Assembly: GCA_019114755.1 (NCBI GenBank)
Contig: DXEW01000027.1
Span: 1-35,562, forward strand
Direction of reading: 5' to 3'
Source of the DNA: Candidatus Borkfalkia faecavium
GTDB lineage: Bacteria; Bacillota; Clostridia; Christensenellales; Borkfalkiaceae
Length of the DNA stretch: 35,562 bases
In this document: piece by piece, positions 1-35,562 of the stretch
Layout of the letters: each line of letters opens with the position of its first letter
Position numbering within the stretch: position 1 is the first letter of the stretch
The notes under the pieces: model-generated
Seen by the model: only the letters and a program-made list of their open reading frames with translations
Told to the model about the DNA's origin: nothing
Databases searched by the model: none
Translations under genes and position numbers: made by a program

Positions 1-674
1 ATCTTCGCTTCCGGGATGGTACGCCGCAAAACGGCGCGGAAGGCCTGTAATTTTTTTTCCGAACAGGGGTGCAGGCCGGGGCAAAGCACCGTTTCGGCGT
101 CGCGGAAGTTCTGCAAATAAAACCGCTTTGCCCCCGCCAGCCAGGCGCCGATCTCTTCCATGTCCTCTTCCGTGTGCAGCTCGTCCGCCACGGTGGTGCG
201 GAATTCGTAGTCCACGCCTCCCGCCAATAAAAAGGCGGCGCTCTCGCGCACGGCGGCAAGCTCTACTGCTGCGCCGCACGTTTGGGCGTACTTTGCGGGC
301 GAATTTTTGATGTCCATGGCCACAAAGTCCACAAGCCCCGCGGCGCACAGCTTTTTCAGCCGCGCTGGGAAGGAGCCGTTGGTGTCCACCTTCACGCAGT
401 AGCCGAGCGCCTTGATCTTTTTCAGCAATCCTTCCGCCTCTTCGTGCAGCAGCGGCTCTCCGCCCGAAACGCACACCCCCTCCAAAATGCCGCGCCGCTT
501 CTGCAAAAAGGCGAACAGTTCTTCTTCTGTATATGCGGCGGGGGAAGCGGCGGATAAAATTTCGCTGTTCTGGCAAAAGGGGCAGCGGAAGTTGCACCCG
601 CCCAAAAACACGGTGCAGGCAACTTTGCCGGGGTAATCTAAAAGCGTCGTCTTTTGCAGTCCGCAGATGCGCAT
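1..674 (-). CDS. nrdG: Radical SAM activating protein, NrdG2-type (anaerobic RNR activase family), partial
   Basis: The protein begins MRICGLQKTTLLDYPGKV and carries the radical-SAM cluster motif CxxxCxxC as CNFRCPFC at about residues 30-37. This is followed by VSGGEPLL, the SAM-binding GGE region, and a later AMDIKNSP segment. That order matches the single-domain activases of anaerobic ribonucleotide reductase type 2, which use a 4Fe-4S cluster and SAM to install a glycyl radical on a partner enzyme. About 224 residues are visible. The frame runs open off the left edge, so the C-terminus is missing, though probably only slightly since the family is about 190-230 residues. The ATG at 674 follows an AGGAGGA site at 678-684. 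The glycyl-radical partner (nrdD or another) is not in the window, so the substrate is inferred from family only. Confidence 0.85.
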   Translation of the reverse strand, partial: MRICGLQKTTLLDYPGKVACTVFLGGCNFRCPFCQNSEILSAASPAAYTEEELFAFLQKRRGILEGVCVSGGEPLLHEEAEGLLKKIKALGYCVKVDTNGSFPARLKKLCAAGLVDFVAMDIKNSPAKYAQTCGAAVELAAVRESAAFLLAGGVDYEFRTTVADELHTEEDMEEIGAWLAGAKRFYLQNFRDAETVLCPGLHPCSEKKLQAFRAVLRRTIPEAK

Positions 675-784
675 GGGTCCTCCTGTCTTTTGAACTTACT
701 TTTATTCTTTTGAACTTGCCTCTATTATACTCCGCCCGCAGGCAAAAGTAAAATGTTTGACAGGGAAGGAAGGGGCGGAAAGGC

Positions 785-1023
785 GGGGCGCGTCGCGAAT
801 GCGGCGCGGGATGACAGAGAGGAATGTAAAGTGTAAAATGTAGAATGTAGAATTATGGATGAAAGAAAAAACATTTTTCCATGTACCCTCAACTTACCAT
901 TTTACATTCTAAATTTTACATTTGCGCCGCCGCGCCGCGCGGGGGCGGGCAGTTCGGGGCGCGTCGCGAATGCGGCGCGAGGCGTGCCGGCATTGTGTGG
1001 GCGCGTCGCGAATGCGGCGCGCG
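785..1023. repeat. Intergenic repeat cluster: GC-rich units and inverted heptamer arrays
   Basis: Three copies of GCGCGTCGCGAATGCGGCGCG-like sequence lie at about 785-810, 957-980 and 999-1022. Between the first two are two heptamer arrays in opposite orientation: ATGTAAA/ATGTAGA units at 823-853 and ATTTTAC/ATTCTAA units at 898-923. They could fold against each other over a roughly 45-nt spacer. The text before the first array reads GGGATGACAGAG, the end of the dispersed GTCATCC palindrome. The segment is compositionally unlike the flanking genes and no credible coding frame is present between 675 and 1261. Confidence 0.7.
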
Positions 1024-1107
1024 GCGTGCGGACAGCCGAGGCGGCAAGCGGCCCATATTTTCACATCAATTTCAGAAAAAACAGAATACTTTTTCAAATA
1101 AATGGGT

Positions 1108-1113
1108 TATAAT
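1108..1113 (+). promoter_or_regulatory. Possible -10 box for the first secreted protease
   Basis: TATAAT lies about 150 bases upstream of the ATG at 1262. No good -35 hexamer is seen 16-18 bases upstream (ATACTT is the closest), so this is a weak call. If used, the transcript would carry a long leader with the hairpins at 1143-1225. Confidence 0.35.
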
Positions 1114-1142
1114 GAAGAAAAGCCGAAACGAAGGGGCTTTTG

Positions 1143-1225
1143 TGCGCCTATGGGCGCATATGCGGAGCGGAAAATAAATTCCGCCGGCAGCGCCCCGCTC
1201 GAGCTTTTGTGCGCCTATGGGCGCA
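1143..1225 (+). promoter_or_regulatory. Leader with duplicated hairpin ahead of protease lipoprotein
   Basis: The sequence TGCGCC-tatg-GGCGCA occurs twice, at 1143-1158 and 1210-1225, each inside a larger direct repeat beginning GCTTTTG and ending near GGAG. Between them a third hairpin GCGGAA-aataaa-TTCCGC occupies 1167-1184. The second hairpin ends 22 bases before the AGGAGG site at 1248-1253. The duplication may be a simple tandem copy event or a regulatory leader; nothing in the sequence decides between these. Confidence 0.4.
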
Positions 1226-1261
1226 TGCGCGGAGAAAAACGTTCCGCAGGAGGCATGTAAT

Positions 1262-2662
1262 ATGAAGCGTAAAAATATCCTTTTGGCGGCGGTCATGGCG
1301 GTCGTGCTGGCGGCAGCGCTGGCGTTTGCCGGCTGCGGCAGCACCACGCCCGTGGTGACCGGCGTCTATGCCACCGATAACGGCTATATCGTGTACTATT
1401 CCGACGGTACCATGTCTACCCTTGCCGGCGGCGGCTCCGAGATCACCATCGACGAGCTGTACGAGCGCTACAAAGAGGAATACGGCGACATCTCGTACGA
1501 AGAATTTTTGCAGAAATACCTCACCGTAGACGTCGGGGCAGACAACGCCTCCATTATCAACGGCCTGCTGCGCTCGTCCGTCGTCGTCTATTCCGAATTC
1601 ACCGTGTCCGAACAGGGCTGGTTCGGGCAGGTCAACCGCGGCATCAGCGTATCTACGGGTTCGGGCGTCATCTACCGCATCGACGACGACTACACCTATA
1701 TCATCACCAACTACCACGTCGTGTACAATGCCGACGCCAACGCCGACAACGGCGACAGCAATATCGCCCGCGCCCTGCACTGCTATCTGTACGGCAGCGA
1801 GGGCACTCCCACCGCCACCAACCGTTACGATTCGCAGGGCTACCCCATCTATAGCTATGGCAGCAACGCCCTCGCATGCGAATATGTGGGCGGCTCCGCC
1901 ACGGCGGACCTGGTGCTGCTGCGGGTAAAGACGGAAGAGCTGCGCCGCATCAACGCGGGCGCCGTCGCCGTGCAGTTTGCCGAAGACTACCGCGTGGGCG
2001 AAACGGCCATCGTCATCGGCAATGCCGAAGATCTGGGCACTTCCGTCACGGAAGGCATCGTCTCCGTCGATCGTGAAAAGGTCAAACTCAGCGATGTAGA
2101 CGGCGTCACCCGCACCTACCAGCTGATGCGCGTGGATGCGGCCGCGTACGGCGGCAATTCGGGCGGCGGCGTGTTCGATGCCGAAGGCAAGCTGATCGGC
2201 ATCCTCAACTCCGGCTCGCGCGAGGCGCAGAACATCAACTTTGCCATCCCCGTGGAAACGGTGGCGGGCGTGACGGAAAACATCTACTATTACGCCACCG
2301 ACGGCGACGACTCTACCGAGGGCGTGTATAAGGTGACGCTGGGCGTCACCGTGCAGTACGATAATTCCCGCTACGAGTACGACGCCTCCACCGGCTACGG
2401 CAGCATCCGCGAGACGATCACCGTGCAGGGCGTCACGGGCGGCTCGCTCGCAGACGAAATGGGCCTGCAGTCCGGCGACGTGCTGCAGTCCGTCACCATC
2501 GACGGAAAAACGTATTCCATCGACCGCCAGTACGACCTCGACGACGCGCTCTACCGCCTGCAGCCGGGCGAAAGCTGCTCTTTCACCTATCTGCGAGACG
2601 GCAAGATGTGCGAATCGTCCACCGTGCTCGCCGAAGCGGGCGACTGTTCCGCCATCGACTGA
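1262..2662 (+). CDS. Trypsin-like serine protease/PDZ lipoprotein (HtrA-like), first paralogue
   Basis: The 466-residue product starts with a signal peptide whose lipobox ends FAGC, so Cys25 is the predicted lipidation site and the protein should sit on the outer face of the membrane. A trypsin-like fold follows. His152 lies in TNYHVV, Asp216 in TADLVLL and Ser300 in GGNSGGG, giving a complete catalytic triad. A C-terminal PDZ-like domain covers roughly residues 360-450 (GSLADEMGLQSGDVLQSV). The region at 40-100, with YSDGT and ELYERYKEEYGD, is shared with the next gene and appears specific to this pair. The ATG at 1262 was chosen over earlier in-frame ATGs because AGGAGG lies at 1248-1253 and the signal peptide starts here. 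Likely role is envelope protein quality control or processing; the substrate is unknown. Confidence 0.85.
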   Translation: MKRKNILLAAVMAVVLAAALAFAGCGSTTPVVTGVYATDNGYIVYYSDGTMSTLAGGGSEITIDELYERYKEEYGDISYEEFLQKYLTVDVGADNASIINGLLRSSVVVYSEFTVSEQGWFGQVNRGISVSTGSGVIYRIDDDYTYIITNYHVVYNADANADNGDSNIARALHCYLYGSEGTPTATNRYDSQGYPIYSYGSNALACEYVGGSATADLVLLRVKTEELRRINAGAVAVQFAEDYRVGETAIVIGNAEDLGTSVTEGIVSVDREKVKLSDVDGVTRTYQLMRVDAAAYGGNSGGGVFDAEGKLIGILNSGSREAQNINFAIPVETVAGVTENIYYYATDGDDSTEGVYKVTLGVTVQYDNSRYEYDASTGYGSIRETITVQGVTGGSLADEMGLQSGDVLQSVTIDGKTYSIDRQYDLDDALYRLQPGESCSFTYLRDGKMCESSTVLAEAGDCSAID

Positions 2663-2678
2663 CCGATCGCCATATTTG

Positions 2679-2704
2679 CGGGAGACGGATCGTCTCCCGT
2701 TTTT
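2679..2704 (+). terminator. Rho-independent terminator after first protease
   Basis: A perfect 9-bp stem CGGGAGACG / CGTCTCCCG with loop GAT is followed directly by five T residues, 17 bases after the stop codon. Confidence 0.8.
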
Positions 2705-2827
2705 GTTTGCCGCGAGCGCCGGCGGCGTGCGCAAAACGGCTGCGCGCGGAAGGCTTCGCGAAGAAGAAGGCGTGCGGCGCCCCTTTTGCGGGCGGCGTTT
2801 TTATCCATAGAACTGCCGTTAAACGTT

Positions 2828-2855
2828 TTGCTTTTTTGCGCGTTTGGGGTATAAT
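2828..2855 (+). promoter_or_regulatory. Promoter upstream of hairpin element and second protease
   Basis: TTGCTT (2828-2833) and TATAAT (2850-2855) are separated by 16 bases. The predicted start site near 2862 falls just before the hairpin element at 2866, so the element would form the 5' end of a roughly 235-nt leader for the protease gene at 3097. Confidence 0.6.
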
Positions 2856-2865
2856 AATAGAGCTG

Positions 2866-3035
2866 ATTCACAAATTTTGTTTCAAGCTGATGAAACAAAA
2901 TTTCGCGGCCAAAGGGGGCGCCGCCTCTCCTCCATCCGTATATTTGTACTGTGAAAAAGCAAAAAGAGCGACTTTTACTTTTTCGGGTATTTGTTTTCAG
3001 AGATCCTTCGTCGCTTTGCTCTTCGGGATGACAGG
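2866..3035 (+). repeat. Multi-hairpin dispersed element, copy 1 (shortened), plus GTCATCC-type palindrome
   Basis: The copy begins ATTCAC followed by a perfect 12-bp hairpin AAATTTTGTTTC / GAAACAAAATTT (2872-2903, loop AAGCTGAT). A short GC-rich segment and CTCCATCCGTAT (also seen in other copies) lead to the terminator-like hairpin at 2952-2984 (GAAAAAG... / ...CTTTTTC). The stretch TCGGGTATTTGTTTT then joins a dispersed palindrome (AGATCCTTCG...GGGATGACAGG, 3001-3035). The conserved-loop third hairpin of longer copies is missing here. It lies inside the putative leader of the second protease. Confidence 0.75.
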
Positions 3036-3096
3036 AAAAAACCGATCCCGTCCAAAGCCGATCGACAGAACCAACATAAAAAGAGGAATATTTGTC

Positions 3097-4521
3097 ATGC
3101 AACAGAAAAAAACGAATAAATGGGTCAAGAGGATGGCGGCGGGGCTGCTCGTCTGCCTGCTGGCGCTGGTGCTCGCCTTTGCGGGCTGTGCGCCGCAGGG
3201 GCCGTATGTGGTGTCGGTGCGCCCCGGAAGTGACGGCGAGGTCATCGTCGAATATTCCGACGGCAGCATCACCACCATCGAAGCGGAGCAGCCCGCAGAC
3301 CCCGTGGGTGTAAAAGAGCTGTACGAGTACTATCAAGAGCTCTACGGCGAACTCTCGTACGAAGAGTTTTTGCGCATGTTCATCTCCGCCGATGAAGGCT
3401 TGACGGATACCGTCATCAACCGCGCGGCGCTCTCCTGCCTGCGCGTATACAGCGAGGCGCGCGAGACGGACGAAGAGGTGGAAGGCGGCAAAGACGTCAC
3501 CATCAGCATCGGTTCGGGCAGCATCTACCGCATGGAAGAGGAATACACCTATATCCTCACCAACTACCACGTTGCCCTGTGCGAGACCGCCAATGAAGAC
3601 AACGACGCCCCCGCCCCCGGCATCGGCCGCAAGCTGACGGCGTATATCTACGGCAGCGAATCTGTCCCCCAAAAGAATACCGAGGTCAAAGACGAGCTGG
3701 GCTACCCCACCTACGACTACGGCAAATACGCCATCGGCTGCGAGTATCTGGGCGGCGCGGTCTCGCTCGACGTCGCCGTGCTGCGCGCAAAAACGGCAGA
3801 CATCCTCGCCGTCAACCCGCAGGCGCGGGCGATCGAGTGGGCAGACGAGTACCACATCGGCGAAACGGCGTTCACCATCGGCAACGAAAACGGCAAAGAG
3901 ATGACCGCCACCCGCGGCATCCTCTCCGTCGAGCGCGAAGACGTCGATTTAGAGATCGGCGGCGTCACCCGCACCTACAGTCTGCTGCGTATGGATACGC
4001 CCATCTACGGCGGCAATTCGGGCGGCATCCTCTTCAATGCCGAAGGCAAGGCCATCGGCGTCTGCAATTCGGGCCGCACCAATATGGACAATATCAACTT
4101 CGCCGTTCCCCTCGCCACCGCCCAAAACGCGGCGGAAAACATCATCGATCATTTTTCGGAAGGCAGCGGCGGCGCCGTCAGCGTGTATAACGTCAGGCTG
4201 GGCGTGACGGTGGAAGAAAACAACGCCGTCTTCTCGTTCGACGAGTCTGCGGGCCACGGGCACGTCTATGCCGACGTCACCGTTTTGGAAGTGCAGGCGG
4301 GCTCCATCGCCGCGGCGGCGGGCGCGCAGGAGGGGGATATCATCCGCGCCGTCGTCGTAGACGGAGAGGAATATACCCTGCGCCGCGGCTACGAGATTGC
4401 CGATATCCTGCTGCAAGTGCGGGCGGGCAGCTCGCTGTCGCTGGTGCTGGAGCGAGGCGGCGAGCGCATAGAGGGCCGCAATTACACCGTCGCCGCCACC
4501 GACTTGCAGGTGGTGGAATAG
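3097..4521 (+). CDS. Trypsin-like serine protease/PDZ lipoprotein (HtrA-like), second paralogue
   Basis: The 474-residue protein is a paralogue of the gene at 1262 throughout. It has a lipobox ending FAGC (Cys31), the same YSDGS...ELYEYYQELYGELSYEEFL segment, and a trypsin-like domain with His158 (TNYHVA), Asp225 (SLDVAVL) and Ser308 (GGNSGGI). A C-terminal PDZ-like domain reads AGSIAAAAGAQEGDIIRAV. The open frame extends upstream to 2608, but that part crosses the repeat element and a promoter. The ATG at 3097 with AGAGG about ten bases upstream and an immediate signal peptide is the supported start. Tandem duplication followed by divergence is the simplest origin. Likely an extracytoplasmic protease; substrate unknown. 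Confidence 0.85.
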   Translation: MQQKKTNKWVKRMAAGLLVCLLALVLAFAGCAPQGPYVVSVRPGSDGEVIVEYSDGSITTIEAEQPADPVGVKELYEYYQELYGELSYEEFLRMFISADEGLTDTVINRAALSCLRVYSEARETDEEVEGGKDVTISIGSGSIYRMEEEYTYILTNYHVALCETANEDNDAPAPGIGRKLTAYIYGSESVPQKNTEVKDELGYPTYDYGKYAIGCEYLGGAVSLDVAVLRAKTADILAVNPQARAIEWADEYHIGETAFTIGNENGKEMTATRGILSVEREDVDLEIGGVTRTYSLLRMDTPIYGGNSGGILFNAEGKAIGVCNSGRTNMDNINFAVPLATAQNAAENIIDHFSEGSGGAVSVYNVRLGVTVEENNAVFSFDESAGHGHVYADVTVLEVQAGSIAAAAGAQEGDIIRAVVVDGEEYTLRRGYEIADILLQVRAGSSLSLVLERGGERIEGRNYTVAATDLQVVE

Positions 4522-4671
4522 GGCGGTACAGCCGAATAACCGTTTCATATAAAAGCATTGCAAGCGCCGGTGCCCCGATTTGCGCGGCAGCGCTCTTGCA
4601 GGAAAGGCGCAAGCGGCGCACATTAAAAGGCGTGCCGCGAAGGGCGCGCCGCTGAGGAAAATTCCGAACAG

Positions 4672-4706
4672 AAAACGCGCTATCTTCCGATAGCGCGTTT
4701 TGGTTG
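4672..4706. terminator. Bidirectional terminator between second protease and hppA
   Basis: Stem AAAACGCGCTA (4672-4682) pairs with TAGCGCGTTTT (4691-4701) around an 8-base loop, with T-rich tracts on both strands. It sits between two convergent genes and can serve both. Confidence 0.8.
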
Positions 4707-4762
4707 GTTTTTTAAGATCTCGACGATTTGTTTTGTCGGTCCAAAATAAATTGTGAGAACTC

Positions 4763-6868
4763 TTATAATATTCCTATCGCCAAAATCACCTGCGCGAAGA
4801 CGATGGCGACCACCGAGATCAGCTTGATGAGGATGTTGATGGAAGGGCCGGAGGTGTCTTTGAACGGGTCTCCCACCGTGTCGCCGATGACGGCGGCCTT
4901 GTGCGCGGGGCTTCCCTTGCCGCCGAAGTTGCCGTCTTCCACATATTTTTTGGCGTTGTCCCAGGCGACGCCGCTGTTGCTCATGAACACCGCCAGCAAA
5001 AATCCCGTCACGGTAGAGCCGAGCAGCAGGCCCGTGACGCCGTTCACACCCAAAAACGTGCCCGCCAAAATGGGCGAGAGCACGGCGATCACCGCCGGCA
5101 AGATCATCTGTTTCTGCGCCGATTTGGTGCAGATGGTCACGCAGCGCGCGTAGTCGGGCTCGCTCGTTCCCGCCAAGATGCCGGGGTCTTTGGCAAACTG
5201 CCGCCGCACTTCCAGCACCACGTGCTGCGCGCTCTTGCCCACGGCAGACATGGTGAGGGCGGAAAACAGGAAGGGCAGCATCGCCCCCACGAACACGCCC
5301 ACGAGCACCACGGGGTTATCGACGGCGAGGTCGAACTGAAAATTCGGCTCCAAAAGCTTCACCTGCGCGATAAAGGAAGAGAGCAGCGCCAGCGCCGTCA
5401 GCATGGCAGAGCCGATGGCAAAGCCCTTGCCCGTCGCCGCGGTGGTATTGCCGAGCGAATCGAGCGCGTCTGTGCGGGTGCGCACCTCTTCGTTCATGCC
5501 GCTCATCTGGGCGATGCCGCCGGCGTTGTCGGCGACCGGCCCGTAGGCGTCGGTAGAGAGGGTGATGCCCAGGGTAGAGAGCATCCCCACGGCGGAAATG
5601 CCGATGCCGAACATGCCCATCTCGCTATTGTTCATGCCGCCGCAGGCGAAATAGGCGCCCAGCACTGCCGCCGCGATGATGAGCACGGGCACCAGTGTAG
5701 ACAGCATGCCCAGCGCCGTGCCGTTGATGATGACCGGCCCCGCGCCGCTTTCGGAAGCCTCCGCCAGTTTTTTGGTGGGGGAATAGCTGGCGCTGGTGAA
5801 AAATTCGGTAAAAAAGCCGATGAGCACGCCCGCAGCCAGCCCGATGAGCACGGGGGCGATGAGGCGGAAGATGTCTGCCGCGCTCGTTCCCTGCGGCATG
5901 ACCAGCCAGATGAACAGGGCGGAGGCGACGGCGGTGCCGCCGGCGGCGAACCATGTGCCCGCCCGCAGCGCCCGCAGCAGGCCCTTTTGCGATACGTTCT
6001 CCTTCGTCCGCACGAAGAAGGTGCCGATGATGGAGAACAGCACGCCGATGGCGGCGATGCCGAGGGGCAAAAGCGCCCCGCGGAAGTCCAGCCCTGCCGC
6101 CACGCCGAGGGCCATCGCCGAGAGGATAGAGCCGACGTACGATTCATACAGGTCCGCGCCCATGCCCGCCACGTCGCCCACGTTGTCGCCCACATTGTCG
6201 GCGATGACGGCGGGGTTGCGCGGGTCGTCTTCGGGGATGTTCTCTTCCACCTTGCCCACGAGGTCCGCGCCTACGTCGGCAGCTTTGGTGAAGATGCCGC
6301 CGCCCACGCGGGCGAACAGCGCCATCGAAGAGGCGCCCATGCCGAAGGTGATCATGTTGGTGGCGATGAACTGCGCCTCGGTGAGCGCCGTCTCGCTGAC
6401 GGAATAAAAGCCCTTCAGCACAAAATACCAGATGGAAAGGTCGCAAAGCCCCAGGCCCACGACCACCAGGCCCATCACGCTGCCCGCCGAAAAGGCGGCG
6501 CGCAGGCCTTTATTGAGGCTGCTCTGGCAGGCGGTGGCGGTGCGCGCGTTGGCGGCGGTGGCGATCTTCATCCCCAAAAAGCCGGAAAGGCCGGAAAAGA
6601 TGCCGCCCGTCACAAAGGCGAAGGGCATGAACGGCCCCACGAACCCGACCAGCGCCAGAATGCCCAGCAGCACGAACATGCACCCGAAAAAGATGGCCAC
6701 GACCAGGTACTGCCGCTTCAAAAAAGCATTTGCGCCCCGGCGGATGATCGCGGCAATGCCGCGCGTATTCTCCGCTTCGGGCATTTTCAGCACCTTACGG
6801 GCGAAGAACAGCGCGAATGCCAGCGCGAGCACAGCCGCACAGGGCGCAATTAAGATCGCATATTGCAT
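4763..6868 (-). CDS. hppA: Membrane-bound ion-pumping pyrophosphatase
   Basis: The 701-residue polytopic protein hydrolyses PPi at the cytoplasmic face and pumps H+ and/or Na+ outward. The substrate-binding signature is present as KAADVGADLVGKVE, followed by IPEDDPRNPAVIADNVGDNVGDVAGMGADLYE, and the C-terminal acidic motif as GDTVGDPFKDTSGPSINIL. The motif GNTTAATGKGFAIGSA has Ala where K+-independent enzymes have Lys, so it belongs to the K+-dependent group, many members of which pump Na+. The ATG at 6868 is preceded by AAGGGGA. Length is typical. A strong promoter lies at 6931-6959. Which ion is moved cannot be settled from the sequence alone. Confidence 0.95.
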   Translation of the reverse strand: MQYAILIAPCAAVLALAFALFFARKVLKMPEAENTRGIAAIIRRGANAFLKRQYLVVAIFFGCMFVLLGILALVGFVGPFMPFAFVTGGIFSGLSGFLGMKIATAANARTATACQSSLNKGLRAAFSAGSVMGLVVVGLGLCDLSIWYFVLKGFYSVSETALTEAQFIATNMITFGMGASSMALFARVGGGIFTKAADVGADLVGKVEENIPEDDPRNPAVIADNVGDNVGDVAGMGADLYESYVGSILSAMALGVAAGLDFRGALLPLGIAAIGVLFSIIGTFFVRTKENVSQKGLLRALRAGTWFAAGGTAVASALFIWLVMPQGTSAADIFRLIAPVLIGLAAGVLIGFFTEFFTSASYSPTKKLAEASESGAGPVIINGTALGMLSTLVPVLIIAAAVLGAYFACGGMNNSEMGMFGIGISAVGMLSTLGITLSTDAYGPVADNAGGIAQMSGMNEEVRTRTDALDSLGNTTAATGKGFAIGSAMLTALALLSSFIAQVKLLEPNFQFDLAVDNPVVLVGVFVGAMLPFLFSALTMSAVGKSAQHVVLEVRRQFAKDPGILAGTSEPDYARCVTICTKSAQKQMILPAVIAVLSPILAGTFLGVNGVTGLLLGSTVTGFLLAVFMSNSGVAWDNAKKYVEDGNFGGKGSPAHKAAVIGDTVGDPFKDTSGPSINILIKLISVVAIVFAQVILAIGIL

Positions 6869-6930
6869 TGTGTTTCCCCTTCAAAAAGACGCTTCCGCAC
6901 AGGTATGTGCAAAAAGGCGCCTTTTTTTTC

Positions 6931-6959
6931 ATCATACCACAGAAAACCGCCATAGTCAA
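6931..6959 (-). promoter_or_regulatory. hppA promoter
   Basis: On the minus strand TTGACT (6959-6954) and TATGAT (6936-6931) are spaced 17 bases, about 60 bases upstream of the hppA start codon. A run AAAAAGGCGCC just downstream would lie in the leader. Confidence 0.8.
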
Positions 6960-6960
6960 G

Positions 6961-7323
6961 GCTTTTGATAAAAAAGTGTAATAAGAACGAAAAATTTTTC
7001 GACACTCGTCGAAAATTCCGCCGCCCTTGCCTCTGCGCGGGGCCGCTGCTCATTGTCTTTGCTCGTGCCGCGGGGCTGCTGTTGCCGCCCCTTGCCCGTG
7101 CGCGGGGCTGCTGCCGCCGTTCCTTGTCCGTGCGCGGATTTTTTTCGACAGTTGCCGAAGGAGCGTGCGCCCTTTGCCTTCTTTCTCCGCCCCGCATGGC
7201 CGCAGCCCTCCGCCCTTTGCGTTTGGCCGCGCCCTCCCGCCCTTGCGGCTGCATGCCCTTTCGCCTTTGAAAAGAAGGGAAAAGTCCGCCGCAAAGGGCT
7301 TGCCTAAGGGGGCGGGGAAGTGG
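6961..7323. other. GC-rich gene-free spacer
   Basis: No credible gene is seen here. Several overlapping frames are open on both strands, but their translations are Arg/Ala/Pro/Cys-rich, lack ribosome-binding sites and resemble no family. The segment holds imperfect repeats of CTTGCCCGTGCGCGGGGCTG (around 7027-7140) and the pairs GTCGAAAA/TTTTTCGAC near its left end. It ends in the promoter of the repeat element at 7339. Confidence 0.5.
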
Positions 7324-7329
7324 TATAAT
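7300..7329 (+). promoter_or_regulatory. Promoter directly ahead of hairpin element copy 2
   Basis: TTGCCT (7300-7305) and TATAAT (7324-7329) have an 18-base spacer. The element's GTTCTCAC begins 10 bases after the -10 box, the same arrangement as at 2850/2866. No protein gene follows for 900 bases, so the product would be the repeat region itself. Confidence 0.55.
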
Positions 7330-7338
7330 AATAAAAAG

Positions 7339-7560
7339 GTTCTCACGATTTGTTTTGAGCTGACAAAAGAATTTTCCGTGAGGAAGGGGGAACCCTGCCG
7401 ATGCGCTCGTCGCGCCATTTTGCGCGCCGTGCTGGCGGCGGTTTCTCCCCTCTGCGCCGCGCATTGCAGGGCACACCATTTATAAAACGCGCGGCGCATT
7501 CACCTCCATCCGTATGCTCATAAGGGAAAAAAGGAAAAAGTGTCATTTTTCCTTTTTTGA
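7339..7560 (+). repeat. Multi-hairpin dispersed element, copy 2
   Basis: GTTCTCAC is followed by hairpin 1, an imperfect stem GATTTGTTTTG / CAAAAGAATTTTC (7347-7376). Hairpin 2 runs from GGGGGAACC (7386) to GGTTTCTCCCC (7450). Hairpin 3 has the perfect 10-bp stem TGCGCCGCGC / GCGCGGCGCA at 7453-7498, with conserved loop AGGGCACACCATTTATAAAAC. TTCACCTCCATCCGTATGCT then leads to hairpin 5, a perfect 13-bp A/T stem AAAAAAGGAAAAA / TTTTTCCTTTTTT at 7527-7558. It lacks the 280-nt RNA present in copies 6 and 8 between hairpins 1 and 2. Confidence 0.85.
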
Positions 7561-7568
7561 GAGATTAA

Positions 7569-7781
7569 GTTCACGCGTTCCTCGGCGAGCTGACGCCTGC
7601 GGAACGCCGTGATTTGAGGACAACCCCGCTGTCCGCCTTTGGCGGAGCAGCCGGAGTTTTCCTCGGCGGTGCGCTTTTAGGGGCACACCATTGTAAGACG
7701 CGCACCGCCTTCACCTTTCCTGCGCGAGCGCTGCCGCGCAAATTGGGGGCGCCGGCGCAAAAGCGTGGTTTTGCTTGCGCG
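7569..7781 (+). repeat. Multi-hairpin dispersed element, copy 3
   Basis: GTTCAC is followed by hairpin 1, with GCGTTCC/GGAACGC and inner GGCG/CGCC (7575-7607), and by CGTGATTTGAGGACAA. Hairpin 2 contains CCGCC-ttt-GGCGG. Hairpin 3 has the perfect stem GGCGGTGCGC / GCGCACCGCC at 7665-7709 around loop TTTTAGGGGCACACCATTG. TTCACCTTTCCTGCG and hairpin 5 (GCAAAA-gcgtgg-TTTTGC, 7757-7774) end the copy. It abuts copy 2 on its left and copy 4 on its right, forming a head-to-tail array. Confidence 0.85.
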
Positions 7782-7789
7782 AGAATTTT

Positions 7790-8012
7790 GTTCACGAAAA
7801 TCTCGGCAGGCTGCTGCCTGCGATTTTCCGTGATTTGAAAGACAACCCGACGTTCGCGTATGCTACGCAACGCTCTGCGTCCGGTTTTCTCTTTTTGCGC
7901 GGCATTCAGGGGCACGCCAGTTATAAAACGCCGCGCAAATTCACTCTTTCCGCGTGCAGCTCCCCGCTGTGAAGTGAAAAAGCAAAAAGCGCGGTTTTTG
8001 CTTTTTCAAGTA
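7790..8012 (+). repeat. Multi-hairpin dispersed element, copy 4
   Basis: GTTCAC is followed by hairpin 1 with stem GAAAATC/GATTTTC and inner GCAGGC/GCCTGC (7796-7828), then CGTGATTTGA. Hairpin 2 spans about 7840-7890 and contains GCGTATGCTACGC. Hairpin 3 has the perfect stem TTTGCGCGGC / GCCGCGCAAA at 7894-7939, with loop ATTCAGGGGCACGCCAGTTA. Hairpin 4 is the degenerate TTCACTC...GTGAA pairing. Hairpin 5 is a perfect 13-bp stem GAAAAAGCAAAAA / TTTTTGCTTTTTC at 7976-8007. It continues AAGTATTTATTTGGAGCGACAG, a tail shared with copy 7. Confidence 0.85.
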
Positions 8013-8076
8013 TTTATTTGGAGCGACAGGGCGTTTGTCTCATCCCCGCGCGGCGTGGCGCGCGGCCCCACCCTTG

Positions 8077-8163
8077 TTATCCTGAGCGAGCGAAGCGAGT
8101 CGAAGGATCTCTGAAAATAAAACAGTCCTCAATTCTACATTCTACATTTTACATTCTACATTT
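8077..8163. repeat. Dispersed ATCCTGAG palindrome plus heptamer array
   Basis: The palindrome ATCCTGAGCGAGCGAAGC...CGAAGGATCTC (8079-8112) is followed by ATTCTAC/ATTTTAC heptamers in tandem (8132-8163). The same two modules accompany other copies of the hairpin element (17187-17377 and, degenerate, 29839-29920), so they appear to be part of, or targets for, the same repeat complex. The rest of 8013-8243 holds no gene. Confidence 0.7.
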
Positions 8164-8243
8164 GAAAGAGCCCCGTTCGACTGCACGGGTGCAACTGTGC
8201 TGACCCGCTAAAAAACTATTTCATTTACTATTATAAACATCGT

Positions 8244-9659
8244 ATGACATTCCAAAAACTGACCCCGCAAGACATCTTGCGCCTGCTGCCGTATTTCCGC
8301 GCCCAAAAGTCGCGCCTGAGTAACTACACCGCAGGCTATCTGTACCTGTGGGAGCGCTTTATGAACACGCACTTTGCCGAAGAAGACGGCTGCCTGCTGC
8401 TGCGCGACCGCTATGTGAACAACTACTACTTCTACTACCCGCTCTCTGCCGCGGGCGACGAGATCGCCGAAGAGCGCGCCTTAGAAAAGATCGAGGCGTA
8501 CTGCCGCGCGAACAACGTGCGCCTGCACTTTACCGCCATCCCGCGCGAAAAGCTGCCCCTTTTGGCGCTGCGCTATGGGGCGGACCTGCACATTTCCAAC
8601 ATCCGCCGCTGGCGCGACTATATCTACGCCGCCGAAGACTTCAAAACCTATTCCGGCGGCAGGTACAGCGGACAGCGCAACCACGTCAACAAATTCAAAA
8701 AGAACAACCCGGACTATTCCTTTTCCCTCTGCACCGAGGCGGACATCCCCGAACTGTGCGCGTTCCTGCGCGAATATTCCGCCGTGCAGTACGCCAAAGA
8801 CGATCCTTTGGCGGGTGAAGAGATGAACGGCGTCTTTTCCATGCTGCCGCATGTGTTTGCATACGGCATGCGCTGCGGGGCGCTGCGCGCGGGCGGCAAG
8901 ATGGTCGCCATGAGCGTGGGCGAAGTGTGCGGCGATACGCTGTTCGTGCATGTGGAAAAGGCGCTGCGCGGCGTCGAGGGGGCGTATCCCGCCGTGGCGC
9001 AGATGTTCGCCTGCGCCTGCGCGGAGGGCATCGCCTACATCAACCGCGAAGACGACGGCGGCGACGCGGGCCTGCGCAAGTCGAAGATGCAGTACCTGCC
9101 CGTGCGCCTTGCCGACAAGTACAACCTCGCCGTGCACCGCAGCATCGACGCCCTCACCAAGCTGCCGGAACTGCATACGGAGCGCCTCACCTTGCATGAG
9201 GTGGAAGAAAAGGACGCCGCCGCCTTCGCGTCTTTGGCGCGCGATATCGAAGAAAACAAGTACTGGGGATACGACTGGCGGCAAGACGCGCCCGCAGACC
9301 CCGACGACATGTGGTTTTTGGAAGAGCTCCGCAGCGACTTCAAAAAGAAGAACGAACTGCCCCTGGGCATCTATTTGGGGGAAACGCTCGTCGGCGAGGT
9401 GGTGCTGCACGCCTTCGGCTGCCGCGCCGAGGCGGAGATCGGCATGCGCCTTCTGCCCGCTTACCGCCATAACGGCTACGCGCGGGAAGCGCTTTTGGGG
9501 CTGATGGAGTACGGCTTTATCAAGCTGGGGCTGGAGCGCATCGAAGCCAAGTGCTTCCGCGCCAACGAGCCTTCCGCCCGCACCCTGCGCGCCGCCGGCA
9601 TGCGCCCCTGCGGCGAAGACGAAACGTACTTCTATTTTTACAAGACGGCGGCCATGTGA
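8244..9659 (+). CDS. DUF2156-like acyl/aminoacyl transferase fused to a GNAT N-acetyltransferase
   Basis: The 471-residue protein has two parts. Residues about 1-295 match the DUF2156 family (related to the catalytic part of phosphatidylglycerol lysyltransferases), with YLYLWERF near the N-terminus, KFKKNNPDYSF in the middle and YINREDDGGDAGLRKSKMQY at the end. Residues about 305-471 form a RimJ/RimL-like acetyltransferase: LHTERLTLHEVEEKDAAAFASL, then IGMRLLPAYRHNGYAREAL with the acetyl-CoA binding turn, then ANEPSARTLRAAGM. The two folds share a GNAT ancestry but usually occur alone. No clear ribosome-binding site precedes the ATG at 8244, only an A/T-rich stretch, yet the N-terminus fits the family. 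Substrates are unknown. Confidence 0.75.
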   Translation: MTFQKLTPQDILRLLPYFRAQKSRLSNYTAGYLYLWERFMNTHFAEEDGCLLLRDRYVNNYYFYYPLSAAGDEIAEERALEKIEAYCRANNVRLHFTAIPREKLPLLALRYGADLHISNIRRWRDYIYAAEDFKTYSGGRYSGQRNHVNKFKKNNPDYSFSLCTEADIPELCAFLREYSAVQYAKDDPLAGEEMNGVFSMLPHVFAYGMRCGALRAGGKMVAMSVGEVCGDTLFVHVEKALRGVEGAYPAVAQMFACACAEGIAYINREDDGGDAGLRKSKMQYLPVRLADKYNLAVHRSIDALTKLPELHTERLTLHEVEEKDAAAFASLARDIEENKYWGYDWRQDAPADPDDMWFLEELRSDFKKKNELPLGIYLGETLVGEVVLHAFGCRAEAEIGMRLLPAYRHNGYAREALLGLMEYGFIKLGLERIEAKCFRANEPSARTLRAAGMRPCGEDETYFYFYKTAAM

Positions 9660-9852
9660 CCGCCCGGCAGGGGAGACCTCTGCGGCTGCGCCCGCGCCAA
9701 AGCCCGCTGCGCCGCCTGTATTGTATGGTTTGAACGCCGCTCGCGCCCGCCGCGGCTGCGCCCGCGTAAGGCAGAGCGCCGCGCTCTGGCCGCCGCATTT
9801 TATTTACCGTTCGGAACGCCGCCTGCGGGCGGCAAAAAAGGAGGAAAGACTT

Positions 9853-10128
9853 ATGGAACCCAACACCCCGCTGCCCTCGTCGGCATACCGCCAGATGATC
9901 GTCAGCCTGACGGCGACCTTCGTCGTCATCGAATTGTTCTTCATCGCCTTTGCGGTGTACCTGTTCATCATGCCCGATAACGGCCTCACCTACGGCATCG
10001 TGTTCGCGGTCATCGCCGCCGTCATCGCCGCGGTGTACGTCGTCATGCTGTTGGTGCTGCTCAAAAAGCTGCGCCGCGCCTACGCCTGCGAGGGCATCGA
10101 CCCTAAGGAGAGGAAGAGAAGGAAGTAA
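9853..10128 (+). CDS. Small two-helix membrane protein of unknown function
   Basis: The 91-residue protein begins MEPNTPLPSSAYRQMIV and has two hydrophobic segments, at about 17-37 and 47-70, followed by a basic tail (LKKLRRAYACEGIDPKERKRRK), so both termini are probably cytoplasmic. The ATG at 9853 has AAGGAGGA at 9838-9845; earlier in-frame ATGs lack a site. It follows the acyltransferase gene by 193 bases of GC-rich sequence without other features. I do not recognise the family. Confidence 0.65.
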   Translation: MEPNTPLPSSAYRQMIVSLTATFVVIELFFIAFAVYLFIMPDNGLTYGIVFAVIAAVIAAVYVVMLLVLLKKLRRAYACEGIDPKERKRRK

Positions 10129-10240
10129 GCGGCGGCCGTTTCGGCAGCCGGAAAGAGGTCAAAATTTGCCGCCGAGGCAAAAAGTAAAAAAGCCGCCGCG
10201 GCTGACGGAGAATGCAAACCGCCGCCGAAGCAGGGCAAAA

Positions 10241-10282
10241 ACGCCGGGGGCGCGCATCCGCAAGGATGCGCGCCCCCGGCGT
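10241..10282. terminator. Strong hairpin between convergent genes
   Basis: A perfect 19-bp stem (ACGCCGGGGGCGCGCATCC paired with its complement) closes on a GCAA tetraloop. There is no T-run on the plus side (TATATATTC follows), so termination efficiency is uncertain. The position between a plus gene ending at 10128 and a minus gene ending at 10410 fits a shared terminator. Confidence 0.65.
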
Positions 10283-10409
10283 ATATATTCAATTTACCGG
10301 GGAATAAGTTTGGAGATGCCGCCTAGCAGAGATCGGGCGCCTTCAAAAATAAGGAAAGAAAAAATTTTTCGCGTGCAGAACAGCAGCGCGGCGCATTCAA
10401 AACCAAAAT

Positions 10410-11333
10410 TCAGCCCTTTTTGCGGCGGAGGGCGGCGGTGGCGAGGCACAGCGCCCCGAACAGCACCGTGCAGCCCGCCAGAATCACCGCCATCATCGGC
10501 GGCTCGATGACAGCTATGCCGAAAAAGTCGAACGAAAAGGTAAATTCTTCCGCCAGCGCCTCGGCAAACGGCTGCCCGAAGGGGGCCGCCACCGTTTGGG
10601 CGATGTTTTCCAGGGCGCCGCGCATCATCAGGTTGCGCAGCAGCCCCGCCGAATAGGTGCCGGGGATGAACAGCGTGCAGTACTGCACCGCCGCAGGGAA
10701 GTAGCTGACGGGCATGTAGGCGCCGATGAGGAAGCCGACCACCGTGCCCAAAATGACGTTCAGCCCCGTAAACGCCCCCTGCGAGCGGAAAAACCCGACC
10801 ACGAACACGAGCAGGGTAGAGGAAGAGAGCACCGAAAGCACCAAGGTGCCGATGCAGCCGAGCACATCCGCCGCCGTCAAAAACCAGCTGCCCGCGCACG
10901 CCAGCCACACAAAGCAGATGACCAGCACGGCGCCGCCGACGATCAGCCCCGCCAGCACCACCGCGCAGAAGTACGAGGCGGCGGGCAGCCGGCGCGGGAT
11001 GGGCGAGGCGAGCAGGTCCGCCGTGATGCCGCGGTTTTTGTCCTGGATGATGACCCCGCAGGCGCACAGCGGCACGGTGATGGCGGCGCTCGCCGTCACC
11101 CCGACCAGCATCCAGCTGTCGCAGAACGCCTGCACCGCGTTTTTCGCCTCGGCGGTGGCGGCGCCCATCTTTTCCAGCGAGGCGAGGATGCCGTCCACCT
11201 GCACCCTTCCCAAAAACAGCACATACAGCCCCAGCACGATGAGGGGCGACAGCAGCGCAAAGAACAGGTTGGCGCGGTCCTTTGCAAATACCTTCCAGTT
11301 GCGCACCGTCAGCCGATAAAATGCCGTCATCAT
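10410..11333 (-). CDS. ABC-2 type transporter permease
   Basis: The 307-residue protein has about six hydrophobic segments in the ABC-2 arrangement. A first helix near residues 20-45 (LFFALLSPLIVLGLYVLFLG) is followed by an extracytoplasmic stretch of about 60 residues, then a cluster of helices. The loop ACGVIIQDKNRGITADLLASPIPR is the typical coupling region. The ATG at 11333 overlaps the stop of the upstream ATPase gene as ATGA, and GGAGGT lies at 11344-11339 inside that gene, implying translational coupling. Together they form a two-component exporter of the DrrAB type, possibly for a drug, peptide or lipid; the cargo cannot be read from the sequence. Confidence 0.85.
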   Translation of the reverse strand: MMTAFYRLTVRNWKVFAKDRANLFFALLSPLIVLGLYVLFLGRVQVDGILASLEKMGAATAEAKNAVQAFCDSWMLVGVTASAAITVPLCACGVIIQDKNRGITADLLASPIPRRLPAASYFCAVVLAGLIVGGAVLVICFVWLACAGSWFLTAADVLGCIGTLVLSVLSSSTLLVFVVGFFRSQGAFTGLNVILGTVVGFLIGAYMPVSYFPAAVQYCTLFIPGTYSAGLLRNLMMRGALENIAQTVAAPFGQPFAEALAEEFTFSFDFFGIAVIEPPMMAVILAGCTVLFGALCLATAALRRKKG

Positions 11334-12256
11334 ACTGCACCTCCGTCCGTCCACTGTTTCCCCGTCACGGCGAGGAATACGTCGTCCATGTTTCCTTTGA
11401 TGAATTCAAAATCGCGAGAAAGTTCGGGGTGCGCCTGCAAAAACGAACGCGCCTCGCGCGCGCCCGACATCGAGACCTTTACCCCGCCCGTCACCGGCTC
11501 CGCCTGGATGCGGGCGGCCTCCAGCGCCGGAAGCAGCGCCTGCTCTTCGCCGTACAGGTACAGGCGGCTGCGCGAAAAGCGGTTTTTCAGCTCTACGGGC
11601 GTGCCTTCGGCGGCGATCTTGCCGCCGTCGATGATGACCACGCGGTCAGAGCCCTCCGCCTCTTCCATATAATGGGTGGTGAGGAACACCGTCATGCCCT
11701 CTTCTCTTTGCAGCCGCCGCACGATCTCCCACACGGCGCGGCGGGTGGCGGGGTCCAGGCCCGTGGTCGGCTCGTCCAAGATCAAAAGTTCGGGGCTGCC
11801 GATGAGCCCGCGGGCGATATCGGCGCGGCGGCGCTGCCCGCCCGAAAGTTTGCCGAAGGGGCGGGAGAGGATGTCTTCCAGCTCGAACATCCCGCAAAGT
11901 TTTGCCAGCCGCTCCCGCCAGCGCCTGCCCGTCAGGCCGTAAAAGCCGGCGCGCACCGTCAGGTTCTCTTTCACGGTGAGGATGTCGTCCAGCACGGAAT
12001 TTTGGAACACGATGCCGAGGCGCCGCTTGATGCCCGCCGCTTCGCCGTCTAAGTCCATGCCGCAGATGCGCACGCTGCCCGCGTCTTTTTGCAGGATGGA
12101 GCATAAGATGTTGATGGTCGTGCTCTTGCCGGCGCCGTTCACGCCCAAAAACGAGAACAGGCTGCCCCGTTCGACGCGGAACGAGATGCCCTGCACCGCG
12201 CGCACCTTTCCGTACGCCTTGTACAGGCCTTCCACCTGCACGATGTCTTCTTGCAT
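11330..12256 (-). CDS. ABC transporter ATP-binding protein (DrrA-like exporter ATPase)
   Basis: The 308-residue protein contains Walker A GVNGAGKST, the Q-loop FQNSVLD, signature LSGGQRRR, Walker B LLILDEP with DPATR, and the switch His in TTHYMEEAE. A C-terminal extension of about 90 residues (GTPVELKNRFSR...GNMDDVFLAVTGK) is typical of DrrA-like export ATPases. The start at 12256 follows GAGGAGGG; the longer open frame upstream has no site and is not family-like. It is coupled to the permease by a 4-base overlap. The gene lies downstream of the DeoR-family regulator on the same strand, separated by 336 bases. Confidence 0.9.
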   Translation of the reverse strand: MQEDIVQVEGLYKAYGKVRAVQGISFRVERGSLFSFLGVNGAGKSTTINILCSILQKDAGSVRICGMDLDGEAAGIKRRLGIVFQNSVLDDILTVKENLTVRAGFYGLTGRRWRERLAKLCGMFELEDILSRPFGKLSGGQRRRADIARGLIGSPELLILDEPTTGLDPATRRAVWEIVRRLQREEGMTVFLTTHYMEEAEGSDRVVIIDGGKIAAEGTPVELKNRFSRSRLYLYGEEQALLPALEAARIQAEPVTGGVKVSMSGAREARSFLQAHPELSRDFEFIKGNMDDVFLAVTGKQWTDGGAV

Positions 12257-12453
12257 GTTTCCCTCCTCGCCGCCCTGCGGCGCGGTCCGTTCGGCCCCCG
12301 CGCCCGCAAAAGGCGTCAAAAAATACAGGCGGACGAGCGTCCGCCTTGACCGAAGCGGCGAATTTTCCTTCGCGCGCATCGTATGACCGCTCCTCAAAGC
12401 GGCGGAACAGGACCCGAAGCACTCCCCCGTTCGGTCCTCTTCACGCCTCTATG

Positions 12454-12483
12454 ATACTAAAAAGTTGTCACAAAGTTTTGCAA
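12454..12483 (-). promoter_or_regulatory. Possible promoter for the ABC exporter operon
   Basis: On the minus strand TTGCAA (12483-12478) and TAGTAT (12459-12454) are 18 bases apart in a short A/T-rich island within the 336-base gap. AAAGTTNT-like direct repeats overlap it. The hexamers are imperfect, so this is tentative. Confidence 0.4.
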
Positions 12484-12525
12484 AAGTTGTAATAGAAATG
12501 TAAAAAAAGGGGAGTACGCAAAATT

Positions 12526-12556
12526 TTTTGCCGGAAGAGGCGTCTTTGCGGCAAAA
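12526..12556. terminator. Weak hairpin after the DeoR-family gene
   Basis: TTTTGCCG (12526-12533) pairs with CGGCAAAA (12549-12556) around a 15-base loop, about 40 bases beyond the regulator's stop codon. The T-rich stretch after it on the minus strand is short, so this is a weak terminator candidate. Confidence 0.35.
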
Positions 12557-12592
12557 TCAAAAGCGCAGCGTACGGCCGCGGCTTTTCTCTTG

Positions 12593-13351
12593 TCAGATGA
12601 CGACGATGTTCTTTTCTTCAAACTTTTCCTTCACGCTGGGCGGGAAGGCGCTGTCGGTGATCAGCACGTCGATATTTTCCGGCGTGGCGAAGGTGTAGGG
12701 CATGATCTTGCCGATCTTAGAGGTATCCAGCATCATGTACACCATCTTGGCGCGCGCCAAAATGAATTTGAGCAGTTCCGATTCTACCTGCGATATGCAC
12801 GAAAAGCCCTGCTCGAACGAGAAGGCGGAGGCGGAGATGATCGCCAGCTCAAAATTCGTGTTCCCCAAAAACACCTTGGTGTAGGGGGAGGCGGTGGAAA
12901 GGTTTTCTTTGATGAGGGTGCCGCCCACCAGCACCACCTCGGGCTGCTTTTTGTGCGCCAGCTCTTCCGCCACGGCGATGCCGTTGGTGAAGATGTGGCA
13001 GGGCCTGTCGGGCAGCTCTTTGGCAAGGTACAGCGCCGTGGTGCCGCCGTCCAGGAACAGGCTCACGCCCTCGTCGATGAGCGACACCGCCTTTTTGGCG
13101 ATGACCTTTTTTGCGTCGGTATTGGTGGTCGATTTCTGTGCGTATGCTTCGCCCGAACGCTTCTGCACTTCTAATACAGACATCGCGCCGCCGCGGATGC
13201 GGATGACCTTATTCTCTTTTTCCAGTTCGAGAAGGTCGCGGCGGAGAGTCATGTCGGAAACGTCGGGGAATTGCACCGCCAACTCTTCCAGGCTCATTTT
13301 TCCGTTCTTTTCGATCAAGAGAGCGATCTCTTCAATTCTGGTGCGTTTCGT
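12593..13351 (-). CDS. DeoR-family transcriptional regulator (start codon uncertain)
   Basis: The N-terminal winged helix-turn-helix reads RIEEIALLIEKNGKMSLEELAVQFPDVSDMTLRRDLLELE, ending in the DeoR signature IRIRGGAM. The C-terminal effector domain has LFLDGGTTALYLAKEL and VLVGGTLI, the sugar-phosphate sensing fold of the family. It is probably a repressor of a carbohydrate or related operon; the effector is unknown. A good promoter (13386-13414) and AGGAGG (13366-13361) precede the coding frame, but no ATG, GTG or TTG lies at a usable distance in frame. The first codons after the site are ATA AAC TTT ACG AAA. I place the start at the ACG at 13351 only because spacing and family alignment fit. 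An upstream in-frame ATG lies upstream of the predicted transcription start. Confidence 0.8.
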   Translation of the reverse strand, partial: TKRTRIEEIALLIEKNGKMSLEELAVQFPDVSDMTLRRDLLELEKENKVIRIRGGAMSVLEVQKRSGEAYAQKSTTNTDAKKVIAKKAVSLIDEGVSLFLDGGTTALYLAKELPDRPCHIFTNGIAVAEELAHKKQPEVVLVGGTLIKENLSTASPYTKVFLGNTNFELAIISASAFSFEQGFSCISQVESELLKFILARAKMVYMMLDTSKIGKIMPYTFATPENIDVLITDSAFPPSVKEKFEEKNIVVI

Positions 13352-13385
13352 AAAGTTTATCCTCCTATCCGTTTTATACACAAAA

Positions 13386-13414
13386 AGTATAACATATTTC
13401 ACAAATCTTGGCAA
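13386..13414 (-). promoter_or_regulatory. Promoter of the DeoR-family regulator
   Basis: Minus-strand TTGCCA (13414-13409) and TATACT (13391-13386) are separated by 17 bases. The predicted transcript begins only about 15-20 bases before the AGGAGG site. Confidence 0.75.
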
Positions 13415-13450
13415 CGATTTTTTCATTATTTGTGCTAAAATTACACTTTT

Positions 13451-13469
13451 TTCAAAAAATTTTTTTGAA
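13451..13469. promoter_or_regulatory. A/T palindrome between divergent promoters
   Basis: TTCAAAAAATTTTTTTGAA is a near-perfect 19-base palindrome lying between the divergent promoters of the DeoR gene and the 13603 operon. It could be an operator or simply an A/T-rich promoter element. Confidence 0.35.
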
Positions 13470-13492
13470 GCCCGAAAATGCCGCAAAAAATA

Positions 13493-13520
13493 TTGATATT
13501 TCTCTGAAATCATGTATAAT
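13493..13520 (+). promoter_or_regulatory. Promoter of the 13603-cysE-AlaRS operon
   Basis: TTGATA (13493-13498) and a perfect TATAAT (13515-13520) are 16 bases apart, about 80 bases upstream of the ATG at 13603. The next two genes follow at short spacing and share this promoter by inference. Confidence 0.75.
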
Positions 13521-13602
13521 AATAGCGTATGCGGCGGCAAAGGGGCGGCTTTTCCGGCTTGCCTTCTCGCGCGCCCGCGCTTTTTATACGGGGGAAGAAC
13601 CA

Positions 13603-14229
13603 ATGGAAGGATCGTTCATCCGCGACCTCAACGAATATTTTGCCAAAAAGTACGCCAATTATGAGCGCATCAGCGCCATGCCGTCGTACGAGTCGGTCAC
13701 CATCTCCATGCTTTTGAAGAACATGAACCGCATCGAAGAGGGCGAGTCCGCCTCCGACGAGGCGCGCAAGATCTGCAGCCAGCCGAAGAAAGAGGCGGTG
13801 CTTGCAGAACTGAAAGAGCGCTATACCGACGATAATTTTTCCTATTCCTTCCGCATCGCCCGCATGCAGGAGCGGCTCGCCTGTCTTTTCGGGCGGCGGC
13901 AGAACACGGGGACGCTGCTCTCGTCCGTCATCCGCACCTACGGAGAAGACCCTGCCAAACTTGCGCCGCGCCTGTCTTTGTCCGAACAAGACTGGGCAGC
14001 CGTGCTGCGCGGAAAATACATCCCCGAAAAGGTGCTGCTCTTCCGCCTGTTCCTCTTGTTGGGCATGCGGCAGGAAGACTGCGCCCGCCTCTTACGCGCC
14101 TGCGGCGCTTTCCTCAATTTGGAAGACGCGCGCGACGTAGTGGTGTGTTACCTGCTCGATTACCGCATCTTCAACCCGGATATGGTGGCCGCCGCCTTCG
14201 GCGAGTTCCGTATCCGCCCCATCATCTGA
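13603..14229 (+). CDS. Unknown protein with a helical C-terminal domain resembling Clostridial Xre-like/TerY-associated domains
   Basis: The 208-residue soluble protein begins MEGSFIRDLNEYFAKKY. Residues about 120-205 (LSEQDWAAVLRGKYIPEKVLLFRLFLLLGMRQEDCARLLRACG, then DARDVVVCYLLDYRIFNPDMVAAAFGEF) resemble the helical module in Clostridial proteins described as TerY-associated or Xre-like, which has the pattern 'xLALALxLxxEExxxLLxxAG' and then an 'IVxYFIExxxYDIxxIN' segment. This is from memory of the pattern, not a search. The N-terminal half is charged and helical. The ATG at 13603 has GGGGGAAG about seven bases upstream. It is the first gene of an apparent operon with cysE 31 bases downstream. 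Function is unknown. Confidence 0.7.
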   Translation: MEGSFIRDLNEYFAKKYANYERISAMPSYESVTISMLLKNMNRIEEGESASDEARKICSQPKKEAVLAELKERYTDDNFSYSFRIARMQERLACLFGRRQNTGTLLSSVIRTYGEDPAKLAPRLSLSEQDWAAVLRGKYIPEKVLLFRLFLLLGMRQEDCARLLRACGAFLNLEDARDVVVCYLLDYRIFNPDMVAAAFGEFRIRPII

Positions 14230-14260
14230 CCGCCCGCCCGCGGGCGGGGGAGGAGACGAA

Positions 14261-15094
14261 ATGTTCAAACGCCTTCGCGCCGACATCGAGGCGGCACAGC
14301 GCAACGACCCTGCCGCCCGCAACAAATTCGAGATCTGGCTGACCTATTCGGGCGTGCACGCCCTCTCGTGGCACCGCTGGGCAAACAGGCTGTACCGCAT
14401 GCACTTAAAGCTGTTGGCGCGCCTGACCAGCCAGTTCGCCAAGTTTTTGACCGGCATCGAGATCCACCCCGCCGCCAAGATCGAGGGGGGCGTGTTCATC
14501 GACCACGGCACGGGCGTGGTCATCGGCGAAACGGCGGAAGTCAAAAGCGGCGTGGTCATCTACCAGGGCGTCACCCTGGGCGGCACGGGCAAAGAAAAGG
14601 GCAAGCGCCACCCCACCATCGAAAAAGACGTGGTGATCAGTTCGGGCGCCAAGGTGCTGGGCGGCTTCACCGTGGGCGAAGGCGCCAAGATCGGCGCGGG
14701 GGCGGTGGTCCTCAAAGAGGTGCCGCCGCACGCCACCGTGGTCGGCGTCCCCGGCAGGGTGGTGCGCATCCGCGGCGAAAAGCCCGACCTGCAGCAGGAA
14801 AAGCTGGACCCGAACGCGGAAGAGATCCGCGCCCTCAAATGCCGCATCCATAAGCTGGAGGCGGCGCTGGAAAAACTGACGGGCGAGTCGTTCGCCTGCA
14901 CCGAAGAAGAGCTGTTCCCCGTGCGCGCGGAAACGAGCGCGCAGGAAGAAGCCCTCTCTGCGGCGGAGCGCGCCGCAGAGGCCGCCGCCCTGTCTGCGGC
15001 GGAAAAAGAAGAAAGGGAAGGAGCCGTTTTCGCGGAGAAGCAAAAAGAGGAGCGCACGGCGCAAGAAGGCAAAAATCTGAATAAAAACCAATAG
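14261..15094 (+). CDS. cysE: Serine O-acetyltransferase
   Basis: CysE transfers acetyl from acetyl-CoA to L-serine, the first step of cysteine synthesis. Residues 1-65 are the helical N-terminal part (YSGVHALSWHRWANRLY). Residues about 68-175 form the left-handed beta-helix with hexapeptide repeats: IHPAAKIEGGVFIDHGTGVVIG contains the catalytic DHG, and TLGGTGKEKGKRHPTI is the acetyl-CoA loop. After residue 200 comes an extra tail of roughly 75 residues rich in Ala, Glu and Lys, predicted as a charged helix and not part of the core family. The ATG has GGAGGAG upstream, beside a GC-rich hairpin (CCGCCCGC/GCGGGCGG) in the 31-base gap to the previous gene. No cysteine synthase is nearby. Confidence 0.92.
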   Translation: MFKRLRADIEAAQRNDPAARNKFEIWLTYSGVHALSWHRWANRLYRMHLKLLARLTSQFAKFLTGIEIHPAAKIEGGVFIDHGTGVVIGETAEVKSGVVIYQGVTLGGTGKEKGKRHPTIEKDVVISSGAKVLGGFTVGEGAKIGAGAVVLKEVPPHATVVGVPGRVVRIRGEKPDLQQEKLDPNAEEIRALKCRIHKLEAALEKLTGESFACTEEELFPVRAETSAQEEALSAAERAAEAAALSAAEKEEREGAVFAEKQKEERTAQEGKNLNKNQ

Positions 15095-15114
15095 GCAAAG
15101 AGGCATTTCAGCAT

Positions 15115-16944
15115 ATGATCACATCCAAAGAACTTCGCAGCAAATGGATCTCGTTTTACGAGGGCAAAGGGCATGTAAACATCGGCGCGGTGTCGCTCAT
15201 CGGCGACGGCACCACGGGCGTCATGTTCAACGTGGCGGGCATGCAGCCGCTGATGCCCTATCTTTTAGGGCAGCCGCACCCCGCGGGCAAGCGCCTGTGC
15301 AACGTGCAGGGCTGCGTGCGCACCGTCGACATCGAGTCGGTCGGCGACGCCTCGCACTTCACCTTTTTCGAGATGATGGGCAACTGGTCGCTGGGCGATT
15401 ACTTCAAAAAGGAAAAGACGGCCTGGTCGTTCGAACTTCTCACCGAGGTGTTCGGGCTGGATAAAGACAAGATCTGCTCCACCGTGTTCGCGGGCAACGA
15501 GTCTGCCCCGCGCGACGACGAGACGGCTTCCCTCCTCGAGGGCCTGGGCATCAAAAAAGAGCACATCTACTACCTCGATAAGTCCAACAACTGGTGGGAG
15601 CTGGAAGGCACCGAAGGCACCCCCTGCGGGCCGGACAACGAGTGGTTCTACCCCATTACCGACAAAGAGTGCGGCCGCGAGCATTGCGACATCAACTGCC
15701 CCTGCGGCAGGTATGTAGAGATCGGCAACGACGTGTACATGCAGTACAAAAAGACCAAAGACGGCTATCTCCCCTTAGAAAATAAGAACGTAGATACCGG
15801 CTTCGGGCTGGACAGGATGCTCGCCTTTCTGAACGGGCTGACCGACGGCTACAAGACGGACCTGTTCAGCGGCGCCATCGCCTACCTCGAACAGGTTTCC
15901 GGCAAAAAGTACGACGACGGCGGCGAAGACCGCAAGGCGATGCGCATCATCGCCGACCACACCCGCACCGCCGTCATGCTCATCGGCGACGTCAACGGCA
16001 TCCTTCCCTCCAACACGGGGGCGGGCTATATCCTCCGCCGCCTGATGCGCCGCGCCATCCGCTACTGCCGCGCCCTGGGCATCCCCGGCACCGAGATGCT
16101 GGGCGTTGCCAAGGTGTTCATCGAAGAGGTGTACGGCGAGGCATACCCGCTGCTGCCGCAGAAGGAAGAGTATATCCTGCAGGAGATCGGCCGCGAGATA
16201 TCCCGCTTCGAATCTACCCTCGAAAAGGGCATGAAGGAGTTTGAAAAGACGGTCGCCGGCATCTCCCGCAAAAACGAGTTCATGGCCAAGCAGAACGCAG
16301 GCTATGTGCCCGAAACCGCCATCGGCGGCAAGGCGGCGTTCAAGCTGTACGATACCTACGGCTTCCCGCTGGAGCTGACGGTAGAAATGGCCAAAGAGCG
16401 CGGCTACACCGTCGACGAAGAGGGTTTTGCCGCCGCCTTTAAGGAACATCAGGAAAAGAGCCACGCAGCCGTCGCCGCGGGCGAATTCAAGGGCGGCCTT
16501 GCCGATACCGGCACCGCCACCACCCGCCTGCACACGGCAACGCACCTTTTGAACGCGGCGCTGAAGGCGGTGCTTTCGCCCGAGGTCAACCAAAAGGGCA
16601 GCAACATCACCCCCGAACGCCTGCGGTTCGACTTTAATTTCGACCGCCCCATGACCAAAGAAGAGATCGCTGCGGTGGAAGACCTCGTCAACCAAAAGAT
16701 CAAAGAAGATATCCCCGTCGTGTTTGAAGAGATGCCCTATGAGCGCGCCCGCGCCGAAGGCATCGTCGGCGTGTTCGACAGCAAGTACGGCGACGTCGTC
16801 AAGACATATTCCATCGGCACCTTCTCGCGCGAAATGTGCGGCGGCCCGCACGCCAAGTCCACGGGCGAGCTGGGGCACTTCAAGATCGTCAAAGAGCAGT
16901 CCTCTTCGGCGGGCGTCCGCCGCATCAAGGCGGTGCTGGAATAA
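15115..16944 (+). CDS. alaS: Alanyl-tRNA synthetase, short form lacking the C-terminal domain
   Basis: The 609-residue protein carries the class II catalytic core (FNVAGMQPLMPYLLGQPHP, FFEMMGNWSLGDYFKKE, NVDTGFGLDRML), the tRNA-recognition helical domain (NTGAGYILRRLMRRAIRY) and the editing domain with its zinc ligands HTATH near residue 465 and CGGPH near residue 580. It stops right after GVRRIKAVLE, where standard bacterial enzymes of about 870 residues continue with the DHHA1/C-Ala domain. A Cys/His-rich insert CGREHCDINCPCGRY replaces the usual acceptor-loop sequence and may bind zinc. The reaction is attachment of alanine to tRNA(Ala), with hydrolysis of mischarged products. It follows cysE by 20 bases. 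It may be the genome's only alaS or a paralogue. Confidence 0.85.
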   Translation: MITSKELRSKWISFYEGKGHVNIGAVSLIGDGTTGVMFNVAGMQPLMPYLLGQPHPAGKRLCNVQGCVRTVDIESVGDASHFTFFEMMGNWSLGDYFKKEKTAWSFELLTEVFGLDKDKICSTVFAGNESAPRDDETASLLEGLGIKKEHIYYLDKSNNWWELEGTEGTPCGPDNEWFYPITDKECGREHCDINCPCGRYVEIGNDVYMQYKKTKDGYLPLENKNVDTGFGLDRMLAFLNGLTDGYKTDLFSGAIAYLEQVSGKKYDDGGEDRKAMRIIADHTRTAVMLIGDVNGILPSNTGAGYILRRLMRRAIRYCRALGIPGTEMLGVAKVFIEEVYGEAYPLLPQKEEYILQEIGREISRFESTLEKGMKEFEKTVAGISRKNEFMAKQNAGYVPETAIGGKAAFKLYDTYGFPLELTVEMAKERGYTVDEEGFAAAFKEHQEKSHAAVAAGEFKGGLADTGTATTRLHTATHLLNAALKAVLSPEVNQKGSNITPERLRFDFNFDRPMTKEEIAAVEDLVNQKIKEDIPVVFEEMPYERARAEGIVGVFDSKYGDVVKTYSIGTFSREMCGGPHAKSTGELGHFKIVKEQSSSAGVRRIKAVLE

Positions 16945-16961
16945 GCGTTTCGCTGCCGCCG

Positions 16962-17006
16962 GAACAAGCGCCCCGCGCGCCGATGCCGGAACAAGCGCCC
17001 CGCGCG
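16962..17006. repeat. Short tandem duplication after alaS
   Basis: CGGAACAAGCGCCCCGCGCG occurs twice, at 16962 and again about 24 bases later, immediately downstream of the alaS stop codon. No function is evident. Confidence 0.6.
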
Positions 17007-17066
17007 CTGCCGGGGTTTGATCTTATCATTATATAGAAAGCATATAGAAGGCATAAAAAGAACGAC

Positions 17067-17088
17067 GCCCGCAGATCACTCTGCGGGC
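17067..17088. terminator. Hairpin downstream of alaS
   Basis: GCCCGCAGA and TCTGCGGGC form a perfect 9-bp stem with loop TCAC. No T-run follows on the plus strand; on the minus strand TTCTTTTT follows about six bases later, so it may act mainly against minus-strand transcripts coming from the repeat region. Confidence 0.5.
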
Positions 17089-17186
17089 GCCGCTGTGTCT
17101 ATCCGGCCCTTGCCTTCCCCTTAGGGGAAAGGGACATCCGAAACGAATGGCGGAAGCGGGGAGAGCGGCAAACAAAAAGCCTGCGC

Positions 17187-17377
17187 CCCTGTCATCCTGA
17201 GCTCGTCGCGCCAAGGCGCCATGGCAGGCGGTTCGCTGCGCTTGCCGCCTTGCCCGTTGCGCCTGCCGCTCCTCTTTCCCAAAAATCTCGCTGCGCTGCG
17301 ATTTTCGGGAGCCCTGTAAAATGCGCGACGAAGGATCTCTTTTTGAATGTAGAATGTAGAATGTAAAATGTAAAATT
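17187..17377 (-). repeat. Expanded GTCATCCTGAG palindrome and heptamer array
   Basis: GTCATCCTGAGCTCGTCGCG at 17190 is the left arm and GCGCGACGAAGGATCTC (17322-17338) the right arm of the dispersed palindrome, here separated by about 110 bases of GC-rich sequence. ATGTAGA/ATGTAAA heptamers follow at 17345-17377. Seen from the minus strand the modules come after hairpin element copy 5. Confidence 0.65.
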
Positions 17378-17398
17378 TTGGATACATTAAAATAATTC

Positions 17399-17618
17399 TC
17401 GCGCAAGCAAAACCACGTTTTTGCGCCAGCGCCCCCAATTTGCCATAAGGCTCTTGCGGAAAGAGTGAATTTGCGCGGCGTTTTATAATAAGCGTGCCCT
17501 TAAATGCCGCGCAAAGAGAGAAAACCGGACGCAGAGCGTTGCCAGCATACGCGAACGTCGGGTTGTCTCTCAAATCACGGCGTTCCGCAGGCAGCAGCCT
17601 GCCGAGGAACGCGTGAAC
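17399..17618 (-). repeat. Multi-hairpin dispersed element, copy 5
   Basis: Read on the minus strand, GTTCAC starts at 17618; its first G is also the last base of the TAG stop codon of the gene at 17618-18922. Hairpin 1 has GCGTTCC/GGAACGC with inner GGCAG/CTGCC. CGTGATTTGAGAGACAACCC and hairpin 2 are nearly identical to copies 4 and 7. Hairpin 3 is a perfect stem TTTGCGCGGC / GCCGCGCAAA (17470-17515) with loop AAGGGCACGC...TTATAAAAC. Hairpin 5 is the CAAAAACGTGGTTTTG region near 17405-17425. Confidence 0.85.
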
Positions 17619-18922
17619 TAAATCTGTATACACTCCCCCGTGTCCGCGTCCTGGAACATCATCCAGTACCCCTTGCCGTGCAGGTCGAACACCGATAGGG
17701 GCATAAACGAGCAGAACCCGCGCAGGGCTTTGGGCGGTTCGGAAAGGCGCTCGGCGGGCACGCCGTAGCATATGTATTGCGGGCGCCCCTCGTCGCTGAT
17801 GACGCCCACGGCGTAATGCTTGCCGCGCGCAAAGGCGATCTTCGCCCAGCGCGAGTAGGGGATGCAGGCGGCGAGCTCCTCTTCGGGCGGGTATTGCTCG
17901 AACAGCGCCCGCAGATCGCCCTGCACCTTGGCGTAGTAGCGGGGCGGCTGCTTGGCGGGCGGCTTTTTCGGTTCGGAAAAAGCCCTTTCCGCGGTCTGTT
18001 CACCTTCGCCGCCTTCGCCTGTGCCGCTCTCTGTATTTGGGGGGAAGGAAGGACCGTTCCCGCCCTCGCCGCCCTCGACCGCTTCTGCCTTTACGGGCGG
18101 CTCTTCCGCATCCGCCATCCCTGCGGAAGGGCGGATGCGGAGGGAAGTGAGGTCAGCGTCGGCAAAGGCATAGTAGTTTTCGGCGGCGATCAGCTCGTCG
18201 TCGTAGCGCCCGTCCGCCTCTATGCGGGGCGTCTTGGATGCCGACGGCGCTTCGTCTGTTTCCGCATGCGGCGCCGTATCCGTCTGCGCGCGCGGCGGCA
18301 CATCCGTCTGCGCAGGGGGAGGGGCGGTCTGTGCCCCTTTGCGGGGCGGCGGGGCGGCCTGTTTTTGTGCCGTGCCCGCCTCTCTTGCATGGGCAGTCTG
18401 CGCCCGTGCCGCGCCCGCTTCCTTGGCGGGGGCGGGCGCGGCACCCTCGCCCGGCGACGCTTTCCCTGCACCCTCGTTCGGCGACGCCTTCCCCGCGCCT
18501 GCCGTATCTTCGCGCAGGGCCTTCTTCCCCGTATCCGCGGCGTCTTCGTCCAGCGCCGCGCAGAGGGCGGCGGCGTCGTAGCTTTTCCCGCCGCAGCTGC
18601 CGCAGGCGACGGGCACCGCCCTTCCGCGCACATAGCAGAGGGCGGCAAAGAGCCCCTCGGCGATGCTGAGCGGGCTTACTTTGCGCAGCGCGGCGCCCGC
18701 GGGCGGAGAAGGCAGGTCGAGCACCTCGCTGTTTCCCCGCGCGTCCGCCACCAGGCAGCGGTACCGCCCCGCCGAAAGGGGCGCCAGCCCGATGGGAGAG
18801 AGTGAAAGCTGCAGCCTGCCGCCGAACGTTTCCGCCGTCAGTATCGCCGATACCTGCCCCGTGCCGGCGGCAAAGCCGGAAGATACCTGTTTGAGTATGC
18901 ACAATTTTTTTACATAGTTCAT
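17618..18922 (-). CDS. Unknown protein with Pro/Ala-rich central linker
   Basis: The 434-residue protein has three parts. A beta-rich N-terminal domain covers about 1-110 (MNYVKKLCILKQVSSGFAAG, GRLQLSLSPIGLAPLSAGRYRCLVADA). A long low-complexity linker of about 200 residues is rich in Ala, Pro, Glu and Thr. A C-terminal domain covers about 325-434 (YYAKVQGDLRALFEQYPPEE through GYWMMFQDADTGECIQI). The C-terminal pattern 'YICYGVP...GYWxxxQDADTGE' recalls uncharacterised Clostridial proteins, by memory only. There is no signal peptide or membrane segment. The ATG at 18922 is preceded only by a G-rich stretch. The stop codon abuts hairpin element copy 5. Function is unknown. Confidence 0.75.
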   Translation of the reverse strand: MNYVKKLCILKQVSSGFAAGTGQVSAILTAETFGGRLQLSLSPIGLAPLSAGRYRCLVADARGNSEVLDLPSPPAGAALRKVSPLSIAEGLFAALCYVRGRAVPVACGSCGGKSYDAAALCAALDEDAADTGKKALREDTAGAGKASPNEGAGKASPGEGAAPAPAKEAGAARAQTAHAREAGTAQKQAAPPPRKGAQTAPPPAQTDVPPRAQTDTAPHAETDEAPSASKTPRIEADGRYDDELIAAENYYAFADADLTSLRIRPSAGMADAEEPPVKAEAVEGGEGGNGPSFPPNTESGTGEGGEGEQTAERAFSEPKKPPAKQPPRYYAKVQGDLRALFEQYPPEEELAACIPYSRWAKIAFARGKHYAVGVISDEGRPQYICYGVPAERLSEPPKALRGFCSFMPLSVFDLHGKGYWMMFQDADTGECIQI

Positions 18923-19385
18923 GCCCCGCGCCCCCTGTTCCGCGCGCCGCCCCGCGCCCGCAGGGTGCGCGGCATTCTGCGGTACAGTATATCTATGCGC
19001 GCGCGGTAAAAAATAGACGCTTTTGTCGAACGGCGGAAAGTTTGCTCGGAAAGGTCCCCGCGGCGAGGGCGTTTTGGCGAGCCCCGCAAAGGGGCGGCGA
19101 TGGCTCTTTGGCTGCCCCGCGGGCGCGTCCGATAGGGTCGTTCGTTTTGCCCGGCAGGCCACCGCGGGCGCGTCCGCCAGGGCTTCTTTTTTGCGGGGAA
19201 AGGGGCAAAGACGCGGCGGGGGTGTTTTGGCAAACCCCGCGGGCGCGTCCGATAGGGTCGTTCGTTTTGCCCGGCAGGCCACCGCGGGCGCGTCCGACAG
19301 GGCGCCCTTGTTGCGGCGAAAGGGGGCAAAATGTTTGCCTTTGCCGCCTTGGCGGCAGGAATGTGCGCAAATGGCAGAAAAATAA
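18923..19385. other. Gene-free GC-rich spacer with tandem repeat
   Basis: Long open frames cross this stretch on both strands, but the translations are repeats of GRARG/PGKTNDP-like peptides with no ribosome-binding site. They reflect the tandem repeat at 19115-19296. I see no real gene or RNA. Confidence 0.5.
19115..19296. repeat. 120-bp period direct repeat
   Basis: A 62-base block at 19115-19176 recurs exactly at 19235-19296. Within each block CGCGGGCGCGTCCG occurs twice, giving four copies of that core at roughly 45- and 75-base spacing. Confidence 0.85.
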
Positions 19386-19414
19386 TTTACTTTTTTACAA
19401 AAGTAGGGTATAAT
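19386..19414 (+). promoter_or_regulatory. pckG promoter
   Basis: TTTACT (19386-19391) and TATAAT (19409-19414) have a 17-base spacer, about 70 bases upstream of the PEP carboxykinase start. Confidence 0.75.
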
Positions 19415-19482
19415 AAAACCGTATCGGATAAAATTTCCGGTCAAAACAAAAGGAAAATGAACTTTTATAAGGAGTTTACGAT

Positions 19483-21258
19483 ATGGCTATGACTGAAAAC
19501 AAAAAAGTGCTGAACTTTATCGATGAAAGCGCGGCGCTGTGCATGCCCGACGAGATCGTCTGGATCGACGGCAGCAAAGAGCAGCGCGACGCGCTCCGCG
19601 CACAGGCATGCGCCACCGGCGAGATGATCCGCCTCAACGAAGACCTGCTGCCCGAGTGCTACCTGCACCGCACGGCCGTCAACGACGTCGCCCGCGTGGA
19701 AGACCGCACCTTCATCTGCACCCGCAGCGAAGAGGACGCCGGCCCCATCAACAACTGGATGGACCCGAACGAGGCGTACAAGATGGCGGGCGAACTGTTC
19801 AAGGGCTCGATGAAGGGCAGGACGATGTACGTCATTCCCTATTCGATGGGCATCGTCGGCAGCGAATTTTCCAAGATCGGCATCGAGCTGACGGACAGCA
19901 TCTACGTCGTGCTCAATATGGAGATCATGACCCGCGTCGGCACCGACGTGCTGGAAGCGCTGGGCAAAGACGGCGACTTCGTCAAAGGCCTGCACTCCAA
20001 GGCGCAGCTGGACGAGAGCAAGCGCTACATCCTCCACTTCCCAGAAGACAACACCATCTGGTCGGTCAACTCCGGCTACGGCGGCAACGTGCTGCTGGGC
20101 AAAAAGTGCTTTGCCCTCCGCATCGCTTCCTACCTTGGCAAAAACGAGGGCTGGATGGCGGAGCACATGCTCATTTTGGGCTTTGAAAAGCCGGACGGCG
20201 ACGTCAAATACATCGCCGCGGCCTTCCCTTCCGCCTGCGGCAAGACCAACCTCGCCATGCTCATCCCGCCCAAGAGCTATCGCGAAAAGGGCTATAAGAT
20301 CTGGACGGTCGGCGACGACATCGCCTGGATCCGCGTGGGCGCAGACGGCCGCCTGTGGGCGATGAACCCCGAAAACGGCTTCTTCGGCGTGGCGCCAGGC
20401 ACCAACGAAAAGTCTAACCCCAACGCGCTGCACACCACCCAGCGCGGCACCATCTTCACCAACGTGGTGCACAACCTCGACAACAACACCGTCTGGTGGG
20501 AAGGTCTGGATAAGAACCCGCCCAAGAACGCGGTGGACTGGAAGGGCAACCCGTGGGACGACGCCGCCAAGGCCGCAGGCGTCAAGGGCGCGCACCCCAA
20601 TTCGCGCTTTACCGCCCCCGCCAAAAACTGCCCCTGCATCAGCAAAGAGTTCGATAACCCCAAGGGCGTGCCCCTGTCCGCCATCGTCTTCGGCGGCAGA
20701 AGGGCAAAGACGGCCCCGCTGGTGTACCAGAGCAAGAGCTGGGATAACGGCGTGTTCGTCGGCTCCATCATGGCCAGCGAAACGACTGCAGCCGCCACCG
20801 GCGCTGTCGGCGTCGTCCGCCGCGACCCCATGGCGATGCGCCCCTTCTGCGGCTATCACATGGGCGACTACTTTCAGCACTGGATCGATATGGGCAAAAA
20901 GGTCTCCGACCAGCCCAAGATCTTCAACGTCAACTGGTTCCGCACCGACGACGAGGGCAACTTCCTGTGGCCCGGCTTCGGCGAGAACATGCGCGTGCTC
21001 GAGTGGATCGTCAAGCGCTGCGAGGGCAAGGTAGGCGCGGTGGAAACGCCCATCGGCTACGTTCCCGACCCTAAAGATATCGATCTGGAAGGCGCAGACG
21101 TCTCCGAAGAGACGCTCAAAGAGCTGCTCACCGTCGATACAGAGACGTGGAAGCAGGAAGCCGCCGGCATCGAAGAGTTCTACAAGCAGTTCGGCGACCG
21201 CCTGCCAAAAGAACTTTCCGACGAGCTCGCGGCGCTCAAAGCCAACCTCGACAAGTAA
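19483..21258 (+). CDS. pckG: Phosphoenolpyruvate carboxykinase (GTP)
   Basis: The enzyme interconverts oxaloacetate plus GTP with PEP, GDP and CO2. The 591-residue length is typical of the GTP class, which is unrelated in length to the ATP form (about 530-540). The kinase loop is FPSACGKTN with the reactive Cys of GTP-type enzymes. Other marks are YIAAAFPSACGKTNLAM, GDDIAWIR, GFFGVAPGTN and the C-terminal NWFRTDDEGNFLWPGFGEN. AAGGAG at 19469-19474 supports the ATG at 19483; a second in-frame ATG six bases on is also possible. In an anaerobe it may run toward oxaloacetate as well as toward gluconeogenesis. It is monocistronic, between a promoter and a terminator. Confidence 0.97.
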   Translation: MAMTENKKVLNFIDESAALCMPDEIVWIDGSKEQRDALRAQACATGEMIRLNEDLLPECYLHRTAVNDVARVEDRTFICTRSEEDAGPINNWMDPNEAYKMAGELFKGSMKGRTMYVIPYSMGIVGSEFSKIGIELTDSIYVVLNMEIMTRVGTDVLEALGKDGDFVKGLHSKAQLDESKRYILHFPEDNTIWSVNSGYGGNVLLGKKCFALRIASYLGKNEGWMAEHMLILGFEKPDGDVKYIAAAFPSACGKTNLAMLIPPKSYREKGYKIWTVGDDIAWIRVGADGRLWAMNPENGFFGVAPGTNEKSNPNALHTTQRGTIFTNVVHNLDNNTVWWEGLDKNPPKNAVDWKGNPWDDAAKAAGVKGAHPNSRFTAPAKNCPCISKEFDNPKGVPLSAIVFGGRRAKTAPLVYQSKSWDNGVFVGSIMASETTAAATGAVGVVRRDPMAMRPFCGYHMGDYFQHWIDMGKKVSDQPKIFNVNWFRTDDEGNFLWPGFGENMRVLEWIVKRCEGKVGAVETPIGYVPDPKDIDLEGADVSEETLKELLTVDTETWKQEAAGIEEFYKQFGDRLPKELSDELAALKANLDK

Positions 21259-21270
21259 ACTGGCAGAAAC

Positions 21271-21306
21271 AAAAAGCGGAGGGCCCACGGGCTCCCCGCT
21301 TTTTTG
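21271..21306 (+). terminator. pckG terminator
   Basis: AAAAAGCGG-AGGGCCC pairs with GGGCTCC-CCGCTTTTTT across a 2-base loop, ending in six T residues, 12 bases after the stop. Confidence 0.85.
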
Positions 21307-21499
21307 CTCTTTGCGGCGCAATACAATGCGCCACCGTTTGTGCATTTTGCTTTTTGCGGCGCGCCATTTGGCGCCGCCGCGGCCGTGTTGCCGTCATTTT
21401 GCGGCGCGGGGCAAGCCTGCCGCCGCGGCCGTGGTTGCCATTTGCCGCAGCTTGCTCTTTGCGGTGCAAAAAATGCGCCGCCGTTTGCCGCGCGGGCGC

Positions 21500-21685
21500 T
21501 TAGTGGCGCTCGGCGGTCAGGGTGAACACTTCTCCGGTGGTGAAGTGCATGTAGACCGTGTTTCCGACGGTGAAGATGTCTGCGTCGAAGCAGTCTTGCA
21601 GGGCGAGCACGGCGTGCCGCAAAAATACTTCGGTCGGCAGGGCGGGCGCTTCGTTGTCGCGTTTGGTCTGCATATTCGCGTTCAT
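21500..21685 (-). CDS. Small protein of unknown function
   Basis: The 61-residue product begins MNANMQTKRDNEAPALPTEV and ends in a short beta-rich segment, DIFTVGNTVYMHFTTGEVFTL. The start at 21685 is preceded by GGAGGT and a strong promoter lies at 21727-21755, so it is likely expressed. The longer frame upstream to 21961 crosses this promoter and is not used. It has no membrane segment. I do not recognise the family. Confidence 0.65.
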   Translation of the reverse strand: MNANMQTKRDNEAPALPTEVFLRHAVLALQDCFDADIFTVGNTVYMHFTTGEVFTLTAERH

Positions 21686-21695
21686 TGGTATACCT

Positions 21696-21721
21696 CCGAC
21701 AGGTTTCTTTGTCGTTCGACA
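21696..21721 (-). promoter_or_regulatory. TGTCG repeats in the leader of the small gene
   Basis: The palindrome TGTCGTTCGACA (21710-21721) lies at the predicted start of transcription, and a further CCTGTCG copy on the minus strand overlaps the ribosome-binding site (CTGTCGGAGG). CGACA could pair with the second TGTCG and mask part of the site. It could instead be an operator. Confidence 0.35.
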
Positions 21722-21726
21722 GGTAT

Positions 21727-21755
21727 ATTGTATCAAAATATTGTAATAAATACAA
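21727..21755 (-). promoter_or_regulatory. Promoter of the small gene at 21500
   Basis: Minus-strand TTGTAT (21755-21750) and TACAAT (21732-21727) are 17 bases apart, in A/T-rich DNA. Confidence 0.7.
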
Positions 21756-21967
21756 TAAATTGTGTGTGAGAAATTTTGGCGGAAGAGGGGTAGTTTTGTC
21801 GGAATTTGTCGAAAACAAAAAACGCGGCGCAAGATGAGAAAAAAACGGGCGAAACCGTGCGATTTTTTGCCCTTTACGGCAAAAAAGGGCGGCTGCCCGC
21901 AAAAAAGTTTTCGGGCGCGGTCTGAAAATTTTTTTATAAAAATCGGCAAAACCGCAAGCAAAACCGC

Positions 21968-21996
21968 TTGACTATATTTTGCATATAAGATAAAAT
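21968..21996 (+). promoter_or_regulatory. rplM-rpsI promoter
   Basis: TTGACT (21968-21973) and TAAAAT (21991-21996) have a 17-base spacer. The 70-base leader that follows contains GCGT-ctacggt-ACGC and TGAG/CTCA pairings (22000-22035) that could belong to an autoregulatory ribosomal-protein leader; this is a weak inference. Confidence 0.65.
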
Positions 21997-22073
21997 TTAT
22001 TGAGTAAACAGCGGAAAGCGTCTACGGTACGCTCATTCCTCCAAATAGAAATCAGAATAAGGAGAACAACATC

Positions 22074-22505
22074 ATGAAGACCTACATGGCAAATGCCCAA
22101 ACGGTAGAGAGAAAGTGGTATGTTGTAGACGCCGCGGGCGTACCTTTGGGCAGGCTTGCTTCCAAGGTCGCGGCGGTTCTTCGCGGTAAAAACAAACCTA
22201 CGTTCACTCCCAACGTCGACACGGGCGACTTTGTGATCGTCATCAACAGCGATAAAGTGCTCCTCACGGGCAAAAAGCTGGACGACAAATTTTACAGGTA
22301 TCACACCGGCTACATCGGCGGGCTCAAGGAGATCTCTTATCGCAGGATGATCGCCGAAAAGAGCGACGTCGCCGTGTACGAAGCGGTCAGGGGCATGCTT
22401 CCCAAAAACTCCCTCGGCAGAAAGATGATCAAAAAGCTGCGGGTGTACAAGGGCGCCGAGCACAACCACGAGGCACAGAAGCCCGAAGAATTAAAATTAT
22501 TTTAA
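22074..22505 (+). CDS. rplM: 50S ribosomal protein L13
   Basis: The 143-residue protein matches L13 end to end: [20 protein letters not shown], then [21 protein letters not shown], the [18 protein letters not shown] segment and [21 protein letters not shown]13 is an early-assembly protein of the large subunit. AAGGAG lies before the ATG. Only 12 bases separate its stop codon from rpsI, the conserved bacterial order. Confidence 0.98.
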
Positions 22506-22517
22506 TGAGGTGGAAAC

Positions 22518-22931
22518 ATGGCTAAACCTGTTTTGAAAAAGAAATTGCAGTTCTGGGGGACGGGCAGAAGAAAGAAGGCGATCGCCCGCGTCCGCCTCAT
22601 TCCCGGCGGCACCGGCAGCATCGTCATCAACGACCGCGCCCTCGACGATTACTTCCCGCAGGGCACCTTGCAGTATATCGTCAAGCAGCCCACCGTGCTC
22701 ACGCAGACGGAAGCCGCGTATGACATCGTCGTCAACGTGTGCGGCGGCGGCTTCACCGGCCAGGCGGGCGCTATCCGCCACGGCATCGCCCGCGCGCTCA
22801 TCCAGGCCCAGCCCGAGCTGCGCCCCGCTCTGAAAAAAGAGGGCTTCCTCACCCGCGACCCGCGCAGCAAAGAGAGGAAGAAGTACGGCCTCAAAAAGGC
22901 TCGCCGTGCGCCGCAGTTCTCCAAGAGATAA
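22518..22931 (+). CDS. rpsI: 30S ribosomal protein S9
   Basis: The 137-residue protein has the S9 hallmarks: [39 protein letters not shown] and the basic C-terminal tail [17 protein letters not shown], which reaches the P-site tRNA. It has an N-terminal extension [17 protein letters not shown] precedes the ATG. Co-transcribed with rplM. Confidence 0.98.
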
Positions 22932-22970
22932 TTTGCCCCACGGCACAGCTTACAACCAAACGGAACTTTC

Positions 22971-23002
22971 GGCGCCGCGCAAAGTTTTGCGCGGCGCCTT
23001 TG
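22971..23002 (+). terminator. rplM-rpsI terminator
   Basis: A 13-bp perfect stem GGCGCCGCGCAAA / TTTGCGCGGCGCC is followed by a short TTT. Its core GCCGCGCAAAGTTTTGCGCGGC recurs in the terminator at 34847. Confidence 0.7.
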
Positions 23003-23141
23003 CCGCCCCCGCGGCGGTATGTTTTTGCGCCGCCCCCGCGGCCTGAAAGGGGCGCGATGCCGTCGCTGCGCTTTTTGGGCGGCGAACAGCGCGCGGAGGG
23101 CGCGGCGGAAGCCGTTTCCGCCGCCGTTTCGGCCCTTGCGC

Positions 23142-23417
23142 TCATGCCTTTGCGCCGCGGTTGTTTTTGTCGATGCGGCGCGAGATGGCGTCGTGCCGGG
23201 CCAGTATCTGCCCCGCGCGGGCGGCGCGCTCCGCCGCCGTAAACACCCCCGCAGGCTTTTCTTCGCGGGGCGGCGCGGGGGACGCGGGCGGCATTTGCCG
23301 GGGCGGTGCGGGGGATGCGGGCGGCTCTTCCTGCGGCGGTGCGGGGCGGGCCTGCGCCTTCTCCGCCTGCATGCGCGCCAGGGCGGAGAGGATGGTAAAG
23401 ATCCCGAAATTTTCCAT
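23142..23417 (-). CDS. Small Pro-rich protein of unknown function
   Basis: The 91-residue frame starts MENFGIFTILSALARMQ, has a Pro/Ala repeat (PPASPAPPR, twice) in the middle and ends in a basic, Arg-rich helix (TAAERAARAGQILARHDAISRRIDKNN). GGAGGAGAT precedes the ATG at 23417. It is divergent from the lipoprotein at 23606. The ribosome-binding site and the ordered ends suggest a real gene, though GC-rich composition makes chance frames common here. No family is recognised. Confidence 0.5.
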   Translation of the reverse strand: MENFGIFTILSALARMQAEKAQARPAPPQEEPPASPAPPRQMPPASPAPPREEKPAGVFTAAERAARAGQILARHDAISRRIDKNNRGAKA

Positions 23418-23489
23418 AAAATATCTCCTCCGCGCACGGATTTTTCTGCATCCGAACGCAAAATTTTCACTATTCATCGCCTTTTTTAA

Positions 23490-23518
23490 TTGCCTAAATA
23501 CGCGATTTGATATATAAT
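23490..23518 (+). promoter_or_regulatory. Promoter of the lipoprotein at 23606
   Basis: TTGCCT (23490-23495) and TATAAT (23513-23518) have a 17-base spacer, about 90 bases upstream of the ATG. Confidence 0.75.
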
Positions 23519-23605
23519 AGAAAGGTATATCGGCAGGTCACGGCCGAAGGGGCGGGGCGTATATGCCCGCCCGAAAATCACAGATCCAAAAGGAGTTTTG
23601 CTCAT

Positions 23606-25588
23606 ATGCTGAAAACGGGCAAAAAAATCGTATTGCTGCTTTTGGCGCTCGCCCTCGCCCTCGGCGTTCTGGCGGGCTGCGGCGGCTTGTATAAGCAGAC
23701 CCCGCTCGACGGGTACACGCCAAGCGATAACGCGGCGGAGTCGAACGGCGGCTTTGTGGTCAAAAAAGATAACTGGTACTACTTCATCAACGGCGCCGAA
23801 GACTACACCGCCGAAAACAAGTACGGCGATGTGGAAAAGGGCGCGCTCATGCGCATTTCCGAGTCCGACCTCTCTTCCGGCAACTATGCCGAGGCAGACG
23901 TGGTGGTGCCCCTTCTGATGGTATCGCAGGACTATACCGCGGGCGTGTTCGTCTACGGCGACTATGTGTATTACGCCACCCCCAACGCCGTCAGCTCGAT
24001 CGACGGCACGGTGGAAAATTCTTATCTCGACTTCAAGCGCAGCAGCCTCGACGGCTCTGAGACCATGAAGAGCTACTACGTGCAGGTGAGCGACAACACC
24101 ACTGCCTACCGCTATGTAGAGGTAGACGGCACCGTGTACCTGCTGTACGTCGATTCCGCCAACACCGAGATCCATTCCTATAACACGGTCACGGGCGAGA
24201 ACACCGTGCTCGTTTCCGGCTATTCGGCTTACGCGTTCGACTCTTCCGACCCCACCGATCCCACAGTATATTATACGATGCCCGTGGTCAAAAAGAATAC
24301 CTACGAGTATCATGCGGAAGAAGGCGACGCGCATTTCTCCACCGAATCGTACAACCAGCTGTATTCCGTGCGCGCAGACGCAACTGCCTGCCCGTACGAG
24401 ATCGACCTTTCCGACGGCTACGTCGATAACAACATCGACGAGGGCAAAGAGGGCCACACCATGGAGTATGTCAACCTCGGCACCCTGGTGCTGGACGGCA
24501 TCGGCAACGACAAAAAGGTCCCTTCTCCCTTCAACCACGACTGGTCTGACGGCGTGCGTATCGACAGCGCCCGCGGCTACACCTATTCCATCGTCAAATA
24601 CCAGCAGGGCGAGCTGTACCTCTCCGTGACCAATCTCGACGCCTCCGCGGCATTCATCTATGTGCTGCCCGCAGACGCCGTCGGCAGCGGCTGGAACAGC
24701 ATCACCGCCAACCCCGGCGCAAGCGGCAGCGGCGAGCTGGTTCCCATCGCCGTCTCCACGGCCAACGCCACTTCGTCCGCCCTGTTCTATAAAGAGGGCG
24801 ACAGCTACTACTACATCTATGTAGACGCCAACAGCGCCATCGTCCGCGTGCAGGTCTCAGAGAGCGCGAGCGATGCCGACTACGTGCGCGAAACGACCTA
24901 TCTCGCCCGCCAGCAGACGGGGGCTTCGCTGCTGTATCTGAACGACGGCTTCCTGTACTACTCCAAGTCGGGCACCAACGGCAACGCCCTCTGGCGCGTC
25001 CGTTACGACGGCGCCCGCACCGACTACGTCGGCTTCGGTAACGACAACTATGGCGAGTACAAGGCCGTGCGCGTGCTCGAGCTGGACTACAACTCCTCCT
25101 GGTATGCGCCCGAGGTCATCGGCGGCAGCCTGTTCTTCGGCAACGCCGAAAGCTATGCCGAAAACTATGTGTACGTGATGGACTTGCCCGAAACGAACAC
25201 CGAGCTTGCAGAACTCAACGAGGTGTACGAAGAGGTGCAGGATACCTTTACCGAGATCGCCAACAACTTCACCGACGCAGCCAACGCCGCGCACTACTAT
25301 TACTATGCCGGCAGCCGCGAGGTCATCGATTTGGAAGAGCACCTCAGCCAGTATGAAGAGGAAGACCTCGAAGTGCTGGACGCCTACATCGCCTGCGGCA
25401 GCTCGCACGGGTACGACTTCGGCGGCTTGCAGAAGGAAGACGGCAAGGCAAACGTGCAGGGCTACTTCTATAACCGCATCGGCCTGGTGACGGAAGAGGA
25501 CGCCGAAGCCATCGAAGACGCGCTCGTCTCCGCTTATCTTCTGACCGATCCCGACGCGGTGGATGAAACGGAAGAAGAGGCAGAATAA
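23606..25588 (+). CDS. Secreted lipoprotein with beta-propeller-like repeats (DUF5050-like)
   Basis: The 660-residue protein starts with a signal peptide ending in a lipobox, GVLAGC (Cys near residue 25), and should be anchored outside the membrane. The mature part is rich in Tyr, Asp and Ser, with repeated short beta motifs such as DNWYYFINGAEDY, GDYVYYATPNAV, GDSYYYIYVDAN and DGFLYYSKSGTNGNALWRVRYDG. The pattern is that of DUF5050 or other YxF-type propellers in Clostridia. The C-terminal 150 residues are acidic and helical (ELAELNEVYEEVQDTFTEIANNF; EDAEAIEDALVSAY). The ATG at 23606 has AAGGAG upstream; the frame is open further back but passes through the promoter. Function is unknown. Confidence 0.75.
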   Translation: MLKTGKKIVLLLLALALALGVLAGCGGLYKQTPLDGYTPSDNAAESNGGFVVKKDNWYYFINGAEDYTAENKYGDVEKGALMRISESDLSSGNYAEADVVVPLLMVSQDYTAGVFVYGDYVYYATPNAVSSIDGTVENSYLDFKRSSLDGSETMKSYYVQVSDNTTAYRYVEVDGTVYLLYVDSANTEIHSYNTVTGENTVLVSGYSAYAFDSSDPTDPTVYYTMPVVKKNTYEYHAEEGDAHFSTESYNQLYSVRADATACPYEIDLSDGYVDNNIDEGKEGHTMEYVNLGTLVLDGIGNDKKVPSPFNHDWSDGVRIDSARGYTYSIVKYQQGELYLSVTNLDASAAFIYVLPADAVGSGWNSITANPGASGSGELVPIAVSTANATSSALFYKEGDSYYYIYVDANSAIVRVQVSESASDADYVRETTYLARQQTGASLLYLNDGFLYYSKSGTNGNALWRVRYDGARTDYVGFGNDNYGEYKAVRVLELDYNSSWYAPEVIGGSLFFGNAESYAENYVYVMDLPETNTELAELNEVYEEVQDTFTEIANNFTDAANAAHYYYYAGSREVIDLEEHLSQYEEEDLEVLDAYIACGSSHGYDFGGLQKEDGKANVQGYFYNRIGLVTEEDAEAIEDALVSAYLLTDPDAVDETEEEAE

Positions 25589-25617
25589 AAACGGAACAAG
25601 CGGCCGCCTTTGGCCGC

Positions 25618-25648
25618 AGGGGGCCTTCCCGCAGGGGGAGGCCCTTTT
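25618..25648 (+). terminator. Terminator after the lipoprotein
   Basis: GGGCCTTCCC pairs with GGGGAGGCCC around a GCAG loop (25621-25644), then TTTT. The 200 bases beyond it up to 25847 hold no gene, only GC-rich repeats of AAAGGCGCGCAGCG. Confidence 0.75.
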
Positions 25649-25847
25649 GTATGCCTGCAGGGCAGCGGGGGGAAAAGGCGCGCAGCGGGGTAAAAAAGGC
25701 GCGCAGCGCGGCAGGGAAAATCTCGCCGTAGGGCCGAAAAAGGCGCTCCGAAGGGCGGTATTGCGGCGGCTGTGGCGGCTTTTTTGGCGAAATTTCGTCA
25801 ATTTGTGACCGTCCGCGTAAAAAATGAATATTTATAGAGAAAAACGC

Positions 25848-25876
25848 TTTACAAACAGTATATTTATCAGTATAAT
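25848..25876 (+). promoter_or_regulatory. Promoter of the acidic zinc-ribbon gene
   Basis: TTTACA (25848-25853) and TATAAT (25871-25876) have a 17-base spacer, about 95 bases upstream of the ATG at 25973. Confidence 0.75.
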
Positions 25877-25972
25877 GTTGCCGAAAAAAACAAGCGCGCC
25901 GCGCGTATTTTCCTGTTTTTTTGCACAAAGTACAGGCGCGGGGCGAACAAACCCGAAGATAGAGGTGGAAGG

Positions 25973-26476
25973 ATGGCTAAATACAAAAAGTGCCCCAGAT
26001 GTGAACTCAACTACATCGAAGAGGATAAAGACTACTGCGACGTGTGCCTTGCCGAAATGCAGGGCGGCAAGCTGAAATTTGCCGACCTCGACGATGAAGA
26101 CGACGAGATCGAAAAGACCGAGCTCTGCCCCGTCTGCGGCGAAAACTATATGCGCCCCGGCGAAAAGATGTGCGACGAGTGCAAGCAGCACGCCGCCGAG
26201 TACGACCAGGAAGAAGAGGTCGACCCCGAAAAGGACGAAGCCTGGCGCGATTACCTCGACGAAGAGGCGGACGATCTGACCATGGAGAGCGACGCCATCG
26301 ACATCGGCGACGACTTCATCGACGACTTCGACGACGAAGAATTTGCCGACGGCTATGTGGAAGAGGAAGACTCTTCCGACGACGACGAAGCGGACGACTT
26401 TGCCGACGACTTCACCGACCTCGACGACGACGATGACGACGACGACGAGGATGAAGACGAAGAGGATGATTTTTAG
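25973..26476 (+). CDS. Double zinc-ribbon protein with poly-acidic tail
   Basis: The 167-residue protein opens with two four-cysteine knuckles: CPRC and CDVC at about residues 8-27, then CPVC and CDEC at about 52-70. Each could hold one zinc. From residue 78 to the end the chain is almost entirely Asp/Glu, finishing in a run of Asp and Glu. Small zinc-ribbon proteins with acidic tails can mimic nucleic acid or bind basic proteins, but no function is established here. GAGGTGG lies six bases before the ATG and a strong promoter is upstream. The gene ends six bases before a GTTCAC and 20 before hairpin element copy 6. Confidence 0.75.
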   Translation: MAKYKKCPRCELNYIEEDKDYCDVCLAEMQGGKLKFADLDDEDDEIEKTELCPVCGENYMRPGEKMCDECKQHAAEYDQEEEVDPEKDEAWRDYLDEEADDLTMESDAIDIGDDFIDDFDDEEFADGYVEEEDSSDDDEADDFADDFTDLDDDDDDDDEDEDEEDDF

Positions 26477-26495
26477 AAAATGTTCACACAAATAA

Positions 26496-26994
26496 GTTCA
26501 CACTTTTTCTTTCGTGCTGACGAAAGAAATTGTCGAGATAAACCAAGCCAAAGCAAGAAGACCCCGCCCTGAAAGGCGACTTTTGCGCGCCTTGGGGCTC
26601 ATCCTCATTGCAATACGTAGGTATTGCTGCTTCGTCTATCGCCCCAATCCATCGCAAAATGCGCTCTTTCAGGGTGCGGAGCAATCGCAAGCGGGTAAAT
26701 TGCCGCAGATGCAAGGCAAAGCCCGCAGGTAATATAGAGACATATTACCAAGGGCTTTAACGATGCAGATGTGGTGAGATACCCGCTTCCGATCGGGGGC
26801 TCTTTGCTTTGGCTTGGTTAAGGGGGAGACCTGTTGTTCACCGCCTTTGGCGGCTCTGCAACGGTTTCTCCCCTCTTTTTTTGCCGTTTAGGGGCTCACG
26901 TTTTATAAACGGCAAAAAAATTCACCTCCATCCGTATGCTCATAAGGGAAAAGAGGCAAAAGTGTGATTTTGCCTCTTTTTGAGTATTTGTATG
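26496..26994 (+). repeat. Multi-hairpin dispersed element, copy 6, containing a candidate RNA
   Basis: GTTCACAC (with another GTTCAC at 26482) is followed by hairpin 1, TTTCTTTCG/CGAAAGAAA at 26506-26529 with loop TGCTGA. The 279-nt candidate RNA sits at 26541-26819. Hairpin 2 runs from GGGGGAGACC (26822) to GGTTTCTCCCC (26873) with inner CCGCC-ttt-GGCGG. Hairpin 3 is a perfect 14-bp stem TTTTTTTGCCGTTT / AAACGGCAAAAAAA (26876-26920) around AGGGGCTCACG. After TTCACCTCCATCCGTATGCT comes hairpin 5, AAAAGAGGCAAAA / TTTTGCCTCTTTT (26949-26980), then TGAGTATTTGTATGG. Confidence 0.85.
26541..26819 (+). ncRNA. Candidate structured RNA, copy A (unrecognised class)
   Basis: A 279-nt sequence is closed by a perfect 16-bp stem, AACCAAGCCAAAGCAA with TTGCTTTGGCTTGGTT. 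One arm is CCCTGAAAG (26567) with CTTTCAGGG (26666), enclosing GGCG/CGCC, then TTGGGGC/GCCCCAA (26592/26641) and hairpin GCAATAC/GTATTGC (26610/26621). The second arm is AAGCGGGTA (26689) with TACCCGCTT (26780), extended past one mismatch by ATCG/CGAT. It encloses CCGCA/TGTGG, AAAGCCC/GGGCTTT (26718/26752) and GGTAATAT/ATATTACC (26728/26742). No open frame of note spans it. It lacks the conserved cores I know for RNase P, tmRNA, SRP, 6S or group I/II introns. A near-identical copy lies at 35227. Confidence 0.75.
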
Positions 26995-27290
26995 GAATAA
27001 AAATGCCGCGGCTTCACCTTTCCTGCAAAAGCCGCAGGTATGCGGCAAATGGAGTGCGCTTACCGAAAGGCGCGGCTTTCGGACGCGCAGAAATTGTTTG
27101 TAAAAGGAAAGCGTCGTTTTGCCTCTTTTTGAATATTTGTATGGAATAAAAATGCCGCGGCTTCACCTTTCCTGCAAAAGCCGCAGGTATGCGGCAAATG
27201 GAGTGCGCTTACCGAAAGGCGCGGCTTTCGGACGCGCAGAAATTGTTTGTAAAAGGAAAAAACGGCAAAAGTGTGATTTTGCCGTTTTTT
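26985..27290 (+). repeat. 149-bp tandem duplication of the distal half of the hairpin element
   Basis: The unit TATTTGTATGGAATAAAAAT through GTAAAAGGAAA begins at 26985 and again at 27134. Each contains GCGGCTTCACC...AAGCCGC and a GTAAAAGGAAA end. The first unit ends in an asymmetric GCGTCGTTTTGCCTC segment, the second in a perfect 14-bp hairpin AAAAAACGGCAAAA / TTTTGCCGTTTTTT (27257-27290, loop GTGTGA). The whole interval 26477-27435 holds no protein gene. Confidence 0.85.
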
Positions 27291-27315
27291 AAGTATTTGT
27301 TTTAAATCTCCCTCA

Positions 27316-27347
27316 ATTTTACATTTTACATTCTACATTTTACATTT
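27316..27347. repeat. Heptamer array
   Basis: ATTTTAC and ATTCTAC units in tandem, preceded by CCTCA as in other arrays at 8127 and 34149. Confidence 0.75.
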
Positions 27348-27414
27348 CCGCGCGGCGCGTGCGCGCGCGGCGTGGGCCGAGCGCCGCGGCGGACTACATT
27401 CGGCTCCGCTTGTA

Positions 27415-27453
27415 TGTCAAAAAAGGCGTGCCCCTCTACCGCGAGGGGCACAC
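27415..27453 (-). terminator. veg terminator overlapping the end of the gene
   Basis: On the minus strand GTGCCCCTC pairs with GAGGGGCAC around a 6-base loop (27428-27451), followed by CGCCTTTTTTG. The stop codon of veg lies within the hairpin. Confidence 0.8.
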
Positions 27454-27684
27454 CTTTACCGAAACGCTGCCGCAGACCACTTCTGCGTACGAATACGCCG
27501 TCTTGCCGCGGTAGGCGGCGTCGTCGGGCAGAACGGTGAACAGGGCGGGGTACACGCCCGAAAGTTTGCCCGTAAAGTCGGCGTATTTGTTGCGGCCGAG
27601 GCACACGTGCACGCGCACGCGGCGGTCGGCGTAGCGGCGGATCTCTTCTTTTACGGTGCGCAAATCGTTGGCGGTGCGGATCAT
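27436..27684 (-). CDS. veg: Veg family protein
   Basis: The 82-residue protein reads MIRTANDLRTVKEEIRRYAD, then VHVCLGRNKYADFTGKLSGVYPALFTV and AYSYAEVVCGSVSVKV. The order 'GRKK...GxLxxxYPxxFxV...SYsDvLT' is that of the Veg/DUF1021 family, small basic SH3-like proteins of Bacillota; Bacillus Veg influences biofilm gene expression. Length is typical. GGAGGAAA precedes the ATG at 27684. The last residues are encoded in the terminator stem. Confidence 0.88.
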   Translation of the reverse strand: MIRTANDLRTVKEEIRRYADRRVRVHVCLGRNKYADFTGKLSGVYPALFTVLPDDAAYRGKTAYSYAEVVCGSVSVKVCPSR

Positions 27685-28051
27685 GGCATTTTCCTCCGGG
27701 CGGCAGAATGCCGCAACCCTATTATGGCACAGGCGCGGGGCAAATATACCTCTGCCGTCCGCCGTTTTCAAAAACGGTGCGCATTCCCGCCGGATCACGG
27801 GGGTATTTCCGCCGCGTTTTTCTTTTTTATAGAAAGGGAACAGAAAGGATCGCCGGGCTCTTTTCGCTTTGCCGTGGTCTTCCTGTCAAAATAAAAAGAA
27901 AAAACGTTTACAACAAAGCAGGCAGCTCGCGCCGACTTCGCCGCACCCTTCTTTCCAAAAGAAAAACAGAAAGCGTTTACAACAAAGCAGGCATGGCGGG
28001 CGGGGGGCGCGGCATACAATAGGGTGTAATGCTTCATGGTCGGAGGTGCGT
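27685..28051. other. Spacer with a repeated 20-mer between veg and the SPOCS gene
   Basis: CGTTTACAACAAAGCAGGCA occurs at 27905-27924 and 27974-27993, 69 bases apart, each preceded by an A-rich stretch. GCATACAATAGGG at 28013 offers a possible -10 box (TACAAT) but no good -35. No gene is supported in this interval. Confidence 0.5.
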
Positions 28052-29551
28052 ATGCCTGCACAACCACAGTTTGAAACCTATTCCTATACCGCGCGCGGCC
28101 CGCTGCTGTCCGCGCAGTCTATCGTCGAGTGCCGCCTCGCCGACTGGGCAGACAACGCCGTGCTCGCCGTCTGCCCCGCCGTGCTGCCCGTGGGGGCGGA
28201 ATGCGCCTCCGGCGAGGTGCGCTACAGCGGCAAACTCTTCTTTTCGGCGGTGGCGGCCGCTGCGGACGGCACCCTCATCGCTGCCGAACGGGGGGTAGAG
28301 TTTTCGCACCGCACCCCCTGCGAAGAGGCGGTGCCCGCTGCCACGGCGCGCGTGCGGCTGCGGGTGGATAAAGTGGAGACCCGCCGCGAGGGGCGCTCCT
28401 GCATCCTCTCCGCCATCGTCACCGCCGAGATCTGCCTGTTCGTGCCGTCGCAGCTGCAATACCTGGCGGGCGGCGAGGGGGTGGTGTGCGACTTCGCCCC
28501 CGTGCGCATCGGCAAAAGCGAGTTCTGCAGCGGCACCTTTTCTTTAGAAGAGGAATTCGATACCGACTATGTAGGAGACATCCTCCTGCACAGCGAACAG
28601 GTGGTGCCCACGCGGGTGGCTGCGTGCGCGGGGTATTTAGACGTATCCGGCGAGATCTTGCTGAACGTTTTGGGCAAGCGCGAGGGCGAAAACGAGCCCG
28701 TCTCTTACGAGCGGCAGATTCCCTTCCGTGCCGAGATCCCCTGCGAAGGCGCCGAGAGCGGCATGCCCTGCCGCGTGCAGGTGCGGGCGGAAGAGGTCAG
28801 CCTCACCGCCTCGTGCGATGAAGAAAAGGACCGCTGCCGCATCCTCGCCGCCGTCACCGCCTCCGTCTCCGGCGAGGTGCTGCGCGCCGACGAACTGCAG
28901 ATGGCGCGGGACGCCTTCGCCCCCGGCTTTGCCTGCCGCCTCGAGCGGGCGCGCATCGCCTGCCGCGAGCCCGCCTGCTCCTTTACCGCCGCTGAACGGG
29001 TGTCGGGCGAGGCGGCCGTCGTGGAAGGGGAATTGGGCAAAGATGACTCCCTCTCCGCCGCGGCGCTGGCAGAGGCGGAATGCACGGCGGCCTGCGGCGA
29101 AGGGGAGCTCTCCGTCGAGGGCGCGGTGCACGCTTCTCTCTTTTGCAAAGGGGAAGACGGCATGCCCAAGTGCGTGCGCATCGCCCTGCCCTTCGCCTTC
29201 CCCGTCCGCTGCGACCGCGCCCATGCGGGCGACGCGGCGGAAGTCACCTGCTGCTGCCAGGGCGTCTCCGTGCGCCGCCGCGGGGGCGGCATCGAGGCGG
29301 AGTGCTCGCTGCGGCTGTTCTGCACCCTGACTTCTTCGCAGGAGAGCGAGTATGTTTCCGACCTTTCTGTGGGGGAAGAAGTGCGTGAAGAGCGCGGCGC
29401 GGTGGAAGTGTTCTTCGCCGCCGCCGGCGACACCCTGTGGGAGATCGCCAAAAAGATGCAGTGCAGCCCCGAGGCGCTGAAAGAGTCCTGCCCCGGCATG
29501 GAATTCCCGCTCTCGGGCAGCGAGCGCATCGTGGTGTGGAGAGGGAGATGA
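28052..29551 (+). CDS. SPOCS/DUF3794 and LysM domain protein
   Basis: The 499-residue protein has tandem SPOCS-type (DUF3794) domains over about residues 20-420, with recurring beta segments such as YLDVSGEILLNVLGKREGEN and IPFRAEIPCEGAE. A C-terminal LysM motif at about 450-497 reads VFFAAAGDTLWEIAKKMQCSPEALKESCPGMEFPLSGSERIVV. The architecture is common in spore-coat and cortex morphogenesis proteins of Clostridia, so it suggests a sporulating ancestry; LysM binds N-acetylglucosamine-containing glycan. GGAGGTG lies before the ATG at 28052. There is no signal peptide, as expected for proteins acting from the mother cell. It ends two bases before hairpin element copy 7. Confidence 0.85.
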   Translation: MPAQPQFETYSYTARGPLLSAQSIVECRLADWADNAVLAVCPAVLPVGAECASGEVRYSGKLFFSAVAAAADGTLIAAERGVEFSHRTPCEEAVPAATARVRLRVDKVETRREGRSCILSAIVTAEICLFVPSQLQYLAGGEGVVCDFAPVRIGKSEFCSGTFSLEEEFDTDYVGDILLHSEQVVPTRVAACAGYLDVSGEILLNVLGKREGENEPVSYERQIPFRAEIPCEGAESGMPCRVQVRAEEVSLTASCDEEKDRCRILAAVTASVSGEVLRADELQMARDAFAPGFACRLERARIACREPACSFTAAERVSGEAAVVEGELGKDDSLSAAALAEAECTAACGEGELSVEGAVHASLFCKGEDGMPKCVRIALPFAFPVRCDRAHAGDAAEVTCCCQGVSVRRRGGGIEAECSLRLFCTLTSSQESEYVSDLSVGEEVREERGAVEVFFAAAGDTLWEIAKKMQCSPEALKESCPGMEFPLSGSERIVVWRGR

Positions 29552-29553
29552 GA

Positions 29554-29790
29554 GTTCACAAAAACCTCGCCGCGACGGCGGCTGCGGTTTTTCGTGATTT
29601 GAGAGACAACCCGACGTTCGCGTATGCTACGCAACGCTCTGCGTCCGGTTTTCTCTCGGCTGCGCGGCTTTTAGGGGCACACCCTTATCAAACGCCGCGC
29701 AAATTCACCTTTCCTGCGTGCAGCTCCCCGCTGCAAGGTGAAAAAGGCAAAAGCGTGGTTTTGCCTTTTTCGTTTTTGTTTGGAGCGACA
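29554..29790 (+). repeat. Multi-hairpin dispersed element, copy 7
   Basis: GTTCAC begins two bases after the TGA of the SPOCS gene. Hairpin 1 has AAAAACC/GGTTTTT with inner GCCGC/GCGGC (29560-29592), then CGTGATTTGAGAGACAACCC. Hairpin 2 is nearly identical to copy 4. Hairpin 3 is TGCGCGGC/GCCGCGCA (29661-29701) with loop TTTTAGGGGCACACCCTTAT. Hairpin 4 pairs TTCACCT with AGGTGAA and GCAGC with GCTGC (29704-29742). Hairpin 5 is a perfect 13-bp stem GAAAAAGGCAAAA / TTTTGCCTTTTTC (29740-29771). The tail GTTTGGAGCGACAG matches copy 4. Confidence 0.85.
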
Positions 29791-29838
29791 GAAAGTTGCT
29801 AACAGCCCCGCGCGGCGAAGCGCGCGGGTACCTACCCA

Positions 29839-29920
29839 CTGTCACGCTGAGCGGAGAGGCGAAGGCGTTGCCGAGCCGCGCAGCCGAACGTGCCCCTGAA
29901 AATGTAAAGTGTAAAATGCA
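29839..29920. repeat. Degenerate GTCACGCTGAG palindrome and heptamer remnant
   Basis: GTCACGCTGAGCGGAGAGGC resembles the left arm of the dispersed palindrome, and ATGTAAAGTGTAAAATG the heptamer array, both following element copy 7 in the order seen after copy 4. Confidence 0.55.
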
Positions 29921-29934
29921 GGATTGATGAATTG

Positions 29935-29967
29935 AAAAAGACGGAACCTTGTTGTTCCGTCTTTTTT
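29935..29967. terminator. Bidirectional terminator between convergent genes
   Basis: AAAAAGACGGAAC and GTTCCGTCTTTTT form a 13-bp stem with a 6-base loop; T-runs flank it on both strands. It serves the minus-strand membrane protein at 30007 and any read-through from the left. Confidence 0.85.
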
Positions 29968-30006
29968 AATGTCGGGTATCGGCCGCGCCGCTTTCTCCGC
30001 CGCAGG

Positions 30007-30585
30007 TCAATTCTTTTTGTCGGTCCCGCCGCACTGCGGCAGGCGGGCGGCCATCATCTCTTTGGCGGCCTTCACGCCGTCTACGCGGGCGATGACTTCG
30101 GTGAGGTCGACGGGGTTGCCGTGACGGTCGCGGGGCACGGTGGGCACAAAATAGCGCTTCCCCAGGCCGATGCGGAATTTATGGTCGATGTATTCCGTCA
30201 GCACGTTCACGAACAATCCCCACAGCAGAAAGGGGATGGAGATGGCAGCCACCAGCAGCGAAAACCAGCTTAAATTGTGCACCGCCGACAGCACCAAGCT
30301 CAAAGAAAGCCCCGAACAGAGCAGCTGCAGCAGGTATTTTGCCATCTTGATAAAGCGGTGTGCCGTGGGGCGGGGGGCGCCTTTTAAGTTGATGCGGTAA
30401 CTGATGAAGGTGATCAGCGCCGACAGCACGAACGACGCCACGATCAGCGCCAGCAGCACGATGCTGAGGGCGTTGCCGAAGGTGCGGTAATAGTACACGG
30501 CGTACACGGTATAGGCGGTGTAGCCCGTCAAAAACAGGCAGCTGATCACAAACCGCGAGATGTTCAAAGTAGATCGTAAACTCAT
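30007..30585 (-). CDS. Membrane protein of unknown function
   Basis: The 192-residue protein has four hydrophobic segments, at about 10-32, 38-60, 83-104 and 106-130, followed by a soluble tail of about 60 residues containing KRYFVPTVPRDRHGNPVDLTEVIARVD. The ATG at 30585 lacks a good Shine-Dalgarno sequence (upstream reads CTTTTTTGAAAAAATC), but a strong promoter at 30639-30667 and a terminator frame the gene. I do not recognise the family. It is divergent from the oxidoreductase operon. Confidence 0.75.
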   Translation of the reverse strand: MSLRSTLNISRFVISCLFLTGYTAYTVYAVYYYRTFGNALSIVLLALIVASFVLSALITFISYRINLKGAPRPTAHRFIKMAKYLLQLLCSGLSLSLVLSAVHNLSWFSLLVAAISIPFLLWGLFVNVLTEYIDHKFRIGLGKRYFVPTVPRDRHGNPVDLTEVIARVDGVKAAKEMMAARLPQCGGTDKKN

Positions 30586-30638
30586 GATTTTTTCAAAAAA
30601 GCAAGCGCGCGGGGGCGTATGCGGGCAGAACTGTATTT

Positions 30639-30667
30639 AGTATAGCCGAAAACGGGCGGTTTGGCAA
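30639..30667 (-). promoter_or_regulatory. Promoter of the membrane protein at 30007
   Basis: Minus-strand TTGCCA (30667-30662) and TATACT (30644-30639) have a 17-base spacer. Confidence 0.75.
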
Positions 30668-30707
30668 TTATTTTTTTGCGTTTTTGCCGTTTGAAAATCA
30701 GAATCGA

Positions 30708-30737
30708 TTTACAAGGGCGCGGAATTCGTGATATAAT
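30708..30737 (+). promoter_or_regulatory. Promoter of the 2-oxoacid:ferredoxin oxidoreductase operon
   Basis: TTTACA (30708-30713) and TATAAT (30732-30737) have an 18-base spacer, about 80 bases before the ferredoxin subunit start. Confidence 0.7.
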
Positions 30738-30754
30738 ACAAAAAGTAGGTTCTC

Positions 30755-30800
30755 GGGCGGTATGTTTGCCATGCCGCCCGCTCCCGCCGCTATGGCGGGC
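30755..30800 (+). promoter_or_regulatory. Two-hairpin leader of the oxidoreductase operon
   Basis: GGGCGGTATG (30755) pairs with CATGCCGCCC (30770). Downstream CCCGCC/GGCGGG pairs at 30783-30799. GCCCGC at 30776-30781 can instead pair with GCGGGC at 30795-30800, which would break the first hairpin. The second hairpin ends just before the TAGGAG ribosome-binding site. Confidence 0.45.
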
Positions 30801-30818
30801 AATTATAGGAGTGTGACT

Positions 30819-31025
30819 ATGGCATCCATCACAATCGACGAAAAGATCTGCAAGGGCTGCGGTCTGTGCGCGAACGCCTGCCCGAAAAAGGTGATCTCGA
30901 TCAGCAAGCACCGCATGAACGCCAACGGGTATTTCGTGGCGGAAGCGGTCAACAAGCAAAACTGCATCGGCTGCGCCTTCTGCGCCATCATGTGCCCCGA
31001 CTGCGCCATCGAAGTGGAAAAATGA
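30819..31025 (+). CDS. 2-oxoacid:ferredoxin oxidoreductase, delta (ferredoxin) subunit
   Basis: The 68-residue protein is a two-cluster ferredoxin: CKGCGLCANACP at about residues 11-22 and CIGCAFCAIMCP at about 49-60 each bind a 4Fe-4S cluster. It passes electrons from the TPP subunit to external ferredoxin. It is the first of four genes arranged delta-alpha-beta-gamma, the order of the korDABC or vor systems of anaerobes. TAGGAG precedes the ATG at 30819. Substrate (2-oxoglutarate or branched 2-oxoacids) cannot be read from this subunit. Confidence 0.9.
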   Translation: MASITIDEKICKGCGLCANACPKKVISISKHRMNANGYFVAEAVNKQNCIGCAFCAIMCPDCAIEVEK

Positions 31026-31071
31026 GCGGCGCCCGCAAGGGCAGCCGCAGGTTTGTAAGGAGAAAGCACTT

Positions 31072-32148
<1,077 letters not shown>

Positions 32149-32160
32149 GGGAGGAATCTC

Positions 32161-32907
32161 ATGAAAGTATTTGAAAAGACAAAGATGCTCACCGATGCGC
32201 ATCTGCATTACTGCCCCGGCTGCACCCACGGCATCGTGCACCGCCTGGTCGCCGAAAGCATCGAAGAACTGGGCGTGCAGGAAAAGTGCATCGGCATCGC
32301 CCCCGTCGGCTGCGCCGTGTTCGCCTATGATTATTTCAACTGCGACATGCAGGAAGCTGCCCACGGGCGCGCCCCCGCCGTCGCCACGGGCATCAAGCGC
32401 TGCAACCCCGATAAGATCGTGTTCGTGTATCAGGGGGACGGCGACCTCGCCTCCATCGGCATGGCCGAAACGGTGCACGCCGCCGCGCGCGGCGAGAAGG
32501 TGACCATCATCTTCATCAACAACAGCATCTACGGCATGACGGGCGGCCAGATGGCGCCCACCACCCTCATCGGCCAAAAGGCGACCACCTGCCAAAACGG
32601 CAGAGACCCCGCCGTCAACGGCTACCCCATCCGCATCTGCGAGTTGCTCGCCACGCTGGATGCGCCCTATTACATCGAGCGCGTGTCCACGCACGACGTC
32701 AAGCACGTTTTGGCGGCGAAAAAAGCGATCAAAAAGGCGCTCAAATTTCAAGCGGAAGGGCGGGGCTATACCTTTATCGAAGTGCTCGTCTCCTGCCCCA
32801 CCAACTGGCACATGCGCCCCGTCGACGCCCTGCGCTTTATGGGCGAAGAATGCACCAAAACCTTCCCGCTCGGCGTCTTCCGCGACAAGTCTGCGGGTGA
32901 AAACTGA
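32161..32907 (+). CDS. 2-oxoacid:ferredoxin oxidoreductase, beta (TPP-binding) subunit
   Basis: The 248-residue subunit has the TPP-binding core: HYCPGCTHGIVHRLVAE at the start with a cluster-associated CPGC, then GDGDLASIGMAETVHAARGE-like sequence with the GDGD Mg2+/TPP motif, and NNSIYGMTGGQMAPTT. These are the marks of KorB/VorA-type subunits. GGAGG precedes the ATG; 12 bases separate it from the alpha gene. KorB or VorA naming depends on the substrate, which is not decided here. Confidence 0.92.
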   Translation: MKVFEKTKMLTDAHLHYCPGCTHGIVHRLVAESIEELGVQEKCIGIAPVGCAVFAYDYFNCDMQEAAHGRAPAVATGIKRCNPDKIVFVYQGDGDLASIGMAETVHAAARGEKVTIIFINNSIYGMTGGQMAPTTLIGQKATTCQNGRDPAVNGYPIRICELLATLDAPYYIERVSTHDVKHVLAAKKAIKKALKFQAEGRGYTFIEVLVSCPTNWHMRPVDALRFMGEECTKTFPLGVFRDKSAGEN

Positions 32908-32919
32908 GGAGGAATTCGT

Positions 32920-33459
32920 ATGGTTCGTATTTTATTGGCAGGGCAGGGCGGCCAGGGCGTGCTCAGCGCCGGGCAGTTTTTGGCAAACAGCGGCCTGCAC
33001 GAGGGCAAAGAGGTCTCGTACCTGCCCGCGTACGGCCCTGAAATGCGCGGCGGCACGGCAAACTGCGCCGTGATCATCTCGGAAGAAGAGATCGCGTCCC
33101 CTCTGTGCACCACGCCCGACGTGCTCATCGCCCTCAACAGCCCCAGCTTCCACCGCTTCGCCCCCGCCGTCAAGAGCGGCGGCATCATCCTCGTCAATGG
33201 CTCCATTTCCGACAGCTTTGCCGGGCGCGACGACGTCTCCGTGTACGATATCCCCGCCAACGACATCGCCATCGAAGCGGGCGACGTGCGCGCCGCCAAT
33301 ATGGTGATGACGGGCGCCCTGTGCGCCCTGACGCACGTCGTGCAGGATAAAAGCATCGTCAGCTGCCTACAGCAGCGCTTTGTCGGCAAGCCGCAGGTGC
33401 TCGCCGTCAACGAGCGCGCCTTCCGTATGGGCGCCGAAGCCGTGGCGGAAAAAAAGTAA
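32920..33459 (+). CDS. 2-oxoacid:ferredoxin oxidoreductase, gamma subunit
   Basis: The 179-residue subunit begins MVRILLAGQGGQGVLSAGQFLA, the GxGGQGV motif of the gamma (CoA-associated) domain, and contains YLPAYGPEMRGGTANCAVIIS, a second family signature. It completes the four-subunit complex DABC. GAGGAAT precedes the ATG with a 12-base gap from the beta gene. A terminator follows at 33476. Confidence 0.92.
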   Translation: MVRILLAGQGGQGVLSAGQFLANSGLHEGKEVSYLPAYGPEMRGGTANCAVIISEEEIASPLCTTPDVLIALNSPSFHRFAPAVKSGGIILVNGSISDSFAGRDDVSVYDIPANDIAIEAGDVRAANMVMTGALCALTHVVQDKSIVSCLQQRFVGKPQVLAVNERAFRMGAEAVAEKK

Positions 33460-33475
33460 GACCGAGATAAAGTGC

Positions 33476-33503
33476 AAGACAGGGCCGCCCGCCCTGTCTT
33501 TTG
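33476..33503 (+). terminator. Terminator of the oxidoreductase operon
   Basis: AAGACAGGGC and GCCCTGTCTT form a perfect 10-bp stem with loop CGCCC, then TT, 16 bases after the gamma stop codon. Confidence 0.85.
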
Positions 33504-33593
33504 TATATGAAAAATGTTTCCGCCTGCCTCGGTTTGTACTATGCAGAGGAACGGCGCGCCCGCCGATCCAAATGAATACTTCGGAGGATAAAA

Positions 33594-34112
33594 ATGTACT
33601 ATACCTGCAAATATGTGTCGCCGCTCGGCGGCATGACGCTTGCAAGCGACGGCAAAAACCTGACGGGGCTTTGGTTTGACGGGCAAAAGTATTTTGCAGG
33701 CAACTTGCCCGCACAGCACGACGAACAAGACTTGCCTGTCTTTGCGCAGACGAAGCGGTGGCTGGATATTTACTTTGCGGGGAAAGAGCCCTGTTTTACC
33801 CCGCCGCTTTCCATGGGCGGCGTTTCTCCTTTCCGAAGACGTGTCTGGGAGATCATGCGCACCATCCCTTACGGGCACACGTCCACCTACGGCAAGATCG
33901 CCGCGCAGATCGCGGCGGAAACGGGCAAACGCGTTTGTGCGCAGGCGGTCGGCGGGGCGGTCGGGCACAACGGCATAGCGCTCATCATTCCCTGCCACCG
34001 CGTGCTGGGTGCAGGCGGCAGCATGACGGGCTACGCGGGCGGCATCGATAAAAAGATCGCCCTTCTGCAATTAGAGGGCGCGGATGTGTTCAACGGTAAG
34101 GGTAAAATGTAG
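33594..34112 (+). CDS. ogt: Methylated-DNA--protein-cysteine S-methyltransferase
   Basis: The 172-residue protein removes alkyl groups from O6-alkylguanine in a single-use reaction. The active site is IIPCHRVLGAGGSMTGYAGG (Cys of PCHRV near residue 140), and the helix-turn-helix reads YGHTSTYGKIAAQIA. The N-terminal RNaseH-like domain is short, as in Ogt. CGGAGGAT precedes the ATG at 33594. It stands alone between the oxidoreductase terminator and a heptamer array. Confidence 0.95.
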   Translation: MYYTCKYVSPLGGMTLASDGKNLTGLWFDGQKYFAGNLPAQHDEQDLPVFAQTKRWLDIYFAGKEPCFTPPLSMGGVSPFRRRVWEIMRTIPYGHTSTYGKIAAQIAAETGKRVCAQAVGGAVGHNGIALIIPCHRVLGAGGSMTGYAGGIDKKIALLQLEGADVFNGKGKM

Positions 34113-34185
34113 GATTGCGGATAAGTAGAAAGATATAGTTTACCTATCCTCAATTTTACATTCTACATTCTACATTCTACATTTA
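34101..34185. repeat. Inverted heptamer arrays after ogt
   Basis: A short array GGTAAAATGTAGGATTG at 34101 faces a longer one, ATTTTAC followed by three ATTCTAC units, at 34153-34185. CCTCAA precedes the second, as in other arrays. The two are inverted relative to each other, as at 823/898. Confidence 0.75.
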
Positions 34186-34278
34186 TCATTTGTAAAGCGG
34201 TCCCGAACAAGGCAAAAAAATCTTTCTTTCCCTTCAAAAAACCTGGCAGGCGGGCTGGAAACGCCCGCTTTTGTGTGG

Positions 34279-34284
34279 TATACT
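34279..34284 (+). promoter_or_regulatory. Possible -10 box for the gene at 34324
   Basis: TATACT lies 40 bases before the ATG. The matching -35 (TGGAAA at 34256) is poor, so the call is tentative. Confidence 0.4.
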
Positions 34285-34323
34285 GGTATCGCGGCGGGAA
34301 AAATACCGGAGAGGAGGATCGGG

Positions 34324-34827
34324 ATGGATCTGTTTGCATTTCTCTCGTATATCCGCCAGTTCAACGTCGATGTGCTCGTCATCGGCGTCGCGGTGTGGGG
34401 GCTCAACAAGCTGCTGCAAAACACTCTTTTGAAGAAGGTGGACGGCAAGTACCTCACCTTTGTGCCCTTTGTGCTGGGCGCGCTGCTGTACGCGGCCTAT
34501 GCCGCCTGTACGGGCGCGTTCTCGCAGGGGGCTGCCGCCGTGGGCGGCGTCGTTGCCGAGGGCATGACGTGCGGCGCCGTCGCCACGGTCATCGGCATCA
34601 TCTGCGATAAGGTGAGCGCGAAAGAGGGTCCGAGCGTGCGCGCCGCCTGCGTGCAGACGCTGGTGGGGGAATTTTGCGCCATTACCGAGCAGCAGGCGGA
34701 AGAGATCGCCGCGGCGTTTTTGCGGGATGCAGACGAAGCGCGCTCGCTGTTGACCGAAGCGGTCGGCGAAAGCGCGGCGCAGTCGCTGTTCCCGCTGCTG
34801 GAGCGGGCGCTGCATACGCTGGAATAG
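34324..34827 (+). CDS. Membrane protein of unknown function
   Basis: The 167-residue protein begins MDLFAFLSYIRQFNVDVLVIG and has about three hydrophobic segments, at about 14-34, 45-66 and 68-95. An acidic helical tail follows (EQQAEEIAAAFLRDADEARSLLTEAVGE). GAGGAGGAT precedes the ATG at 34324; the earlier in-frame ATG lacks a site. Its composition and size recall small membrane proteins of Clostridial phages, but no phage genes surround it. No family is recognised. Confidence 0.7.
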   Translation: MDLFAFLSYIRQFNVDVLVIGVAVWGLNKLLQNTLLKKVDGKYLTFVPFVLGALLYAAYAACTGAFSQGAAAVGGVVAEGMTCGAVATVIGIICDKVSAKEGPSVRAACVQTLVGEFCAITEQQAEEIAAAFLRDADEARSLLTEAVGESAAQSLFPLLERALHTLE

Positions 34828-34846
34828 GCGGAGCCGCAAGCGGGGG

Positions 34847-34884
34847 GCGCCGCCGCGCAAAGTTTTGCGCGGCGGCGCTTTTTT
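34847..34884 (+). terminator. Terminator after the 34324 gene
   Basis: A 15-bp perfect stem GCGCCGCCGCGCAAA / TTTGCGCGGCGGCGC with loop GT is followed by six T residues. GTTCAC of a truncated hairpin element starts at the end of the T-run. Confidence 0.9.
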
Positions 34885-34950
34885 GTTCACGCGTTCCTCG
34901 GCGCGAAGTTCTCACAATTTCTTTCGAGCTGACGAAAGAAATTGTCGAGA
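34885..34950 (+). repeat. Truncated hairpin elements, one abutting another
   Basis: GTTCACGCGTTCCTCGGCG (34885-34903) is the left half of hairpin 1 as in copy 3, cut off where GCGAAGTTCTCAC begins. The second piece has the perfect 13-bp hairpin 1 ACAATTTCTTTCG / CGAAAGAAATTGT (34914-34945, loop AGCTGA), then CGAGAGAAAGGGGACG. This matches the flank of the copy at 35176 without its 283-nt RNA. The 49 bases at 34902-34950 equal 35176-35224 with one mismatch. Confidence 0.8.
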
Positions 34951-34969
34951 GAAAGGGGACGCCGTGCGG

Positions 34970-35143
34970 TCAAATAAAGCGGTTCTGTTCCGGCGAATAG
35001 GTGTAGCCGATGGCGGAAAGGGCGGCGCGGACGGCCTCTTCGTCGGCGTCTAAATCGTCGCACAGGGCGGCAAGCGACGGGTAGGCGTCGCGCAGTTTCA
35101 TGTTGATAAAGCTCAAAAGCATATACGGGTCTTGCGGAAGCAT
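34970..35143 (-). CDS. DUF4250 domain-containing small protein
   Basis: The 57-residue protein begins MLPQDPYMLLSFINMKLRD, continues YPSLAALCDDLDADEEAVRAAL and ends with IGYTYSPEQNRFI. It matches the DUF4250 family of Bacillota from end to end; the family has no known function. AGGAG lies about six bases before the ATG at 35143. The gene is flanked on both sides by copies of the hairpin element in the same orientation, and its stop codon is only about 20 bases from one of them. Confidence 0.88.
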   Translation of the reverse strand: MLPQDPYMLLSFINMKLRDAYPSLAALCDDLDADEEAVRAALSAIGYTYSPEQNRFI

Positions 35144-35175
35144 GATATCTCCTGTGTTTTTTACGCAATTTTCGC

Positions 35176-35562
35176 CGCGAAGTTCTCACAATTTCTTTCG
35201 TGCTGACGAAAGAAATTGTCGAGATAAACCAAGCCAAAGCAAGAAGACCCCGCCCTGAAAGGCGCCTTTTGCGCGCCTTGGGGCTCATCCTCATTGCAAT
35301 ACCACAGTGGGTATTGCTGCTTCGTCTATCGCCCCAATCCATCGCAAAATGCGCTCTTTCAGGGTGCGAAGCAATCGCAAGCGGGTGGATTGCCGCAGAT
35401 GCAAGGCAAAGCCCGCAGGTAATATAGAGACATATTGCCAAGGGCTTTAACGATGCAGATGTGGTGAGATGCCCGCTTCCGATCGGGGTCTCTTTGCTTT
35501 GGCTTGGTTAAGGGGGAAACCTGCCGTGCGCGCGGCTATGCCGTGCTGGCGGCGGTTTCTCC
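35176..35562 (+). repeat. Multi-hairpin dispersed element, copy 8, containing a candidate RNA (cut by window end)
   Basis: GCGAAGTTCTCAC is followed by the perfect 13-bp hairpin 1 ACAATTTCTTTCG / CGAAAGAAATTGT (loop TGCTGA), GTCGAGATAA, the candidate RNA at 35227-35509 and AAGGGGGAAACC. Hairpin 2 begins there (GGGGGAAACC...GGTTTCTCC) and is interrupted by the end of the window, so hairpins 3 and 5 are not visible. Confidence 0.85.
35227..35509 (+). ncRNA. Candidate structured RNA, copy B (unrecognised class)
   Basis: This 283-nt copy matches 26541-26819 apart from about eight substitutions and a 4-nt change in one loop. The 16-bp closing stem is identical. Changes fit pairing: the apical hairpin GCAATAC gains a C-G pair (GCAATACC/GGTATTGC); U-A and A-U pairs of the second arm become U-G and G-U (35386/35471 and 35387/35470); GGTAATAT/ATATTACC becomes ATATTGCC, with a G-U. 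Near the closing stem, A-G in copy A is A-U here, giving AGACCCC/GGGGTCT. GGCGA/GCGCC becomes GGCGC/GCGCC. Copy B is the better-paired version. Confidence 0.75.

What the first reader, a model, noticed from the sequence alone, without database searches (positions are those of the whole stretch)
26541..26819. A roughly 280-nt unrecognised structured RNA candidate
Between an acidic zinc-ribbon gene and veg lies a sequence closed by a perfect 16-bp stem, with two branched arms inside: one around TTGGGGC/GCCCCAA and GCAATAC/GTATTGC, the other around AAGCGGGTA/TACCCGCTT, AAAGCCC/GGGCTTT and GGTAATAT/ATATTACC. It does not code and does not carry the conserved cores I know for RNase P, tmRNA, SRP, 6S or self-splicing introns.
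Basis: partly seen in the sequence, partly recalled or inferred. Interest (0 to 1): 0.9.

Follow-up and report, generated by a model that had tools for sequence, protein, structure and literature searches.

The report
Mobile foldback element with conserved fold
This 280-base stretch is not a one-off RNA gene but one copy of a jumping DNA element of uncultured Clostridia that keeps the same elaborate two-armed fold even in relatives where most of its letters have changed; it matches no RNA family in the library searched, and what moves it is unknown.

Summary
In detail: window 26541-26819 folds into a closed stem with two branched arms (z -9.7), matches no Rfam 15 family and has a second copy at 35227-35509. 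But it is not a single-copy RNA gene. It is a dispersed element with terminal inverted repeats beside TA: 8 near-full copies plus fragments in this 1.73-Mb MAG. Two sites show insertion: a gapless orthologous empty site, and a ribosomal S10-L3 spacer that lacks it in 28 genus-mates. Size classes (about 280, 390, 510 nt), nesting, and an arm gained or lost at one orthologous site show modular growth. Model hits: 71 of 398 genomes of its family, 13 of 16 of a distant family. The fold derived from its own family pairs 1200 of 1478 cells in 17 elements of other families. No transposase partner was found. Best reading: a new MITE-like family with an unusually conserved fold. RNA function is possible but unproven: a strand-neutral wobble count favours one strand in arm 2 only, and template switching can imitate covariation.

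The parts
26541..26819 (+). Element copy 1 (279 nt), the finding itself; + is the strand on which arm 1 comes first
26541..26558 (+). Left terminal inverted repeat
   Evidence: pairs with 26801-26819; motif AACCAAGYCAAARYAA with up to 2 mismatches 53 times in the genome against 4 for the reversed control
26801..26819 (-). Right terminal inverted repeat; with ends taken as ACC...GGT the dinucleotide after it is TA (26819-26820), that before the left end is AA
26564..26677 (+). Arm 1: stem, internal loops (TCATCCTC / CTTCGTC), tip GCAATAC/GTATTGC; region of model R1
26683..26794 (+). Arm 2: stem, internal loops (GGCAAAGCCCGCAG / GGGCTTTAACG), tip GGTAATAT/ATATTACC; region of model R2
35227..35509 (+). 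Element copy 2 (283 nt), 96% identical to copy 1 with flanks
26494..26540 (+). Another dispersed hairpin repeat (..TTTCTTTCGTGCTGACGAAAGAAATTGTCGAGATA) directly 5' of copy 1; also 5' of copy 2 (35180-35226) and, without the element behind it, at 34878-34954

Best explanation
It is a copy of a non-autonomous, MITE-like mobile element family of Clostridia. Shown: elements of about 280 nt with terminal inverted repeats, beside a TA or AT dinucleotide in most copies read, dispersed in many copies, absent from orthologous sites, built of two arms and growing by nesting and by extra arm modules. Shown: the two-arm fold is kept in other families of the class although outer-repeat and stem letters are replaced. 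Inferred: a DNA transposase supplied in trans moves it by its ends, as proposed for other MITEs. Inferred with less weight (about 0.6): the arms are kept because the element folds as a single strand, transcript or single-stranded DNA, at some step, and not only because palindromes are mended by template switching.
For: Copies: 27 matches in the genome, 8 near full length; terminal motif 53 against 4 control; size classes about 280, 390, 510 nt and short forms. Insertion: joined flanks of the L129 copy align without a gap to an unoccupied site in G276, 217 of 298 identical; in a second genome (L184, G279) the two flank pieces lie 115 nt apart where the element-free query has 110; the S10-L3 spacer (PF00338, PF00297) holds a copy in this genome and none in 28 genus-mates aligned. 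Modules: at one orthologous site 275 nt in two MAGs and 385 nt in a third; a 550-nt nested form at C32. Fold: 21 elements, 95.8% of 1864 cells paired, 58 of 89 pairs with change on both sides, covariation score 0.471 against 0.180 shuffled and at most 0.095 slid. The fold of its own family mapped onto 17 elements of other families pairs 1200 of 1478 cells (81%) against 31-54% when slid; arm 2, which was not in the search model, 468 of 602 (78%) against 36-54%.
Against: No autonomous partner or transposase was found: PF13358 (DDE_3) 0 of 15 and PF13340 (DUF4096) 0 of 15 carrier genomes of its family; other transposase families and the distant families were not searched. The duplicated dinucleotide rests on one gapless empty site. 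In its own class the right side is TA in 12 of 12 copies read, the left TA in 6 and AA in 6; in 19 elements of other families TA stands at both ends in 8, at one in 8, at neither in 3 (my reading). The outermost letters vary between subfamilies more than the inner ones, unusual (recalled) for transposase-recognised tips. Covariation figures do not correct for relatedness, one of five measures (further pair types, 104 against 97.7; 22 of 500 shuffles reach it) is weak, and the elements were found with models that contain the fold.
Confidence: 0.82

Rival explanations
1. (Compatible with the best reading; concerns why the fold is kept.) A functional structured RNA carried by the mobile element: the transcribed + strand folds and acts, for example as a mobilisation cofactor or by protecting or processing the host mRNA it lands in.
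For: Fold kept across families with double-sided changes; wobble excess on the read strand in arm 2; consensus fold stronger on the + strand in its own family, -104.6 against -88.9 kcal/mol, and single copies fold better on + in 12 of 16; unpaired arm columns as conserved as paired ones; a G-U pair at the base of arm 1 in 28 of 28 elements, though a pair that never varies is no test.
Against: Arm 1 and the outer stem show no strand preference; over all families the two strands fold alike, -49.6 and -51.3; orientation to neighbours is mixed, among 53 elements downstream gene + 27, - 17, upstream gene + 16, - 26 (rough gene calls with known errors); no promoter-like site in 26450-26950; no expression data.
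Confidence: 0.35
2. (Compatible with the best reading; concerns why the fold is kept.) The fold is a by-product: long palindromes are kept perfect by replication template switching, so the double-sided changes need no selection.
For: In its own family arm 1 has almost no half-changed pairs of either kind (GT 2, AC 3 of 754 cells), as expected if both sides change at once; the mechanism is described in PMC8794818 (abstract and opening read).
Against: Unpaired arm columns are conserved as well as stems (0.83 against 0.82 in its own family, 0.69 against 0.70 over all); the asymmetric two-arm layout persists between families; arm-2 wobble asymmetry.
Confidence: 0.3
3. A cis-regulatory leader RNA (riboswitch or attenuator like) of the downstream genes.
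For: At the L129 site it lies between a TTGACA-17-TACAAT promoter-like sequence and the ribosome-binding site of a gene that reads as an ABC transporter.
Against: Genes and positions differ from copy to copy: convergent genes for window copy 1, the S10-L3 spacer, both orientations; orthologous sites without it exist.
Confidence: 0.05
4. A member of a known RNA family (RNase P, tmRNA, SRP, 6S, self-splicing introns, large Clostridia RNAs) that a reader would not recognise by eye.
For: Size and complexity would fit.
Against: No Rfam 15 match at gathering in the window, nor in 20 loci holding relatives (11 matches, all tRNA); nothing better than E 1.4 in the lax scan of the copy.
Confidence: 0.02

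Closest known systems
BOX elements of Streptococcus pneumoniae (PMC3049150: abstract and 12 passages read)
   Same: Intergenic repeats with strong predicted fold when transcribed, modular (boxB may be absent or in several copies), judged parasitic, some transcribed with their neighbours.
   Different: No sequence was compared. Here the modules are branched arms of about 110 nt, the fold is kept between bacterial families with letters replaced, and the terminal repeats are exchanged between subfamilies.
RUP of S. pneumoniae and other MITEs thought to be moved by IS630-type transposases (same paper, passages)
   Same: Small, terminal inverted repeats, no transposase inside; here a two-base TA/AT flank.
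   Different: No DDE_3 domain (PF13358) in 15 carrier genomes of its family.
Correia, ERIC and BIME elements (named in the background passages of PMC3049150)
   Same: Dispersed folded repeats that can alter host mRNA when co-transcribed.
   Different: No sequence comparison was made here; none of these is described in the passages read as a two-arm fold kept between families.
IS200/IS605-type elements that move as single strands (PMC6006769: search listing only; otherwise recalled)
   Same: A folded single strand recognised by the mobilising enzyme would give a strand-specific fold.
   Different: Terminal inverted repeats and a duplicated dinucleotide are not expected of them (recalled); no such transposase was searched for.

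Membership tests
Miniature inverted-repeat transposable element (MITE) | Terminal inverted repeats | tested here: met
   16 bp perfect, extending with mismatches; other subfamilies
Miniature inverted-repeat transposable element (MITE) | Dispersed copies without coding capacity | tested here: met
   no shared frame in 15 elements
Miniature inverted-repeat transposable element (MITE) | Insertion shown by orthologous empty sites | tested here: met
   one gapless site; 28 S10-L3 spacers without it
Miniature inverted-repeat transposable element (MITE) | Target-site duplication | tested here: inconclusive
   A two-base AT duplication fits the one gapless empty site; own class TA right 12 of 12, left TA 6 and AA 6 of 12 (read); no empty site resolves it for the own class
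Miniature inverted-repeat transposable element (MITE) | Autonomous relative with the same ends (often unknown for MITEs) | tested here: inconclusive
   None by end spacing for one subfamily in 8 genomes, none for the own class in the own incomplete genome, none among loci held, the three wide pairs judged by reading ORFs
IS630/Tc1-mariner derived MITE | Matching transposase in the host | tested here: not met
   PF13358 0 of 15 carrier genomes; rings in 3 of 14 control genomes, 2 over the cut-off
IS5 family, IS427-like (TA target, recalled) derived MITE | Matching transposase in the host | tested here: not met
   PF13340 0 of 15 carrier genomes; 5 of 14 control genomes
BOX element | boxA/boxB/boxC sequence modules | not tested
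   No BOX sequence was compared
Conserved structured RNA family | Compensatory changes in homologues | tested here: met
   with the caveats on relatedness and template switching
Conserved structured RNA family | Selection on one strand (wobble asymmetry) | tested here: inconclusive
   arm 2 yes; arm 1 and outer stem no
Conserved structured RNA family | Transcript of discrete size | not testable with these tools
   No RNA data
Any Rfam 15 family | Match at the gathering score | tested here: not met
   window 0; 20 loci only tRNAs

The most novel reading that the evidence does not exclude
A class-wide family of mobile elements kept by shape: the two arms with fixed internal loops form an RNA (or folded single-strand DNA) that a mobilising protein must read, while the terminal repeats and stem letters are free to change as long as they pair. 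It would be a transposon whose identity lies in its fold more than in the sequence of its ends.
Probability: 0.12. Interest if true: 0.92.

Novelty: new variant of a known kind. Interest (0 to 1): 0.62.

Why it matters
Small palindromic bacterial repeats are mostly known from single species or genera (recalled). Here one two-arm design is followed from its own family into three further families of the same class, with stems rewritten, internal loops held, terminal repeats exchanged and arms added in place. That makes a testable case of a mobile element preserved by fold, bears on whether covariation alone proves RNA function, and offers a marker for repeats at which assemblies of these bacteria seem to break; one copy sits between two ribosomal protein genes.

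Tried and rejected
Coding: six-frame translations of 15 elements show no shared frame. Viral or plasmid origin: exact pattern in IMG/VR 0 stretches; blastn of phage and plasmid records no match at E 1e-5. Terminator or promoter: 0 promoter-like sites in 26450-26950; 3 terminator-like sites against 0.6 expected, all within the element's own stems. Strand test: first counts favoured the + strand (model-fitted alignment, arm 2 GT:AC 108:18 and arm 1 18:17 at mostly paired positions; RNAalifold structure, arms 45:6), but counting on the structure predicted from the other strand gives 20:20, and over all families 65:5 on the + structure turns into 14:39 on the - structure (arms), so the choice of structure biases the count and I rely on the strand-neutral choice. 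My first gene caller was poor; its replacement is still rough and missed a ribosomal gene beside L008.

Literature: 10 of 10 searches used. Eight looked for this element or its hosts and two for comparators. 35 and 89 gave 0 papers, 84 one (group II introns), 90 two taxonomic papers; 96 was unspecific (5,343 papers, 8 listed). None of the titles and abstracts listed describes the element; supplements and subscription papers were not searched.

Limits: class and phylum scans are samples with strict filters, so 4 of 391 and 4 of 398 (own genome included) are lower bounds; the G1090 hit (E 2.1e-4) does not show the two-arm layout and is not counted as a relative. The motif scan covers one terminal-repeat subfamily.

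Rows left out: of 20 non-redundant elements (from 56) four were left out of A6 (L046, L117, L113, L101) and five added (window 26539, L030, L008, L097, L144). Of 30 loci of other families read (25, 5), 19 went to and 17 were aligned in A8; L237 and L245 were dropped there; the other 11 were similar to rows kept, cut by contig ends, without clear ends, or the G1090 hit. The outer ends of the 17 were chosen by complementarity, so the outer-stem score in A8 is partly circular; arm 1 is in the search model; arm 2 is not. A1 (15 elements) also rests on ends that I set by eye.

Full report
What is there. Window 26541-26819 is a 279-nt foldback: a 16-bp perfect outer stem, then arm 1 (26564-26677) and arm 2 (26683-26794), each with internal loops and a tip hairpin. 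The fold is far from chance (z -9.74; 0 of 100 shuffles). It lies between convergent genes, a zinc-ribbon-like acidic protein and VEG, shares no reading frame with its relatives and matches no Rfam family.

It is a repeat. blastn in the own genome (1,728,480 bases, 38 contigs, incomplete) gives 27 matches: 8 near full length, the rest fragments, contig-end pieces or opposite-strand terminal repeats. The terminal motif AACCAAGYCAAARYAA with up to 2 mismatches occurs 53 times against 4 for the reversed control. Pairs of this motif also bound short forms of 38-99 bp and one 550-nt nested form at C32:18373-18922, where an element with another terminal repeat (TACTGTAAGG...) sits inside arm 2.

It moves, or moved. 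(i) At one site three MAGs hold the element between a TetR-type gene (PF00440) and a gene that reads as an ABC transporter. The flanks joined without the element hit 8 of 81 genomes of that genus: two carriers in two pieces, and G276 in one gapless piece across the join, 217 of 298 identical; in G279 the flank pieces lie 115 nt apart where the element-free query has 110; the rest matched only one side or short stretches. The gapless join fits removal of TACTG...CAGTA (275 nt), i.e. ACTG...CAGT plus a duplicated AT. (ii) In the own genome one copy lies between ribosomal S10 and L3 genes. Of 40 genus genomes searched 37 matched: the own genome; 28 whose spacers, aligned, lack the element; and eight in two separated pieces, of which one was read and reads as an unrelated spacer. 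(iii) In the own class the two bases after GGT are TA in 12 of 12 copies read, those before ACC are TA in 6 and AA in 6 (read).

It is modular. Of 165 terminal-repeat pairs found among all loci held (near-duplicate registers counted apart) 121 lie at 260-289 nt, 19 at 370-399, 5 at 500-559; five pairs are wider than 650 nt, at three loci: two neighbouring elements (L102), a short copy and a full copy on either side of a phosphoesterase-like gene (L255), and L095, whose ORFs do not read as a transposase (by reading). At the orthologous site above two MAGs have the 275-nt and one the 385-nt form: an arm module of about 110 nt gained or lost in place. Larger nested forms reach 623 nt.

Distribution. 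An exact arm-1 pattern finds 56 stretches in the GTDB species genomes, titled uncultured Clostridia bacterium, Candidatus Gallimonas gallistercoris or Candidatus Coproplasma stercoripullorum, and 0 in IMG/VR; blastn finds none in phage or plasmid records. Model R1 (arm 1) hits 71 of 398 genomes of the own family, 8 of 18 genera. In a class sample 4 of 391 hit: the own genome and three of one distant family. Model R3, which includes arms from that family, hits 13 of its 16 genomes, up to 36 matches in one genome, and in a phylum sample 4 of 398: the own genome, one genome each of two further families of the class (5 and 2 matches), and one weak hit that lacks the layout. The distant elements have other terminal repeats (e.g. 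TAGCCGAAAG..., TAGCCTGACAGG..., TAGGCAAAGCC...) and the same two arms; of 19 whose ends I set, TA stands at both ends in 8, at one in 8, at neither in 3 (my reading).

The fold is conserved. In 21 elements of the own family (A6; MAFFT alignment not fitted to structure; elements found with models R1 and R2, or) 95.8% of 1864 cells pair, 58 of 89 pairs show changes on both sides (37.2 in shuffles), covariation 0.471 against 0.180 +/- 0.008 shuffled and at most 0.095 slid; further pair types are only slightly above shuffles (104 against 97.7, reached by 22 of 500). Fifty column shuffles fold at -3.9 +/- 2.7 against -104.6 kcal/mol. The A6 structure mapped onto 17 elements of other families pairs 1200 of 1478 cells (81%; slid 31-54%); arm 2 alone 468 of 602 (78%; slid 36-54%). 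On all 28 (A8) 78 of 89 pairs have double changes (58.8 in shuffles), score 0.546 against 0.194 shuffled and at most 0.170 slid. Shuffles do not correct for relatedness. Unpaired arm columns are as conserved as paired ones; the pyrimidine-rich arm-1 loop (TCNTCNTC on one side, TCNTC on the other) and GGCAAA / TTTAACG in arm 2 recur between families.

RNA or DNA. If the + strand folds as RNA, half-changed pairs should be G-U rather than A-C. With pairs chosen by a rule that treats the strands alike, arm 2 shows GT:AC 15:4 (A6) and 20:2 (A8), arm 1 2:3 and 7:8, the outer stem 8:14 and 32:30. So the outer stem behaves like a duplex-DNA repeat, arm 2 like a single-strand fold, and arm 1 is silent. 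Earlier counts that looked stronger were biased by the choice of structure. The + strand folds better in the own family and in 12 of 16 single copies, but not over all families (-49.6 against -51.3). Template switching can write matched changes into both sides of a hairpin (PMC8794818, abstract and opening), so covariation here is weaker proof of selection than usual; the kept loops and arm layout argue that something reads the fold.

Mechanism proposed. A trans-acting transposase cuts at the terminal repeats and joins at TA/AT (inferred); the arms persist because the folded single strand is used or recognised at some step (inferred, about 0.6); once inserted in a transcribed region the element becomes part of host mRNAs, as described for BOX elements (PMC3049150, abstract and passages) (inferred). 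No mobiliser was found: PF13358 0 of 15 and PF13340 0 of 15 carrier genomes of the own family; other transposase families, and the distant families, were not searched.

Verdict. Observation confirmed; interpretation partly supported; a new variant of the MITE/BOX kind of element, unusual for the depth of fold conservation and the turnover of its terminal repeats. The eight paper searches aimed at it listed no description of it.

Noticed in passing
window 26959-27107 and 27108-27256: Head-to-tail duplication of a 149-bp intergenic unit, 97% identical.
   Followed up: no
window 7498-7558, 26920-26980, 2924-2984; also at own-genome copies L003 and L006: Another dispersed repeat (CACCTCCATCCGTATGCTCATAAGGG..., followed by a hairpin) that looks like the landing site of two element copies.
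   Followed up: partly
window 4717-4761 (-), 34878-34954, 35152-35228, 26466-26542: Dispersed hairpin repeat TTTCTTTCG..GCTGACGAAAGAAATTGTCGAGA, twice with the element behind it and elsewhere without.
   Followed up: partly
window 886-927, 8126-8167, 27310-27351, 34147-34188: AT-rich repeat of CTACATTTTACATT-like units at four places.
   Followed up: no
window 19115-19205 and 19235-19325: 91-bp GC-rich direct repeat, 93% identical, 120 bp apart.
   Followed up: no
window 1658-1719 and 3511-3572: 62-nt stretches 89% identical, perhaps two related genes.
   Followed up: no
L008 (own genome, C9:33422-33702): An element copy sits between the ribosomal S10 and L3 genes, so a transcript of both must pass through this fold.
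   Followed up: yes
genomes G763, G678, G622 (family f22): Many arm-1 matches start within the first five bases of a contig, as if the element breaks the assemblies.
   Followed up: no
L110: An element copy interrupts a gene that reads as an ABC-F type ATPase (recalled); described only.
   Followed up: no
arm 1 in A7 and A8: The internal loop keeps T and C with every third base free, and a G-U pair closes the arm in 28 of 28 elements; it looks like a recognition feature.
   Followed up: partly
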